64,000 nucleotides of DNA, taken from contig NZ_CANLGX010000009.1 in NCBI RefSeq assembly GCF_947490415.1, positions 1 to 64,000 on the forward strand, given 5' to 3'. Positions 1 to 64,000 of the stretch are shown piece after piece. The notes beneath the pieces are model-generated. The model was not told where the DNA came from. It saw only the letters and a list, made by a program, of their open reading frames with translations, and did not search any database. Each line of letters begins with the position of its first letter. The first letter of the stretch is position 1. Source of the DNA: an uncultured Eudoraea sp. (GTDB lineage Bacteria > Bacteroidota > Bacteroidia > Flavobacteriales > Flavobacteriaceae). A program made the position numbers and the translations under genes.

Positions 1-498
1 TTAAGGGTGGTGATTACATTGTTCGTATCGATGGTCACCGAAGTGCCAAAATCATCTGTAATGGTATAGGTACCGTCTGCATTGTCTAAAACCGTGGCGA
101 TCTTTGCATCAAAAGTCGTGGCTGTACCGTCCTCATCCGTATAGGTAAAAGTACCGTTGCCGTTGTCTACCAACCCGGTCAGGGTTTCGGTAAAGGTGGT
201 AATGGTTCCATCTTCTGAGGTATAGGTAAAACTGCCATCCCCGTTATCATTAAGGGTGGTGATTACATTGTTCGTATCGATGGTCACCGAAGTGCCAAAA
301 TCATCTGTAATGGTATAGGTACCGTCAGCATTGTCTAAAACCGTGGCGATCTTTGCATCAAAAGTCGTGGCTGTACCGTCCTCATCCGTATAGGTAAAGG
401 TGCCGTTGCCGTTGTCTACCAACCCGGTCAGGGTTTCCGTAAAGGTGGTAATGGTTCCATCTTCTGAGGTATAGGTAAAACTGCCATCCCCGTTGTCA
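1..498 (-). repeat. Two tandem 249-bp repeats (third begins at 499)
   Basis: Positions 1-249 and 250-498 align without gaps and differ at about five bases. The sequence starting at 499 restarts the same unit for roughly a dozen bases and then diverges. 249 bp is 83 codons, so the frame is kept. Each unit holds three shorter beta-strand sub-repeats with DNGDGS, DNGNGT and DNADGT cores. The array continues off the left edge, so the copy number is unknown. Confidence 0.95.
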
Positions 499-1406
499 TT
501 AAGGGTGGTGATGCTCTCATCGATATCGGTACTCGATCCCGATGCATCCGTTACCGTAGCGATCAGGTTACCGGCAATGACATTGCTGATCACCATACCG
601 TTGGTATCAATGGTTTGTGTTGCCCCGGTCTCATCGGTATAGGTATAGGTACCGTCCGTATTATCCACCAAAGTAGAAATGGAGGTATCCGTTATCGTAG
701 TGGTTGTTCCTGCTGCATCGGTAAAGTCATACGTGCCATCACCATTATCTACCAAAGCCACCGTTCCGGCAGCTGCATTGATCTCATCAATCGCATCCTG
801 GACATTGGTAGCTGTTAAAAGAGAGGTCGTGTTGTCATAATTAACTTCTGCCGCGGTTTGATCATCTGTACCTATCAGGGCAGACAGATCAACGGTCCTT
901 GTATTACCACTCTCTAAGGTAATCGTAAGAATATTGGCTGTATCTATACTAAATGCAGTTATGGTTTGATCATCTGTATTATCTAAATAGGGTGCAATAT
1001 TTACGGTACCACCATCTTCTAAAGTAAGGATATTCCCAGCCAAACTAAGTGTCTGATCATCCGTACCGCTATTGCTTAATGAAGATAAATCTACTGAAAC
1101 AGAATTACCATCTTCAATATTTAAAGTCAGTGTATTGGTAGCACCATTGAAATTAAAATTCTGAAGCTGCTGATCATCGGTTGATGTTAACTCCCAGCTA
1201 TCACTATCCCAAAAATAAATGGTCCCCGTGTTTGTATTTACATAAATATCTCCTGTATCTGCCCCTGATGGATTAATTGCCCCTGCTGCAATTACAGCAG
1301 TCCCACTTAGGACTTCACAATTACACTGATCCTGCAGTGTAACCGTGGTTTGTGCAAAAGCAAATCCGGATACCAGAAATACTAATAATAAGAGTCTTAG
1401 TTTCAT
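1..1406 (-). CDS. Secreted repeat adhesin-like protein, 3' end cut by window edge
   Basis: Reading frame open from the ATG at 1404-1406 to the window edge (468 codons, no stop), so the C-terminus is missing. Residues 1-19 form a signal peptide (MKLRLLLLVFLVSGFAFA, then Q). Residues 20-200 carry repeated DDQTL-type beta-strand motifs. A phrase like ATNVQDAIDEI, common in phage-tail and adhesin stalk proteins, follows. After that come many (V/N)DNGDGTYTYTDE-type repeats. The last part consists of 83-residue units encoded by near-identical 249-bp DNA repeats. Known: such proteins in Flavobacteriia are cell-surface or T9SS-exported. Inferred: a surface adhesin. The gene looks GC-richer than its neighbours, which fits recent amplification or transfer. 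The sorting signal, if any, lies outside the window. Confidence 0.75.
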   Translation of the reverse strand, partial: MKLRLLLLVFLVSGFAFAQTTVTLQDQCNCEVLSGTAVIAAGAINPSGADTGDIYVNTNTGTIYFWDSDSWELTSTDDQQLQNFNFNGATNTLTLNIEDGNSVSVDLSSLSNSGTDDQTLSLAGNILTLEDGGTVNIAPYLDNTDDQTITAFSIDTANILTITLESGNTRTVDLSALIGTDDQTAAEVNYDNTTSLLTATNVQDAIDEINAAAGTVALVDNGDGTYDFTDAAGTTTTITDTSISTLVDNTDGTYTYTDETGATQTIDTNGMVISNVIAGNLIATVTDASGSSTDIDESITTLNDNGDGSFTYTSEDGTITTFTETLTGLVDNGNGTFTYTDEDGTATTFDAKIATVLDNADGTYTITDDFGTSVTIDTNNVITTLNDNGDGSFTYTSEDGTITTFTETLTGLVDNGNGTFTYTDEDGTATTFDAKIATVLDNADGTYTITDDFGTSVTIDTNNVITTL

Positions 1407-1930
1407 GACTTTATTTTTACCTAATATTTTTTTCAACTAAATAGTTCTATCTGTGTAACAAACCTTATTTGGCTGTCTCCTATTATGTAATGTAGATTAC
1501 ATTTTTATAAGAGATTAACCAATACTAAATTGACTATGGGAATATCTTTTTCCGAACAAAAAAGAGATTACTTCAGGCCGGAGGAAATTTCTCCAGGGAA
1601 CTAAGCGAACCCAAGCCTGATTAAACTTCATTAAGTTGGTCAAGTTATTCATAATCTGGGGTTGAATAAACCATTAAATCAATTATTTATTATTCAAATG
1701 GTTTAATTACACCTTACAAAATTAACCCTATGGATGCGCCAGGAAAATAATTGTTGTGTAAGTGGTATTATTCGACGTCAGGGGTTAAATAGTTGAGGTG
1801 TTCATCGAAAATTTTCCTTTTTTCTTGGAAAATTCATTGGTCGATCATCCCAACAATCACAGGGTTTACCGAAAGAACTTTGTAGGAAATACCCTTAATT
1901 TTAACAACTTTTTGATAGCCGTTGCCAAGA
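1407..1930. other. Intergenic region between two surface-protein genes
   Basis: No convincing gene in 524 bp. It holds the upstream region of the repeat adhesin (read leftward) and the 3' flank of the gene ending at 1931. Seen: a perfect 7-bp inverted repeat with a 4-bp spacer at 1485-1502, a 9-bp inverted repeat at 1667-1675/1697-1705, and an 8-bp inverted repeat at 1810-1817/1827-1834 that could be a weak terminator for the gene ending at 1931. Confidence 0.5.
1485..1502 (-). promoter_or_regulatory. Inverted repeat, possible operator upstream of adhesin gene
   Basis: ATGTAAT-GTAG-ATTACAT is a perfect 7-bp dyad centred about 87 bp upstream of the adhesin start. On the minus strand it contains TGTAATCTACA, an 11-mer that also lies 78-88 bp upstream of the sulfotransferase-like gene at 38473. 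Function inferred only. Confidence 0.4.
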
Positions 1931-3682
1931 TTAGTTTTGCTTCACTCTGTAAGTGATCCTGCGGTTTGTAATTACACTAGCTGATACGATGGTGAGGTTC
2001 ACCAATTCAGTGTCGCACAAACCATGGGAATCACAGACCTCATAAGAAAATTGATCAGTACCTACATAACCGGGATTGGGGACATAATCAAAACTGCCAT
2101 CGGCAAAAAGTGTGAGCGTACCGTTTGATGGATATATTTCAGGGGTTGTGGTAACTGTAAGTACATCGGCGGGGTCATTATCCGTGTCATTATTCAAAAC
2201 ACCTGGTGCAGTAGTATTCATTGTATTATTCTTAACAAGAGTGTAGGCATCGGCTTGTGGACAAGGAATACTCCACACGCCAATGATATTGGAATCGTTT
2301 GTATAGGGGTCGCAACCCAAAAGCGGCGCAATACCCAGCTGATATTCTCCAGGAGTATCTATGACCACTGAATCTAATGCTAAGCCGGAAATCGTATCCA
2401 GACCATTGGAAGGGAACACAACACCTGGAGTAAGGGAATACCAGGTATATTCAGCACTGGCAGAAGAGAATTCGGCCTGGAGAACACGTGTTTCTCCTCC
2501 TATACAGGAGTCAAAGGAGACCGGTTCTACAAGGGCTGTATTTACCTGGGTGTCCTCTGCGCTTCCCAGAAAATCAAGAGGACCGGCAAAATCCTTTAAG
2601 GATGAGGTAAAGGCGGAGGAGGTCCGGGATTTCGCCATCAAAGCACTAAACGGCGAATCACAGGCAGCTCCTGCTCCAAACAAGGCCAGTGGATCAAAAC
2701 CAAGCCGCGTAAAGTTCAGGGCTACCTCTGCAAAATAGTCGTTATTGAAGTTTGCTGAATATCCTGAGGTATTTGTAGTACCCCATGGTGGACCCTGAGC
2801 AAGAATGGGGTTTACATTGCTCAAGAGGCTTCCCGGTGGCACGACAATCTGACCATACCCATAAGTACTTCCCCCATCTATATTAACTCCCCAGGTAAAT
2901 GCAGCAGTCCCTCCAGGAGAAGATCCGGGATTAAAAATGGATCTATCCACCCATAGGCGGACCTCAACTCCAGACACGCCGCCCCCACTGTAGGAAAAGC
3001 CAATTACCATATCCCCGATTTGGGTTACGTTTCCACTGCCATCAAACTCCCAGGCTGTATGTCCCTCCTGAGTACCTGAATTAATAAAACCAGAACCAGA
3101 AGCCTGAATTTCAGAAACAAAGAGCTCAAAATCAATAAAGTGGTTTCCGGAAGAGGAGAGGGTAGAAATCATCAAGTTGACCCATAGATCGTCCGTAACA
3201 TTGACCCCATCACGGCGCATATGTACTGCGGCATCAACAATGTCTGTTTTGCTGGGAATAGTACCGGACCCTAAACCCCATGAAGTCTGAGGATTATCTC
3301 CGTTTTTTCCGGTTATAATTAATGTCTGATCATCGGAAATTAGACTTACATAATCACGAGCATATCTGGTACTATACCATATATAACCGTTATTGGAAGC
3401 ATAATTGGGGATACTCTGCCTCAAATCAAAGGAAATATTATTGCCGGCGGCAAGCTGTGCGGCATAACCCATCGAAGCCGCAGCGGCCTCATCAATAACT
3501 CCTGCTCCTGAAACGGTGTTGTAAAACCAATCATCCGTATTTACGCCTGAGATTACATCTCCGGAATAGGCCTCTGCTTCTACTCCAAAATTAGCTCCTA
3601 CTCCAACTTGAGAAAGAACCATAGCCGGTGAACCTAAAAGGGCCAGTAGAATTAAGGCAAATAGCAAAGAGTTATGCTTCAT
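1931..3682 (-). CDS. Secreted protein with C-terminal Ig/cadherin-like domain
   Basis: 583 residues. An upstream in-frame ATG at 3712 exists, but I prefer 3682: it gives a clean signal peptide (MKHNSLLFALILLALLGSPAMVLS, then Q), and a TATTTTTG -7 element at 3710-3717 would put the transcript start downstream of 3712. The middle is unrecognised and rich in Gly, Ser and aromatics. Residues ~480-570 look like a bacterial Ig/cadherin-like repeat (NDTDNDPAD, TLFADGSFDYVPNPGYVGTD). The protein ends shortly afterwards in a basic tail (RRITYRVKQN) with no recognisable T9SS sorting domain, so it may be surface-retained by another route or be shortened. Function unknown. Confidence 0.65.
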   Translation of the reverse strand: MKHNSLLFALILLALLGSPAMVLSQVGVGANFGVEAEAYSGDVISGVNTDDWFYNTVSGAGVIDEAAAASMGYAAQLAAGNNISFDLRQSIPNYASNNGYIWYSTRYARDYVSLISDDQTLIITGKNGDNPQTSWGLGSGTIPSKTDIVDAAVHMRRDGVNVTDDLWVNLMISTLSSSGNHFIDFELFVSEIQASGSGFINSGTQEGHTAWEFDGSGNVTQIGDMVIGFSYSGGGVSGVEVRLWVDRSIFNPGSSPGGTAAFTWGVNIDGGSTYGYGQIVVPPGSLLSNVNPILAQGPPWGTTNTSGYSANFNNDYFAEVALNFTRLGFDPLALFGAGAACDSPFSALMAKSRTSSAFTSSLKDFAGPLDFLGSAEDTQVNTALVEPVSFDSCIGGETRVLQAEFSSASAEYTWYSLTPGVVFPSNGLDTISGLALDSVVIDTPGEYQLGIAPLLGCDPYTNDSNIIGVWSIPCPQADAYTLVKNNTMNTTAPGVLNNDTDNDPADVLTVTTTPEIYPSNGTLTLFADGSFDYVPNPGYVGTDQFSYEVCDSHGLCDTELVNLTIVSASVITNRRITYRVKQN

Positions 3683-3709
3683 CTTTAAATTGGGTATAGC
3701 TATAAGCAT

Positions 3710-3717
3710 CAAAAATA
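3710..3717 (-). promoter_or_regulatory. Candidate -7 element (TATTTTTG)
   Basis: Matches the Bacteroidota -7 consensus TAnnTTTG, read on the minus strand 28 bp upstream of the chosen start at 3682. No clear TTG -33 partner. Confidence 0.45.
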
Positions 3718-3879
3718 CCTTTGATATTCGTTTCTATTAAATATTTGTTGTATAAGTGCGAATATGGCTGGTGAAAAGCCGGGTTATCGAAGTATAGCAT
3801 TATTTTTTTAAGCAAATTCCGGGAATATTCGGGGTGTAATTTAACGATGAAGCCTTACCATTAATGATTTTTAAGCCTA

Positions 3880-3915
3880 TAAAAAAAATAAAGCAGCTAC
3901 TAAAAGTAGCTGCTT
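3880..3915 (-). terminator. Rho-independent terminator of the T9SS operon
   Basis: A perfect 10-bp stem (3891-3900/3906-3915) with a 5-nt loop is followed on the minus strand by a run of eight T (3881-3888). It sits just after the stop of the OmpA-family gene. Confidence 0.9.
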
Positions 3916-3940
3916 CAAAATAATACTTTTCCAAATGAAT

Positions 3941-5875
3941 TTACTCCAAAATTATAAACTCCGACCTGCGATTCAACTGGTGCTTTTCTTCTGAGCATTT
4001 TACACCATCATCACATTCATTTACCAGGCGCGTTTCTCCATATCCTTCAGCTTCAAGACGTTCAGCGCCAATACCCTGTGATATCATATAATTAACCGTA
4101 GACTCGGCCCTTTTTTGGGATAACCATAGGTTAAAGGAATCAGCACCTCTGCTATCTGTGTGAGAATTCGCCTTTATTTTCAGGCTGGGATATTTTTCCA
4201 TTGCAGCGATCACCTTTTGAATTTCAATTTCCGCATCGGGTCTGATATTATATTTTCCAAAATCAAAATATATGGTACTCAATTGCAACAGTTTAGCTAA
4301 ATCATCCCCAAAACCTGCTTCGATTATTTCACGTTCCAAATAAAAGTCAATTATCATGGGCTTACCATCAGATATGGGTAAATATTCCTCAGCCGGCATA
4401 TAACCCTGGGTTTGTGCTCTGACAAAATTTCCCTGATTACAATCACAACTTAGGATGTAATCTCCATTGTTATCAGTTATTGTGGATAGAACTTCTTCAT
4501 TATCCTCATTAATTACTTTAACTGTGGCACCTACAAGTACCTCATTGGAAATTTTATCTCGAACTGTACCGGTTATTGGTTGGAGACATTCAAAATTTAA
4601 AGGTCGGGTCTCTAAGAAACCATAAATATCATCGGCCCCCATTCCTTCGGAACGGTTAGATGCAAAATACCCTTTTTTAGTCTCCTCATTAATTATATAG
4701 GAAAAATCATCCTTTTTACTATTCACAGGCTCCCCTACATTTAATACAGATTTTGAATAATCATCATAGTCAATTTTAGTCGCAAAAATATCCAGGCCAC
4801 CAAGACCTGGGTGACCATCTGAAGAGAAATAAAGGATATTTTCACTGCTAACAAATGGGAATGTTTCCCTGGATTCAGTGTTTATCGGGGTACCCAAATT
4901 AATTGGTACACCAAAGGTGCTATCCTCTTTTATAGAAACCTTATAAATATCGGATTCTCCCTTTGAATCTGGCATATCTGCAGCAAAATAAAGCGTTTTT
5001 TCATCAGGGCTTAAAGCCGGGTGGGCAACTGAATAGCTATCGCTGTTAAAAGGTAACTCTTCCAGGCCTGACCATTCGCCATCCTTCCAATTAATCCTAA
5101 AAATCTTTAATCTAATTACTCCTGACTCGTCTTTTTTATATTTGCCATCAACAAAGTTATTCCTGGTAAAATAAATAGTATTCCCATCTTTTGTAGCTAC
5201 GGAAGTAGATTCATGAAGTCTGGAATTAATCATATTCATCTTTACTACCTTGTCACTGGAACTACTGTCTGCATTTACTTTATAAATATCCAGAAAATCT
5301 TTGGAATTCCATGTATGTCGGTATCTGGCAAGATTTCCTGTGTCACGGTCTGAAGAAAAGATCAAACCTTCTTTATAAAATGCAGGTGCAAAATCTGAAT
5401 ATTTGGAATTGTAGTCAAAGAGTTCAATATCATATCGGCCGGAATTTCTGGCAATTTCTTCCTTATAATCCTTTGCCGTTTTAATTATTTTTGAACGCAA
5501 ATCATTCGACGTCATTTCCGCAAAACGGGCCAAGATAGAATCTGAATTCGTATAATCGCCCAGCGTTTTAAGTGTTTGGCCAAACCTAAAAAAATATTCC
5601 GGACCTATTTCTGAACCATAGGTTTCAATAAGTTGTTTATAAATCTTTTCGGCCTCTTCATAATTTGCATTAAAATAATATGAATTCCCTAATTTTTCCA
5701 ATAAATCACTGCTCACATATCCCTTATCCAATACTTTCTTATATATATCAATAGCGGGACTAAATGAATATTCTGCATACTTCTTATTACCCTTGACTAC
5801 TCGTCTTTCCTGTGCAAATGTCATGGCCAGCAGAAATACTGTCAGGATTGAAGTTAAGAGTATTTTTTTTGTCAT
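3941..5875 (-). CDS. OmpA-family protein with TPR, PD40 and carboxypeptidase-regulatory domains
   Basis: 644 residues. Signal peptide ~1-21. A TPR-like N-terminus (~25-130, NYEEAEKIYKQLIETYG) is followed by a WD40-like/PD40 beta-propeller (~155-420, with ALSPDEKTLYFAADMP and ENILYFSSDGHPG). A carboxypeptidase-regulatory-like domain (~430-515) and a C-terminal OmpA peptidoglycan-binding domain (~525-644, with SHTDSRGADSFN and LNRRSEFIIL) complete it. Known: this architecture is the partner of PorP/SprF in Bacteroidota and resembles PorE, which ties the type IX machinery to peptidoglycan. It lies 11 bp after the porP/sprF gene and is the last gene of the three-gene operon. Inferred: periplasmic or outer-membrane-associated envelope component serving the cargo protein upstream. 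Confidence 0.85.
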   Translation of the reverse strand: MTKKILLTSILTVFLLAMTFAQERRVVKGNKKYAEYSFSPAIDIYKKVLDKGYVSSDLLEKLGNSYYFNANYEEAEKIYKQLIETYGSEIGPEYFFRFGQTLKTLGDYTNSDSILARFAEMTSNDLRSKIIKTAKDYKEEIARNSGRYDIELFDYNSKYSDFAPAFYKEGLIFSSDRDTGNLARYRHTWNSKDFLDIYKVNADSSSSDKVVKMNMINSRLHESTSVATKDGNTIYFTRNNFVDGKYKKDESGVIRLKIFRINWKDGEWSGLEELPFNSDSYSVAHPALSPDEKTLYFAADMPDSKGESDIYKVSIKEDSTFGVPINLGTPINTESRETFPFVSSENILYFSSDGHPGLGGLDIFATKIDYDDYSKSVLNVGEPVNSKKDDFSYIINEETKKGYFASNRSEGMGADDIYGFLETRPLNFECLQPITGTVRDKISNEVLVGATVKVINEDNEEVLSTITDNNGDYILSCDCNQGNFVRAQTQGYMPAEEYLPISDGKPMIIDFYLEREIIEAGFGDDLAKLLQLSTIYFDFGKYNIRPDAEIEIQKVIAAMEKYPSLKIKANSHTDSRGADSFNLWLSQKRAESTVNYMISQGIGAERLEAEGYGETRLVNECDDGVKCSEEKHQLNRRSEFIILE

Positions 5876-5886
5876 TTAATTAAATT

Positions 5887-6852
5887 TTAAAAGAATCGAG
5901 GTGATACTAAACGCTGAAATGATTTGACCAATTCGAATCTTAGGAATACTTCAAATGACCCATCATTAAATTGAGTGCTTCCTAATTCTGAAGTTTCCTT
6001 ATCATAAGCCAGACCAAGCATTAGCTGATCTGATAATTGAAATCCAATTAATGCGCTAAAAGCCGCATCCCATCTGTATGCCAGGCCAAAGGAGAATTTC
6101 TCATTCAATAAAAAACTTGCTGAAAGATCTACTTGTAAAGGAGCACCTCCTACTAATTTAGTCAGTAAAGCTGGTTTAAACTTTAGCTGACTATTTAAAT
6201 CAAGTACAACTCCGGTGATTAAGTAGAAGTTGATTTTCTCCCTGGATAGAAATTGCACACTATTCGAATCCCGTTGAGAATTATCAAAATAATCTGAGGC
6301 AATCAGCCTGGGGGCTGATACTCCTAAGTAAAATTTATTGGTATGATAATACACTCCCAAACCAAAATTAGGTGTGAATTTATTATCTATATTATCCCCT
6401 GTAATAGGTTCATTGTCAAAATTATTCAACCCGTTAAAATCCAGGTTCAGCATACTACCGCCTGCGTTCAGACCAAAAGACAATTTCCCTTCGTAGGACA
6501 CGTCAATGGTATAAGACAATACCCCATCCAAATAGGTCTCCTGAACAACGCCATCACCTATATTATCATTAATTATAGATACTCCATAGCCTAATTTGCT
6601 ATTCCTTATAGGCGAATGAAGATTCAACGTAAATGTTTCCGGAGCTCCTGCAAGGCCAACCCACTGAGATCTGTACAAACCGGCAATACTTAATTGCCCT
6701 CTTGAACCGGCATAGGCAGGATTAACGCTCATTGTGTTATACATATATTGCGTGTACTGGGCATCTTGCTGTGCCAATAAACCTCCTATTGTGGTAAAAA
6801 TCAGTATTAGAAAAACAAAGTTGTGCTTGCTAAATATCATATACTTTACCAT
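5887..6852 (-). CDS. PorP/SprF family type IX secretion membrane protein
   Basis: 321 residues. After a signal peptide (~1-27, ending GGLLAQ) comes the family hallmark QDAQYTQYMYNTMSVNPAYAGSRG (split here as QDAQYTQYMYNTM and SVNPAYAGSRG). The remainder is predicted beta-barrel, ending with alternating aromatic strands and a C-terminal Phe. Known: PorP/SprF proteins are outer-membrane partners of T9SS type-B (gliding motility-associated C-terminal) cargo, with gene pairs encoded side by side. Its start is 3 bp after the stop of the type-B cargo gene. A second in-frame ATG at 6840 is also possible. Confidence 0.92.
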   Translation of the reverse strand: MVKYMIFSKHNFVFLILIFTTIGGLLAQQDAQYTQYMYNTMSVNPAYAGSRGQLSIAGLYRSQWVGLAGAPETFTLNLHSPIRNSKLGYGVSIINDNIGDGVVQETYLDGVLSYTIDVSYEGKLSFGLNAGGSMLNLDFNGLNNFDNEPITGDNIDNKFTPNFGLGVYYHTNKFYLGVSAPRLIASDYFDNSQRDSNSVQFLSREKINFYLITGVVLDLNSQLKFKPALLTKLVGGAPLQVDLSASFLLNEKFSFGLAYRWDAAFSALIGFQLSDQLMLGLAYDKETSELGSTQFNDGSFEVFLRFELVKSFQRLVSPRFF

Positions 6853-6855
6853 CTA

Positions 6856-9800
6856 TTATTTACTTATGTAGAGATAACCACTTTTGGAAATATTTTCCTG
6901 GTCTTTTTGATACTCAAAGATATAGAAATATACTCCAGAAGGCAGATAATCTTCTGCACTAATCGTTGATCTCCCTCTTGATCTGCCATCAAAAACGTTA
7001 TTTTGGTTGTTATAGTTTCTGCCTTCATAAACAGCAACACCCCATCTATTAAATATCTTCAGAGAATTATTCAATGCATTTTCTACTCCGTTAATAAATA
7101 AGAAATCATTTCTGCCATCATTATTTGGCGTTACTAATTGATTGACTTCAATGGCACTTGAAATTGTTTCTGAAACCAATACCACAACAGTAGCGGTGTC
7201 ACAATTAGTTGGATTTTCATTCTCACATATTGTATATTCAATACTATACGATGCTGTTGGAGTATCCGGAGCAACACTTATGGTGCCATCTGTATTTACT
7301 GTTAACTGACCTGTTGGTGTTGACGTAATTGTTACATCGTCAGGATCAACTGACAGTCCATTCAAAGTATCATTGTCCAAAACGTTGCTATCGGGTAAGA
7401 CACCTCCATCTTCGCCATCTATAAAAATATCGCTGTAGTCATCATCCACTGCATCTATGGTAACATTAATGACCTCTACCGTTACGGTTGCAGTATCACA
7501 GTTTATTGGATTTGCAATCTCACATATCGTATAATCTATGGTATAAGTGCCCGGGGCCGTTTCAGGAGCTACACTAACGGTACCATCAGCATTTATTGTT
7601 AACGGTCCTGTTGGCGTGGATGTTAAGGTTACATCAGCCGGATCAAGGGCCGTACCGTTCAAAGTATCATTATCAAAAATATCACCTCCTTCTATAACGC
7701 CTCCGGTTGTGCCATCTGCTAACAATTCACTAAAATCGTCATCAACGGCATCTATTGGATTATCTGATACAAAAATGGTAACTGTAGCCGAAGCACATAC
7801 ATCCGGATCAGGATCCGTATTACATACTTCATAGATAATGGTAATATTTATATTGTTTTCTGATACAGATGGAGTATAGGATAATTCTCCTGTTTCCGGA
7901 TCAAAAGAAACAATTCCGGTTGCGTCTCCCCCAATTCTTGTTATAGATGTAGTTCCCAGATTATTAGGATCATTATTAGGAAGGTAATCATCGTTCGCTA
8001 AGATATTAATTACTACCTCTGTTAAAGGAAGGGTCGTTCCGGAATCATCCACTGCTGTTGCAATTAGGGGATTAGGGTCCGTTCCGTTAGAATTTCCATC
8101 GTTATCGCAATCCAGGAGATTCCATTCCTCCGAGGGAGTCACTGTTTGACTTGCCAGTAGAAGATCACATGGATCTAATGGATCTGTTGAATCAATAACT
8201 TCATCCCCATTGGTTACACCATCACCGTCGCAATCTAGGTTATCCCAATCATCGGTTGGAGTTATTGTTTGACTTGCCAGTATAAAATCACAAGAGTCTA
8301 AAGGATCTGTTGCGTCTGCAACTTCATCACCATTAGTTACCCCGTCGCCATCACAATCCAAGTTATTCCACTCAACTGTTGGAGTCACCGTTTGGCTCGC
8401 CAGTATAAGATCACAAGAATCTAATGGATCTGTTCCGTCTGTAGCCTCATCACCATTTGTTACCCCGTCACCATCGCAATCTGCTGCCAAATAATCACCA
8501 CTTGGCGTAAGTGTTACACTGTCTTGGTTAAAGTCGCAAGGATCTAAGGGATCTGTTGAATCCGAAACTTCATCGCCATTAGTTACTCCGTCACCGTCAC
8601 AATCAAGACTGATCCAATCCGTGGCTGGAGTTACCGTTTGACTTGCCAGAATAAAATCACAAGAGTCTAAAGGATCTGTTGCATCCGAAACTTCATCGCC
8701 ATTGGTTACGCCGTCACCATCACAATCAAGACTGATCCAATCTGTGGTTGGGGTTACTGTTTGACTTGCCAGTATAAGATCACAAGAGTCTAATGGATCG
8801 GTCGCATCAGCAACTTCATCGCCATTAGTTACGCCGTCACCGTCACAATCCAAATTGCTCCAATCAAGGGTTGGAGTCACTGTTTGGCTTGCCAATATAA
8901 GATCACAGGAATCTAATGGATCTGTTCCGTCTGTAGCCTCATCACCATTTGTTACCCCGTCACCATCGCAATCTGCCACTAAATAATCACCACTTGGTGT
9001 AAGTGTTACACTGTCCTGGTTAAAGTCGCAAGGATCTAAGGGATCTGTTGAATCCGAAACTTCATCGCCATTAGTTACCCCATCACCGTCACAATCAAGA
9101 CTGATCCAATCATTTGTTGGGGTTACCGTTTGACTTGCCAGTATAAGATCACAAGAGTCTAAAGGATCTGTTGAATCCGAAACTTCATCGCCATTGGTTA
9201 CGCCGTCGCCATCACAATCCAAATTACCCCAATCAATGGTTGGAGTAACTGTTTGATTTGCTAATATAAGATCGCAAGAATCTAATGGATCTGTTCCGTC
9301 TGTAGCCTCATCACCATTTGTTACCCCGTCACCATCGCAATCTGCCACTAAATAATCGCCACTTGGCGTAAGTGTTACACTGTCCTGGTTAAAGTCGCAA
9401 GGATCTAAGGGATCTGTTGAATCCGAAACTTCATCGCCATTAGTTACCCCGTCACCATCGCAATCCAGATTGTCCCAATCCGTGGTTGGAGTTACCGTTT
9501 GGCTTGCCAATATAAGATCACAGGAATTTAATGGATCTGTTGAATCCGAAACTTCATCACCATTCGTTACTCCGTCACCATCGCAATCCAGATTGTTCCA
9601 ATCAGTAGTTAGAGTTCCCGCCTGGTTAGAGGGCATATAATCGCACGGATCTGATGGATCAGTACCGTCAGATAATTCGTCAACATCAAGAACACCATCC
9701 CCATCGGCATCCGAATCATCATCTGAGGTATCCGGATCCAAATAATCAGGTGTGTCATCCCCATCGGCATCATCATTGGTAGGATCACCATCGTCATCTG

Positions 9801-11109
9801 AATCTTCATCAGGCGTATCCATCCCGTCACCATCATCATCAATATCTCTATAGTTTACATCGTCTTTACCATCGGTATCCGGAAGATCATTGGCCGGATC
9901 GTCTATTTCATCATTTACATCAAACCCATCATTTACATCACTGCCTTCATATCCATTATCCAATCCATCACTATCCGTATCTGTACCGGTAAAAGTCTGA
10001 TCAGGGATCCCGTCAAAATTAAAGTCGTTCCCTTCATTATTGTCAGCAATCAAATCATTGTCCGTATCAGCATCCAGGTAATCCTGCTCATCTGTACTAT
10101 CTGTATTTACAGGGGTAAGGCCCTGATCACCAGAACCTTCATATATATCATCGAGGCCATCTTTATCGGCATCGTATCCTGATGGTGCGATATACCCACT
10201 AGTAGTTTGTGCCTCCACATTATCCGGGATACCATCATTATCTGAATCGATATCCCTGAAATTAGGATTGGGGTCATTATCGGAATTAATCGGATGGAGT
10301 CCTTCTCCAGAGCCCGGTGTGTTTTCGTAATGATCATCAAGACCATTGCCATCACTATCCATACCACAGGGTGGTTGAAAACTGGCAGCTTCCTGAGCTT
10401 CCACATTATCCAGAATACCATCATTATCTGAGTCGATATCCCTATAATCAGGTTGGGAGTCACCATCTGTATTAACAGGTAGTAATCCTCCGCAACTTCC
10501 TGGAGATTCCTCATAATGGTCGTCCAGGCCGTTGCCATCTGAATCCATACCACAGGGTGCCTGAAAATCTGAGGTAGTTTGAGCTTCTAAATTGTCTAAA
10601 ATCCCATCATTATCGCTATCGATATCTAAATAATCAGGATAACTATCCAAATCGGAATCTATGGGCACCAGTCCCCCGCAACTACCGGGTGTTTCTTCAT
10701 AATTATCATCTAGCCCGTTACCATCTGAATCAATTCCACTTGGTGCGATATACCCACTAGTAGTTTGTGCCTCCACATTGTCAATAATTCCATCATTATC
10801 GGAATCCACATCCAGGTGATTAGGGACGCCATCATTATCAAAGTCAGATGGATTTGTTAATGGATTATTATCCCCGTCTGGGTTTTTATCTTCTATTGAA
10901 TCTATAATACCATCATTGTCATCATCAATATCTATAAGATCCTTTATACCATCATTATCCGTGTCCGTCTCCGCATAGGTAGTCATAAAACCATATTCTG
11001 CGGGAATTGTGTCAAAAGAAGAAGAAAAAACTAAAACTAGAATGGCAGTTACCAAGGTAAAGCCTAAAGCCGCTTTATCTCGTATTTTGGTTGGGGTATT
11101 TTTTTCCAT
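6856..11109 (-). CDS. Giant Ca-binding repeat protein with T9SS type-B sorting domain
   Basis: 1417 residues. A hydrophobic N-terminal segment (~16-31) probably acts as the export signal. Residues ~45-490 are thrombospondin type-3-like DxDxDGxxD calcium-binding repeats. Residues 507-998 are twelve consecutive 41-residue repeats with the core CDGDGVTNGDE. Residues ~1015-1315 are Ig/cadherin-like domains (AVDDDFSE, FDNDTLNG). Residues ~1323-1417 are the gliding motility-associated C-terminal (CHU_C, type-B) sorting domain, with VTPNNDGRNDFL, IFNRWGVAVYEG and LPSGVYFYIFEY. Known: this domain directs secretion by the T9SS. First gene of the operon with porP/sprF and the OmpA gene. Inferred: calcium-stabilised surface filament or adhesin. 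Confidence 0.92.
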   Translation of the reverse strand: MEKNTPTKIRDKAALGFTLVTAILVLVFSSSFDTIPAEYGFMTTYAETDTDNDGIKDLIDIDDDNDGIIDSIEDKNPDGDNNPLTNPSDFDNDGVPNHLDVDSDNDGIIDNVEAQTTSGYIAPSGIDSDGNGLDDNYEETPGSCGGLVPIDSDLDSYPDYLDIDSDNDGILDNLEAQTTSDFQAPCGMDSDGNGLDDHYEESPGSCGGLLPVNTDGDSQPDYRDIDSDNDGILDNVEAQEAASFQPPCGMDSDGNGLDDHYENTPGSGEGLHPINSDNDPNPNFRDIDSDNDGIPDNVEAQTTSGYIAPSGYDADKDGLDDIYEGSGDQGLTPVNTDSTDEQDYLDADTDNDLIADNNEGNDFNFDGIPDQTFTGTDTDSDGLDNGYEGSDVNDGFDVNDEIDDPANDLPDTDGKDDVNYRDIDDDGDGMDTPDEDSDDDGDPTNDDADGDDTPDYLDPDTSDDDSDADGDGVLDVDELSDGTDPSDPCDYMPSNQAGTLTTDWNNLDCDGDGVTNGDEVSDSTDPLNSCDLILASQTVTPTTDWDNLDCDGDGVTNGDEVSDSTDPLDPCDFNQDSVTLTPSGDYLVADCDGDGVTNGDEATDGTDPLDSCDLILANQTVTPTIDWGNLDCDGDGVTNGDEVSDSTDPLDSCDLILASQTVTPTNDWISLDCDGDGVTNGDEVSDSTDPLDPCDFNQDSVTLTPSGDYLVADCDGDGVTNGDEATDGTDPLDSCDLILASQTVTPTLDWSNLDCDGDGVTNGDEVADATDPLDSCDLILASQTVTPTTDWISLDCDGDGVTNGDEVSDATDPLDSCDFILASQTVTPATDWISLDCDGDGVTNGDEVSDSTDPLDPCDFNQDSVTLTPSGDYLAADCDGDGVTNGDEATDGTDPLDSCDLILASQTVTPTVEWNNLDCDGDGVTNGDEVADATDPLDSCDFILASQTITPTDDWDNLDCDGDGVTNGDEVIDSTDPLDPCDLLLASQTVTPSEEWNLLDCDNDGNSNGTDPNPLIATAVDDSGTTLPLTEVVINILANDDYLPNNDPNNLGTTSITRIGGDATGIVSFDPETGELSYTPSVSENNINITIIYEVCNTDPDPDVCASATVTIFVSDNPIDAVDDDFSELLADGTTGGVIEGGDIFDNDTLNGTALDPADVTLTSTPTGPLTINADGTVSVAPETAPGTYTIDYTICEIANPINCDTATVTVEVINVTIDAVDDDYSDIFIDGEDGGVLPDSNVLDNDTLNGLSVDPDDVTITSTPTGQLTVNTDGTISVAPDTPTASYSIEYTICENENPTNCDTATVVVLVSETISSAIEVNQLVTPNNDGRNDFLFINGVENALNNSLKIFNRWGVAVYEGRNYNNQNNVFDGRSRGRSTISAEDYLPSGVYFYIFEYQKDQENISKSGYLYISK
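8116..9591 (-). repeat. Twelve in-frame 123-bp tandem repeats
   Basis: From the first LDCDGDG (codon starting at 9591) to the last full unit (ending 8116) is 1476 bp, exactly 12 x 123 bp, with no indels. Units fall into at least two classes: one ends in CDFNQDSVTLTPSGDYL and one has EATDGTDPLDSCDLILA. The two classes occur as an adjacent pair three times, which shows block duplication. Confidence 0.95.
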
Positions 11110-11520
11110 AAATGATAGTTTTCAATTAAACATATCTCCATGGCTTGTAGGAAAAAACTAAGTAAGAGATTGGGTTTCTCTAAAATATCATTGCAAGATA
11201 TAGTTAAATTACATAGCATCAAATCCATTTAAAAACTTAAGTTATCAAATATCTTTAAAAGACCTCAAAACTCGTTAAACGTCAAAAAACTTGATACTAT
11301 AAGAAGATAAAGTCCGTTGTAAAAAGCTTTTAATAATTCTCAAAATTTCAAAAATCGAAGATTACTAGCCGTTAATCGATAATAACCCTAAAATCAAATA
11401 AATTAATAATCTCAAATTCATAGAATATGGACTATTAAGTGCGACGAGAATCATTTTAAAAAAGTCTTTCTATTCTCTCAGAGCTATATTATTTGCCTTA
11501 TTTTTGCTCAAATTTTTGCT
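11110..11520. other. Divergent intergenic region, T9SS operon / prfC
   Basis: 411 bp of AT-rich DNA holding the promoters of both flanking transcription units. Apart from the TATTTTTG element before prfC I see no gene, RNA or strong hairpin. Confidence 0.5.
11499..11506 (+). promoter_or_regulatory. Candidate -7 element of prfC (TATTTTTG)
   Basis: Matches TAnnTTTG and ends 14 bp before the GTG start of prfC, predicting a very short leader. No clear TTG -33 partner. Confidence 0.45.
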
Positions 11521-13110
11521 GTGAATTTTTTAAAAGAAATAGAAAGAAGAAGAACATTTGGTATTATTTCCCATCCTGATGCCGGAAAAACTACACTTAC
11601 CGAAAAGCTGCTCTTATTTGGAGGCGCAATACAAGAGGCCGGAGCTGTAAAAAATAATAAGATCAAAAAAGCAGCAACGAGCGATTTCATGGAAATTGAG
11701 CGTCAGCGCGGAATTTCGGTAGCTACCTCTGTCCTTGCATTCTTGTATAAGGATAAGAAGATAAATATTCTTGATACACCAGGCCATAAGGACTTTGCGG
11801 AGGATACTTTTAGAACCCTAACAGCAGTAGATAGTGTAATTGTTGTTATAGATGTTGCTAAAGGTGTAGAAGAACAGACTAAAAAATTGGTAGAGGTCTG
11901 CAGGATGAGAAGCATTCCCATGATCGTATTCATAAACAAACTCGATAGAGAAGGAAAGGACGCTTTTGACCTTTTGGATGAAGTAGAACAGGAATTGGGA
12001 TTAACTGTTACCCCTTTAAGTTTTCCAATTGGGATGGGCTACGATTTTAAGGGAATTTATAATATTTATGAGAAAAATATTAATCTTTTCAGTGGAGATA
12101 GCAAAAAAAACATCTCAGACATCATTGCATTTGATGATATAACGAGTCCTGAATTAGAGAACATTATTGGCACCGGGGCAGCTGAAACTTTAAGAGATAA
12201 TATGGAGTTGGTAAGCGGGGTCTACCCTCCTTTTGACAAACAAAAGTATCTGGAAGGTTCGCTTCAGCCGGTATTTTTCGGTTCTGCGTTAAATAATTTT
12301 GGAGTAAAAGAACTTTTGGATTGTTTTATTGAAATAGCTCCATATCCCAGATCGAAGATGGCCGAAGAACGCATGGTTCAAGCCAATGAAACTGAGCTTT
12401 CCGGTTTTGTATTTAAAATCCACGCCAATATGGATCCGAAACACAGAGATCGCTTGGCATTTGTGAAAATTGTATCAGGAACATTTGAGCGTAACAAGCC
12501 TTACTTGCATGTAAGACTCAATAAGAAATTAAAATTTTCAAGTCCCAATGCATTTTTTGCAGAAAAAAAGGAAATCGTAGATATATCCTATCCCGGCGAT
12601 ATTGTGGGATTGCATGACACCGGTAATTTTAAAATTGGTGATACATTAACAGAGGGTGAAATTTTACATTATAAAGGTATCCCCAACTTTTCTCCGGAAC
12701 ATTTCAGATATATCAACAATGCAGATCCGATGAAATCCAAGCAATTAAATAAGGGAATTGACCAGTTAATGGATGAAGGTGTTGCACAGTTATTTACTTT
12801 AGAACTTAATGGCAGAAAAGTTATAGGTACTGTAGGTGCCTTGCAATACGAAGTAATTCAATACAGATTAGAACATGAGTACGGTGCAAAATGTACCTAT
12901 GAGAATTTTCCTGTTTACAAAGCCTGCTGGGTTGATCCAGAAGATCCTAATAATGAAGAGTTTAAAGAATTTATCAGAGTAAAACAGAAATTCCTGGCTA
13001 AGGATAAACGAGGACAATTAGTGTTTTTGGCAGATTCTCAATTTTCATTACAAATGACTCAACAGAAATATCCCACTGTCAAATTGCATTTTACTTCAGA
13101 ATTTGAATAA
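11521..13110 (+). CDS. prfC: Peptide chain release factor 3 (RF3)
   Basis: 529 residues, the usual RF3 length. A translational GTPase that recycles RF1/RF2 from the terminating ribosome in the cytoplasm. Seen: P-loop SHPDAGKTT (17-25), switch I region with EIERQRGIS, DTPGHKDF (~83-90), NKLD (~138) and the RF3-specific C-terminal half (PVYKACWVDPEDP). GTG is the start: the frame is closed upstream and translation begins with the conserved MNFLKEIERRRTFGIISHPDAGKT. No Shine-Dalgarno. A single-gene unit with its own promoter, ending at a bidirectional terminator shared with the DUF3467 gene. Confidence 0.96.
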   Translation: MNFLKEIERRRTFGIISHPDAGKTTLTEKLLLFGGAIQEAGAVKNNKIKKAATSDFMEIERQRGISVATSVLAFLYKDKKINILDTPGHKDFAEDTFRTLTAVDSVIVVIDVAKGVEEQTKKLVEVCRMRSIPMIVFINKLDREGKDAFDLLDEVEQELGLTVTPLSFPIGMGYDFKGIYNIYEKNINLFSGDSKKNISDIIAFDDITSPELENIIGTGAAETLRDNMELVSGVYPPFDKQKYLEGSLQPVFFGSALNNFGVKELLDCFIEIAPYPRSKMAEERMVQANETELSGFVFKIHANMDPKHRDRLAFVKIVSGTFERNKPYLHVRLNKKLKFSSPNAFFAEKKEIVDISYPGDIVGLHDTGNFKIGDTLTEGEILHYKGIPNFSPEHFRYINNADPMKSKQLNKGIDQLMDEGVAQLFTLELNGRKVIGTVGALQYEVIQYRLEHEYGAKCTYENFPVYKACWVDPEDPNNEEFKEFIRVKQKFLAKDKRGQLVFLADSQFSLQMTQQKYPTVKLHFTSEFE

Positions 13111-13140
13111 TTAGGTCACAGTATGAACCAAAAATTAAAA

Positions 13141-13166
13141 ACCCATGAATGATTCATGGGTTTTTT
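13141..13166. terminator. Bidirectional terminator between prfC and DUF3467 gene
   Basis: A perfect 10-bp inverted repeat (13141-13150/13152-13161) is flanked by an A-rich run on the left and six T on the right. It can serve both convergent genes. Confidence 0.85.
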
Positions 13167-13169
13167 AAA

Positions 13170-13481
13170 TTAAGCCTCTCCGGTAGGACCGAAATTTAAC
13201 GGAATTGGAGGTTGCTCGTAATCTTTAATAGTCCCGTGAGCCTTTTCAAAACGACTTACATTATCATTAAGTGCTTTTAAAAATTTCTTCGCATGTTGAG
13301 GAGTAAGGACAATTCTACTTTTCACCTTCGCTTTTGGTGCTCCCGGCATCATGCTTATAAAGTCGACAACAAACTCTGAAACAGAATGATTGATAATGGC
13401 CAAATTGGAATAAATTCCTTCAGCTATTTTTTCGTCCAGCTCAATATTTATCTGTTGTTGTTTCTTATTTTTTTCTTCCAT
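13170..13481 (-). CDS. DUF3467 domain-containing protein
   Basis: 103 residues. The full length matches the DUF3467 family: INIELDEKIAEGIYSNLAIINHS near the N-terminus (written here in part as INIELDEKIAEGIY), then VDFISMMPGAPKAKVKSRI and TPQHAKKFLKALNDN. Function of the family is not established. It is widespread in Bacteroidota and often lies downstream of rpoC, as here (70 bp after it). The rpoC terminator lies between them, so it is probably expressed by read-through or from a weak promoter of its own. Cytoplasmic; no signal peptide. Confidence 0.88.
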   Translation of the reverse strand: MEEKNKKQQQINIELDEKIAEGIYSNLAIINHSVSEFVVDFISMMPGAPKAKVKSRIVLTPQHAKKFLKALNDNVSRFEKAHGTIKDYEQPPIPLNFGPTGEA

Positions 13482-13508
13482 TGTTCACTTCAAAAAATAA
13501 TCCAAGGT

Positions 13509-13543
13509 AAAAAACAAAAACCCTCAATTAGAAAATTGAGGGT
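13509..13543 (-). terminator. Terminator of the rpoBC operon
   Basis: A perfect 10-bp stem (13520-13529/13534-13543) with a 4-nt loop is followed on the minus strand by a T-rich tract (complement of 13509-13520), just past the rpoC stop. Confidence 0.88.
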
Positions 13544-13551
13544 TAATGATT

Positions 13552-16500
13552 TTAAAACTTTAATTCTTCTTTGCGAGCCATAATTTCATCGTATTCCTCT
13601 TTTGAACCTACGATTATATTTTCATAATCCCTCATACCGGTACCGGCAGGAATTTTATGACCTACAATAACATTCTCTTTCAATCCTTCCAGGTAATCAA
13701 TTTTACCACTAACAGCCGCTTCATTCAAGACCTTTGTTGTTTCCTGGAACGATGCCGCAGAAATAAACGATTTGGTTTGTAACGAGGCCCTTGTAATACC
13801 CTGTAGAATTGGTGTAGCCGTTGCTGAAACAGCATCCCGTGCAGTAACCAAATTCTTATCTGCACGTTTCAAAATTGAATTCTCATCTCTCAATTCTCGC
13901 GCTGTAATAATCTGGCCTGCCTTAAGGTTTTCTGATTCGCCTGAATCTTCCACTACTTTCATACCAAAGATCTCATCGTTTTCTTTGATAAAGTCGTCTT
14001 TGTGTACCAACTGATTTTCAAGGAATGTAGTATCTCCAGAGTCCTGAATACGAACCTTTCGCATCATCTGGCGCACAACTACTTCAAAGTGTTTATCATT
14101 AATTTTTACACCCTGGAGGCGATAAACTTCCTGCACTTCATTTACAAGATACTGTTGTACCGCTGAAGGCCCCTTAATTGCAAGGATATCTTCAGGAGTA
14201 ATAGAACCGTCAGATAAAGCCATACCAGCTCTAACATAATCATTTTCCTGTACCAAAATCTGGTTTGAAAGTTTTACTAAATATTTCTTTACCTCACCAA
14301 GTTTAGATTCAATAATAATCTCTCTATTACCTCTTTTTATCTTTCCAAATGAAACAACTCCGTCTATCTCAGAAACAACTGCAGGATTGGATGGATTCCG
14401 AGCTTCAAAAAGTTCGGTTACTCTTGGTAAACCACCCGTAATATCCCCTGCTTTGGCCGATTTACGAGGAATTTTAACCAAAATCTTACCTTCTTTGATT
14501 TTATCGCCATCATCTACCATTAAATGAGAACCAACTGGAAGGTTATAGGAACGTAAGACTTCATCCTTAGTATTCATAATCAATAAGGTAGGAATCAACT
14601 TCTTATTTCTGGATTCGGAGATCACCTTCTCCTGAAATCCTGTTTGTTCATCAATCTCCACCTGATAGGTTATTCCCTGCTCAATATTCTCATAAGCAAT
14701 TTTACCCGGGAATTCTGAAACTATAACCCCATTGTATGGATCCCACTGACAAATTATATCTGCCTTAGTTACCTTACTGCCATTCTTAACAAAGATTTGA
14801 GAACCATAAGGGATATTGTTTGTGCTGAGTGTAATTCCAGTTTTGCTATCAACAACTTTGATCTCTGAAGTTCTTGAAATTACAATATCCGCAGCTTTGC
14901 CTTCGGCATTCTCCCCTTTCACGGTTCGTAAGTCTTCAATTTCCGCGACACCATCAAATTTAGCTTCAAGTTTGCTATCCTCCGAAATGTTTCCTGCAAT
15001 ACCTCCAACGTGGAAAGTACGCAATGTTAACTGTGTTCCGGGCTCACCAATAGACTGTGCAGCCACAACACCAACCGCTTCGCCGCGCTGTACCATTTTA
15101 TTGGTGGAAAGGTTTCTACCATAACACTTGGCACATATTCCTTTTGCAGCCTCACAAGTAAGTGCAGAGCGAACTTCTACTTTTTCAATAGGGGAAGCCT
15201 CTATTTTCTTAACATCAGCTTCCAATATCTGTTGTCCTGCAGTTAATAGCAGTTCCTCGGTTAATGGGTTATAGACATCGTGTAAAGAGACTCTTCCTAA
15301 TATACGCTCCCCTAAGGTTTCAACTACTTCTTCGTTTTTCTTTAAAGATTCAACTTGTATACCTCTAAGAGTGCCGCAATCATCTATATTAACGATAACG
15401 TCCTGAGAAACATCCACTAATCTTCTTGTAAGATATCCTGCATCGGCAGTTTTAAGTGCGGTATCTGCAAGTCCTTTACGAGCACCGTGAGTAGAAATGA
15501 AGTATTCCAAAATAGATAATCCTTCTTTAAAGTTAGAAAGAATTGGGTTCTCTATAATCTCACCACCACCTGCAGTAGATTTCTTAGGCTTAGCCATTAA
15601 ACCACGCATACCTGTTAACTGTCTTATCTGCTCCTTTGAACCCCTGGCGCCTGAATCTAACATCATATACACCGAGTTAAACCCTTGTTGATCTTCCCGG
15701 ATACGCTTCATTGCCAATTCAGTTAGCATGGCATTAGTTGAAGTCCAGACATCAATCACCTGATTATATCGTTCATTGTTAGTGATAAGACCCATATTAT
15801 AATTCATCATAATTCCATCTACCTGTTCATTGGCATCAGCAATCATGGTATGCTTTTCCTGTGGAATAATAATATCCCCAAGACTAAAGGACAGTCCTCC
15901 TTTAAAAGCAAAATCATAACCCATGGTTTTAATTAAATCCAGAAAGGCTGCAGTTGTAGGTACATCTGTAACAGCAAGGATCCTTCCGATAATATCACGT
16001 AAAGACTTCTTGTTCAAGACTTCATTTATATATCCGGCTTCTTCCGGCACAACCTTATTAAAAAGTACTCTACCAACAGTGGTAGGAATAATCTGATTTA
16101 CTAATTCCCCTTCCTCATTAAAGTCTTTAGCTCTCACCTTAATCCCGGCATTCAGTTCAACTTTCCCTTCATTAAATGCGATTACTACCTCTTCGTAGGA
16201 GTAGAAAGTTAAGCCTTCACCCCTTACAGGAACTTCTTTAGTAGATTTACGTTCCTTGGTCATATAATATAACCCAAGAACCATATCCTGAGAAGGTACG
16301 GTAATAGGAGATCCATTAGCCGGATTTAATATATTGTGAGAAGCCAACATCAAAAGTTGGCATTCCAATATAGCTTCCGGTCCCAAAGGCAAATGCACCG
16401 CCATTTGATCACCATCAAAATCCGCATTAAAAGCCGTACAAACAAGAGGGTGCAAACGAATTGCCTTACCTTCTATCAATTTGGGTTGAAATGCCTGTAT

Positions 16501-17850
16501 CCCCAATCTGTGTAGCGTAGGGGCCCGGTTGAGCATGACAGGGTGTCCTTTTAAAACATTTTCTAAAATGTCCCAAACTACCGGTTCTTTTTTATCTATT
16601 ATCTTTTTGGCTGACTTAACAGTCTTAACAATACCCCTTTCGATCAATTTTCTGATCACAAAAGGCTTGTATAGTTCAGCAGCCATATCTTTTGGAAGAC
16701 CACATTCATAAAGGCTCATCTCAGGTCCTACAACAATAACTGAACGTGCAGAATAATCCACCCTTTTACCCAATAAGTTCTGACGAAAACGTCCTTGTTT
16801 TCCTTTTAAGGAATCCGAAAGAGATTTCAAAGGCCTGTTCGATTCAGTTTTCACTGCTGATGCCTTACGCGTATTATCAAAAAGAGAATCCACTGATTCC
16901 TGAAGCATTCGCTTCTCATTTCTTAAGATAACTTCAGGAGCTTTAATTTCCATTAATCGCTTTAGACGATTATTCCTGATAATTACTCGCCTGTAAAGAT
17001 CATTTAAATCAGAAGTCGCAAATCGGCCTCCGTCCAGAGGAACAAGTGGCCGCAACTCCGGTGGAATAACCGGAATTACCTTCATGATCATCCATTCTGG
17101 TCTGTTATCCCTGTTATCCTGAGATTCTCTCAAAGCTTCAACAACCTGAAGTCTTTTTAAGGCTTCCGTTTTACGTTGTTTTGAGGTCTCTGTATTGGCT
17201 TTATGCCTTAAATCATAAGATAGTTGTTTCAGATCAATTCGTGCCAATAAATCGATAAGGCACTCTGCTCCCATCTTGGCAATAAATTTGTTGGGATCTG
17301 AATCTTCCAAATATTGATTTTCCGGAGGGATAGTTTCAAGAATATTTAAATACTCTTCTTCAGTTAGAAAATCTAACTTATTAATCTCCTCTCCCTCAGG
17401 TCCTTGAGCAATACCCGGCTGAATTACCACATAACGCTCATAATAAATTATCATATCCAGTTTCTTGGAAGGCAATCCCAAGAGGTAGCCAATTTTGTTT
17501 GGCAAGGAGCGGAAGTACCATATATGAGCAACCGGTACTACTAAATTTATATGTCCCACCCTGTCACGACGAACCTTCTTTTCAGTTACTTCAACGCCAC
17601 ATCTGTCACAAACAATTCCTCTATAGCGAATACGCTTGTACTTTCCGCATGCGCATTCATAATCCTTTACAGGACCAAAAATACGTTCACAGAACAATCC
17701 ATCGCGCTCTGGTTTATGAGTTCTATAATTGATAGTTTCAGGCTTTAAAACCTCACCTCGGGATTCTCCTAAAATTGCTTCAGGAGAAGCCAATCCGATT
17801 GAAATTTTATCAAACCTTTTTATTGCGGTATTATCTTTTATTCTAGCCAT
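13552..17850 (-). CDS. rpoC: RNA polymerase beta' subunit
   Basis: 1432 residues. Catalytic subunit of DNA-dependent RNA polymerase. Seen: N-terminal zinc-binding cysteines ([20 protein letters not shown], ~66-85), the absolutely conserved [12 protein letters not shown] active-site loop with three Mg-binding Asp (~474), the second zinc site ([16 protein letters not shown]) and the trigger/bridge region ([16 protein letters not shown]). Length is typical for Bacteroidota. It starts 43 bp after rpoB and is the last gene of the large ribosomal/RNAP operon, closed by a strong terminator. Confidence 0.98.
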
Positions 17851-17893
17851 TATAATATGGTGATAGTAAATTTAAAATATGTAAAAAAAACTA

Positions 17894-20800
17894 TTATTCT
17901 TCAAGTCTAATATCCAAACCTAATCCCTTAAGTTCATGCATTAATACATTGAAAGATTCTGGCAAGCCAGGTTCAGGCATGGTTTCGCCTTTTACAATTG
18001 ATTCATAGGTTTTGGCACGTCCAATGACGTCATCAGATTTTACAGTCAAAATCTCACGAAGGGTAGCAGATGCGCCATATGCTTCTAAGGCCCAAACTTC
18101 CATTTCTCCAAAACGCTGTCCACCAAATTGTGCTTTACCTCCTAAAGGTTGCTGTGTAATCAATGAATATGGTCCAATGGAACGTGCATGCATTTTATCA
18201 TCCACCATATGTCCTAATTTTAACATATAGATTACCCCAACAGTCGCGGCCTGATCGAATCGTTGCCCAGTTCCTCCATCATAGAGATAGGTATGACCAA
18301 ATCTTGGAATCCCGGCTTCATCCGTAAATTCATTAATCTCATCAAGTGTAGCACCATCAAAAATTGGAGTCGCGAATTTCCTTCCGAGTTTTTGACCCGC
18401 CCATCCAAGGACCGTTTCATAAATCTGGCCAATATTCATACGAGATGGCACACCTAAAGGGTTTAATACAATGTCTACCGGTGTTCCGTCTTCCAAGAAC
18501 GGCATATCTTCATGTCTGACGATACGGGCAACAATACCTTTGTTACCATGGCGTCCGGCCATTTTATCACCTACTTTAAGTTTACGTTTTTTAGCAATAT
18601 AAACTTTTGCAAGCTTCATTATGCCTGCAGGCAATTCATCTCCAACAGATATAGTGAACTTATCTCTTCTAAGATTCCCCTGAAGATCGTTCAACTTAAT
18701 CTTATAGTTGTGAAGCAGGTCGGCCACCAAAATATTTGTGTCTTTATCCGTGGTCCAACTACCTCCTATAAGGTGGGCAAAATCATCCACTGAATTAAGC
18801 ATCTTCATGGTATATTTTTTGCCTTTAGGTAAAACCTCTTCACCAAGATCATTTAATACTCCCTGAGAAGTCTTCCCGTTGATAAGTTTAAACAATTTAT
18901 CTACCAAAACATCCTTAAGTTCCTGAAATTTTACTTCATATTCCAGTTCCAGACTAGAAATTGCTTCCTTGTCTTCTGAACGTTTGCGCTTATCCTTAAT
19001 AGAACGAGAGAATAACTTTTTATCAATAACTACTCCACGTAATGATGGTGAAGCTTTTAATGAAGCATCCTTAACATCCCCTGCTTTATCTCCAAAAATA
19101 GCACGAAGCAGTTTTTCTTCCGGAGTAGGATCCGATTCACCTTTTGGCGTAATCTTACCAATAAGAATATCCCCAGGTTTTACTTCCGCACCAATTCGTA
19201 TCATTCCATATTCATCCAAGTCTTTTGTTGCCTCTTCAGAAACATTAGGAATATCATTAGTTAATTCTTCTGCCCCCAATTTGGTATCTCTAACTTCAAG
19301 AGAATATTCATCTATATGTATTGAAGTAAAAATATCTTCGCGGACAACTTTTTCGGAGATTACAATAGCATCCTCAAAGTTATATCCTTTCCAAGGCATA
19401 AAGGCTACTTTTAGGTTTCTACCTAAAGCTAATTCCCCGCCTTCCGTAGCATATCCTTCGCAAAGTACCTGTCCTTTTTTAACCTTATCCCCCTTTTTGA
19501 CGATTGGTTTAAGATTAATACTGGTACCCTGGTTGGTTTTTCTGAATTTAACCAATTGATAGGTTTTGGAATCCTCCTCAAAACTTACCAATTTTTCATT
19601 CTCGCTACGGTTGTAATTAATTGTGACCTTTTGAGAATCCACATATTCAATTACGCCATCACCCTCAGCATTGATTAATACTCTAGAGTCTGATGCAACT
19701 TGCCTTTCCAATCCTGTTCCAACAATAGGAGATTGTGGTTTTAATAAAGGAACAGCCTGACGCATCATGTTAGAGCCCATCAAAGCCCTGTTCGCATCAT
19801 CGTGTTCGAGAAACGGAATCAAAGATGCTGAAATAGATGCAATCTGGTTAGGAGCAACATCGGTATAATTGACCTCTATAGGATCCACTACCGGAAAATC
19901 TCCTTCTTCCCTGGCGATAACTTTCTCCTGATCTATAGTTCCATTATCCTTCAATGGAATATTGGCCTGAGATATTTTCATACCTTCCTCCTCTTCCGCG
20001 CTCAGGTATACAAAATCTTTAGTATCTACTTTTCCATTATCAACCTTTCGATATGGGGTCTCCAAGAATCCCATAGGGTTTACTTTAGCAAAAACCGCCA
20101 GAGATGAAATAAGTCCAATATTTGGTCCTTCAGGAGTTTCAATCGGACATAATCTACCGTAATGTGTATAGTGAACGTCACGAACTTCAAATCCTGCACG
20201 TTCTCTTGAAAGGCCACCTGGCCCTAGGGCTGATAACCTTCTCTTATGCGTTATTTCTGCAAGAGGATTCGTCTGATCCATGAACTGCGATAATTGGTTA
20301 GTACCAAAAAATGAATTAATCACAGAGGACAGAGTTTTGGCATTTATCAGATCAATCGGAGTAAACACCTCATTATCTCTCACATTCATTCGTTCACGAA
20401 TGGTCCTTGCCATACGTGCCAAACCAACACCAAATTGCGATGATAATTGTTCCCCAACGGTTCTAACACGCCTGTTGGAAAGGTGGTCTATATCATCAAT
20501 TTCTGCTTTGGAATTGATAAGTTCAATTAAATACTTGATTATAGTTATGATATCTTCCTTGGTAAGTACCTGTTTGTCCATACCAATATCCAAACCAAGC
20601 TTTTTATTCATTCTATATCGACCAACTTCACCCAGATTATATCGTTGATCAGAGAAAAACAATTTATCAATTATTCCACGTGCTGTTTCCTCATCAGGCG
20701 GTTCTGCATTTCGCAGCTGACGATAAATATGTTCAACAGCTTCTTTTTCAGAATTTGTGGGATCTTTTTGCAAAGTGTTATGAATAATTGCATAATCACT

Positions 20801-21703
20801 TTGGGCATTATTCTCTTTATGAAGCAGAATGGTTTTAACATCTGCATCAATAATTTCATCTATATGTTCCTTTTCGAGAACAGTATCACGATCCAGGACG
20901 ATTTCGTTTCTTTCTATAGAAACAACTTCACCTGTGTCTTCATCAACAAAATCTTCATGCCAGGTATTAAGAACCCTGGCAGCAAGTTTGCGTCCCAAGA
21001 ACTTTTTCAATCCGGTTTTTGAAACCTTTACTTCTTCAGACAGGTCAAAGATCTCCAGAATATCTTTATCTCTTTCAAAACCTATTGCTCTAAATAAAGT
21101 TGTAACCGGTAATTTTTTCTTTCTATCAATGTAAGCATACATTACGCTATTGATATCAGTAGCAAATTCTATCCAGGATCCTTTAAAAGGAATTACTCGG
21201 GCAGAATACAGTTTGGTGCCATTTGCGTGAAAAGACTGACCAAAGAATACACCCGGAGAACGGTGTAACTGAGAAACAACTACACGTTCCGCACCGTTAA
21301 TAACGAATGTCCCACTAGGTGTCATATAGGGTATAGTACCCAAATAAACATCCTGAACAATAGTTTCAAAATCTTCATGCTCCGGATCGGTACAATAAAG
21401 TTTTAAACGCGCTTTTAGAGGTACGCTATAAGTCAGACCTCTTTCTATACATTCCTGGATGGAATATCTAGGCGGATCTATAAAGTAATCAAGAAACTCT
21501 AGTACAAATTGATTTCTTGTGTCAGTTATTGGAAAGTTTTCCATGAAGGTGTTGTACAAACCCTCATTGCCCCTTTCGTCAGATTTTGTTTCAAGTTGAA
21601 AAAAATCTTGAAATGATTTAATCTGAATGTCCAAGAAATCCGGATAGTCCGGAATGTTCTTAGCGGATGCGAAGTTTACTCTTTCAGTCTGTTTTGTGAA
21701 CAT
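17894..21703 (-). CDS. rpoB: RNA polymerase beta subunit
   Basis: 1269 residues. Catalytic beta subunit of RNA polymerase. The rifampicin pocket (~476-510, with [13 protein letters not shown] and [14 protein letters not shown]) shows the usual sensitive-type residues. Downstream motifs include [38 protein letters not shown] and, near the C-terminus, [23 protein letters not shown] (given here as [18 protein letters not shown]). It follows rplL after a 132-bp spacer that holds a long hairpin and is followed by rpoC. Start ATG at 21703 begins [13 protein letters not shown], typical of the phylum. Confidence 0.98.
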
Positions 21704-21773
21704 CTATGGACAAAATTTTGAACGTGAATACCTAAAATGGGTCGTATATTACATCATATACTATATACAAAAG

Positions 21774-21814
21774 GGTTTAGGTCTAGCCACCAAACAGGTG
21801 AAAAGACCTAAACC
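21774..21814 (-). promoter_or_regulatory. Long hairpin in the rplL-rpoB spacer (possible attenuator or processing site)
   Basis: A perfect 11-bp stem (21774-21784/21804-21814) encloses a loop with its own 4-bp stem (CACC/GGTG). On the minus strand it is followed by CTTTTG, only a weak T-tract, so partial termination or RNase processing is likelier than full termination. Known: the rplL-rpoB spacer of E. coli contains a partial terminator and an RNase III site. Confidence 0.6.
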
Positions 21815-21835
21815 AAAACCGTATGGTTGTTGCTA

Positions 21836-22216
21836 TTATTTAAGCTCAACTTCTGCTCCAGCTTCTTCCAATGATTTTTTGATTCCTTCAGCTTCGTCTT
21901 TAGACACACCTTCTTTTACAGCTTTAGGTGCGCTATCAACGATATCCTTGGCATCTTTTAATCCAAGGCCAGTTAATTCTTTAACCAATTTAACTACAGC
22001 CAATTTAGAACCTCCAGCTGCTGTTAAAACAACATCAAATTCTGATTTTTCCTCAACGGCTTCAGCCTCACCTCCACCGGCACCCCCTGCAGCAACTGCA
22101 ACAGCTGCAGCAGCCGGCTCTATGCCATACTCTTCTTTTAATATATCAGCTAACTCGTTTACTTCTTTTACAGTTAAGTTAACCAATTGTTCTGCGAAAT
22201 CTTTTAAATCTGCCAT
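21836..22216 (-). CDS. rplL: 50S ribosomal protein L7/L12 (bL12)
   Basis: 126 residues. Forms the flexible stalk that recruits translation factors. Seen: N-terminal dimerisation domain ([22 protein letters not shown]), an Ala/Gly-rich hinge (~33-48), and the C-terminal factor-binding domain with [21 protein letters not shown] and [18 protein letters not shown]. It follows rplJ by 54 bp in the operon. Pentamer stalk protein normally made in several copies per ribosome. Confidence 0.98.
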
Positions 22217-22270
22217 TTTTCTATCGTTTAATAAAATTCTTAAATTATTTTAGTTTTTAGTGCGTATTCG

Positions 22271-22786
22271 TTATTTTTCTGATAATGTTTTGAGGATTCC
22301 TGCCAGTTTTCCACCCCCGGATTTTAATCCAGAAATAACATTTTTGGCTGGTGACTGCAATAGACCAATAATTTCGCCTATCATCTCCTCTTTGGATTTA
22401 ATATTTACCAAAGTATCCAAATTCTCATCACCCACATAAATTGCCTCTTCTACAAAAGCGCCTTTTAATAAAGGTTTTTCTGATTTTTTTCGGAAACTTT
22501 TAATAAGCTTAGCGGGGCCATTACTGGTTTCTGAAAACATTAAAGAAGTATTTCCCTTTAATATTTCAGGTAATTCACCGAATTCCTTTTCAGAGGCTTC
22601 CATCGCCTTTGCCAGTAGTGTGTTTTTTACTACTGCCAATTTTATGTTTGCTTTAAAGCAAGCTCTTCTTAATGCTGAGGTTGCTACTGCATCCAATCCG
22701 GAAATATCTGCCAAATAAATCGTTGAATTATCAGCTAACTGAGCCGTCAAATCTTCTATAACGGTTGCTTTTTCTTCTCTTGTCAT
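22271..22786 (-). CDS. rplJ: 50S ribosomal protein L10 (uL10)
   Basis: 171 residues. Anchors L7/L12 dimers to 23S rRNA. Seen: TREEKATVIEDLTAQLADN at the start, ALRRACFKANIKLAVVKNTL, and the C-terminal helix that carries L12 (LLQSPAKNVISGLKSGGGKL). It lies 19 bp after rplA, so little room exists for the L10 autoregulatory leader found between these genes in enterobacteria. Confidence 0.97.
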   Translation of the reverse strand: MTREEKATVIEDLTAQLADNSTIYLADISGLDAVATSALRRACFKANIKLAVVKNTLLAKAMEASEKEFGELPEILKGNTSLMFSETSNGPAKLIKSFRKKSEKPLLKGAFVEEAIYVGDENLDTLVNIKSKEEMIGEIIGLLQSPAKNVISGLKSGGGKLAGILKTLSEK

Positions 22787-22805
22787 GATTTTAAAACGTT
22801 TACAG

Positions 22806-23495
22806 TTAAACTGCTTTAGGATCTAATTGGATACTAGGACTCATGGTACTTGACATATATATACTTTTCATATATATACCTTTTGCCGCAGCCGGTTTTA
22901 ACTTATTTAAAGTATCCAGTAATTCCTGGGCATTACCAGCTATTTTATCTGGAGAAAAGGATGCCTTTCCTATAGCCGCATGTACAATACCGGACTTGTC
23001 TACTTTAAAATCTATTTTCCCTGCTTTTACATCAGATACTGCCTTAGCCACATCCATTGTTACTGTACCTGTCTTTGGATTGGGCATTAATCCTCTTGGA
23101 CCTAAAACTCGTCCTAAGGGTCCCAATTTACCCATAACACTTGGCATTGTGATTATTACATCTACATCTGTCCAACCTCCTTTTATTTTATCTAGATACT
23201 CATCCAAACCAACAAAGTCTGCACCAGCTTCCTTAGCTTCGGCTTCCTTATCCGGGGTTACCAAAGCAAGGACTTTTACATCTTTACCGGTACCATGAGG
23301 CAATGTCACAACACCACGTACCATTTGATTGGCTTTACGTGGATCTACTCCTAACCTAATTGCAAGGTCGATACTCGCATCAAACTTTGCATTGGTTATC
23401 TCTTTTACAAGCGCAGAAGCTTCTTCAACCGAATAGAGTTTATCTTTCTCTATTTTAGCGTGTGCTTCTTTTTGCTTTCTAGTTAATTTTGCCAT
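22806..23495 (-). CDS. rplA: 50S ribosomal protein L1 (uL1)
   Basis: 229 residues. Binds 23S rRNA in the L1 stalk and in many bacteria represses its own operon. Seen: [57 protein letters not shown] and [15 protein letters not shown]. Located 22 bp after rplK. Confidence 0.98.
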
Positions 23496-23517
23496 GTTAA
23501 AAATTGCTTTTAAGATT

Positions 23518-23955
23518 TTAAAAAGGTCTTTTCCCTGAAACTTTCAATCCCATAGATCTTGCAGTACCTGCTACCATAGACATTGCGGATTCTACAGTAA
23601 AAGCATTAAGGTCTATCATTTTGTCCTCTGCAATGCTTTTCACCTGATCCCATGAAACATTCCCTGATTTTACTCGGTTAGGTTCGCCAGATCCTTTTTT
23701 AATCTTAGCCGCTTCCAAAAGTTGTACTGCCGCCGGTGGTGTTTTAACAACAAAGTCAAATGACTTGTCCTTATATACGGTGATAACAACAGGCAGAATT
23801 TTGCCCTGTTTGTCCTGTGTACGAGCATTAAACTGCTTACAGAACTCCATGATGTTAACGCCGGCAGCACCTAAAGCGGGTCCAACCGGTGGCGACGGAT
23901 TCGCAACACCTCCCCTAACTTGTAGTTTAACTACTTTACTTACTTCTTTTGCCAT
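23518..23955 (-). CDS. rplK: 50S ribosomal protein L11 (uL11)
   Basis: 145 residues. Part of the GTPase-associated centre; needed for the stringent response in other bacteria. Seen: [58 protein letters not shown] and the C-terminal [11 protein letters not shown]. Upstream spacer to nusG is 71 bp without a strong hairpin or Shine-Dalgarno. Confidence 0.98.
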
Positions 23956-24026
23956 TGTTTTAAATTAAATTTAAAGCGTGTCATAATTTGGAAGCAACAC
24001 AACTTTTATATATATGTAACAATATT

Positions 24027-24578
24027 CTATACTTTTTCTACTTGCATGTAACTCAATTCCAATGGTGTTTTTCTGCCGAAAATTTTCACCATTACTTCCA
24101 ATTTCCTTTTCTCCTCATTAATTCTTTCAACCGTCCCATTAAATCCATTAAAAGGTCCATCTATAACCTTAACGGTCTCTCCAAGAATAAACGGTATAGC
24201 AACGCTGTCTGTATTTATTGCTAATTCGTCTACTTTACCTAACATTCGGTTTACTTCAGCCTTTCTCAACGGAACCGGATCACCACCTTTTGTCTCACCC
24301 AAAAAGCCAATTACATTTGTTATGGAGCGGATTATATGAATCATTTCTCCACCCAAATTAGCTTTGATCATTATATACCCTGGAAAATAAACCCTCTCTT
24401 TGTTTATTTTTTTTCCATTTCTTATCTGCACAACTTTCTCCGTAGGAACCAATACTTCTTCCAGATAATCAGCAAATCCATGACGTTCCACTTCGCTTTC
24501 TATATAGCCCTTGATCTTATTCTCCTGACCACTGACCGCTCTTACTACATACCATTTCTTTTCTAATACTTCAGACAT
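24027..24578 (-). CDS. nusG: Transcription termination/antitermination factor NusG
   Basis: 183 residues from the ATG at 24578; an in-frame TTG at 24587 is a less likely start. NGN domain (EKKWYVVRAVSGQENKIKGY, residues ~6-110) and KOW domain (GETVKVIDGPFNGFNGTVE, ~125-183). Known: NusG binds the RNAP clamp and couples transcription with Rho or the ribosome. It is located directly after secE (11 bp), the near-universal secE-nusG arrangement. Confidence 0.96.
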   Translation of the reverse strand: MSEVLEKKWYVVRAVSGQENKIKGYIESEVERHGFADYLEEVLVPTEKVVQIRNGKKINKERVYFPGYIMIKANLGGEMIHIIRSITNVIGFLGETKGGDPVPLRKAEVNRMLGKVDELAINTDSVAIPFILGETVKVIDGPFNGFNGTVERINEEKRKLEVMVKIFGRKTPLELSYMQVEKV

Positions 24579-24589
24579 AGGTCTCAAAC

Positions 24590-24778
24590 TTAATTTATTA
24601 AGGTGTTAAAGTAAAGTTGTATCAGTTTGCTGAATACGGTATCTACACCCCAGGTTGCCAAAGCAAACAATATAGAAAACACAGCAACTATAACCATAAG
24701 GTTAGAAGATTCGGCCTTTGATGGCAACGTAACGTTATGTCTTAATTCTTCTATGGACTCCTTTATATAAGTTAACAT
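24590..24778 (-). CDS. secE: Preprotein translocase subunit SecE
   Basis: 62 residues. Small membrane subunit of the SecYEG channel. Seen: amphipathic N-terminal helix (YIKESIEELRHNVTLPSKAE) and one transmembrane helix (~27-48, LMVIVAVFSILFALATWGVD). The short single-span form is usual in Bacteroidota. It lies between tRNA-Trp and nusG, as in most bacteria. Confidence 0.95.
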   Translation of the reverse strand: MLTYIKESIEELRHNVTLPSKAESSNLMVIVAVFSILFALATWGVDTVFSKLIQLYFNTLIN

Positions 24779-24892
24779 ACCGATCGATTATTTTATTCCT
24801 TATTAAGAATGCAGCTTTAAATTTCTATTAATCAGTCACAAAACAACACCATTACTTTATGTCTTTCTCTGCACACTCCTATTTCTGTTCTG

Positions 24893-24965
24893 CACGGGAG
24901 GAGAGGCTCGAACTCCCGACACCTGGTTTTGGAGACCAGTGCTCTACCAACTGAGCTACACCCGT
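24893..24965 (-). tRNA. tRNA-Trp (CCA)
   Basis: 73 nt cloverleaf with anticodon loop CTCCAAA (anticodon CCA), D-arm GCTCAGTTGGTAGAGC and T-loop TTCGAGC. The acceptor stem has one U-U apposition at pair 6:67 (5' ACGGGTG, 3' CTCCCGT). No CCA encoded. Located between tuf and secE. Confidence 0.96.
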
Positions 24966-24971
24966 TTATAA

Positions 24972-25016
24972 TTACACTGAAAGGTATCCTGCCTAAGCGG
25001 GACACCCTTAGTGTAA
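24972..25016 (-). other. Imperfect hairpin between tuf and tRNA-Trp
   Basis: A 7-bp outer stem (24972-24978/25010-25016) continues inward with a partly paired AAGG/CCTT segment. No T-run follows on the minus strand, so it is more likely an RNA-processing or spacer structure than a terminator. Confidence 0.4.
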
Positions 25017-25030
25017 AAATTATATAGCGA

Positions 25031-26218
25031 CTAATCTAAAATCTTAGTTACCTGACCGGCACCTACGGTTCTACCTCCTTCACGGATAGCAAATCGAAGC
25101 CCTTCGCTTAATGCGATAGGCTGGATAAGGTCTACAGTAATAGTCAGGTTATCACCAGGCATTACCATTTCAACACCACTAGGAAGATTTATTGTTCCTG
25201 TAACATCCGTTGTTCTAACATAAAACTGTGGACGGTAGTTATTGTGAAATGGTGTGTGACGACCACCTTCTTCTTTTTTAAGGATATAAACCTCTGCTTC
25301 AAATTTAGCATGCGGTTTTACAGAACCTGGCTTACAAATAACCATTCCCCTGCTAATTTGTGATTTTTCAATACCTCTTAATAAAATACCTACGTTATCA
25401 CCAGCTTCTCCTCTATCCAAAATTTTACGGAACATCTCAACCCCAGTAATAGTAGAGGTTAATTTTTCAGCTCCCATACCAATTATATCAACAGGATCAC
25501 CAGTATTGGCTATTCCAGTTTCTATACGACCGGTTGCAACAGTACCACGACCAGTAATTGTAAACACATCTTCAACAGGCATTAAGAAATCTTTTTCAAC
25601 ATCTCTTTTTGGCAACTCAATCCATTCATCAACAGCAGTCATTAATTCCATAACCGTATCTACCCATTTTTGCTCTCCATTTAAGGCGCCTAAGGCTGAT
25701 CCGGAAATAACTGGTCCATTATCACCATCATACTCGTAAAAAGACAGAAGCTCTCTGACTTCCATTTCAACAAGTTCTAATAATTCATCATCATCAACCA
25801 TGTCTACTTTATTCAAGAAAACAACGATTCTTGGAATACCTACCTGACGTCCTAAAAGGATATGCTCTCTGGTTTGAGGCATTGGACCATCTGTAGCAGC
25901 AACCACTAGGATTGCCCCGTCCATTTGTGCAGCACCGGTTACCATGTTCTTTACATAATCCGCGTGACCTGGACAATCTACGTGTGCGTAATGACGATTC
26001 GCTGTTGAGTATTCAACGTGCGATGTATTAATTGTAATACCTCGTTCCTTTTCTTCCGGAGCGTTATCGATAGAATCGAAACTTCTCAATTCAGATAATC
26101 CTGCGTTTGCCAAAACAGATGTAATAGCAGCAGTTAATGTAGTTTTACCGTGATCTACGTGTCCAATAGTACCAATATTTAAGTGCGGTTTGGAACGATC
26201 AAAAGTTTCCTTTGCCAT
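25031..26218 (-). CDS. tuf: Elongation factor Tu
   Basis: 395 residues, standard length. Delivers aminoacyl-tRNA to the ribosome. Seen: GHVDHGKTT (19-27), switch [26 protein letters not shown] and the three-domain C-terminal part with [20 protein letters not shown]. Flanked by tRNA-Thr(GGT) upstream and tRNA-Trp downstream, a common tRNA-tufB style arrangement. No Shine-Dalgarno upstream, as usual in this phylum. Confidence 0.99.
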
Positions 26219-26278
26219 TTTGAATGAATTTAATCTTAGTTTATATTAGTGTATAATAATTAATGCCTAATTTATTTG

Positions 26279-26350
26279 AGCCAACGACGGGAATTGAACC
26301 CGTGACCTCTTCCTTACCAAGGAAACGCTCTACCCCTGAGCTACGTCGGC
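26279..26350 (-). tRNA. tRNA-Thr (GGT)
   Basis: 72 nt. Acceptor GCCGACG pairs with CGTTGGC (one G-U), anticodon loop TTGGTAA, T-loop TTCAATT. Last tRNA before tuf. Confidence 0.96.
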
Positions 26351-26435
26351 TTATGGGTCTCCAGGTTGTATATTTTGATAATCAGGTCTAATGTCAACCT
26401 TAATCAAAATAGCAAACGTTAACTCAATTTCTTTG

Positions 26436-26508
26436 AGCGGGAGACCGGGTTCGAACCGGCGACATTCAGCTTGGAAGGCTGACGCTCTACCAACTGAGCT
26501 ACTCCCGC
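26436..26508 (-). tRNA. tRNA-Gly (TCC)
   Basis: 73 nt. Acceptor GCGGGAG/CTCCCGC, anticodon loop CTTCCAA giving TCC, T-loop TTCGAAC. Confidence 0.97.
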
Positions 26509-26645
26509 AATTTTATTTTACAATATTTCAACAATTCCACTGAAATTTTTCCAGTACCGAACTGAGTATAAAACCCGATTCTAAATTTATCTGGTTTTAG
26601 ATAAACATTAGCCTTATTCACAACACCACTCTCAAAAACCAGTTG

Positions 26646-26727
26646 TGGGGAGAGCAGGATTCGAACCTGCGAAGGTAAAACCAACAGATTTACAGTCTGT
26701 CCTCGTTGGCCGCTTGAGTATCTCCCC
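26646..26727 (-). tRNA. tRNA-Tyr (GTA)
   Basis: 82 nt with a long variable arm. Acceptor GGGGAGA/TCTCCCC, anticodon loop CTGTAAA giving GTA, T-loop TTCGAAT. Confidence 0.96.
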
Positions 26728-26752
26728 CTCCTTGCTATTTTATGTTCTTACG

Positions 26753-26826
26753 AGCCGATGGAGGGACTCGAACCCACGACCTGCTGATTACAAATCAGCT
26801 GCTCTAGCCAGCTGAGCTACATCGGC
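26753..26826 (-). tRNA. tRNA-Thr (TGT)
   Basis: 74 nt. Acceptor GCCGATG/CATCGGC, anticodon loop TTTGTAA giving TGT, T-loop TTCGAGT. First tRNA of the tRNA-tuf transcription unit. Confidence 0.97.
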
Positions 26827-26847
26827 TTTTTAAGCCTTTTAAAGCAT

Positions 26848-26874
26848 AAAAAAGTCCGCTATTTCTAACGGACT
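26848..26874 (-). terminator. Terminator after hpf
   Basis: A 6-bp stem AGTCCG/CGGACT (26853-26858/26869-26874) is followed on the minus strand by six T. It separates hpf from the tRNA-tuf unit. Confidence 0.8.
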
Positions 26875-26911
26875 GCAAATGTAGATAATTATTTTTTTAA
26901 TCAAAACTATT

Positions 26912-27229
26912 TTATAAAAATTTTAAAGAGGGTTGAAACCTTGGTTTTTTCTTCTTTTTAACCAATTTTCTCTCTAATGAACTACATGCAGAATCAATTG
27001 CCTCCTCAAAAGATTTACATTGTTTTTTTACCACAAACATATCTTTTGGAATATGCAGCTTAATCTCAACAATTTTATTTTCTTTTTCACTTGTATTTTC
27101 AACCTTTAAATACACATCAGAACTGACAATCTTATCATAAAAAAGTTCCAGTTTGTCTAAACGCGATTGAATAAAATTTAGAAGTTTTAAATCTGCATTA
27201 AAATTCACAGCTTGTGTATTTACCTTCAT
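26912..27229 (-). CDS. hpf: Short ribosome hibernation-promoting factor / RaiA-like
   Basis: 105 residues, the short HPF/YfiA class. Binds the 30S decoding region and inactivates ribosomes in stationary phase. Seen: MKVNTQAVNFNADLKLLNFI and the basic KKQCKSFEEAIDSACSSLER helix with a Lys-rich stretch (KLVKKKKKP). It is 42 bp downstream of the xer gene and probably cotranscribed with rpsU and xer. Confidence 0.9.
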   Translation of the reverse strand: MKVNTQAVNFNADLKLLNFIQSRLDKLELFYDKIVSSDVYLKVENTSEKENKIVEIKLHIPKDMFVVKKQCKSFEEAIDSACSSLERKLVKKKKKPRFQPSLKFL

Positions 27230-27271
27230 AAGTTGAATATTTTAGGTTAAACAATAGAAAAGAACGTTATA

Positions 27272-28162
27272 CTATTTCTTGCTCCTTGGATGAGCAGCGG
27301 CATGTACTTTTTTTAATTCGGCAATACTATTGTGCGTGTAAACTTGAGTAGATGCCAAACTAGAATGACCTAATAATTCCTTCACCGAATTTAAATCTGC
27401 TCCTTTGTTAAGCAGGTGTGTGGCGAAGGTATGCCTAAGTATATGCGGACTCTTTTTAACTTTGGAAGAGACCTTACTAAAATACCCATTAATAATTCTA
27501 TAAACAAGTGTTTCATAAATTTTAATCCCGGATTTGGAAAGAAAAATATAGTCATTTTCCCTTATGGAATCTAATTTCATTCTTTCATCCAAATATATCT
27601 CAAACAAATTTATGGTTGAGTCCAAGAGCGGAACAATACGTTCCTTATTCCTTTTACCCAATACTTTCATTGTTTTTTGAGACAACTCAATATCCTTTAA
27701 TTTAAGATTGATGAGTTCTGCCCGCCTTATTCCTGTGGTGTATAGTAATTCTATGATCAACCTATCCCTGCTGCCTTCAAATCCCTGTTCAAAATGGACC
27801 TGTTGTAAAAGCATTTCCATTTCTGCTTCAGAAAAAGGGACTTCAATTTTCGTAGGAGTCTTTAGAGCTTTATGTTTAGCCAGTGGATTAACCTGAATAT
27901 TTTCGGTCTTCAATAAAAACTTGTAATAAGCCTTAAGTGAGGCTATTTTCCGGTTGACAGATCTGTTGGACATTCCCTCAGTTACCATTTGAACTACCCA
28001 TCCTCTTATCAAATTGTACTCTGCCTTATCTATTTGCTTCAAATCGTATTCCCTGCAGCAAAAATCCGCAAATCCCCGAATATCCTTTTCGTATGCCTTC
28101 ACGGTATTAGGTGAATAGTTCTTTTCATAGGTAAGATAGGATATAAAAGCAGCTAAAGACAT
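27272..28162 (-). CDS. Tyrosine recombinase XerC/XerD-like
   Basis: 296 residues. Site-specific recombinase of the type that resolves chromosome dimers at dif. SAM-like N-terminal core-binding domain (1-~95), then a catalytic domain with the full set: R146 (TGIRRAEL), K170 (GKRNKER), H240xxR243 (HILRHTFATHLL), H266 (LLGHSSL) and the nucleophile Y275 (STQVYTHNS). The location between rpsU and hpf, with no integrase context, marks it as a housekeeping Xer protein rather than a phage integrase. Whether it is XerC or XerD cannot be decided here. Confidence 0.92.
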   Translation of the reverse strand: MSLAAFISYLTYEKNYSPNTVKAYEKDIRGFADFCCREYDLKQIDKAEYNLIRGWVVQMVTEGMSNRSVNRKIASLKAYYKFLLKTENIQVNPLAKHKALKTPTKIEVPFSEAEMEMLLQQVHFEQGFEGSRDRLIIELLYTTGIRRAELINLKLKDIELSQKTMKVLGKRNKERIVPLLDSTINLFEIYLDERMKLDSIRENDYIFLSKSGIKIYETLVYRIINGYFSKVSSKVKKSPHILRHTFATHLLNKGADLNSVKELLGHSSLASTQVYTHNSIAELKKVHAAAHPRSKK

Positions 28163-28190
28163 ATCACAAAGTTACCTTTAGTTATTTGCA

Positions 28191-28226
28191 TAAAAAAATC
28201 CCGTCTCGATTGTTATCGCAACGGGA
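28191..28226 (-). terminator. Terminator after rpsU
   Basis: A TCCCGT/ACGGGA stem (28199-28204/28221-28226) has a second inner stem (CGAT/ATCG) and is followed on the minus strand by seven T. Partial read-through would feed xer and hpf. Confidence 0.8.
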
Positions 28227-28250
28227 GTTTAAAAAGTTAAAAGCTATTTA

Positions 28251-28445
28251 TTATATTTCTTCCTGGTCCCTGAGACCTTGAATATACTGCGCTTTCTGAA
28301 TTTGTTGTCTTCTTTCTACTGAAGGCTTGGTAAACTGCTGGCGTTTTCTCAACTGACGCATTGTACCTGTACGATCGAACTTCCGTTTAAAACGTTTTAA
28401 AGCTCTGTCTATATTTTCTCCTTCTTTTACTGGTATTATCAACAT
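28251..28445 (-). CDS. rpsU: 30S ribosomal protein S21 (bS21)
   Basis: 64 residues. Seen: MLIIPVKEGENIDRALKRFK, basic middle KRKFDRTGTMRQLRKRQQF and SVERRQQIQKAQYI. Known: in Flavobacterium ribosomes bS21, with bS6 and bS18, covers the 3' end of 16S rRNA and sequesters the anti-Shine-Dalgarno. This gene, alone among those examined here, has a full Shine-Dalgarno (28455-28465), which fits autoregulation by ribosomes lacking bS21. Own promoter (TATATTTG, 28483-28490) and own terminator. Confidence 0.97.
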   Translation of the reverse strand: MLIIPVKEGENIDRALKRFKRKFDRTGTMRQLRKRQQFTKPSVERRQQIQKAQYIQGLRDQEEI

Positions 28446-28454
28446 AGGCTACAA

Positions 28455-28465
28455 CCTCCTTTCTT
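28455..28465 (-). promoter_or_regulatory. Exceptionally strong Shine-Dalgarno of rpsU
   Basis: The minus strand reads AGAAAGGAGGT, 11 nt complementary to the usual 3' end of Bacteroidota 16S rRNA (ACCTCCTTTCT). There are 9 nt between the core AGGAGG (28455-28460) and the ATG. The genes whose leaders I read nearby (tuf, rplK, prfC) have nothing like it. Confidence 0.9.
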
Positions 28466-28482
28466 TAATGATTTTCCGAGTG

Positions 28483-28490
28483 CAAATATA
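28483..28490 (-). promoter_or_regulatory. Candidate -7 element of rpsU (TATATTTG)
   Basis: Matches TAnnTTTG. It predicts a leader of about 30 nt that ends in the Shine-Dalgarno. No clear -33 TTG. Confidence 0.5.
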
Positions 28491-28516
28491 GAATGAATAA
28501 ATTAAATGTTAGCTAA

Positions 28517-29680
28517 TTATTTTAAAATATTCTTTGCTATAACTATTTTTTGGATTTCCGTGGTACCTTCTCCAATGGTGCAAAGCTTTGCGTCCCTGTA
28601 AAATTTTTCTACCGGAAAATCTTTGGTGTAACCATAACCCCCATGAATCTGGACCGCTTCGTTCGCAATCTTTACGCAGACTTCGGATGCATACATTTTT
28701 GCCATTGCACTTATTTTGGTCATTTTACGACCCTCATTTTTCAGAAAAGCTGCCTTGTGTAGTAATAATTCAGAAGCCTCTATTTCTGTAGCCATATCTG
28801 CCAGTTTAAATGAAATTCCCTGAAACGAACTAATAGGCTTGCCAAATTGAACACGTTCCTTGGAATACTTTAACGAAGCTTCATAGGCACCTTTTGCTAT
28901 TCCAAGAGATAGAGCTCCTATCGATATGCGTCCACCATCTAAAACCTTCATAGACTGAATAAAGCCATCGCCTATTTCGCCGAGTCTCTGGCAATCTGGA
29001 ATCCTGCAATTATTAAAAATTAATTCTGCCGTTTCACTGGCACGCATTCCTAATTTATTCTCTTTCTTACCACTGCTAAAACCTGATGTCCCTTTTTCAA
29101 TAACAAAAGCAGTCATCCCATGACTATCTCCTTTCTCCCCTGTTCTTACTATTACAACGGCAATATCTCCACTTATACCATGGGTGATAAAATTTTTTGC
29201 TCCGTTCAGAACCCAATCATCTCCATCTTTAATTGCGGTTGTACTCATTCCACCGGCATCGGAACCGGTATTATGCTCTGTTAATCCCCAGGCACCAATC
29301 CACTCTCCACTAGCAAGTTTGGGAATCCATCTTTGTTTTTGCTCATGATTCGCAAAAGATAATATATGATTAGTACATAATGAATTATGAGCGGCTATAG
29401 ACAGGCCAATTGATGGATCTACTTTTGATATCTCTTCAATGATGGCAATATACTCATGATAACCTAAACCGGCTCCACCCAATTCATGAGGTACCAATAC
29501 ACCCATAAAGCCATATTCTCCTGCTTTTTTAAGAAGATCTGCCGGGAAAAACTGAGATTCATCCCACTCCATAATGTGAGGCCTTATGTATTGTTCTGCA
29601 AATTTCTTGGCAGACTCGGCAACATGGTGTTGGGTCTCAGAATAATCAAAACTAATAATAGACATAGTGTCTGTAGCCAT
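28517..29680 (-). CDS. Acyl-CoA dehydrogenase (short/branched-chain type)
   Basis: 387 residues. FAD enzyme that oxidises acyl-CoA to trans-2-enoyl-CoA in fatty-acid or branched-chain amino-acid breakdown. Seen: GLTEHNTGSDAGGMSTTA and NGAKNFITHG (FAD/substrate binding), KERVQFGKPISSFQGISFKL, QIHGGYGYTKDFPVEKFYRD, and the catalytic base Glu at ~371 in IGEGTTEIQ. It starts 12 bp after the helix-hairpin-helix gene; a TATATTTG at 29702-29709 could also give it its own promoter. A second ATG at 29665 is possible. Substrate chain length cannot be read from sequence alone. Confidence 0.9.
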   Translation of the reverse strand: MATDTMSIISFDYSETQHHVAESAKKFAEQYIRPHIMEWDESQFFPADLLKKAGEYGFMGVLVPHELGGAGLGYHEYIAIIEEISKVDPSIGLSIAAHNSLCTNHILSFANHEQKQRWIPKLASGEWIGAWGLTEHNTGSDAGGMSTTAIKDGDDWVLNGAKNFITHGISGDIAVVIVRTGEKGDSHGMTAFVIEKGTSGFSSGKKENKLGMRASETAELIFNNCRIPDCQRLGEIGDGFIQSMKVLDGGRISIGALSLGIAKGAYEASLKYSKERVQFGKPISSFQGISFKLADMATEIEASELLLHKAAFLKNEGRKMTKISAMAKMYASEVCVKIANEAVQIHGGYGYTKDFPVEKFYRDAKLCTIGEGTTEIQKIVIAKNILK

Positions 29681-29692
29681 TATTGCAATTTT

Positions 29693-30562
29693 TTAGAGCG
29701 ACAAATATAATTTAATTCTATCAATCTTGTTTACCGGGAAATCTTCAATTTGTGTTAATTCATTAAATGATCGGATAATTCCAACGCTATCCCTGTAAGT
29801 AACTATTTGAAAAGCAAGGTCTTGATTAATATAAATCAATTGTTCCATCTCTCTTCTTGTTGCCGTATTAATGTTGATTCTTTCAATGTCGGGTTGCTCT
29901 TTAACCTGGAATTCTTCCAATATTCTTAAAACAACTTCTTCCTCCAGACCATATACATCATATAATTGTTCGTTTACCATAAAGCCCCCCAGTCTGTCTC
30001 TGAACTTAACAATCCTGGCCGATAATTTAACGCCAATTCCGTAAATGGCCTTTAGCTCTTCAGTAGTAGCCAGGTTTAAGTCTTTAAGTTCAACCCCAGC
30101 TACTACCAGTTTTTTCTGCCTTTTTTTAATTTTGCTTTTTGGTCGATCTGCCCATTCAGGAAATTTGAATAATGGAGCTATTATTTGTAGTAAGGAATCA
30201 GAAATGAGCGTAACCTGTTGAAATTCTTTTGCGGAATAGACCCATTTGTTTTCAGATCTGAATAAAAGCAATCTGTCTATTTCCTCATTAGACATCCCCA
30301 GGGTATAACCTTTGTAATCTGAAATAAAGTTTGGGTTAAAAGAATAAACCTTTGGTGAATCTTCTATTTTAGCCTTCTCTCGTATTGAATCGAGTTGTCG
30401 TTGAATTTTCACATCCAATACAAAGCTTTCCTCGGTATTATAAATATTTTCATTTCTTAAAAGCATGTAGGTCAATTGCAAGCTAAAAATGATTAACAGC
30501 AAAAAGAAAATCCCACTTCGTTCCTGTTTATTGAACTGAAAGTGGGACTTAAAACTTTTCAA
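29693..30562 (-). CDS. Helix-hairpin-helix (ComEA-type) protein
   Basis: 289 residues. One transmembrane segment (~17-35, GIFFLLLIIFSLQLTYMLL), then a linker and several helix-hairpin-helix motifs: LNLATTEELKAIYGIGVKLS (~160-180), NEQLYDVYGLEEEVV, and ININTATRREMEQLIYINQ (~230-250). Known: such proteins bind DNA without sequence specificity and include the DNA-uptake protein ComEA; the flavobacterial versions are membrane-anchored. Function here inferred. Forms a unit with the acyl-CoA dehydrogenase gene only by proximity. Confidence 0.8.
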   Translation of the reverse strand: MKSFKSHFQFNKQERSGIFFLLLIIFSLQLTYMLLRNENIYNTEESFVLDVKIQRQLDSIREKAKIEDSPKVYSFNPNFISDYKGYTLGMSNEEIDRLLLFRSENKWVYSAKEFQQVTLISDSLLQIIAPLFKFPEWADRPKSKIKKRQKKLVVAGVELKDLNLATTEELKAIYGIGVKLSARIVKFRDRLGGFMVNEQLYDVYGLEEEVVLRILEEFQVKEQPDIERININTATRREMEQLIYINQDLAFQIVTYRDSVGIIRSFNELTQIEDFPVNKIDRIKLYLSL

Positions 30563-30570
30563 GAGTATTC

Positions 30571-32181
30571 TTATTTACTTACACCTTTTATATCTACTAT
30601 GTACTTATTCAGCTCTTCTTTTACCCTGGGAAATAAAAACAGTAACCCTACCATATTGGGAAATACCAATGCCAGAATCATGGCGTCAGAAAACTTAATT
30701 ACCGCATCTAAAGTAGCTGCGGCTCCAATAACTACAAATAATAAAAACAAAATTTTGTAGACGACGTCTGCTTTTCTACCTCGACCAAAAAGGTATTTCC
30801 AGGATTGAAGCCCATAATAGGACCAAGAAATCATTGTAGAAAATGCAAAAAGAATAATTGCAATCGTAAGGATATATCTAAATCCAGGAATAACAGAGTC
30901 ATAAGCCATAGAGGTTAAATCGACTCCTCCTATATAATTACCCGTTTCAGTTATTAAAACAGTACTATTAACAGCATTACCATATTCAAAGGCCCCTGCA
31001 TCCATATTGAAGAAAATAATAACCAGGGCTGTCATTGTACATATTACCACCGTGTCTATAAATGGTTCCAAGAGAGCTACAACGCCCTCACTTGCCGGGT
31101 ACTTTGTTTTAACCGCAGAATGCGCAATTGCAGCAGATCCGGCACCGGCTTCATTCGAAAAGGCAGCCCTTTGGAAGCCCACTATAATAACCCCTATAAC
31201 ACCGCCTAAACCAGCCATGGGTGTAAAAGCTCCATTAAATATCATCCCTAGTGCTTCGCCCAAATATTTAATATTTGCAAAAATTATAACCAATGAAGCC
31301 AAAACGTATATACCAGCCATAAACGGAACTATTTTTTCCGTCACACTGGCAATCTTTTTTATTCCTCCAATGATTACAATCCCTACAAGAATTGCAAGGA
31401 TTACGCCAATAATAACTCCGGTAGCTCCGCCCTGCAAATTTAACATTGTAGACAGTTGTACAGCCGCCTGATTAGATTGAAACGCGTTACCGCCACCAAA
31501 AGAAGCTCCCACACATAAAATAGCAAATAGAGCAGCTAAAACTTTGCCCAAACCAGTGAACCCCTTTTCCTTTAATCCTCTGGACAAATAATACATAGGG
31601 CCACCGTATACTGTGCCATCTTCACCTACATCCCTGTACTTTACCCCAAGGGTACATTCTACAAATTTTGTAGACATCCCAATTAAACCACAAATTATCA
31701 TCCAAAAAGTTGCTCCTGGTCCTCCAAGAGCAATAGCTACAGCTACTCCCGCTATATTACCAAGACCTACTGTTCCGGAAACGGCAGTAGCCAATGCCTG
31801 AAAATGACTTACCTCTCCCTCTTTGCTTTCATCGGCAATCGTATCGACCAAATCTCCATCAACAATATTTAGTTCGGCCTTTTCTACGCTATGATGGTCT
31901 AATTCATCATACTTACCACGTACCGTATTTATTGCCAATCCAAATTTTGTGATATTTGGAAACTTAAAATAAACTGTAAAAAAAGTGGCTCCAAATATTA
32001 ATAAAATTAGAACTAAGGGCATATTATAGCCCGCAATGGGAATTGAGGTAAGAATAAAACCTTCCCACCAAACAGCAACTGGCATAAATGCATCATTTAC
32101 CTTTTCATCAAGTCCTTTTTCCTGAGCAAATGTTAAAATTGGTAGTAATAGGGTTAAAATTGAAAGAAGTCTGTACTTCAT
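30571..32181 (-). CDS. Sodium:alanine/glycine symporter (AGCS family)
   Basis: 536 residues. Inner-membrane Na+-coupled amino-acid transporter. Seen: an N-terminal hydrophobic signal-like segment ending TFAQ, many transmembrane segments, and the family signatures GTVGLGNIAGVAVAIALGGP (~145), FWMIICGLIGMSTKFVE, YGGPMYYLSRGL and AFSNEAGAGSAAIAHSAVKT. The family's usual length is somewhat shorter; the extra length is an N-terminal leader and an acidic insert (~95-115). Last 9 bp separate it from the HHH gene. Confidence 0.93.
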   Translation of the reverse strand: MKYRLLSILTLLLPILTFAQEKGLDEKVNDAFMPVAVWWEGFILTSIPIAGYNMPLVLILLIFGATFFTVYFKFPNITKFGLAINTVRGKYDELDHHSVEKAELNIVDGDLVDTIADESKEGEVSHFQALATAVSGTVGLGNIAGVAVAIALGGPGATFWMIICGLIGMSTKFVECTLGVKYRDVGEDGTVYGGPMYYLSRGLKEKGFTGLGKVLAALFAILCVGASFGGGNAFQSNQAAVQLSTMLNLQGGATGVIIGVILAILVGIVIIGGIKKIASVTEKIVPFMAGIYVLASLVIIFANIKYLGEALGMIFNGAFTPMAGLGGVIGVIIVGFQRAAFSNEAGAGSAAIAHSAVKTKYPASEGVVALLEPFIDTVVICTMTALVIIFFNMDAGAFEYGNAVNSTVLITETGNYIGGVDLTSMAYDSVIPGFRYILTIAIILFAFSTMISWSYYGLQSWKYLFGRGRKADVVYKILFLLFVVIGAAATLDAVIKFSDAMILALVFPNMVGLLFLFPRVKEELNKYIVDIKGVSK

Positions 32182-32270
32182 AAGAGTTGTTTTTGGTTTT
32201 ATTTGGTCTGTTATAGTGGCAATATCCTAAAAAATAGTAATACTAAAAAATATAATTATTTGATCGGGTT

Positions 32271-33278
32271 TTAGTTTATATGAAACATTTCATTTAGCTT
32301 TTTAATTTGCTCTGGCCTTCCTAATACGATTACTTTACTATTAGGCTCTAAGGGTAAATCGGCTTCAGGATTAATTATATAATTTCCATCGGGTTCTATA
32401 TAACCAATAATGGTACATCCTGTTTTTCTTCGGAGATCAAGGTCCCTTAAGGAATTACATTCCATTTGATCAGCAAAATCTTCAATGGCAACTTCTTCCA
32501 GGTTGGTAGTGTTTTCCCCTTCGGTAGATAATTTGTCCATAAATGTTATCAAATCTGGTATTACGACCAAGGATGCCATATGATCACCTCCAATTTTATC
32601 GGGCATGATAACACTATCTGCTCCCGCCAATTTCAATTTTTTTTGAGAAGTAACCTGAGAAGCCCTGCTAATAATATATAATTTTTGATTTAGTTGACGT
32701 GCTGACAACACAACAAACAAATTAGCGGCATCATCCGGCAGCGTAGCAATAAGATATTGTGCAGCATTAATGCCTGCTGTTATTAAGATTTCATCCTCAT
32801 TGGCATCACCCTCAACAAACAAAACATCCTCCTCGTACTTTTGTATAATATCTTTATCCTTTTCAATAACAACAAAAGGTTTTTTATATGCCTTAAGTCG
32901 TTCCACTGCTTGCATTCCATTACGTCCATAACCACAGACAATAACATGATTGGATAAACGGTTGATCATTTTTTTTACCTTTTTTGTTTTTAGTAACTGT
33001 AACTGATTTTTGCTGAATAAATACTCCGTAATCACAGAAATGGCATAAGCAAATATAAAGACACTGGATATTATTAAAAAAACCGTAAATATTTTACCTT
33101 CTGTTCCCAAAGGACCAACTTCATTAAATCCAACGGTTGTAACCGTTATTATGGTCATATAGAAGGCATTCAACCAGGATAATTTGGCTATAAAATGATA
33201 GCCCAAGCTCCCAACCAGCAATACCGATAGCATCAATGCTATTGCGATGTAAATTTTAGAGCGAAAAAGTCTTATCAT
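32271..33278 (-). CDS. Potassium channel with RCK (TrkA-N/TrkA-C) domains
   Basis: 335 residues. Two-transmembrane pore (TM1 ~10-27, TM2 ~62-85) with a pore loop and selectivity filter at 48-53. The filter reads TVGFNE instead of the common TVGYGD. Cytoplasmic NAD-binding RCK domain (HVIVCGYGRNGMQAVE, ~111-126) and a C-terminal TrkA-C-like domain (~245-335, GCTIIGYIEPDGNY, KVIVLGRPEQI). Known: two-TM/RCK channels open by ligand binding to the RCK ring. It starts 2 bp after the PspC-like gene, so the two are cotranscribed. Confidence 0.88.
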   Translation of the reverse strand: MIRLFRSKIYIAIALMLSVLLVGSLGYHFIAKLSWLNAFYMTIITVTTVGFNEVGPLGTEGKIFTVFLIISSVFIFAYAISVITEYLFSKNQLQLLKTKKVKKMINRLSNHVIVCGYGRNGMQAVERLKAYKKPFVVIEKDKDIIQKYEEDVLFVEGDANEDEILITAGINAAQYLIATLPDDAANLFVVLSARQLNQKLYIISRASQVTSQKKLKLAGADSVIMPDKIGGDHMASLVVIPDLITFMDKLSTEGENTTNLEEVAIEDFADQMECNSLRDLDLRRKTGCTIIGYIEPDGNYIINPEADLPLEPNSKVIVLGRPEQIKKLNEMFHIN

Positions 33279-33280
33279 AT

Positions 33281-33508
33281 CTAAAGATCAAAAACCGAAT
33301 TCCTTTTGGTATAGATCAAATCCTTTATTCCCAGCCAAAATGCTAAAAACAGGTATAATGCAAAACCAAACCCCAAAGTTACAAACGTTAGGTAGATAAA
33401 TGTGGTTCTTACAACACGTGCCCTAATACCAAGACTCTCCGCGATTCTTCTGCATACTTCAAAGCCGCGTTTTTGAAAATAATATAAAAGGTGATAGAAA
33501 ATATTCAT
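33281..33508 (-). CDS. Small PspC-like membrane protein
   Basis: 75 residues. FEVCRRIAESLGIRARVVRT (~16-35) precedes one long hydrophobic segment (~36-63, TTFIYLTFVTLGFGFALYLF onward). This resembles the PspC domain, a small membrane sensor of envelope stress in other bacteria, but flavobacterial members are short and uncharacterised. It is sandwiched between the DUF2851 gene (12 bp) and the K+ channel gene (2 bp), so a link with the channel is possible but not shown. Confidence 0.7.
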   Translation of the reverse strand: MNIFYHLLYYFQKRGFEVCRRIAESLGIRARVVRTTFIYLTFVTLGFGFALYLFLAFWLGIKDLIYTKRNSVFDL

Positions 33509-33520
33509 TTTTTAAAAATA

Positions 33521-34801
33521 CTATTTTCCTTTTAATAAACTATCGCCTACAACACATTCCAGACATCTATTTTTTGTACAATATGTATTGTAAAGTTGTA
33601 GTATGGCCTGACTGTCCATAGCATTGCTGCAATTAACCCCAAGATTATTAAATTTTCTAATAATTTTATTATCCTCACTTTTTAGTGTGTTTATAATGGA
33701 AATTATTCTTGAACTTACATCTATCCCTTGCCATTTGGAAAAACAGAAAATCATCGGGAGTATAGTATTTATAAGCAATAAATTAATAAAAGTCCTGGTA
33801 AGTCTATTTTCCCTTTTAGTTGATAACTTTCCAAAGACATAGTGGTTTTTCCAGTAATTGCTTGTGGATATAGCGAATATTTCATAAGCCTGGGAGATCT
33901 CTTTTATAGTCATAATAGCGCCAAATAATTGCGGGCGTTTGACATATAAATTTGCAAGTTGTGATAAACGGATAGTCGGAAAGTTGGCCGGGCGTAATCT
34001 AAAAAAAGACGGACTCTGAACACCCTTCCCTCTAATACCGAATTTATCCCTCAAGTAAAAATATTCCAACCTCATTTGGTTTAAAACCTTATCCCTGGAA
34101 GATACATTATCCAGCAGCCCTGATAATCCAAAAAGAACACTTTCCAACTGAAAAACATTATGCATTAACTTCCGGACAATCCCAAATTCCAGCGCTCTTC
34201 CAAGACTTAAAAAAGCCTCGCTGTTTAACTTTAGTCCAAAGTTTTTCAATAATAGAATGAAAAGTACTTTTTCCCAATCGTTTTTCGCTTCTATCAGCAA
34301 GCTGTTAATTTCATTAGATTTCTCTTCCAGCCTCTCAAAATATAGCCGCTCCAACCAGGACGAAAATTTAAAGTTATCAATAGTATTTAAGTCATTTTCG
34401 CAATTGATAAAATTAGCTTTGGATGACTCAAATAGTTTATAATAATTTGTGAGTATAGAGCCTGGTATAAAATTTTTAAGCTCCAGAGCAGGTATTTCTT
34501 CTCTGTTTTTCCGATAGACCACTTTATCTTCTTCCCAAACCACATGTAAAATTACATTGTCATAATTAGGATCCAAATTGTGCTGATGTGCATACCAGTC
34601 AGAAGATTTTACATGGATTTCTACATTTCCCACCCAAAGTTGTCCATCAATTTCCAATTGAGCATGAAAAAAATCAGGTCCTGAATCATAATTATGAATT
34701 CCCAGGGATATTATCTGCAGTACTTTCCGCCTGGAGGTGTATAGATTTGCAAACGGAATTTTTCCATTTTTCCAAATGTAGTGTATGAGATCTTCACGCA
34801 T
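33521..34801 (-). CDS. DUF2851 family protein
   Basis: 426 residues. Matches the DUF2851 family, seen in Bacteroidota: MREDLIHYIWKNGKIPFANL, DFFHAQLEIDGQLWVGNVEI, HVKSSDWYAHQHNLDPNYDN and a C-terminal Cys pair region (YCTKNRCLECVVGD). The N-terminal acidic/His motifs look nuclease-like (VEIHVKSSDW), but no activity is established. Cytoplasmic, no signal peptide. First gene of a DUF2851-PspC-K+ channel run. Confidence 0.85.
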   Translation of the reverse strand: MREDLIHYIWKNGKIPFANLYTSRRKVLQIISLGIHNYDSGPDFFHAQLEIDGQLWVGNVEIHVKSSDWYAHQHNLDPNYDNVILHVVWEEDKVVYRKNREEIPALELKNFIPGSILTNYYKLFESSKANFINCENDLNTIDNFKFSSWLERLYFERLEEKSNEINSLLIEAKNDWEKVLFILLLKNFGLKLNSEAFLSLGRALEFGIVRKLMHNVFQLESVLFGLSGLLDNVSSRDKVLNQMRLEYFYLRDKFGIRGKGVQSPSFFRLRPANFPTIRLSQLANLYVKRPQLFGAIMTIKEISQAYEIFAISTSNYWKNHYVFGKLSTKRENRLTRTFINLLLINTILPMIFCFSKWQGIDVSSRIISIINTLKSEDNKIIRKFNNLGVNCSNAMDSQAILQLYNTYCTKNRCLECVVGDSLLKGK

Positions 34802-34809
34802 TCACCTAA

Positions 34810-34836
34810 AATAAAAGATCCCACTGAAAGTGGGAT
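34810..34836 (-). terminator. Terminator after rhodanese gene
   Basis: A perfect 8-bp stem (34818-34825/34829-34836) with a 3-nt loop is followed on the minus strand by CTTTTATTTT. Confidence 0.75.
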
Positions 34837-34860
34837 GCAGCATTAAAGGTTTACGATCAC

Positions 34861-35169
34861 TTAGATTAAATCACCTTTCCACTCAAGTATGCCTCCCATG
34901 AGGTTGTATGCATTTGGAATACCAATGCTATTCATAATAGCACAGGCCTGCCGGCTTCGCTGGCCAGATCTGCAGTATACATAATAATTCTTAGATTTAT
35001 CCAATTTCTCCAGCTCCGCCAAAAATTCTTGCCCTAAATAAATATTTAGAGTGGTCGACTCAGGAATCTGTCCCTGATCTGCTTCTTCCGGGGTCCTCAC
35101 ATCTAGAATAAAAGCGTTATCATCCTTCTCCAGTCTATTAACCCATTCCTCTTGTAATAAATCTGCCAT
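34861..35169 (-). CDS. Rhodanese-like domain protein
   Basis: 102 residues, a single rhodanese domain. Seen: ILDVRTPEEADQGQIPESTT (~21-40) and the active-site loop YCRSGQRSRQA with the catalytic Cys at 66. Known: transfers sulfane sulfur or acts in sulfur relay. Cytoplasmic, no signal peptide. It is separated by 58 bp from the redoxin gene upstream and closed by a terminator. Confidence 0.9.
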   Translation of the reverse strand: MADLLQEEWVNRLEKDDNAFILDVRTPEEADQGQIPESTTLNIYLGQEFLAELEKLDKSKNYYVYCRSGQRSRQACAIMNSIGIPNAYNLMGGILEWKGDLI

Positions 35170-35227
35170 TTAATTTTTATTTCCTGACAAAGGTACAAAC
35201 TCCTGTACTTTTCACAAACAATTATTA

Positions 35228-35842
35228 CTATCGCGACTTTATGGAACAACCAATAGCCCGGGTAATGGTAATTGGTATTTCCTCCCCTTTTAACATGGCA
35301 TCTACAGCATTTTCAACATATTTCGTTTTAACTGCAGACGCATTGGAATAGTTGTCGTCAATTGTTCCAATATAACGCACGACATTTCCCTGTTTACTTT
35401 TTTCGAGTAAATACACATGTGGAGTTTTAGTTGCTCCATATTGAGGAAATATTTTCTGTCCTTTATCAATCAAATATGGAAAAGTGAAGCCTTTTTCCAT
35501 TGCTCTTTTTTTCATGTATTCCACCCCATCTGCAGGTTGTAAATCAGGGTCATTAGGGTTTATTGCAATTACCGGTACTCCTTTTATCTTGTATTTTTTA
35601 TCGAGCTCAATAATTCTATCTTCGTAGGCGACTGCATATGGGCAGGTGTTACAGGTAAAAATCACTAAAAAACCTCTGGCATCTTTATAGTCTGCTAAAG
35701 AGACCCTTTTACCGTTTATATCCGGAAGGCTGAAGTCTGTTGCATAATCTCCAATATCATAACCTTTATCAATTTCTTTAAAAGTAAAAGGGTTGTTTAA
35801 AAAAAATATGATTAAAACAAAATTTGCCAATAGATATTTCAT
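35228..35842 (-). CDS. Exported thioredoxin-like redoxin (AhpC/TSA fold)
   Basis: 204 residues. Signal peptide or anchor (~1-20), then a redoxin fold with DFSLPDINGKRVSLADY and the Cys pair C64/C67 in FTCNTCPYAVAYE. KTPHVYLLEKSKQGNVVRYI carries the cis-Pro motif (TPHVYL). Known: flavobacterial homologues are annotated as thioredoxin family or AhpC/TSA proteins. Inferred: periplasmic redox protein working with the TlpA-like lipoprotein encoded 10 bp upstream. Confidence 0.85.
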   Translation of the reverse strand: MKYLLANFVLIIFFLNNPFTFKEIDKGYDIGDYATDFSLPDINGKRVSLADYKDARGFLVIFTCNTCPYAVAYEDRIIELDKKYKIKGVPVIAINPNDPDLQPADGVEYMKKRAMEKGFTFPYLIDKGQKIFPQYGATKTPHVYLLEKSKQGNVVRYIGTIDDNYSNASAVKTKYVENAVDAMLKGEEIPITITRAIGCSIKSR

Positions 35843-35852
35843 GTTTACGTAT

Positions 35853-36392
35853 TTATTTGAATTCTTGAATTTCTTTATTTAGCATTTCATAGGTAAAGGA
35901 CTGTTCATAGAACTTTCTTTTTTTACGATTGTAGATCAAGGTTGCGGGAATTGCCCCGGACCAGTTCTTATCGATTTTTGGGATCCAGCTATTTTGATCT
36001 GGGTCATTTAAAACTACCACCTTCGATTTTATATTCTTAGTTTTTATAAAAGGAAGGAGCTTAGATTTCCACATGGAAGGCATATCCAGACTTACCAATA
36101 TTACTTCCAGATTGTTGTTCTTCCCTTCCTGGTTTATTTTTTCAAAAAAAGGCAATTCCTTTATACACGGTGCGCACCAGGTTGCCCAAAAGTTGACAAT
36201 ATATGTTTTGTCATCCTTCCTATTCAAGAGAGGTTCCAGTTCATCATAATTGTATATAGGGATACCCAAACTATCCACAGGGATAAATTCATTTTTGACT
36301 AATTCTGAATTCTCAAATTTTGTGTTCTTACTTTCTTTAACTCCGCATCCTGAGAATAGCAGGATACTTAAACTTAGGATCAGACGAATCAT
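35853..36392 (-). CDS. TlpA-family thiol-disulfide oxidoreductase lipoprotein
   Basis: 179 residues. Lipoprotein signal (LLFSGC, lipid-modified Cys at 16). Thioredoxin fold with FWATWCAPCIKEL (active-site C73-A-P-C76) and cis-Pro loop GAIPATLIYN. Known: TlpA/ResA-like proteins reduce disulfides in the periplasm, often for cytochrome c or other exported proteins. Forms a two-gene unit with the redoxin gene; divergent from marR. Confidence 0.9.
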   Translation of the reverse strand: MIRLILSLSILLFSGCGVKESKNTKFENSELVKNEFIPVDSLGIPIYNYDELEPLLNRKDDKTYIVNFWATWCAPCIKELPFFEKINQEGKNNNLEVILVSLDMPSMWKSKLLPFIKTKNIKSKVVVLNDPDQNSWIPKIDKNWSGAIPATLIYNRKKRKFYEQSFTYEMLNKEIQEFK

Positions 36393-36474
36393 AATGATTG
36401 TTTCTTATGCCCATAAAATTATATAACACCATTTAGACCTATTAAAATTTAACAAAACTTTATCTGCACATATG

Positions 36475-36504
36475 TTGGTGATAATTATTTAATATTTACA
36501 TTTG
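36475..36504 (+). promoter_or_regulatory. Promoter of the marR operon
   Basis: TTG at 36475-36477 and TACATTTG at 36497-36504, separated by 19 bp, match the Bacteroidota -33/-7 pattern. The start codon follows at 36527. Confidence 0.7.
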
Positions 36505-36515
36505 TATATACAAAT
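36500..36515. promoter_or_regulatory. Perfect 16-bp palindrome, likely MarR operator
   Basis: ATTTGTATATACAAAT is a perfect palindrome that overlaps the last five bases of the -7 element and the expected transcript start of the gene for the MarR regulator. Size and placement are what a MarR dimer autorepressor site would show. Confidence 0.65.
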
Positions 36516-36526
36516 ATTGTAAGTAC

Positions 36527-36973
36527 ATGAATGTCGAAGCTGTCATAAAGACTGATAAGAAAATTCCCTTAAGAAGTAGAACTATTATTCATTTAATATT
36601 AATACACAATAAGGTCGCTGAAAGTTTCTCACAAGCCCTTAAACCTTTTGGAATTTCGACGCAACAATTTAATGTCCTGCGTATACTTAGAGGTCAGCAG
36701 AATAAACCCGCCAATTTATCGACTATAAACGAGAGAATGGTAAGCAAAATGAGTAATACCACCCGGTTGGTGGATAAATTAATGAAGAAGGGTTTTGTAG
36801 ACAGAGTTTTATGCATGTCTAACCGGCGCAAAGTTGAGATTACTATAACTAAAGAAGGATTAAAAGCACTATCTGATATGGATGATGTGCTGGAAAAAAC
36901 AGAAAAAGAAATTTTAATCAATTTCTCCGATTTAGAACTTGAACAATTAAATCTTTTATTCAATAAATTTTAA
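36527..36973 (+). CDS. MarR family transcriptional regulator
   Basis: 148 residues. Winged-helix repressor: FGISTQQFNVLRILRGQQNK (~47-66), recognition helix region RMVSKMSNTTRLVDKLMKKG, wing DRVLCMSNRRKVEITITKEG. Known: MarR dimers usually repress their own operon and respond to small phenolic or oxidative ligands. It is followed after 7 bp by a nitroreductase and then YceI, so the regulated set may be this trio. A perfect palindrome overlaps its promoter. Confidence 0.93.
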   Translation: MNVEAVIKTDKKIPLRSRTIIHLILIHNKVAESFSQALKPFGISTQQFNVLRILRGQQNKPANLSTINERMVSKMSNTTRLVDKLMKKGFVDRVLCMSNRRKVEITITKEGLKALSDMDDVLEKTEKEILINFSDLELEQLNLLFNKF

Positions 36974-36980
36974 TACACAC

Positions 36981-37613
36981 ATGAACAAGTACCTTGATAG
37001 CCTCAATTGGCGATATGCAACCAAAAAATTTGATAGCCAAAAACAAATACCTGAAGAAGAGTTGAATACTTTATTAGAAGCTATTCGTTTAAGTCCCTCT
37101 TCATATGGGCTCCAACCCTATCATATCTTTATAATCCAGGATATGGATTTAAGGGAAAAATTAAAAGCAGCCTCATGGGGTCAATCGCAAATCACAGATG
37201 CATCCCATTTAATAGTCTTTGCCAACAACACCAGTTTTGACACTGATCTTATTGACAACTATTTAGCTAACGTTAGTGAAACAAGAGACATTGAACTAAA
37301 CAATTTACAACCTTATGGAGATTTTATGAAATCTAAATTAATAGATCTCCCTGATAACATAAAAGAAAGCTGGTCGGCAAGGCAAACTTATTTGGCCTTA
37401 GGCAACTTACTTTCAGCGGCGGCAGATTTAAAAATTGATACCTGCCCGATGGAAGGTTTTGAACCAGAAACCTACAATGAACTTTTAGGTCTAAAGGATA
37501 AAGGATTAAACACCTCCGTTGTAGCCGCCATAGGCTATAGGTCTGAAGAAGATGATACCCAACATTATAAAAAAGTCAGACAATCAAAAGAATTATTATT
37601 CACTCATATATAA
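36981..37613 (+). CDS. Nitroreductase-family NAD(P)H oxidoreductase
   Basis: 210 residues. FMN-dependent, NfsB-like. Seen: MNKYLDSLNWRYATKKFD, RLSPSSYGLQPYHIFIIQD (FMN phosphate contact), SWSARQTYLALGNLLSAAAD and DTCPMEGFEPE, with VAAIGYRSEEDD near the C-terminus. Reduces quinones or nitro compounds in the cytoplasm. Its position behind marR suggests induction by electrophiles or quinones (inference). Confidence 0.92.
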   Translation: MNKYLDSLNWRYATKKFDSQKQIPEEELNTLLEAIRLSPSSYGLQPYHIFIIQDMDLREKLKAASWGQSQITDASHLIVFANNTSFDTDLIDNYLANVSETRDIELNNLQPYGDFMKSKLIDLPDNIKESWSARQTYLALGNLLSAAADLKIDTCPMEGFEPETYNELLGLKDKGLNTSVVAAIGYRSEEDDTQHYKKVRQSKELLFTHI

Positions 37614-37659
37614 CACGTTAATTTAAAACAATCATTAAAACAAAGTAAATTTAGAAAAC

Positions 37660-38238
37660 ATGAAAAAGAATGTATTAAGTCTGGCATTAGCCATAGTTTT
37701 TGGAGCAACAGCCGTTGCTAACGCTCCTATAAATGGAGAAAAGAAAGAAGTTAAAGTTGATGAAAGCAAGGTTACCTGGAAAGCTTATAAAGTTACTGGC
37801 TCTCATACAGGTACTGTAAACCTTAAATCAGGAGCCCTTATGTTTGATGAAGGAAAACTGACGGGAGGAGAATTTGAAGTAGACATGACTTCTTTGATAT
37901 CAACTGATCTTGAAGGGGAATATAAAGGTAAATTAGAAGGTCACCTTAAGTCTGATGATTTCTTTGGAGTTGAAAACCATCCAAATTCTACCCTGGTTTT
38001 TACAAAAGTTAAAGCTTCCGGTAAAAATTCTTACGAAGTACAGGGAGACCTTACTATTAAAGGGATAACCAAACCTGTAACTTTTGATGTTTCTGTTTAT
38101 GGCAGCAAAGCAACAGCTACTTTAAAAGTAGACAGAGCTCAGTACGATGTTAAGTATGGCTCAGGAAGTTTCTTTGATGACTTAGGTGATAAAACCATCT
38201 ATGATGAATTTGATCTGGTGGTAGATCTGGAATTCTAA
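37660..38238 (+). CDS. YceI family periplasmic protein
   Basis: 192 residues. Signal peptide ~1-20 (MKKNVLSLALAIVFGATAVA). YceI lipocalin-like fold: DESKVTWKAYKVTGSHTGTV, LEGHLKSDDFFGVENHPNST and LTIKGITKPVTFDVSVYG. Known: YceI proteins bind isoprenoid-like lipids and respond to base or stress. It follows the nitroreductase by 46 bp and ends at a strong terminator, closing the marR transcription unit. Confidence 0.93.
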   Translation: MKKNVLSLALAIVFGATAVANAPINGEKKEVKVDESKVTWKAYKVTGSHTGTVNLKSGALMFDEGKLTGGEFEVDMTSLISTDLEGEYKGKLEGHLKSDDFFGVENHPNSTLVFTKVKASGKNSYEVQGDLTIKGITKPVTFDVSVYGSKATATLKVDRAQYDVKYGSGSFFDDLGDKTIYDEFDLVVDLEF

Positions 38239-38254
38239 GAAATATTAATCCTTT

Positions 38255-38290
38255 AAAAAATCCTGAATATGATCATATTCAGGATTTTTT
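38255..38290 (+). terminator. Strong bidirectional terminator after yceI
   Basis: A perfect palindromic stem (38261-38270/38275-38284, central GATC) is flanked by six A on the left and six T on the right. Confidence 0.92.
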
Positions 38291-38379
38291 ATTTGATGAC
38301 ATCAAAGGTTAAATACGGCATAACTGATAGTCTTTTAATCTAATTTCGGGAGATTCCCGGATACCATTTGATTCAGGAA

Positions 38380-38395
38380 TGTAGTGTAATCTACA
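38380..38395 (+). promoter_or_regulatory. Inverted repeat upstream of sulfotransferase-like gene
   Basis: TGTAG-TGTAAT-CTACA is a 5-bp dyad. Its right part, TGTAATCTACA (38385-38395), is identical to an element upstream of the adhesin gene at 1406. Confidence 0.4.
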
Positions 38396-38450
38396 ATTGA
38401 GCCAGTTAAAGACCAAAAAAATAATTTCAGTAGAATTAGTCCTAAAACTT

Positions 38451-38458
38451 TATTTTTG
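38451..38458 (+). promoter_or_regulatory. Candidate -7 element (TATTTTTG)
   Basis: Matches TAnnTTTG, 14 bp before the ATG at 38473. It places the inverted repeat at 38380-38395 at about -75, an activator-like distance. Confidence 0.5.
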
Positions 38459-38472
38459 AATAAAAATATAAA

Positions 38473-40014
38473 ATGGGATTAAAAGCATTATCTCGCTTAG
38501 CTGGTTTATTAGTTTTTGTACTACTTCTTTTCAATAGTTGCGGTTCCGGTTTTAATTATTCCATAAAATCGACCTTAAATCCTTATAATATATCACCGTT
38601 AACCGCTCAGTTAAAAATTGAGACGGAAACACCCTGCAACGTTACCATTAAGGTTCTGGGTAAGATTCCGGTGGAACAAACATTTAATCTTAACGCCACC
38701 AACTTGGAGGTCCCGGTAGTAGGTTTATACCCTAATACTTTAAATAATGTCATTGTTACTTTAGACTACGATGGTGGACAAGTAATAGACAGTATTAAGA
38801 TAAAAACAGGGAATACCCCAAGCCATTTTCCCCAGATAACCATAAACAAGCTAAATCGAAATGAAATGGAGCCAGGCATGCATGCTTGTGATATTCATTT
38901 TGCCAACAATGGAAAATTCAATTCCGGGCCTATAATTTTTGACGACCAAGGCCAAGTGCGGTGGTATTTAGATTTAAGTTTTGCCGGTAAAATGGTTAGT
39001 CCGTTTCAACGACTTAAGGACGGAACGATTTTAATGGTTAGCAGGCATGTTATTTATGAATTTGATATGTTGGGTAAACCATTAAAAGAAACCAATATAG
39101 GTACAAATTACGGTATGCACCATGACGTACAAGAATTACCGGATGGCAACTTACTGATATGTGTTGGTAAAAGAAATAATTTTATAAAATTAGATAATAA
39201 GTTTGTTGCCTCAGACAGTGATCATATCATAGAATTTGACAGAAAAAAATCAAAAATTGTCAGAGAATGGGATTTAACCAAACATTTGGATGTTAGTAGA
39301 AATGATTTGAATTTTTTTAGACCTCGTGATTGGCTCCACATGAATGGCCTTGCTTATAATCCGAGTGATAATTCAATAATTGTATCTGGAAAAAACCAGG
39401 GATTGATAAAAATTTCTTGGGATGATCGTCTAAAATGGATTATGGCACCAAAAAGGAACTGGGGTAAATCTGGGAAAGAAGGAAAAGGTTTCGAAACAAA
39501 ACCTTATTTATTAACCGCTGTTGATTCTGAAGGAAAACCTTATGACAGAGCTGTTCAGGATGGAAACGAAAGTTCAGAGGAATTTGACTTTCCCTGGGGA
39601 ATGCATTCCCCATCTATAATGCCCGATGGTAATCTTTTGGTATTTGATAACGGTGCCTTTAGATATTTTGAAAATAACGTCCATTATTCCCGCGCAGTGA
39701 TTTATAAAATAAATGAAGAAGATAAAACTACAGAGCAGATTTGGCAATATGGCAAAGAAAGAGGGCCGGAATTTTTCTCTACCATTGTTAGTGATGCAGA
39801 TTATCTGGCCAATTCAAATAATATTCTGGTTACTTCCGGCTATCTAAAACAAGGAACTAAACTATCTGCTAAACTGGTTGAAGTAGACTATGAAACGCGT
39901 AAAGAGGTTTTTGAAGCAACACTAGATTTTAAAAGTGAACATGGTAACAAAAGTGGTTCTTGGGGCCAAACTGATATTTTATATAGATCTGAACGATTAG
40001 AATTGAAGTATTAG
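38473..40014 (+). CDS. Arylsulfate sulfotransferase-like lipoprotein
   Basis: 513 residues. Lipoprotein signal peptide (LLFNSC, lipid-modified Cys at 23), then an N-terminal Fn3-like region and a beta-propeller of the ASST family. Candidate catalytic His in GMHHDVQELPDGN (~217), RPRDWLHMNGLAYNPSD (~290) and PWGMHSPSIMPDGNLLVFDN (~380). Known: bacterial ASST moves sulfate between phenols without PAPS and uses a covalent sulfo-His. Inferred: periplasmic or surface-anchored enzyme acting on phenolic sulfates; the exact substrate cannot be told. Stands alone, with its own promoter and a possible operator shared with the adhesin gene. Confidence 0.8.
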   Translation: MGLKALSRLAGLLVFVLLLFNSCGSGFNYSIKSTLNPYNISPLTAQLKIETETPCNVTIKVLGKIPVEQTFNLNATNLEVPVVGLYPNTLNNVIVTLDYDGGQVIDSIKIKTGNTPSHFPQITINKLNRNEMEPGMHACDIHFANNGKFNSGPIIFDDQGQVRWYLDLSFAGKMVSPFQRLKDGTILMVSRHVIYEFDMLGKPLKETNIGTNYGMHHDVQELPDGNLLICVGKRNNFIKLDNKFVASDSDHIIEFDRKKSKIVREWDLTKHLDVSRNDLNFFRPRDWLHMNGLAYNPSDNSIIVSGKNQGLIKISWDDRLKWIMAPKRNWGKSGKEGKGFETKPYLLTAVDSEGKPYDRAVQDGNESSEEFDFPWGMHSPSIMPDGNLLVFDNGAFRYFENNVHYSRAVIYKINEEDKTTEQIWQYGKERGPEFFSTIVSDADYLANSNNILVTSGYLKQGTKLSAKLVEVDYETRKEVFEATLDFKSEHGNKSGSWGQTDILYRSERLELKY

Positions 40015-40057
40015 GTGTCAGTACTGTTATTATAAGCACTTAATGCAATATTGGAAT

Positions 40058-40087
40058 TTGGATCTATATTTCCTTTAAATTGATTTG
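40058..40087 (+). promoter_or_regulatory. Tentative trp operon promoter
   Basis: TTG at 40058-40060 and TTGATTTG at 40080-40087 (one mismatch to TAnnTTTG), 19 bp apart. If correct the transcript starts near 40094, favouring the second ATG (40120) as leader-peptide start. Weak evidence. Confidence 0.35.
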
Positions 40088-40092
40088 TAATT

Positions 40093-40176
40093 ATGAAATT
40101 CCTTTCTATATTTGACTCAATGAAATTTAGAATAGTAAATACTTGGTGGTGGAATAACTTACGTATAACGTCGTGA
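40093..40176 (+). CDS. trpL: trp operon leader peptide (three consecutive Trp codons)
   Basis: 27-residue reading frame (MKFLSIFDSMKFRIVNTW, then WWNNLRITS) with TGG TGG TGG at 40144-40152, ending TGA at 40174-40176. An internal ATG at 40120 gives an 18-residue form. It lies 98 bp before a terminator hairpin that precedes trpE. Known: leader peptides with runs of the regulated amino acid drive ribosome-mediated attenuation. Too short to be found by ordinary gene calling. The Trp run, position and alternative RNA helices together make this a real regulatory peptide. Confidence 0.85.
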   Translation: MKFLSIFDSMKFRIVNTWWWNNLRITS

Positions 40177-40236
40177 GCTAAGCACCATTGTAGTATAACT
40201 ATACGAAAAGGCTTGTCTATCACGACAAGCCTTTTT
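40162..40236 (+). promoter_or_regulatory. trp attenuator (antiterminator and terminator helices)
   Basis: Terminator: 12-bp stem 40206-40217/40224-40235 with a 6-nt loop and a T-run to 40236. Antiterminator: GTCGTGA (40170-40176, over the leader stop) pairs with TCACGAC (40220-40226), and AAGC (40180-40183) pairs with GCTT (40211-40214). Both use bases of the terminator stem, so the two structures exclude each other. A further CGTATA/TATACG pairing (40162-40167/40200-40205) and a TGGTG/CACCA pairing over the Trp codons are possible 'ribosome not stalled' structures. Confidence 0.8.
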
Positions 40237-40282
40237 GATTTTTCAGAATTAGTTAATATCAAAATCTAAATTTTTGCAGATT

Positions 40283-41680
40283 ATGGCATATGAACTTAAA
40301 ACATACTATAAAAAGATACTCGCAGATACCATAACACCGGTTAGCGTATATCTGAAAATTCGTGACAAGTTTCCCAATAGTATTCTTTTGGAGAGTAGTG
40401 ATTACAGAGCAAATGATAATACCTTTTCTTATATCTGTTGTAATCCTATAGCTTCTATCACGGTAAAGGATGAGCAAATTACTCAGCTATTTCCGGACAA
40501 ATCCACTAGTGAGATTACAATAAACAGCGAAACTGATGTTGTGGAAATTATACATGACTTCAGCCAAAAGTTTAAAACCGAATCTAATAGTTTTAAATTT
40601 ATAAATAATGGATTGTTTGGCTATATGTCTTATGATGCAGTTAGGTACTTTGAAGATATCTCTATCACAAAAAAAGAAGGTGCCCTGGATATTCCTGATA
40701 TTTATTATGCTGTTTACCAAAATATAATAGCCATAAATCATTTTAAGAATGAGGCATACTTATTTGCACATTGCTATGACTCTGTTAACAATATTTCTGA
40801 AATTGAACAAGTTCTAAATATCAGAAATTTCGCATCTTATAATTTCAGAAGGGAAGGTAAAGCCTCATCAAACCTAAAGGATGAAGAATATATACAACAA
40901 GTATCTCTGGCTAAAAAGCATTGTAAAAGAGGTGACGTTTTTCAATTAGTTCTTTCGCGAAGGTTTTCACAAGGCTTTAAAGGAGATGAATTCAATGTTT
41001 ATCGGGCCCTTCGTTCTATTAATCCTTCTCCATATCTGTTTTATTTTGACTATGGAGATTTTAAAATTTTTGGTAGTTCACCGGAAGCACAATTAATTGT
41101 TAAAAACGGAAAGGCTGAAATACATCCAATTGCGGGAACTTTTAAAAGAACCGGTAATGATGAAGAAGATGCCTTATTAGCTAAAAAACTAACCGAAGAT
41201 GCAAAGGAAAATAGTGAGCATGTTATGCTTGTAGACCTTGCGCGTAACGACCTAAGCCGGCATGGGAATTTGGTAAATGTTGAAAACTATAGGGAAGTTC
41301 AATTCTTTTCTCATGTTATTCATCTTGTTTCCAAAGTTACAGGGCAGAAAAAAAAAGAAACACCAACTATGAAAGTTGTAGCAGACACTTTTCCGGCAGG
41401 TACCCTGAGCGGGGCACCCAAACATATGGCTATGCAGCTCATTGAAAAGTATGAGACCACCAACAGAGATTACTACGGCGGGGCCATCGGATTTATGGAT
41501 TTTGACGGAGATTTTAATCATGCCATTATGATCCGGACCTTCTTAAGTAAGAATCACCAACTTCATTACCAGGCAGGAGCAGGTTTAGTAGCGGTCTCTG
41601 AACCGGAAAAAGAGCTACAGGAAACTTACAATAAATTGGGAGCTCTTAATAAAGCTCTGGAAATTGCAGAAACTATCTAA
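40283..41680 (+). CDS. trpE: Anthranilate synthase component I
   Basis: 465 residues from the ATG at 40283; an in-frame TTG at 40274 is less likely. Converts chorismate plus NH3 (from TrpG) to anthranilate. Seen: the Trp feedback-binding segment SILLESSDYR near the N-terminus, and the catalytic domain with GDVFQLVLSRRF, YLFYFDYGDFKIFGSSPEAQ, IAGTFKRTGNDEEDALLAK, ELDL-type region HVMLVDLARNDLSRHGN and FPAGTLSGAPKHMAMQLIE. First gene of the trp operon, directly behind the attenuator, so its expression should respond to charged tRNA-Trp. Confidence 0.96.
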   Translation: MAYELKTYYKKILADTITPVSVYLKIRDKFPNSILLESSDYRANDNTFSYICCNPIASITVKDEQITQLFPDKSTSEITINSETDVVEIIHDFSQKFKTESNSFKFINNGLFGYMSYDAVRYFEDISITKKEGALDIPDIYYAVYQNIIAINHFKNEAYLFAHCYDSVNNISEIEQVLNIRNFASYNFRREGKASSNLKDEEYIQQVSLAKKHCKRGDVFQLVLSRRFSQGFKGDEFNVYRALRSINPSPYLFYFDYGDFKIFGSSPEAQLIVKNGKAEIHPIAGTFKRTGNDEEDALLAKKLTEDAKENSEHVMLVDLARNDLSRHGNLVNVENYREVQFFSHVIHLVSKVTGQKKKETPTMKVVADTFPAGTLSGAPKHMAMQLIEKYETTNRDYYGGAIGFMDFDGDFNHAIMIRTFLSKNHQLHYQAGAGLVAVSEPEKELQETYNKLGALNKALEIAETI

Positions 41681-41700
41681 ACAAGCACAATAAATAAGCC

Positions 41701-42264
41701 ATGAATAAAATACTGGTAATAGATAATTACGATAGCTTTACTTATAACCTGGTGCATTATTTGGTGGATTTGGGTTGCGAAGTAGTTGTTAAACGCAATG
41801 ACCAGCTAAAATTGGAAGAAGTTGATGATTTTGAGAAAATAGTGCTTTCGCCGGGCCCTGGAATCCCTGATGAAGCCGGACTTCTTAAAGAAATAATTGC
41901 TAAATATGCCCCAACTAAAAGCATTTTGGGGGTTTGTCTGGGCCAGCAGGCTATAGGAGAAGTTTTTGGTGGTAAGTTGATAAATTTAGACGAAGTTTAT
42001 CATGGGATCGCCACAAAAATAATCCTTGAAAAAGGGGAGCCTTTATTTGAAGGCTTACCAAGGGAAATTGTAGTGGGCCGATATCATTCGTGGGTTGTAG
42101 ATCCTCAACTTCCGGATGTTCTCGAGGCTACTTCTTTTGATGAGAATGGGCAGCTGATGTCAATAAGGCACAAAACATATGATGTATGTGCTGTTCAGTT
42201 TCATCCAGAATCTGTTCTTACGCCTCAGGGCAAGGAAATTCTTAAAAATTGGCTCAGAGATTAA
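41701..42264 (+). CDS. trpG: Anthranilate synthase component II (glutamine amidotransferase)
   Basis: 187 residues. Class I glutamine amidotransferase supplying NH3 to TrpE. Seen: DNYDSFTYNLVHYL, SPGPGIPDEAGLL, the nucleophile in GVCLGQQAIGE (Cys at ~79), and the His/Glu of the triad in VQFHPESVLTPQG. A separate gene rather than fused to trpE or trpD; 20 bp after trpE. Could also serve PABA synthesis in some bacteria, but operon context points to tryptophan. Confidence 0.96.
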   Translation: MNKILVIDNYDSFTYNLVHYLVDLGCEVVVKRNDQLKLEEVDDFEKIVLSPGPGIPDEAGLLKEIIAKYAPTKSILGVCLGQQAIGEVFGGKLINLDEVYHGIATKIILEKGEPLFEGLPREIVVGRYHSWVVDPQLPDVLEATSFDENGQLMSIRHKTYDVCAVQFHPESVLTPQGKEILKNWLRD

Positions 42265-42301
42265 TGAATCGGTTGGTGATTCCTTATTAAAATTAAAACA
42301 A

Positions 42302-43294
42302 ATGAAAACGATTCTAAATAAATTGATCAATCATGACATCCTCTCCAAGGAAGATGCAAAGCAGGTATTGGTTAATATTGCCAAAGGAACTTATAACAAT
42401 AGCCAAATCGCTGCATTTCTTACAGTGTATATGATGCGTAGTATTACAATTGAAGAATTAGAGGGATTTCGAGATGCGTTGTTGGAACTATGTCTGGCCA
42501 TTGATCTATCTGAATACAATCCAATTGATCTTTGCGGAACAGGAGGTGATGGCAAGGATACCTTTAATATTTCAACTCTGGCTTCCTTTGTTACAGCTGG
42601 AGCTGGCATTAAGGTAACCAAACATGGTAATTATGGGGTTTCTTCTACCTGTGGGAGCAGCAATGTTATGGAGTTTTTAGGTGTAAAATTCAGTAATGAT
42701 CCTGACTTTCTTAGAAAATCAATAGACGAAGCCGGGATCTGTGTACTGCATGCCCCCCTATTCCATCCCGCTATGAAAAATGTAGCACCTATAAGACGTG
42801 AACTTGCCGTCAAAACATTTTTTAATATGCTTGGGCCAATGGTAAATCCTGCCTTTCCTAAAAATCAAATAGTTGGGGTTTTTAATTTAGAATTAGCACG
42901 AATGTATGGGTATCTCTATCAGAATACCGATAAAAAATACACAGTTCTCCATGCTCTTGATGGATATGATGAGATTTCATTGACAGGGAGTACCAAAACT
43001 ATTTCAAATAATACGGAGGCTATTTTAAATCCTTCAGATTTTGGAGTGGCTGTTGTAAAGGAAAACGAAATAACGGGAGGTGATAGTATTGACAAATCTG
43101 CCCAAATATTTATGAATATATTACAGGGCAGAGGCACGGAAGCGCAAAACAATGTAGTCTGTGCAAATGCCGGGATAGCTATCGGCACAGTTCTGGATAT
43201 TAGTCCAAAACAAGGTTTTGAAAAAGCAAAAGAATCCCTCCTCAACGGAAATGGCCTGAATGCCTTAAGAAAATTACAGCAATTAAGTGCATGA
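42302..43294 (+). CDS. trpD: Anthranilate phosphoribosyltransferase
   Basis: 330 residues from ATG at 42302; the reading frame extends upstream to 42179 but that part overlaps trpG and is not conserved-looking. Transfers phosphoribose from PRPP to anthranilate. Seen: the glycine-rich PRPP loop CGTGGDGKDTFNIST (~79-93), KHGNYGVSSTCGSSNVMEFL and LFHPAMKNVAPIRRELAVKT. Located 37 bp after trpG; its stop overlaps the trpC start. Confidence 0.96.
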   Translation: MKTILNKLINHDILSKEDAKQVLVNIAKGTYNNSQIAAFLTVYMMRSITIEELEGFRDALLELCLAIDLSEYNPIDLCGTGGDGKDTFNISTLASFVTAGAGIKVTKHGNYGVSSTCGSSNVMEFLGVKFSNDPDFLRKSIDEAGICVLHAPLFHPAMKNVAPIRRELAVKTFFNMLGPMVNPAFPKNQIVGVFNLELARMYGYLYQNTDKKYTVLHALDGYDEISLTGSTKTISNNTEAILNPSDFGVAVVKENEITGGDSIDKSAQIFMNILQGRGTEAQNNVVCANAGIAIGTVLDISPKQGFEKAKESLLNGNGLNALRKLQQLSA

Positions 43295-44079
43295 TGGATA
43301 TATTGGATAAAATAGTAGTGGATAAGAAAAGGGAATTGCACCTTAAAAAAACTGTAATCCCCCTTATGCAATTAGAGACTTCATTACTCTTCCAAAGGGA
43401 ACCCGTGTCCCTGGCCAATGCATTGCGGAACAGTAAAACAGGGATTATTGCAGAGCACAAAAGAAGATCCCCTTCTAAATCAGTGATCAATCAAAATTCA
43501 AGTGTACAGGATATCGCCATGGGATACATGAATGCAGGGGCTTGTGGCATGTCTGTTTTAACAGATGCCAAATATTTTGGAGGGTCTCTTGATGATTTAA
43601 TAATAGCCAGAGCTGCTGTTGATTTTCCACTGTTAAGAAAGGAATTTATCATAGATGAATACCAAATCGTAGAAGCCCGTGCACATGGGGCTGATACAAT
43701 TTTACTTATTGCCGCTATTTTGACAAGGAAACAAATAAAGGTTTTATCAGAATTAGCAAAAAGTTTAGGTTTGGATGTTTTACTGGAAGTTCATAATGAA
43801 GAAGAGTTAGTTAAATCAATGATGCCCGGTTTAGATATGTTGGGAGTAAATAATCGCAACTTAAAAACCTTTGAAGTAAGCTTAGAAACCAGTGCCTCTC
43901 TATCCCAAAAGATCCCCGATGAATTTATAAAAGTATCAGAAAGTGGTATTAGCTCTGTTTCGGCGATTAAAATGCTAAGAGAATTGGGTTACCAGGGTTT
44001 CTTAGTTGGTGAAAACTTTATGAAGACAGCAAACCCAGGGGAGAGTGCCAGGGAATTTATAAACCAAATGGCAAGATGA
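43291..44079 (+). CDS. trpC: Indole-3-glycerol phosphate synthase
   Basis: 262 residues. TIM-barrel enzyme. Seen: IIAEHKRRSPSKSVINQ (phosphate-site Lys), DAKYFGGSLDDL, LLRKEFIIDEYQIVEARAHG, DVLLEVHNEEEL, GVNNRNLKTFEV and SESGISSVSAI. Overlaps trpD by 4 nt (ATGA), so the two are translationally coupled; a second ATG follows at 43294. Not fused to TrpF, unlike in enterobacteria. Confidence 0.96.
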   Translation: MMDILDKIVVDKKRELHLKKTVIPLMQLETSLLFQREPVSLANALRNSKTGIIAEHKRRSPSKSVINQNSSVQDIAMGYMNAGACGMSVLTDAKYFGGSLDDLIIARAAVDFPLLRKEFIIDEYQIVEARAHGADTILLIAAILTRKQIKVLSELAKSLGLDVLLEVHNEEELVKSMMPGLDMLGVNNRNLKTFEVSLETSASLSQKIPDEFIKVSESGISSVSAIKMLRELGYQGFLVGENFMKTANPGESAREFINQMAR

Positions 44080-44717
44080 AACTAAAGATCTGTGGCATGA
44101 AGCATAATATTGAGGAGGTTGCAGAATTGCATCCAGATTACCTCGGATTTATCTTTTGGAAGCCTTCAATGCGTTTTTTTGATGGGTCCATACCTAAATT
44201 GCCTAAGACAACTAGAAAAGTTGGAGTTTTTGTTGATGCCAATATTGATGAAATCTTAAATCGGACCAATACATTCGATTTAAATGCCATACAATTGCAT
44301 GGAAATGAATCCCCCGAATTCTGTGCTAAGCTAAAAGAGCAATTTGAATACCAAAATATCAAGATCGACATTCTTAAGGTATTTAGCATAAAAGACAGCT
44401 TTGATTTCCAACAACTTGGCCCTTATGAGAAATTATCCGATTTCTTTTTATTCGACACAAAGGGTAAGTTGCCCGGTGGCAATGGATATCAATTTAACTG
44501 GGAAGTCCTAAAGGGGTATCCATCAAAAAAACCCTATTTCCTAAGCGGGGGTATTGGTCTCGAGGAAGTTGATAATGTTTTAGAATTTCTTCAAAAGGAA
44601 GAATCTAAATATTGCCATGCTATTGATGTCAATAGTAAATTTGAAATATCACCGGGCCTAAAGGATATAGATAAATTAAAAGAATTTAAGAATCGGTTGT
44701 TTGAAACCAACTCATAA
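44076..44717 (+). CDS. trpF: Phosphoribosylanthranilate isomerase
   Basis: 213 residues. TIM-barrel. Seen: [15 protein letters not shown] (catalytic Cys at 6), [61 protein letters not shown] (general acid Asp) and the phosphate loop [11 protein letters not shown]. Overlaps trpC by 4 nt. Catalyses the Amadori rearrangement between TrpD and TrpC steps. Confidence 0.95.
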
Positions 44718-44728
44718 AAAATACGAAT

Positions 44729-45910
44729 ATGACTTATCATGCTGATGAAAAAGGCTATTACGGACAGTTTGGTGGGGCATTTATACCGGAAATGCTATAC
44801 CCTAATACTGAAGAACTTAGACAAAACTATCTTCAGATTATGGAGGAACCATCTTTTATTGAAGAATTCCATAGACTATTACAAGATTATGTAGGAAGGC
44901 CCACACCTCTATATTTTGCCCAACGCCTTTCGGATAAGTATAAAACAAAAATTTATCTGAAAAGGGAAGATTTATGTCATACCGGTGCCCATAAAGTCAA
45001 TAATACCATTGGGCAAATTTTAATGGCCAAAAGGTTAGGCAAGACACGAATCATCGCAGAAACAGGTGCCGGACAGCATGGGGTGGCCACTGCTACAGTT
45101 TGCGCACTCATGGGAATTGAGTGTGTGGTTTATATGGGTGAAATAGATATTGCTCGTCAAGCACCTAATGTGGCTAGAATGAAAATGCTGGGAGCAGAAG
45201 TAAGGCCGGCACTATCGGGTAGCAGAACGCTCAAGGATGCCACGAATGAGGCAATTCGCGACTGGATTAATAATCCGGTAAACACCCATTATATAATAGG
45301 TTCAGTTGTTGGTCCGCATCCCTACCCCGATATGGTGGCCAGATTTCAATCAGTAATTTCAGAGGAAATACAGTCTCAGCTGCTGGAAAAAGAAGGCACT
45401 CCGAACCCTGATTTTGTTGTGGCTTGTGTCGGTGGTGGAAGTAATGCCGCTGGTGCCTATTACCATTATCTGGATAATGAAGATGTTGGTATCATTGCTG
45501 TCGAGGCCGCCGGAAAGGGTATTCATTCCGGGGAAAGTGCCGCAACTTCTGCTCTGGGGAAAATTGGTATTATTCACGGTAGTAAAACACTACTTATGCA
45601 AACTCAAGACGGTCAGATCACTGAACCATATTCTATTTCTGCCGGCCTGGATTATCCGGGCGTAGGGCCTATGCATGCCCATCTGTACACCTCCGGGCGG
45701 GGTGAGTTTATTTCTATTACCGATGATGAAGCAATGACAGCAGGTTTAATGATATCTCAATTAGAAGGCATTATACCAGCAATAGAGACATCACATGCTT
45801 TCGCCATATTTGACCACAGAAAGTTTGAAAAAGACGATATTGTTGTTATCAACCTTTCTGGAAGAGGTGATAAAGATTTACAGACCTATATAGATTATTT
45901 CAAATTATAA
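44729..45910 (+). CDS. trpB: Tryptophan synthase beta chain
   Basis: 393 residues. PLP enzyme joining indole and serine. Seen: [37 protein letters not shown] with the PLP Lys, [32 protein letters not shown] (PLP phosphate loop) and [17 protein letters not shown]. Standard TrpB1 length. 11 bp after trpF. Confidence 0.98.
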
Positions 45911-45924
45911 TTGGTTTCTATAAA

Positions 45925-46698
45925 ATGAAGAACAGAATACAAAAAAAGCTGGGTGAAGACAAAAAACTACTTTCCATATACTTCTCTGCCGGTTATCCCA
46001 ATCTGAATGATACGGTTTCTATTATTCAGGATTTGGAAAAAAACGGTGTTGATATGATAGAAATAGGCCTTCCATTCAGTGATCCTTTAGCAGACGGGCC
46101 TACCATTCAGAAAAGTTCCACAATAGCTTTAAAGAATGGCATGGGAACAGATCTACTGTTTAATCAATTAAAAGAAATAAGAAAAACTGTTTCGATTCCC
46201 CTGATCATTATGGGGTATTTTAATCCTGTTTTACAGTACGGGGTAGAGAACTTCTGCAAAAAATGTCAGGAAATAGGTATTGATGGTCTTATCCTTCCAG
46301 ATTTACCTCTGGACGTATACCTGGAAGAATATGAGACTATTTTTAAAAAATATAATTTAATCAACATTTTTCTAATTACTCCGCAAACCAGTGAATCACG
46401 AATTGCACAAATAGACGACGCTTCAGAGGGATTCATTTATATGGTAAGTTCTGCCAGTACCACGGGGGCTAAGCAGGGATTAGGAGAAGAACAGGAAGCT
46501 TACTTTGAGCGAATTGCAGCAATGAATCTTAAAAACCCGCAAATTGTAGGTTTTGGCATAAGTAATGCCCGTACATTTGAGCAAGCTACTAAGACAGCCA
46601 AGGGTGCTATCATTGGTTCCGCATTTATTAAAATGTTATCACAGGAAGGTACGGCTGGGATTTCAGAATTTATTAAACATCTTAAACCATATCCATGA
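45925..46698 (+). CDS. trpA: Tryptophan synthase alpha chain
   Basis: 257 residues. TIM-barrel cleaving indole-3-glycerol phosphate. Seen: YFSAGYPNLNDTVSIIQDLE, catalytic Glu in DMIEIGLPFSDPLADGPTIQ, MGYFNPVLQYG, GLILPDLPLDVYLEEY (catalytic Asp) and the phosphate loops IVGFGISNARTFEQ and GAIIGSAFIK. 14 bp after trpB; its last 4 nt overlap the next small gene. Confidence 0.97.
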   Translation: MKNRIQKKLGEDKKLLSIYFSAGYPNLNDTVSIIQDLEKNGVDMIEIGLPFSDPLADGPTIQKSSTIALKNGMGTDLLFNQLKEIRKTVSIPLIIMGYFNPVLQYGVENFCKKCQEIGIDGLILPDLPLDVYLEEYETIFKKYNLINIFLITPQTSESRIAQIDDASEGFIYMVSSASTTGAKQGLGEEQEAYFERIAAMNLKNPQIVGFGISNARTFEQATKTAKGAIIGSAFIKMLSQEGTAGISEFIKHLKPYP

Positions 46699-46919
46699 AT
46701 GTAATTAATAATTGGAAAATTGTATTCTTATTATGTTTAACCCTGGGAATGGCCCCCTTTTTCCCTGAGCCTCATTTATGGGGTAAATTGAAATGGGTTT
46801 TCGGAGGAAGTATTGGTATGAAACCCATGGATTGGTTTGACCTCTTTTTTCATGGATTTCCTTTTGTTCTTTTAATTCGATTACTTGTTTTAAGATTAAA
46901 GCATTTGATCAACCCATAG
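46695..46919 (+). CDS. Small conserved membrane protein coupled to trpA
   Basis: 74 residues. Begins within the trpA stop (ATGA overlap), so it belongs to the trp operon. Two hydrophobic segments: ~8-22 (IVFLLCLTLGMAPFF) and ~50-68 (LFFHGFPFVLLIRLLVLRL). A Pro-rich and Gly-rich hinge with HLWGKLKWVFGG lies between. I do not recognise a characterised family; similar short proteins occur in flavobacteria and are sometimes loosely labelled as transporters. Cytoplasmic-membrane location inferred. No function can be assigned. Confidence 0.75.
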   Translation: MNVINNWKIVFLLCLTLGMAPFFPEPHLWGKLKWVFGGSIGMKPMDWFDLFFHGFPFVLLIRLLVLRLKHLINP

Positions 46920-46959
46920 AATTACCTAATTTTAAATCATAATCAATTTACACTACCAT

Positions 46960-48453
46960 ATGAAAAATTTATTGACCTGTTTTTCTCTTCTTATCTTATG
47001 GATTAACAATGCACAAGACCTTGAACTAAAAGCACAAGTCCGACATACCATAGATGAACTACGAGAATTCGTGGCAATCCCGAACGATGCCTTGGATCAT
47101 TCAGATATTAACAGAAACCTTTCATGGCTCACCAAAAAATTCAATGAAAGGGGTTTTAATTCATCCGTACTTCCTACAGAAGGGGAGTCGCTTTTTTTTG
47201 CGGCCCTCCCCATGGAAGATGACAAGCCGACAATACTTTTTTATATGCATTTCGATGGGCAGTCCGTGGAACCTTCCAAGTGGGATCAGCCAGATCCTTA
47301 TAAAGTAGAGCTTAAAACAAAGGATAATGATGTTTGGAAAACACTTTCGTTTGATGATTTAAAAGAGGATGTGAATTATGATTGGCGCCTATTTGGTCGT
47401 TCAACTTCAGACGACAAGGGCCCAATTGTTATGTTCTTAAATACCATTGATCTATTGAAAAAAAACAATGTGCAAATTCCATTTAATGTAAAAGTAATAT
47501 TAGACGGAGAAGAAGAAAAAAGTAGTGCCCCCTTGCCAAAGGCCGTTAAAGAATATAGTGAGCTGTTAGAAGCAGATTTTCTGATCATTTCAGATGGTCC
47601 TGTCCATTCTTCGGGTAAACCAACAATTGCTTATGGCACCAGAGGCATAACAACATTGACGCTAACTACCTACGGTCCAATAATGCCGCAACACAGTGGT
47701 CATTATGGTAATTATGCCCCAAATCCGGGGTTCCAATTGGCCCAGGTATTGGCCAGTATGAAAGATACCGATGGAAGAGTATTAATTGAAGGTTACTATG
47801 ACGGTATTGATATTGATGAATCGACAATGAATATACTCCAAAGTGTACCGGATGATGCTAAAACTATAAACACCCATCTTGCCATCAAACAAGCTGAAAA
47901 GGTGGGCGCATTTTATCAGGAAGCCATGCAATATCCGTCATTAAATATTCGGGGGTTATCTTCAGGATGGGTTGGTGAAAAAGCCCGAACTATAGTACCT
48001 GAAAGTGCTACTGCTGAAATAGACATTCGTCTTGTACCAGAATCTGACGGAGATCGTTTGAAGAGTCTGGTAAAGAAACATGTAGAAAATCAAGGGTATT
48101 ATATTATGACCGAAGTCCCGGATAAGAGCCAAAGAATGAAGCACGAGAAAATCATCACTATTACAGAGGGCACAGTCACAGATGCATTCAGAACAGATTT
48201 GGACAATCCTTATGGTAATTTCCTGGTAGATACCTTTAAAAATACATTCTCAGAGGATGTAGTACAAATAAGGATCATGGGAGGTACGGTTCCAATTGCA
48301 CCTTTTATTAACGAACTTAAGATTCCAGCTTTTCTTGTTCCCCTTGTGAATCCGGATAACAATCAACACAGCCCTAACGAAAATTTAAAAATTGGGCAAA
48401 TTGCTTATGGTATTCAGGTATTTTACGGAATTATGAGCAATAAAATGGAATAA
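46960..48453 (+). CDS. M20-family metallopeptidase, exported
   Basis: 497 residues. Signal-like N-terminus (MKNLLTCFSLLILWINN). M20/M25/M40 di-zinc fold: TILFYMHFDGQSVEPSKWDQ, WRLFGRSTSDDKGPIVMFL (metal Asp), KVILDGEEEKSSAPLPKAV (catalytic and metal Glu), IAYGTRGITTLTLTTYG lid domain and a C-terminal metal His in NPDNNQHSPNENLKIGQ. Known: hydrolyses dipeptides or N-acyl amino acids. Inferred: periplasmic peptidase; substrate not known. 40 bp after the small membrane gene. Confidence 0.88.
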   Translation: MKNLLTCFSLLILWINNAQDLELKAQVRHTIDELREFVAIPNDALDHSDINRNLSWLTKKFNERGFNSSVLPTEGESLFFAALPMEDDKPTILFYMHFDGQSVEPSKWDQPDPYKVELKTKDNDVWKTLSFDDLKEDVNYDWRLFGRSTSDDKGPIVMFLNTIDLLKKNNVQIPFNVKVILDGEEEKSSAPLPKAVKEYSELLEADFLIISDGPVHSSGKPTIAYGTRGITTLTLTTYGPIMPQHSGHYGNYAPNPGFQLAQVLASMKDTDGRVLIEGYYDGIDIDESTMNILQSVPDDAKTINTHLAIKQAEKVGAFYQEAMQYPSLNIRGLSSGWVGEKARTIVPESATAEIDIRLVPESDGDRLKSLVKKHVENQGYYIMTEVPDKSQRMKHEKIITITEGTVTDAFRTDLDNPYGNFLVDTFKNTFSEDVVQIRIMGGTVPIAPFINELKIPAFLVPLVNPDNNQHSPNENLKIGQIAYGIQVFYGIMSNKME

Positions 48454-48529
48454 AAAGATTAACCGTCTTTACAAGTTAATAATCTTCATAGTGCTCTAAC
48501 TTTTATTAGAAAGCAGTTCCAAACAATGG

Positions 48530-51076
48530 CTATGCTGAATTTCTACTTGCATTAATATTTCCGTATAAGGAACGGGTGACTATTTTTTCATAAAGCGCTT
48601 TATTATCCGAATTCTCGCTGATTTGATGCAGGGCATATTGCTGAATTACTAATAACGGCAGGACAATATTTTCTCTGATCTTAATTGATTCTCTTGAAAC
48701 AGCTTCGTTTTCCATAAGTATTTCCGAATTGCTTATCAGCAATAACATCTGTTTTGACAACAGATATTCATCGTGCAGGATATTCCAGAAATCCCCGTAT
48801 TCCTTATCGTCCTTCATATAACTCGTGAGCTCAAAATAACACTTAGACAAAGACATCATACTGTTAAGCATTAAAGTTTCAAAAAAGGGCACCTCTTTGA
48901 ATAATTTTTTTAATTCTCTGAGTTTACCTGCATCTTTCAGTTTTTTAATAGCCGTACCTATACCAAAATACCCGGGTACATTTTGTTTAAGTTGGCTCCA
49001 TGAACCCACAAAAGATATTGCCCTTAAATCTGTAAGTTCCAATTTTGCCTTTTGACCCCTCTTTCCGGGTCTGCTTCCAATATTAGCCTTGGTATAATAC
49101 TTTAGCGTACTCCTGTTTTCGAGATATGAAATAAACATTTCATGTTGCTTAAGGGCATCGTATTTCTCAAAGCTAAGATCAGAGAGTTCTTCCATCAACT
49201 TTCGTGATTCCCTGGAGATCACATTTTCTTTTCCAAAGAGGTTATTTGATAATCCTGCGGTTAATAACTGTTCTGAATTATGCATGAACTGCTCCTTAGT
49301 ACCATATGTGCTTGTTATGGTCTGGCCCTGTATGGTTAATTGTATTTCATTATTGGCTATATCCTTAGTTTGTGCGGCATAAAAGCGATGTGTTTTTCCT
49401 CCCCCCCGGGCCGGTGGTCCACCCCTGCCGTCAAAAAATATTGCATCAATTCCATTCTTTGAACAAACTTTTGACAAAACTTCCTTGGTTTTTAAAATAG
49501 ACCAATTGGCTTTTAAATAACCGCCATCTTTTGTTCCATCCGAGAATCCGAGCATCATGGTCTGCCTTCTGCCGCGCTGTTCGAGATGCGAGCGGTAGTC
49601 GGGCAAATCAAATAAGTATTGCATTGTGGCTTCGGCAGTATCCATTCCGTTCATTGTTTCAAAAAGCGGAACGATATCAAAAGTAATTTTGTCCTTCTCC
49701 CAACCGCACCATCTGAATAGCCCGTAAACAAAAAGAACAGAGTAAATATCCTCTGAGTTACTTATAATATATCGGTTACAACCTTCTTCACCATTTTTAT
49801 TCTGAATATCCTTTAAGTGCGAAATATTTACAATAGTATCTTTTACAATTTCATCATTGAAATCCTTAGAGTCCAATTTCAAATTTTCATTGAGAAGTAT
49901 GTGTGTTAATTTATCTTCAGCAAGTTCATCAAGGCTTTCATTAATATAACCATTAGCCTTAAGCACCGTTTCAATTACCTGTTTGTGCTTACTGTGGTCC
50001 TGACGAATATCCAGAGTAGCAAAATGTGTCTTAAAAATTTTTACCTTGTCAATAAGATCATCCAGTTGTTTCAGGTAGAGCGAATTGTACTTATCTATCA
50101 AAATTTCTCTTACAGTAAGTAATGGCCCGATAATATCATCATAGCTTACTACTCTATTGGGGTCGAACATAGCTACGTAAAGTCTGTCCCTCAAAGTATT
50201 CAAGTCAGGGCGAAGGTCTTTAAAAGTAAGTTTCTTGCGAAGAATTTTGAGGTCGTTATAGTAACATTTCATTAGATTAATACGGAGTTCATCTGCCACA
50301 TCCCTGGTGATATCTGCTGTTACAAATGGATTCCCGTCTCTGTCACCACCAGGCCAAAATCCGAGTTTAATAATATTGTAATTGTCAAAATCATCATTCT
50401 CTATATTGCTTTTAATATATGTGAATAAATCCCCGACAGCAGCATAGTATACATTTCTAAGAATATAGATAATGTTTTTTGCTTCATCTAATGGTGTAGG
50501 TTTCTTTGTGTTTATCAAAGAAGTGAGCCCCAACTGTTGAAGAACAACATCAATATCATTAATTTTATTTTCAAGAATTAACGATTTTAATTCTTCAATG
50601 ATATCAAGTACAGCCGGGGTATAGAACTGAGTCGGATGAGCCGTTAAAACAATACGCGCACTAAAGGTTGATAATTTCTTTGCAATCTTTTCCCAGCTCT
50701 TATTTTTATCCACTAACTGAAAGTAATCTTTTATTGATAAAGAGCTTGAATGTTCATGTAACTTCGGAAATGCGGCATCTTCCACACTATCATACAATAC
50801 CACTTGTCGTTCAACATATTGAATGACACTGAACATAAAATCAATTCTTTCCTGCTCGGTATCTATATTAGCGTAGTTCTGGAAAAATAAATCCAAAATT
50901 TGTTGTGGATTTTTGCCAGATTTCAGTCCTTTTTCACATTGGTCAAACAAAAGGGGAATGAGCATCCCCACATTTTCGATACCCTGATAAGGCAAATTTA
51001 AAAACAAGCTGTTATAAACGTAGAACTTATTTTTAACCAATTTTTTAAATTCCTCTAATCTTTCCGTCTTATGCAT
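48530..51076 (-). CDS. ppc: Phosphoenolpyruvate carboxylase
   Basis: 848 residues. Makes oxaloacetate from PEP and bicarbonate to refill the TCA cycle. Seen: catalytic His in VLTAHPTQF (~147), FWPGGDRDGNPFVT (~240), LGFSDGTKDGGYLKANWSI, FFDGRGGPPARGGGKTHRF and GSRPGKRGQKAKLELTDLRA. It lies on the opposite strand to its neighbours, convergent with the M20 peptidase. The C-terminus ends NINASRNSA instead of the common RNTG, which may be lineage-typical. Confidence 0.95.
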   Translation of the reverse strand: MHKTERLEEFKKLVKNKFYVYNSLFLNLPYQGIENVGMLIPLLFDQCEKGLKSGKNPQQILDLFFQNYANIDTEQERIDFMFSVIQYVERQVVLYDSVEDAAFPKLHEHSSSLSIKDYFQLVDKNKSWEKIAKKLSTFSARIVLTAHPTQFYTPAVLDIIEELKSLILENKINDIDVVLQQLGLTSLINTKKPTPLDEAKNIIYILRNVYYAAVGDLFTYIKSNIENDDFDNYNIIKLGFWPGGDRDGNPFVTADITRDVADELRINLMKCYYNDLKILRKKLTFKDLRPDLNTLRDRLYVAMFDPNRVVSYDDIIGPLLTVREILIDKYNSLYLKQLDDLIDKVKIFKTHFATLDIRQDHSKHKQVIETVLKANGYINESLDELAEDKLTHILLNENLKLDSKDFNDEIVKDTIVNISHLKDIQNKNGEEGCNRYIISNSEDIYSVLFVYGLFRWCGWEKDKITFDIVPLFETMNGMDTAEATMQYLFDLPDYRSHLEQRGRRQTMMLGFSDGTKDGGYLKANWSILKTKEVLSKVCSKNGIDAIFFDGRGGPPARGGGKTHRFYAAQTKDIANNEIQLTIQGQTITSTYGTKEQFMHNSEQLLTAGLSNNLFGKENVISRESRKLMEELSDLSFEKYDALKQHEMFISYLENRSTLKYYTKANIGSRPGKRGQKAKLELTDLRAISFVGSWSQLKQNVPGYFGIGTAIKKLKDAGKLRELKKLFKEVPFFETLMLNSMMSLSKCYFELTSYMKDDKEYGDFWNILHDEYLLSKQMLLLISNSEILMENEAVSRESIKIRENIVLPLLVIQQYALHQISENSDNKALYEKIVTRSLYGNINASRNSA

Positions 51077-51343
51077 AAATTTTCTTAACTATTCAATTGA
51101 ATCTTCTTTATTGTCGCACCTAAATATTGGTTTAAGTCTCTAAATATCCGCATAATAATATAATCTTTAAAACGGAAAAGTGGCAAATCACAAAATAATT
51201 TGTCTTTATAAAAAAACCAACATATCTCTCAATACAACTCACGATTTGAAAAACTATCGTATCAGCTTTATATCATAGCCCTATAAAAGTAATTTTATTT
51301 CCCAGATATCTTAGATTATTCAGCTTATCTGCCCGACTAGATT

Positions 51344-52012
51344 TTACTTTTTAAAAAAAGCACGGTATTGATCTGCTCTGAAATGCAATGTTGTATATTC
51401 AGGATTCAACGCCTTTATCTTTTTATAAGAAACAAAACTGCCAACAGCCCTATTTGCAGAACCGGAAGGAGCTGTTAAGGATACCGTTCTGATGGTTCTT
51501 TTTAAATTTCCAGGAAGTGTAAACTTATGTACCCGCGGAATCTCTTCAGAAATTGGCTCCAATCTCAAACCATACGCCTTAATATGCTTTCTAAAAAAAT
51601 ATTCCGGTCCATTTTTGCTATTTCCTCCGGTAAACAATAACCATTCTACCTTGTTGTATTTATGTAAATAGGCAATAAGGTTCCTAAGGGTAACATTCTT
51701 CATACCCAAGTCGGAGGCATCTACTTTTGTTCGTTCTGCGCTTTGAACAATATCGCAGATTCCTATTTTTTGTTCTATTAAAAAATTCTTACGTTGTTTT
51801 ACAGCTTCACTGGTCGTTTCGTATTTTAAATTCAATCCAAAAATTTGATTCAAAATAGGCCATAACTGACCATCCCTGCTCCCATAACAAAAATCGACAT
51901 CTCCTTCCCTCAAATCCCCAGTCGTAAATCTTGGCGGTGGCAGGGTCCCCACAATGAGTTTTGTGGTATCATCAAATAAAAAAGGTTGATAAGGATGGGT
52001 ATGTAAAAACAA
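51344..52012 (-). CDS. Uracil-DNA glycosylase-family protein
   Basis: 222 residues. Seen: KLIVGTLPPPRFTTGD, DFCYGSRDGQLWPILNQIFG (~41-60), GICDIVQSAERTKVDASDLG and TAPSGSANRAVGS, the layout of the UDG superfamily, in which a GxxPPP-like loop and an SxxN-like loop hold the base. Known only by similarity; family members excise uracil or are of unknown activity. Stands alone: 331 bp from ppc, opposite to the bTHX gene. Start MFLHTHPYQPFLFDD chosen as the only full-length start. Confidence 0.65.
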   Translation of the reverse strand: MFLHTHPYQPFLFDDTTKLIVGTLPPPRFTTGDLREGDVDFCYGSRDGQLWPILNQIFGLNLKYETTSEAVKQRKNFLIEQKIGICDIVQSAERTKVDASDLGMKNVTLRNLIAYLHKYNKVEWLLFTGGNSKNGPEYFFRKHIKAYGLRLEPISEEIPRVHKFTLPGNLKRTIRTVSLTAPSGSANRAVGSFVSYKKIKALNPEYTTLHFRADQYRAFFKK

Positions 52013-52143
52013 TTTGAATTTTAATTATCGCTGATTTCCATATAATCTTCCAAAGTTATAAAGATAGTATTTTGCAAAAAGGGAAAACGGTAGATTGTTT
52101 TATAGTGCTAATTTTTGTACTTTAAGTGAAATATAAAATACTT

Positions 52144-52272
52144 ATGGGTAAAGGGGATATAAAAACCAAAAGAGGAAAGATTTCCAATAAATCATACGGA
52201 GCCCGAAGACCGAAAAAGTCAAAGGCAAAAGTGGTGGTTGTAAAGAAAAAAAAGACTAAAGGCAAAACCTAG
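52144..52272 (+). CDS. Small ribosomal subunit protein bTHX
   Basis: 42 residues, strongly basic: MGKGDIKTKRGKISNKSYGA, then RRPKKSKAKVVVVKKKK with a TKGKT tail. Known: bTHX (Thx, S31) is a tiny 30S protein that stabilises the head of the subunit; the N-terminal MGKGDIKTKRGK is its signature and Bacteroidota forms have this Lys-rich tail. Too short for ordinary gene callers. Its stop overlaps, tail to tail, the stop of the lipoprotein gene on the other strand. Confidence 0.92.
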   Translation: MGKGDIKTKRGKISNKSYGARRPKKSKAKVVVVKKKKTKGKT

Positions 52273-52634
52273 TCCACAACAAATTGCAGACCAACTTCTC
52301 CTTCTTCATTTATACTTAATTTATAGGTATAAAAACCTATGGGAAGTTCCGTTTCACCAACAAAATCAATTGGCTGTAGTACATAGATGTCCTCTCCGGA
52401 TTTGATTTCTACAAAGGCGTATTGATAAGCCAACTCATATACCAAATAATTTGAATAATCGCCGGGGGCCACATTTGTATATATTTCCTCATTAGTACCT
52501 ACCTGTACTTCATCAAAATTGATATTACTATCATTCTTGATGCGGATATTAACCGTATCTACATTATCATCCCTGTCTGTGCAGCTAAATGTAAACACTA
52601 AAAAGGCGAGTAGAACAAAACCAAAATTTTTCAT
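52269..52634 (-). CDS. Small hypothetical lipoprotein
   Basis: 121 residues. Lipoprotein signal (VFTFSC, lipid-modified Cys at 18). The mature part is an acidic beta-rich domain (DTVNIRIKNDSNINFDEVQV, GEDIYVLQPIDFVGE). I do not recognise a family. Its stop codon overlaps the bTHX stop on the opposite strand. Probably outer-membrane or surface lipoprotein. It lies 57 bp downstream of yaaA on the same strand. Confidence 0.75.
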   Translation of the reverse strand: MKNFGFVLLAFLVFTFSCTDRDDNVDTVNIRIKNDSNINFDEVQVGTNEEIYTNVAPGDYSNYLVYELAYQYAFVEIKSGEDIYVLQPIDFVGETELPIGFYTYKLSINEEGEVGLQFVVD

Positions 52635-52691
52635 TGCAAGCTGTTTATCAATAAAACTTAATATTATAAACGTTTGCTTCAGAAAATTATT

Positions 52692-53453
52692 CTATCGAAT
52701 AAAAACAGGTTGGTTTTCTTTTAGAGTGTGTTCTTTACTGTAGATATATTCGTCCAGATTAAATCCCCTTATGTCTTCAAGAGTTTTTGCATCCGTGTCC
52801 AGTATATAACGCACCATGGAACCTCGGGCTTTTTTAGCGAAGAAACTAATTACTTTGAGCTTATCGTTTTTCCAATCCTTAAATACAGGAGTAATTACTT
52901 TGGTTTTTAATTTTTTTTCATCCACAGCGCCAAAATACTCATTACTGGCAAGATTAATAAAAAGCTCTCCTTCTTCCAATTCATCGTTTAAAAAGTCCGT
53001 CACACTCTGTTTCCAGAAGTCATAAAGATTCTTTTTTCGACCAATTTTTAATTGTGTTCCCATCTCTAAACGATAGGGCTGAATAAGATCAAGAGGTTTT
53101 AAAACGCCATATAAACCCGAAAGGATTCGAAGTGTGTCCTGCAACTTTTCCAAGTTATTCTCAGAAATACTGTATGCATCTAATCCCTGATAAACATCCC
53201 CATTGAAAGCATATATGGCAGGGCGGGCATTTTCCGGGGTGAAAGGCAGTGAAAACTTTTGGTTGCGCTCCCAGTTTAATTCAGCCAGGTCATTTGAAAT
53301 ACTCATTAATTTGGAAAGGGACTTGGGGTTTTTCTTGGCCAATACCTTTATTAATTTTTCCGACTGCTCCAGAAACGCTGGTTGTGTATATTTTACCGTG
53401 GGTATTGGACGTTCAAAATCAAGCGACTTGGCGGGAGAAAGCACAATCTTCAT
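52692..53453 (-). CDS. yaaA: Peroxide stress protein YaaA
   Basis: 253 residues. Seen: [56 protein letters not shown] and [16 protein letters not shown]. Known: YaaA lowers free iron in peroxide-stressed E. coli and has a DNA-binding fold. Cytoplasmic. Transcribed apart from the rluD gene upstream (96 bp). Confidence 0.95.
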
Positions 53454-53549
53454 ATTTCAAAATTTTAAGATAAAAGTAAAGAGGATTTTTGGGAATTCCT
53501 TAAAAAGTATGAAAGGACTTATCAATACCCCTATCAACGAAATTTATTG

Positions 53550-54575
53550 CTATTGAGAATGCCGTGAATATTGCCTCCACTTCTCAATGCAATTGGCCAT
53601 GTCATCAGGCAATTCACTATCAAAACGCATCATTTTTCCACTTACCGGATGTACAAATCCAAGGGTCTTGGCATGCAAAGCCTGTCTTGGCAGGATTTTA
53701 AAAGCATTTTCAACAAACTGTTTGTATTTGGTAAAGGTAGTTCCCTTTAATATTTTATTCCCCCCATAGCGTTCATCATTAAAAATAGTATGGCCTATAT
53801 ATTTCATGTGTACCCGAATCTGGTGTGTCCTTCCAGTCTCCAGTTTACATGAAACAAGAGTTACATATCCCAGACGTTCTAAAACTTTAAAATGTGTGAT
53901 TGCATCTTTTCCTTTATCACCCTCAGGAAAAACTTGCATTTGAAGTCGGTTTTTTGGATTACGGTCAATATGTCCTTTGATGGTGCCTTCATCTGCTTCT
54001 ACATTGCCCCAAACCAGTGCGATATATTCTCTCTCGCTGGTTTTATCAAAAAATTGTTTTGCCAAATGAGTCATGGCCATATCTGTTTTGGCAATTACCA
54101 ATAATCCGGAAGTATCTTTATCAATACGATGAACCAGACCCGGTCTTTCGTCAGAATTGACAGGCAAACTTTTTATGTGATGTAATAAGGCATTAATTAA
54201 GGTGCCGGAATAATTACCATGCCCGGGATGCACCACCATTCCTGCAGGTTTGTTTACAACCAGAAGACTTTCATCTTCATAGACAATATTCAATGGGATA
54301 TCTTCAGGAGTTAATAAAAGCTCATAAGGCGGGTGTTCAAAAAACACTTTAACCTCATCCCCTGCTTTTACTTTGTAGTTTTGTTTTACAACAGATTCAT
54401 TAACCCATATATGGCCTTCCTTTGCAGCTAATTGAATTTTATTCCGAGTTGCATTTTCTATAAAATTCATTAAAAACTTATCTACCCGTAAGGGTTCCTG
54501 CCCTTTGGAAGCAACAAAATTATAATGCTCGTAAAGCTCATCCTCTTCAGGATCTGAAGTGTTGTTAAGTGCCAT
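53550..54575 (-). CDS. RluA/RluD-family rRNA pseudouridine synthase
   Basis: 341 residues. N-terminal S4 RNA-binding domain (RVDKFLMNFIENATRNKIQL, ~29-75), then a catalytic domain with ESLLVVNKPAGMVVHPGHG and the catalytic Asp in PGLVHRIDKDTSGLLVIAK (~150). GRTHQIRVHMKYIGH is the conserved C-terminal motif. RluD-like by domain order and length; modifies 23S rRNA. It follows the PASTA gene by 3 bp, so the two are cotranscribed. Confidence 0.94.
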   Translation of the reverse strand: MALNNTSDPEEDELYEHYNFVASKGQEPLRVDKFLMNFIENATRNKIQLAAKEGHIWVNESVVKQNYKVKAGDEVKVFFEHPPYELLLTPEDIPLNIVYEDESLLVVNKPAGMVVHPGHGNYSGTLINALLHHIKSLPVNSDERPGLVHRIDKDTSGLLVIAKTDMAMTHLAKQFFDKTSEREYIALVWGNVEADEGTIKGHIDRNPKNRLQMQVFPEGDKGKDAITHFKVLERLGYVTLVSCKLETGRTHQIRVHMKYIGHTIFNDERYGGNKILKGTTFTKYKQFVENAFKILPRQALHAKTLGFVHPVSGKMMRFDSELPDDMANCIEKWRQYSRHSQ

Positions 54576-54578
54576 TTC

Positions 54579-55166
54579 CTATTCCGAATCGGCTTTGACT
54601 TTCGCCTGGCCGGTTATAGTTCCGTTTCCGCAGACCAGTTCAATTTTTGAAGTTTTTTGTATTTTGTCACCAGGATTGATAGTCTTACCCTTATACCTAA
54701 TATAGTATACCATATCCTTTCCCAACTCATCAATATAAGTGACACGCTCAACATCTAATCCAACAGCCCGGAGCATTGACCCTGCATTACGCTGAGTAAC
54801 CTGAATAATATTTGGTACCGTTACTTTTTTATAACCGGAAGGATTAACAGTAATATATATTTTTCTATTTTCTTTTACCTTATTCCCGGCAGGAGGATCC
54901 TGTTCAATTATAGAAAACCTGGGATATTCGGGATTAAAATTGGCTGAATCCAATACTTCATATCGTAAATTCACATCTTCAATTATATCTCTCATTTCCA
55001 TAACAGATAACTTTGATAAATCCGGAACCTCAACAAATTCTCCGTGGTTAGTTGACTTTTTTAACCATTGCAAGGCAAATAGACATAAAACAACTATTAC
55101 TATAAAAGCAAGTCCTATATTGAACAGAAAAACTTTACTTCTAAGAAAATTCCAAAAATTCTTCAT
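54579..55166 (-). CDS. Membrane-anchored PASTA-domain protein
   Basis: 195 residues from the ATG at 55166; an ATG at 55208 adds 14 residues that do not look conserved. One transmembrane segment (~12-33, IGLAFIVIVVLCLFALQWL) and two PASTA-type repeats (~40-110 and ~112-185, with VEVPDLSKLSVMEMRDII, IEQDPPAGNKVKENRKIYI and VTVPNIIQVTQRNAGSML). Known: PASTA domains bind peptidoglycan fragments. No kinase domain here. Sits in front of the rluD-type gene and divergent from ddl, a cell-wall gene. Confidence 0.9.
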   Translation of the reverse strand: MKNFWNFLRSKVFLFNIGLAFIVIVVLCLFALQWLKKSTNHGEFVEVPDLSKLSVMEMRDIIEDVNLRYEVLDSANFNPEYPRFSIIEQDPPAGNKVKENRKIYITVNPSGYKKVTVPNIIQVTQRNAGSMLRAVGLDVERVTYIDELGKDMVYYIRYKGKTINPGDKIQKTSKIELVCGNGTITGQAKVKADSE

Positions 55167-55274
55167 CGCTTTTTTTATATGTGATACAAATATAGGAAAC
55201 CCTATCATTTTTTATTTACGTTAAAATCGTGATATTTGTCTAAACAGCTTAGGAGTTTATATATAAAACATTAA

Positions 55275-56249
55275 ATGAAAAAGAATATTGCCATTATTAT
55301 GGGGGGCTATTCCAGTGAGTATAAGATCTCAATTAAGAGTGGTAATGTGGTTTTTAAATATTTAGACAAGCAGAAATTTAATGCCTATCGTATCTTAATT
55401 TCCAAAGAAAAATGGGTTTACCTGGATGAAAACGAAAATGAAACAATAGTAAACAGGCATGATTTTTCTGTGAAAATTCAGGATCAACTTGTTGTTTTTG
55501 ATTGCGTATTTAATGCAATTCATGGTACTCCGGGCGAAGATGGATTAATGCAGGCCTATTTTGCCCTTTTAGGAATTCCTCAAACTTCATGTAGTCATTA
55601 TCAGGCAGCGCTGACATTTAATAAAAGAGATTTACTAAGTACACTTAAACCTTACGGTATTAAGGCAGCAACTTCTTATTATCTGAATTTGGGTGACGCC
55701 ATTGATCATTTCGCCATTGTAGAGAAAGTTGGCCTTCCCTGTTTTGTAAAGGCAAATAAAGCAGGAAGTAGTTTTGGAATCTCCAAAGTATATAAGAAAG
55801 AAGATTTACCAGCAGCAATTGACAAGGCATTTCTTGAGGATGATGAGATTATTATTGAATCTTTTCTCAACGGTACCGAAGTATCTGTTGGTGTCTTAAC
55901 ATTTAAAGGTAAAACTATGGTTCTGCCTTTGACTGAAATTATAACAGATAATGATTTTTTTGATTATGAAGCAAAATACGAAGGAAAATCAGAGGAAATC
56001 ACCCCTGCCCGTTTAACAAAAACTCAGGAAGAAAATATAAGAAATCAGGCCAAAAAAGCGTATGAAGTTTTAAAAATCAAAGGTTTTTCCAGAAGCGAAT
56101 TTATCTTTATAGGCAATGAGCCTTACATGTTAGAGATGAATACAACTCCGGGCTTAACAGAAGAGAGTATCTTACCGCAACAGGCTCAAATAGCAGGTAT
56201 AAGTTTACCGGAACTTTTTGAAAACGCGATAAATGAAGCATTGAAGTAA
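55275..56249 (+). CDS. ddl: D-alanine--D-alanine ligase
   Basis: 324 residues. ATP-grasp enzyme making the D-Ala-D-Ala dipeptide for peptidoglycan. Seen: MKKNIAIIMGGYSSEYKISI, CVFNAIHGTPGEDGLMQAYF, GLPCFVKANKAGSSFGISKV (ATP-binding), EVSVGVLTFKGKTMVLPLTE and the metal loop PYMLEMNTTPGLTEESILPQ. Divergent from the PASTA/rluD unit and 35 bp before coaD, with which it is probably cotranscribed. Confidence 0.96.
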   Translation: MKKNIAIIMGGYSSEYKISIKSGNVVFKYLDKQKFNAYRILISKEKWVYLDENENETIVNRHDFSVKIQDQLVVFDCVFNAIHGTPGEDGLMQAYFALLGIPQTSCSHYQAALTFNKRDLLSTLKPYGIKAATSYYLNLGDAIDHFAIVEKVGLPCFVKANKAGSSFGISKVYKKEDLPAAIDKAFLEDDEIIIESFLNGTEVSVGVLTFKGKTMVLPLTEIITDNDFFDYEAKYEGKSEEITPARLTKTQEENIRNQAKKAYEVLKIKGFSRSEFIFIGNEPYMLEMNTTPGLTEESILPQQAQIAGISLPELFENAINEALK

Positions 56250-56284
56250 ATTGAGTACATTTAACTTGTAAACCAAGAAACCTA

Positions 56285-56740
56285 ATGAAGCGTGCTATTT
56301 TTCCAGGTTCTTTTGACCCGATTACCCTGGGTCATTCTGATATTATTGAAAGGGGAATATGCCTATTCGATGAACTAATAATAGCGATTGGAATAAATGC
56401 TGAAAAAAAATATATGTTCTCTCTGGAAGAACGAATGACCTTTATTTCAGAAGCTTTTAAAGATGAACCAAAGATCAAAATTATGACCTATGAAGGCCTG
56501 ACAATAGATTTTTGCAAGAAAGTAAATGCAGCATATATTCTTCGCGGTCTTCGTAACCCTGCAGATTTTGAGTTTGAAAAGGCAATAGCTCATACTAATA
56601 GAAAGCTTTCAGACATTGAGACAGTTTTTTTGCTTACCGCTTCCGGCAAATCCTTTATCAGTTCATCTATTGTAAGAGATGTAATTAGAAATGGAGGAGA
56701 TTATAGTGTTTTAGTGCCCAGTACAGTTAAATTATCATGA
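56285..56740 (+). CDS. coaD: Phosphopantetheine adenylyltransferase
   Basis: 151 residues. Fourth step of coenzyme A synthesis. Seen: FPGSFDPITLGHSDIIERG with the nucleotidyltransferase (T/H)xGH motif at 14-17, AYILRGLRNPADFEFEKAIA and the ISSSIVRDVIRNGG C-terminal motif. Standard length. A T-rich stretch follows the stop but I see no clean terminator stem. Confidence 0.96.
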   Translation: MKRAIFPGSFDPITLGHSDIIERGICLFDELIIAIGINAEKKYMFSLEERMTFISEAFKDEPKIKIMTYEGLTIDFCKKVNAAYILRGLRNPADFEFEKAIAHTNRKLSDIETVFLLTASGKSFISSSIVRDVIRNGGDYSVLVPSTVKLS

Positions 56741-56933
56741 TTTTCATCGATTAGCGCCTCTGTTTATTTTGCTGCGGGCTTTTTCTTTTTTTTTAATTAA
56801 TGCGTCTAATTTTCTAAAATATTCTAATTTAGTAGGATATTACTTACTTTTAATGTTATTTTATCGTGTACTCTATGTAAAATTGAAGTCACACAACGAG
56901 TTTGGACTAGTTCACAACAATCATTGACAATTG

Positions 56934-59588
56934 ATGGAAAATCGGATTACTTTAGTAAGAAATTACGGTAGTATGTTGCATGAAACCCAAACATCTTCTA
57001 ATGATTACCTTATAAAACAGTTACCAGTTTCAACGGTATTTGTGAATAAAAAATTCAAAATAATACATACTTCAGATAAATGGATTACTTACTTTGATTT
57101 TACAAACAGGGATGTAATTGGTTTATCGCTATTTGAACTCTTTGAGGATATCAGCAAATCCTGGAAAAAAGATCTCAATAATGTAATTAAAGGCAAAGCC
57201 ATGCTTTCTGGCGTAGAAAATTTTTATGATGCTCAAAAAAACGAAAAATGGTTTGAGTATGTAAATGTTCCCTGGTATGATGAGAAGGAAAACATTATTG
57301 GCGCCATTATCCAGACAAAAGATATTTCTGATACAATTTTTGATGATATTAAACTGGAAAAGCTTGAAATTTTACTTAGGGATAAATCCGAAATTTCAAA
57401 AATTGGAAGTTGGGAGTATGATGCAGTCCAGGACAAACTATCCTGGTGTAATATAACCAAAAGAATTCATGAAGTATCTGAAGATTTTGTGCCGGATATT
57501 GAAAGTGGTATAAAATTTTATAAGGAAGGTTATAGCAGGAATACAATAGCCATGGCAGTTGATAGAGCGATGACAAAAGGGATTGCCTGGAATGAAACCT
57601 TACAATTGATCACGGCAAAAGGAAAAGAAATCTCTGTTATAGCGGCTGGCAAACCTGTTTTTAAAGATGATAAGTTTTTGGGTGTTATAGGTACGTTCAA
57701 AGATATTACGGATGAAGTATTGAAAAAGGTAAAAACAGAAGAACAAGAGCGTATTTTCAGTAGTATTTTTAATTCTTCATATCAGTTTACGGGTATTTTA
57801 GATACCGAAGGAACTTTTCTGGAGGTCAACGACACTGCTTTACAATTTTCTGGCCTCAGGCAGGAGGATATAATTAATAAAAAGTTTTGGGACGCGTACT
57901 GGTGGCCAATTCCGGATATGGTAAAAGAAGGGTTAAAGCAGGTGATAGCAGCTGCAGCCCAGGGAGAGTTTATGCGGAGTGAGATAGTAGTTCTGGATAA
58001 AAACAAACAACCTATTCCTGTAGATTTCAGTTTAAAACCCATTTACAACGAAAATGATAAAGTAGTATCTCTTTTGGCCGAGGGGCGTATGATTAAAGAA
58101 ATGGTTGAGGCCCGACAGAAGTTGAAAATAAGTGAACAGAAATTTAGGTCCTTATATGAATTGTCTCCAATTGCCTACATACTTAGCGATTTTGAAACCG
58201 GAGAGATACTGGATTTTAACAGTTCCTTTGAAACGGCAACAGGCTATAGTAAAGAAGACATGACTAGTTTAAGGTACACGGATATTATACCAGATTCGTC
58301 CAAGTATAAATTGACTAATTTCTTAAAGGAAGTTGATTCAATAGGTACCTATGGCCCTTTTGAACATATGTTTGCCAAAAAGGATGGAACGAGTTATCCT
58401 GTTTTAATAAGTGGATCATTAGTAGGAAATAAAAAGGGGAGAAAATTACTTTGGTCTACTGCGCAGGACATCTCCGAAGTAAAGAAAAAAGAAAAACAAA
58501 TAAGGGAAGAACAAAAGCTTTTAAAGACATTAATAGATAATTTACCGCTTAATGTCTATATAAAAGATCTGGAATCCAGGAAAATTTTAGTTAATAAATC
58601 AGAATTAATTTATTGTGGGTTTAAGGAAGAATCAGAAGTTTTAGGCAAAAGTGATTATGAGTTTTACGATAAAAAATCTGCCTTAATTTCCAGAGAAGAA
58701 GATCAAAGAGTCATCAATAGTTTGATTCCAATTTTGGGAAAAGAAACTATAAGTGTGAAGAAGGATGGAAGTATAACTAAATTTATGACTTCAAAAATTC
58801 CACTTATTGGCCCTGATGGTGCAGCCAGCGGTCTGATAGGTATAAGCATGGATATTTCTGATCTTAAACAGAAGGAGCAGGAACTTAGAGACCTCATAAA
58901 TGTTACTTCTATTCAAAACAAACAATTAATCAATTTTGCTCATATTGTATCGCATAATTTAAGGTCCCATACAGCAAATTTTTCTATGTTACTGGAGTTT
59001 CTGGTTGATGAAGAAGATGCGAATGAACAAGAGAATATAATAAAAATGCTTACTGAGGCGTCCGATAACTTATTGGAAACCCTGGACAATCTAAATGAAG
59101 TTGTGGCCATTAGCACCAACGTAAATCTAGATAAAAAACCGGTTAATTTAAATAAGAAAATTGCAGCTGCGGAGAAAAATTTAGCAGCATTTCTTAAAAA
59201 GAACAATGCAAAAATCATCAATAAAATACCCGATGAAACTTATATAAAAGTAATACCCGCTTATATTGACAGTATAATTATGAACTTTATAACCAATGCT
59301 GTAAAGTATAAGGACGATAGCCGTGATCCGGTCATTAAATTAACGGTATCTGAAAATGAAAAATATACTATTTTAAGTATAGAAGATAACGGACTTGGTA
59401 TTGATTTGAATAAATATGGCGAAAAATTATTTGGAATGTATAAAACTTTCCATGATAATTCAGATGCTCGGGGCATTGGGTTATATATTACCAAAAATCA
59501 AGTTGAGGCCATGAATGGGAAGATTATGGCTTGCAGTGAAGTGGGTAAGGGAACGACGTTTAACATATATTTTAATGACAAAGCTTAA
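56934..59588 (+). CDS. Soluble multi-PAS sensor histidine kinase
   Basis: 884 residues. Starts at the ATG 56934; a TTG three bases upstream is unlikely. No transmembrane segment, so a cytoplasmic sensor. Five PAS-like domains: ~27-130, ~145-250, ~270-385, ~395-510 and ~530-650. Then the phosphoacceptor region FAHIVSHNLRSHTANFS (His ~664-668) and the HATPase domain (~715-884) with N-box MNFITNAVKYK, G1 IEDNGLGID and G2 ARGIGLYITK. The H-box lacks the common Pro after the conserved Leu-Arg. Overlaps the response-regulator gene by 14 nt, so they form one signalling pair. Ligand unknown. Confidence 0.9.
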   Translation: MENRITLVRNYGSMLHETQTSSNDYLIKQLPVSTVFVNKKFKIIHTSDKWITYFDFTNRDVIGLSLFELFEDISKSWKKDLNNVIKGKAMLSGVENFYDAQKNEKWFEYVNVPWYDEKENIIGAIIQTKDISDTIFDDIKLEKLEILLRDKSEISKIGSWEYDAVQDKLSWCNITKRIHEVSEDFVPDIESGIKFYKEGYSRNTIAMAVDRAMTKGIAWNETLQLITAKGKEISVIAAGKPVFKDDKFLGVIGTFKDITDEVLKKVKTEEQERIFSSIFNSSYQFTGILDTEGTFLEVNDTALQFSGLRQEDIINKKFWDAYWWPIPDMVKEGLKQVIAAAAQGEFMRSEIVVLDKNKQPIPVDFSLKPIYNENDKVVSLLAEGRMIKEMVEARQKLKISEQKFRSLYELSPIAYILSDFETGEILDFNSSFETATGYSKEDMTSLRYTDIIPDSSKYKLTNFLKEVDSIGTYGPFEHMFAKKDGTSYPVLISGSLVGNKKGRKLLWSTAQDISEVKKKEKQIREEQKLLKTLIDNLPLNVYIKDLESRKILVNKSELIYCGFKEESEVLGKSDYEFYDKKSALISREEDQRVINSLIPILGKETISVKKDGSITKFMTSKIPLIGPDGAASGLIGISMDISDLKQKEQELRDLINVTSIQNKQLINFAHIVSHNLRSHTANFSMLLEFLVDEEDANEQENIIKMLTEASDNLLETLDNLNEVVAISTNVNLDKKPVNLNKKIAAAEKNLAAFLKKNNAKIINKIPDETYIKVIPAYIDSIIMNFITNAVKYKDDSRDPVIKLTVSENEKYTILSIEDNGLGIDLNKYGEKLFGMYKTFHDNSDARGIGLYITKNQVEAMNGKIMACSEVGKGTTFNIYFNDKA

Positions 59589-59979
59589 ATCAATAGCTAT
59601 TATAGATGATGATCCAATAACCGTATTCGGCATAAAAAGGATACTTAGTGCCTTAAATGTAAGCGAGAACATTAATAGTTATGTCAATGGGAAAGAGGCC
59701 ATTGATGATTTTAAAAGTATTTTTAAAAATAACGAAGAAGTCCCTGAGGTTATATTTTTGGATATCAATATGCCAATTATGGATGGATGGCAATTTCTTG
59801 AGGAATTCATAACATTGCCCATTACACATAAAATAAGAATCAACATTTTAACTTCGTCTATAGATCCCGCCGATAGGGAAAACTGGAAATTCTATATGAC
59901 CAGGACGCACCACATCATAGATTACAAAAACAAACCCATACAAAAGAAGGAAATTGAAGAGATTACGAAGGCGGCTTAA
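59575..59979 (+). CDS. Single-domain response regulator
   Basis: 134 residues from the ATG at 59575; the open frame extends to 59515 but that part is inside the kinase gene. Receiver domain only: acidic pocket DDD (11-13), phosphoacceptor Asp ~63 in IFLDINMPIMDGW, Ser/Thr switch in NILTSSIDP and Lys in IDYKNKPIQK. No output domain, so it probably acts by protein-protein contact or passes phosphate onward. Overlaps the histidine kinase by 14 nt. Confidence 0.92.
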   Translation: MTKLKSIAIIDDDPITVFGIKRILSALNVSENINSYVNGKEAIDDFKSIFKNNEEVPEVIFLDINMPIMDGWQFLEEFITLPITHKIRINILTSSIDPADRENWKFYMTRTHHIIDYKNKPIQKKEIEEITKAA

Positions 59980-59986
59980 ATTATAA

Positions 59987-60382
59987 GCCGGAATTTTGTT
60001 TAATTGTGATACGGGATTTATCAGAATTTATATTTCCAAACTTCATGAGACGCCTCTTGGTACTTCTTTTATTTTAGAAACTATCGGACTTACCGTTGTA
60101 GATTCCTTTTTATTTGGAGTTTTTTTTGATCCTATTTTCCAGCAAAAAGAAGGATTCTCTCCCTATGTATTCGAAAATCTTGCTATAGAAATAATAAAAA
60201 ATAATGATCGTCTACGCGAAAGTTTTGAATTTAAAAAAGAGACGGATGAAGCATTTAGGCAAAATTCATATGATCAATTGTAATGGATATATACACGCTC
60301 AAAATATTATGAAGCATCCCATTTACGATATCCTGTATATCGCATCCCTAAGGATACATTTAATACGGTAAAACAAAACTAA
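59987..60382 (+). pseudogene. Remnant of an M14-type zinc carboxypeptidase (C-terminus only)
   Basis: Open from 59987 to a TAA at 60281-60283. The same frame continues past it to a TAA at 60380-60382 and reads WIYTRSKYYEASHLRYPVYR. With the part before the stop (FFDPIFQQKEGFSPYVFEN, LAIEIIKNNDRLRESFEFKK, FRQNSYDQL) this matches the C-terminal tail of flavobacterial M14-like metallopeptidases, which end in a RYPVYRV-type motif. No catalytic region is present, no proper start exists, and one codon has become a stop. Tail overlaps the end of the Nudix gene by 4 bp. Confidence 0.65.
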
Positions 60383-60966
60383 TCTGCAAATAGTGATCTT
60401 ATATTGGTATAAGAATTTTCCAGGGCCTTATGAATTTTCTGTGGTCCTTTCCATTTTACTTTTTCTATACCCTCATTTTTTTGACCAACTAACTTTCCCT
60501 TGTAAGCCGTTTTCATAGCATACCAATGCACTTCCTTGAGTTTGTAGATGCCGTTTTTTTTAAAAATATGGTACGTAGTCCGCAGAAAGTTTTCAATCTT
60601 TAAACCTTTAACCCCGGTTTCTTCCTCAACTTCTCTGAGTGCACATTCTTCAATAGATTCCCCTTTTTCAAGTTTTCCTTTGGGCAGGTCCCATTTGTCA
60701 TTCCTGTATATAAAAAGAACTTTACCCTTTTTATTGGTCACCACACCACCTCCGGCAATTTCCATTGGAATTTTTTTTGTAAACTTTTTTAAAATTTCCT
60801 CGTGGTTGGGATGATAGATAAATGCTCTGTCCATCTTTTTTTTTGCCAAAGCATCTATGGCGTCATTAATGGCTTCCCCATTTAGCATAAAATATTGACC
60901 ATTTACGGTATCAGATAGTTTGTTTGTTAAAATCAAAGGGGCATCTTTAACAAAAACTTTATACAT
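60379..60966 (-). CDS. Nudix hydrolase
   Basis: 195 residues from the ATG at 60966; an in-frame GTG at 60993 would lie within pyrE and is less likely. Nudix box at ~97-118: G-KLEKG-E-SIEECAL-REVEEETG, all key residues present. Preceded by MEIAGGGVVTNKKGKVLFIY and followed by TTYHIFKKNGIYKLKEVHWY. N-terminal ~70 residues are extra to the Nudix fold. Hydrolyses nucleoside-diphosphate-type substrates; the exact one is unknown. Divergent from pyrE with only 7 bp between start codons. Confidence 0.88.
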   Translation of the reverse strand: MYKVFVKDAPLILTNKLSDTVNGQYFMLNGEAINDAIDALAKKKMDRAFIYHPNHEEILKKFTKKIPMEIAGGGVVTNKKGKVLFIYRNDKWDLPKGKLEKGESIEECALREVEEETGVKGLKIENFLRTTYHIFKKNGIYKLKEVHWYAMKTAYKGKLVGQKNEGIEKVKWKGPQKIHKALENSYTNIRSLFAD

Positions 60967-60969
60967 TTG
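60962..60969 (+). promoter_or_regulatory. Candidate -7 element for pyrE (TACATTTG)
   Basis: Matches TAnnTTTG and ends 4 bp before the pyrE ATG, which would give a leaderless or nearly leaderless mRNA. It lies over the Nudix start codon. No TTG -33 partner seen. Confidence 0.4.
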
Positions 60970-60973
60970 TGAA

Positions 60974-61615
60974 ATGGTTTTAGATAAGAACACTGCGGCA
61001 AAAACAGCCGAGCTCCTACTGCAAATTAATGCAATTAAGTTGAAACCAGAAAATCCTTTTACATGGGCCTCCGGATGGAAATCTCCAATTTATTGTGACA
61101 ATAGGATAATCCTGTCTTTTCCTGACATCAGAAATTACATAAGAGAACAAATTGCAAAACAACTTGTCGACTTATATGGGAAGCCAGATATAATTGCCGG
61201 TGTGGCTACTGGTGCAATTGGCATTGGGATGCTTGTTGCAGACTATCTGGGGTTGCCTTTTATTTATGTGAGGCCGGAAGCCAAGTCACATGGCAGACAA
61301 AATCAAATTGAAGGGCAGTTGTCAGCTAATCAGACTGTTGTAGTTATTGAAGATCTCATAAGCACTGGTAAAAGTAGCCTAAATGCAGTAGAAGCTTTAA
61401 AACAAAATGGGGCCGTCGTAAAAGGTATGTTAGCAATTTTTACATACGGTTTTAGTATCTCCGAAGAGAATTTTAAAGCTAAAGAGATAGAACTTCATAC
61501 GCTTAGCAATTATGAATACCTTATAGAGCAAGCTTCTTCCAGCAAACATATTAAGGAGGACCAATTAAAAACACTAATTGAATGGAGAAATAATCCTTCA
61601 ACCTGGAAATCATGA
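60974..61615 (+). CDS. pyrE: Orotate phosphoribosyltransferase
   Basis: 213 residues from the ATG at 60974; the frame is open upstream to 60920 but that part overlaps the Nudix gene. Fifth step of pyrimidine synthesis (orotate + PRPP to OMP). Seen: NPFTWASGWKSPIYCDNRI, DIIAGVATGAIGIGMLVADY, YVRPEAKSHGRQNQIEGQLS and the PRPP-binding loop VVVIEDLISTGKSSLNAVEA. Followed after 4 bp by the SRPBCC gene. Confidence 0.95.
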   Translation: MVLDKNTAAKTAELLLQINAIKLKPENPFTWASGWKSPIYCDNRIILSFPDIRNYIREQIAKQLVDLYGKPDIIAGVATGAIGIGMLVADYLGLPFIYVRPEAKSHGRQNQIEGQLSANQTVVVIEDLISTGKSSLNAVEALKQNGAVVKGMLAIFTYGFSISEENFKAKEIELHTLSNYEYLIEQASSSKHIKEDQLKTLIEWRNNPSTWKS

Positions 61616-61619
61616 AATC

Positions 61620-62012
61620 ATGGAAATACAAACTGAAAAGAAAGCCGTCTCAAAAAACATAAAGGATGTATATGAATTTGTTATAGATCTTAAAAATTTT
61701 GAGCAATTAATGCCCGATAGCATTGATAAATTTGAAGTTTTAGACAAAGACACTTTCTTATTTGCTCTTAAAGGGATGCCGCAAATAGTACTCAAAAGAA
61801 AAAATCAACAACCTTTTAACCAACTGGTATTAGGAGCTGCCAGTGAAAAGTTACCTTTTACACTTACCGTCGATATCGATTCTAATAACGATAGTGAAAC
61901 AGAAGTAGGGTTACATTTTGAAGGAGAGTTTAATTCAATGATGGCTATGATGATAAAAACCCCTATTACTAATTTTATGAATGCCTTATCAGATAATTTG
62001 AGTAAAATTTAG
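61620..62012 (+). CDS. SRPBCC / START-like protein
   Basis: 130 residues from ATG 61620, 4 bp after the pyrE stop, so cotranscribed. Coenzyme-Q-binding-like SRPBCC fold: VYEFVIDLKNFEQLMPDSID, FALKGMPQIVLKRKNQQPF, EVGLHFEGEFNSMMAMMIKT. Known: SRPBCC folds bind hydrophobic ligands. The pyrE-SRPBCC pair recurs in flavobacteria, but no function is established. Confidence 0.8.
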   Translation: MEIQTEKKAVSKNIKDVYEFVIDLKNFEQLMPDSIDKFEVLDKDTFLFALKGMPQIVLKRKNQQPFNQLVLGAASEKLPFTLTVDIDSNNDSETEVGLHFEGEFNSMMAMMIKTPITNFMNALSDNLSKI

Positions 62013-62042
62013 AACTCATTTACAGAGTCCAACCAAGGCGTT

Positions 62043-62774
62043 TTAGTGCAACAGTTCCAATTCCTTAAATGCATATTCCTTTAAAATAGAATCTTCCAAT
62101 TCCACTACTAAATTACCTCCTTTAGAGATTCCACGTATATAGCCTGTAAAAAACTTGGAATCCCGGTCCTTGAAAGTAGACGGTTTGTCCATCCTGAAGA
62201 GTAACTTTTCATACTGCTTACGCATAGCAGGAACTTTTCCAGATTCAAAATCATTAAAAAGTATATTGAGATTGAGTACTAAAGATGTGAGCACTTCATC
62301 AAGATTAAACGTCTTACCCTTAATTTTTTTTAACGATGATGCTTTTTTTAAATTTCCGAATTCTAGTTGATTGACATTCAATCCAAATCCAATTATAGAA
62401 GACTGAATTATATTATTCTTTAAATTATTTTCTATTAGAATACCACATATCTTAAAATTACCTGACAGAATGTCGTTAGGCCATTTAACTCGTAAATTTG
62501 GTATAAATAAGTTTTTAAGTGTATTGTAAACTGCTAATGAAGTAATTATATTTAATAAAAATTGTTCTTGAATCTGGTAGTTTTTAAAATACTTTAAAAC
62601 GCTAAAAGTTAGGTTTTTACCTGCTTCGGATTCCCATTGAGTCCCCATTTGCCCGCGACCATTCAACTGCTGATTTGCACTAACAATTGTAAAATCTTCC
62701 AGCTTCTCTGAATGCATTAACTTTTTCAGGTAGGTGTTTGTCGAATCCGTGGCATCAAGTTTGATCCTTTTCAT
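62043..62774 (-). CDS. birA: Biotin--[acetyl-CoA-carboxylase] ligase
   Basis: 243 residues, monofunctional. Attaches biotin to carboxyl carrier proteins. Starts directly with the catalytic domain (MKRIKLDATDSTNTYLKKLM); no N-terminal DNA-binding domain, so no repressor role. Seen: biotin/ATP loop LNGRGQMGTQWESEAGKNLT (~38-57) and LRVKWPNDILSGNFKICGIL (~93-112). Convergent with the SRPBCC gene, divergent from rsfS. Confidence 0.93.
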   Translation of the reverse strand: MKRIKLDATDSTNTYLKKLMHSEKLEDFTIVSANQQLNGRGQMGTQWESEAGKNLTFSVLKYFKNYQIQEQFLLNIITSLAVYNTLKNLFIPNLRVKWPNDILSGNFKICGILIENNLKNNIIQSSIIGFGLNVNQLEFGNLKKASSLKKIKGKTFNLDEVLTSLVLNLNILFNDFESGKVPAMRKQYEKLLFRMDKPSTFKDRDSKFFTGYIRGISKGGNLVVELEDSILKEYAFKELELLH

Positions 62775-62841
62775 ATAGGCGTGTTCGTTTTTGATCTACA
62801 ATGTTATGTTAAAAACAATAGCTAAGAAAACAAAAAAACAA

Positions 62842-62849
62842 TAACTTTG
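62842..62849 (+). promoter_or_regulatory. Candidate -7 element of rsfS-ftsH (TAACTTTG)
   Basis: Matches TAnnTTTG, ending 19 bp before the rsfS ATG. No clear TTG -33 partner. Confidence 0.5.
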
Positions 62850-62868
62850 TACAAATTAAAATTATTGA

Positions 62869-63246
62869 ATGCAGAAAAGGAAAGCGAGTGCAGATGAGTT
62901 AATTACCTTAATCTTAGATGGAATAGAAGAAGTTAAAGGACTCGAGATAAATGTACTTGACCTAAGGGAAATAGAGAATACTGTTTGTGACTACTTTATA
63001 ATTTGTAATGGCACTTCTAATACGCATGTTAATGCGATAGTAAATTCAATCCAAAAAACAGTAAGTAAGGCATTAAAAGACAAACCATGGCATGTTGAAG
63101 GATCTGAAAATGCGGAATGGGTATTGTTAGACTATGTAAACGTAGTTGTTCATGTATTTCAAAAGCATATACGAGAATTTTATGACGTGGAGGGGCTTTG
63201 GGGAGACGCAAAAGTCACAATGGTAGAAAGTAGTTTTAATCAGTAA
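62869..63246 (+). CDS. rsfS: Ribosome silencing factor RsfS
   Basis: 125 residues. Binds L14 and blocks 50S-30S joining when nutrients are short. Seen: ELITLILDGIEEVKGLEINV, CDYFIICNGTSNTHVNAIVN, WHVEGSENAEWVLLDYVNVV and FQKHIREFYDVEGLWGDAK. 9 bp before ftsH, with which it is probably cotranscribed. Confidence 0.95.
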   Translation: MQKRKASADELITLILDGIEEVKGLEINVLDLREIENTVCDYFIICNGTSNTHVNAIVNSIQKTVSKALKDKPWHVEGSENAEWVLLDYVNVVVHVFQKHIREFYDVEGLWGDAKVTMVESSFNQ

Positions 63247-63255
63247 AAAAAGACA

Positions 63256-64000
63256 ATGGCAAAAGACAATAATACCCCGCAAAAGAAACCGAGATTCAGC
63301 TCTTGGTGGATTTATGGCTTGATTGCAATATTCTTAATTGGTTTCCAATTCTTTAGCAGCGACAATCTGGCCTCAACAAAGAAAACAACTACTTCTGAGC
63401 TACAGGAATACCTTAGAAATGGAGATATCACCAAGATATTGATTATTACCAACACCAATCAGGCTAAAGTTTTCCTGTCTGATGAAGCACTTTCCAAGGA
63501 TGTTCATAAGGATGTGTCTGAAAAGCCTTTGTTTCCTTCAACGGGCTCTATACCCCAATATGTATTGGATTATGGGGATTTGCAAATTTTTCAGAATGAA
63601 ATAACTGAAATAAAAAAGGAGAGTAACTTAGATACCATAGTAGAATTTGATAAAGAGTCTAATGTCTTTATGGAGTTGTTGTTATCTATTCTGCCATTTG
63701 TACTGATTATTGGTATATGGATTTATCTTATGCGCAGAATGTCCGGAGGTGCCGGTGGAGGTGCCGGTGGTCAGATATTTAATATCGGAAAATCCAAGGC
63801 AAAATTATTTGATGAAAAAACCGATACCAGAACTTCCTTCAGGGATGTTGCGGGTTTGGAAGGGGCTAAAGAAGAAGTCGAAGAAATAGTGGAATTCTTA
63901 AAGTTCCCTGACAAGTATACTTCCTTGGGTGGTAAAATTCCTAAAGGAGCGCTTTTGGTTGGACCTCCCGGTACTGGGAAAACATTACTTGCAAAAGCAG
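63256..64000 (+). CDS. ftsH: ATP-dependent zinc metalloprotease FtsH, 3' end cut by window edge
   Basis: First 248 codons only, open to the edge. Seen: TM1 (~15-31, [17 protein letters not shown]), periplasmic domain (~35-145), TM2 (~146-164, [19 protein letters not shown]), then a Gly-rich [40 protein letters not shown] and Walker A GPPGTGKT (~236-243). The rest of the AAA domain and the zinc HEXXH site lie beyond the window. Known: membrane-bound quality-control protease. Confidence 0.95.

Follow-up and report, generated by a model that had tools for sequence, protein, structure and literature searches.

The Bacteroid-trp leader upstream of the trp operon of an uncultured Eudoraea sp.: a probable ribosome-mediated attenuator

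Background

The trp attenuator of E. coli consists of a leader peptide with Trp codons, a protector hairpin, an antiterminator and a terminator.

In the Bacteroidota, a trp leader element is already catalogued. RF01692 was published in 2010 (Weinberg et al.) as a cis-regulatory candidate of Bacteroidetes (PMC2864571). A 2019 paper reports its conservation upstream of the trp operon of F. psychrophilum and compares it to the E. coli leader (PMC6414381); a trp-attenuator role for Bacteroid-trp has thus already been suggested in print for that species. In the accessible portions of the open-licence literature, neither an antiterminator nor leaderlessness was found described for the Bacteroidota family, and the available excerpts of PMC4833913 (leader genes), PMC2494555 and PMC8229198 contain nothing on a Bacteroidota trp leader.

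The leader and its operon

The window, the whole stretch of 64,000 nt from an uncultured Eudoraea sp. that was analysed, contains a complete trp operon: trpE, then trpG, trpD, trpC, trpF, trpB and trpA (Table 1). The gene upstream of the leader (38473-40014) encodes an arylsulfotransferase-family protein (PF05935, 9.6e-101). The leader matches the covariance model of RF01692 "Bacteroid-trp" at 76.3 bits against a curated cut-off of 49, over model positions 1-131 of 131 (E = 8e-8 in the window search). With this score above the cut-off, trpEGDCFBA downstream and a Bacteroidota host, the leader RNA is an ordinary member of the catalogued family. The preliminary description presented a specific testable layout in flavobacteria; this layout is not new there, because the RNA belongs to a family catalogued in 2010. 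The 153-nt leader region has a minimum free energy of -46.4 kcal/mol, against a mean of -24.8 for shuffled sequences (z -6.5).

The three TGG codons, the TGA stop and the 47-nt gap between 40235 and the trpE ATG at 40283 lie in the sequence where that description had placed them. Absent from it were the family membership, the promoter and the inner hairpin (40158-40163/40172-40177) that masks GTCGTGA.

Table 1. Coordinates of the leader features and trp genes in the window
Feature	Position	Strand	Basis or remark
-33 element TTTG	40084..40087	+	19 nt before the -7 box
-7 element TATATTTG	40107..40114	+	Bacteroidota sigma-A consensus TAnnTTTG (PMC9723704, PMC6847099)
Predicted transcription start	40119..40120	+	at or 1 nt before leader ATG; placed by -7 spacing
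Leader peptide MKFRIVNTWWWNNLRITS, 18 codons	40120..40176	+	stop TGA 40174-40176
Three Trp control codons	40144..40152	+	sequence
Outer protector/pause hairpin	40132..40202	+	pairs Trp codons with 40183-40202; region modelled in Rfam
Inner protector hairpin, CTTACG 40158-40163 / CGTGAG 40172-40177	40158..40177	+	masks GTCGTGA
Antiterminator 5' strand GTCGTGA	40170..40176	+	overlaps stop codon
AAGC, proposed inner antiterminator pairing with GCTT 40211-40214	40180..40183	+	predicted fold
Intrinsic terminator hairpin and T-rich tract	40204..40237	+	14 pairs
Antiterminator 3' strand TCACGAC	40220..40226	+	last four terminator-loop bases and first three of 3' arm
trpE, anthranilate synthase component I	40283..41680	+	best NCBIfam match TIGR00564, 435.8 bits, under model cut-off 517.7
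trpG, trpD, trpC, trpF, trpB, trpA in order	41701..46698	+	ORFs and best NCBIfam matches, several under model cut-offs

Distribution among relatives

Matches to RF01692 are found in 9 of 10 same-genus genomes, 275 of 397 same-family genomes, 40 of 246 genomes sampled from the order and 42 of 395 sampled from the phylum; each of these counts includes the genome itself. The other 122 same-family genomes have no match at strict filters; searches over 40 genomes were run with stricter filters, at which weak matches are lost. To avoid selection by the RNA, 80 loci were taken by TrpE protein alone; these are nearest relatives and not a wide sample. In all 80, trpE is preceded by three Trp codons followed by a terminator.

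In eight of these loci (L180, L185, L196, L201, L223, L226, L228 and L236; seven of them Flagellimonas or Muricauda) the leader lies 466-554 nt from trpE. L180, the only one of the eight that was read, carries a small GIY-YIG protein gene (PF01541, 1.1e-16; positions 475-759) between attenuator and trpE, with short palindromes, seen by eye, next to it. The attenuator would therefore control that gene too. Allomuricauda taeanensis has two trpE loci (L216, L220) on different contigs with an identical leader peptide. A motif scan of the downstream gene at 158 loci gave a trpE-like start in 131, trpB in five and nothing in 22; the five (L118, L123, L140, L143 and L146) belong to other families of the class or order.

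Leaders were parsed at 152 of these 158 homologous loci. The leader set was drawn from 227 of 238 loci (L147, L154, L155 and the eight far leaders were skipped) and holds 210 leaders after removal of 17 duplicates. Alignment A1 contains 101 diverse leaders out of the 210, 83 obtained via the Rfam model and 18 via trpE. Thirteen of its rows were forced in: the reference (L001) and 12 divergent leaders, some of which (L070, L107, L110) were chosen since compensatory changes had already been seen there. Counts of two-sided changes are raised somewhat because of these divergent rows; in L070, L107 and L153 the strands that probably pair are not correctly aligned and were scored as broken.

Promoter and leader peptide

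Among the 210 unique leaders, 201 have a TAHHTTTG box in the 75 nt upstream of the Trp codons; among 1050 shuffles, 78 do. Of 169 leaders that could be scored, 150 carry TTG 17-25 nt upstream of the -7 box; for shuffles the figure is 336 of 1690. The distance from the -7 element to the transcript start is 4 or 5 nt in F. johnsoniae (PMC6847099), and the element lies at -12 to -5 in F. psychrophilum (PMC9723704). On the published 4-5 nt spacing, the start is placed at 40119-40120, next to or on the ATG at 40120. This ATG is the AUG of the RF01692 consensus and a conserved start. The first 20 positions of the Rfam model fall on 40100-40119, that is, on the -7 promoter DNA up to the inferred start, and the 5' end of the model is flagged here as covering promoter DNA in the Eudoraea-type clade. 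The preliminary description had proposed a 27-codon leader peptide. That frame is uninterrupted, but it begins with an ATG (40093) sited between the -33 and -7 boxes; because this ATG precedes the predicted transcript start it was rejected, leaving the 18-codon peptide from 40120.

A -7 box followed by an ATG 4-5 nt later occurs five times in the 64 kb, counting both strands. Both elements were parsed in 69 of the 80 TrpE-chosen loci; the ATG lies 5 nt from the box in 49 of them and 7 nt from it in 15. In the larger set of 210 leaders, 185 have the Trp run in the reading frame of the first ATG that follows the box; among the 185, this ATG is 4-8 nt past the box in 90 leaders and 14-23 nt past it in 80. 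The remaining 25 comprise 15 with an out-of-frame ATG first, seven without a box and three without an ATG. Twelve of the 15 out-of-frame ATGs abut the box directly and so come before the inferred start, and two of the three ATG-less leaders (L069 and L111) carry a GTG exactly 5 nt from the box. Tight spacing is a trait of one part of the family, since other leaders have their ATG 14-23 nt from the box; for these a 5' leader of about 10-18 nt is predicted.

The box-adjacent layout is common to Eudoraea/Maribacter/Flagellimonas-type relatives, and the leader peptide is probably leaderless, its AUG coinciding with or adjoining the 5' end of the RNA. If so, the first ribosome would load directly onto the exposed 5' terminus of the growing transcript. 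Only a minority of Bacteroidota mRNAs are of this type: leaderless or nearly leaderless mRNAs make up 5.5% in F. psychrophilum (PMC9723704), and about 3.7% of B. thetaiotaomicron mRNAs have a leader under 10 nt (PMC7366714). Translation initiation in this phylum departs from the Shine-Dalgarno rule, according to the same study of F. psychrophilum (PMC9723704).

The leader has a conserved frame with codons of the regulated amino acid, and its translation is predicted. Over the 27 nt that precede the Trp run, this frame is interrupted by a stop in three of 210 leaders; the other two frames are interrupted in 206 and 97. Thr commonly precedes the first Trp and all four of its codons are used (132 ACT, 25 ACA, 4 ACC and 1 ACG; n = 210). 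Conservation of the Trp-codon run in related genomes had been set beforehand as a condition of the attenuator reading; three Trp codons are found in 148 of the 152 parsed leaders and two in the other four. From the first Trp codon to the stop the distance is 30 nt in 94 of the parsed leaders, 36 nt in 24 and 21 nt in 20. Where translation no longer extends over the antiterminator strand, for example in L031, the strand is still kept.

Terminator and antiterminator

The terminator stem first recognised at 40206-40217/40224-40235 is present and comprises 14 pairs, from 40204 to 40237, with a T-rich tail. In A1, 97.1% of its cells are paired, and 9 of 12 pairs show two-sided changes (shuffled mean 2.1).

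The antiterminator, together with one extra pair (40170-40177/40219-40226), has 84.1% of its cells paired in A1. Two-sided changes occur at six of its eight pairs, against 2.3 in shuffles, none of 500 shuffles being as high; there are 18 two-sided cells against 3.7 shuffled. Slid versions of the helix reach at most three two-sided pairs and five cells. Every base pair in the core TCGTGA/TCACGA is present in 94 or more of the 101 leaders, while at the ends G170-C226 forms in 51 of 101 and the extra pair in 35 of 92. Divergent leaders re-pair with other bases: GTCGCAA/TTGCGAC in L110, GTCGTAAG/CTTGCGGC in L118 and GTCGTAA/TTACGGC in L146. The complementarity of GTCGTGA with TCACGAC, which uses the terminator loop and 3' arm, had been pointed out in the preliminary description, and its covariation exceeds both the shuffled and the slid controls. 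Covariation in both helices had been named there as the check to make; compensatory changes among the 101 leaders are found in the terminator and in the antiterminator alike, for the terminator too in excess of shuffled and slid controls. The two helices share bases 40224-40226 and are mutually exclusive.

This exclusion bears on a different reading of the complementarity, in which GTCGTGA contacts the terminator loop as a pseudoknot or kissing interaction, leaves the stem intact, and aids termination or pausing instead of opposing it. Four of the seven contacted bases (TCAC) do lie in the loop, and the terminator stem is strong. However, T171-A225 and C172-G224, which form in 96 and 99 of the 101 leaders, both exclude top pairs of the stem. 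Several leaders (L017, L040, L073) have a 4-nt loop, TCAC, which would be too short for full loop pairing. We consider a pseudoknot of this kind unlikely, and take GTCGTGA/TCACGAC as an antiterminator.

The AAGC/GCTT helix proposed as an inner part of the antiterminator is complementary and forms in the predicted fold, but its covariation in A1 (76.3% paired) is no higher than in shuffles; for that reason it was rejected as an evolutionarily supported element. L151 and L152, which belong to a single genus of the class, show by eye what may be an antiterminator of the classical type: GGCAGCC, just past the peptide, is complementary to GGTTGCC in the terminator 5' arm.

Protector hairpin

Support for a hairpin masking GTCGTGA appears weaker in the alignment than that for the terminator and antiterminator. 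The outer protector has 66.4% of its cells paired in A1 and 53 two-sided cells against 36.6 shuffled. It is not established, because its two-sided pairs equal shuffles (8 against 8.0) and two slid versions give 53 and 59 two-sided cells. The inner protector has 76.1% of cells paired and 36 two-sided cells against 13.7 shuffled, 31 of them from one column pair; slid by +3 it gives 34 two-sided cells and more pair types, but only 35.4% of cells are paired. The Rfam model contains the protector hairpin and lacks the terminator loop and 3' arm. Since this model picked 83 of the 101 rows, protector counts lean toward the hairpin; antiterminator counts do not.

Stepwise folding

The leader was folded at transcript ends 40220-40239 and at 40245; in the ribosome-bound states the RNA up to the ribosome footprint was removed; the footprint was assumed to reach about 13 nt past the A-site codon. 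The free RNA of the window forms protector and terminator, and no antiterminator at any tested length. With a ribosome stalled at Trp codon 1, 2 or 3, the antiterminator (7 + 4 pairs, -17.8 kcal/mol) becomes the minimum-energy fold from 40223-40225 until 40230-40231, where the terminator becomes the more stable of the two. Once the ribosome has moved on to an Arg codon or the stop, the antiterminator appears at no tested length. The full-length fold favours the terminator in every ribosome state, so that antitermination must be kinetic: the antiterminator forms first and persists.

The 210 leaders were folded similarly. At least five antiterminator pairs form at some length in 209 stalled leaders, in 13 with the ribosome at the stop and in 125 as free RNA; these 125 indicate that the protector does not dominate in every leader. 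For L148 this fold test yields no antiterminator. The terminator is at least 80% formed at full length in 190 of the 210 stalled leaders. Shuffled linkers reach five antiterminator pairs in 575 of 1050 cases, and the fold-state test was rejected as sole proof on this count. A contiguous antiterminator helix of at least 7 bp separates better than the five-pair test, since it is found in 145 of the 210 leaders against 128 of 4200 shuffles.

Proposed mechanism

From sequence, conservation, covariation and predicted folds, the locus is very probably a ribosome-mediated transcription attenuator of the Bacteroid-trp family; the transcription start, ribosome stalling, read-through and the response to Trp are inferred from these. 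RNA polymerase would start at about 40119-40120, and ribosomes would translate the 18-codon peptide from an AUG at or next to the 5' end. When charged tRNA-Trp is ample, the ribosome would reach the stop at 40174 and cover GTCGTGA, and the terminator (40204-40237) would form. It would form too in the absence of a ribosome, the protector hairpin then masking GTCGTGA. When Trp is scarce, the ribosome is predicted to stall at 40144-40152, which would open the protector and free GTCGTGA. The freed strand could capture TCACGAC immediately upon its emergence, while the terminator arm is still incomplete, and transcription would continue into trpEGDCFBA. The leader RNA thus most likely switches the trp genes on when tryptophan is scarce. 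Such attenuation was the core of the preliminary description, and the conserved frame, the covariation and the fold logic argue for it: the mechanism was largely right, the start codon was wrong, and the AAGC/GCTT helix went unsupported by covariation.

The terminated leader might instead serve chiefly as a small RNA or protein that acts in trans, with attenuation secondary. The leaderless trpL transcript of Sinorhizobium meliloti is a precedent (PMC7298713), and here too a short transcript is conserved, with a promoter and a terminator of its own predicted for it. Yet the conservation of the peptide is mostly around the Trp codons and the last codons, and both sit inside RNA helices; the leader stays in front of trpE, or of trpB in the five loci of other families; and the antiterminator, which trans action does not require, is conserved. 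A principal role in trans is therefore very unlikely. Control by a protein or a tRNA with no translating ribosome, as by the TRAP or T-box systems of Firmicutes trp operon leaders, has almost negligible probability, and TRAP, T-box and TrpR control were rejected: the genome gave 0 matches to TRAP protein (PF02081) and to TrpR (TIGR01321) and 0 covariance matches to the T-box (RF00230; none in the window), while control genomes gave matches, and a reading frame with Trp codons is conserved.

Comparison with known systems

If leaderless, the leader would resemble the leaderless trpL of S. meliloti, in which the transcript starts at the leader-peptide AUG (PMC7298713). That leader is alphaproteobacterial and its 5' end is known, whereas that of the Eudoraea leader is predicted.

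We lean slightly towards a joint proposal with two parts. The trp attenuators of Bacteroidota would form a distinct sub-type, in which the antiterminator strand lies at the stop codon, invades the terminator from the loop and 3' arm, and prevails through kinetics alone; selection would moreover keep the leader peptide leaderless in the Eudoraea/Maribacter/Flagellimonas-type clade, where the box-to-start spacing is mostly 5 nt. To the known family the alignments and promoter layout would add a supported loop-and-3'-arm antiterminator and, in this clade, a probable leaderless leader peptide. The leaderless start, if true, offers a simple natural reporter for transcription-translation coupling and leaderless initiation in Bacteroidota.

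The likeness to Rfam RF01692 consists of a full-length model match, identical Trp codons, an identical AUG and the position before trp genes. The Rfam structure differs in being the protector hairpin alone: it ends at the terminator 5' arm, without the terminator pairing or the antiterminator. An exact, testable anatomy is thereby given to a family that the Rfam model describes only partly.

The logic is the same as that of the E. coli trp attenuator. The E. coli antiterminator pairs mainly with the terminator 5' arm, whereas that of Eudoraea pairs with the loop and the start of the 3' arm. Unlike in E. coli, the Eudoraea antiterminator strand overlaps the stop codon, and the leader is probably without a 5' untranslated region.
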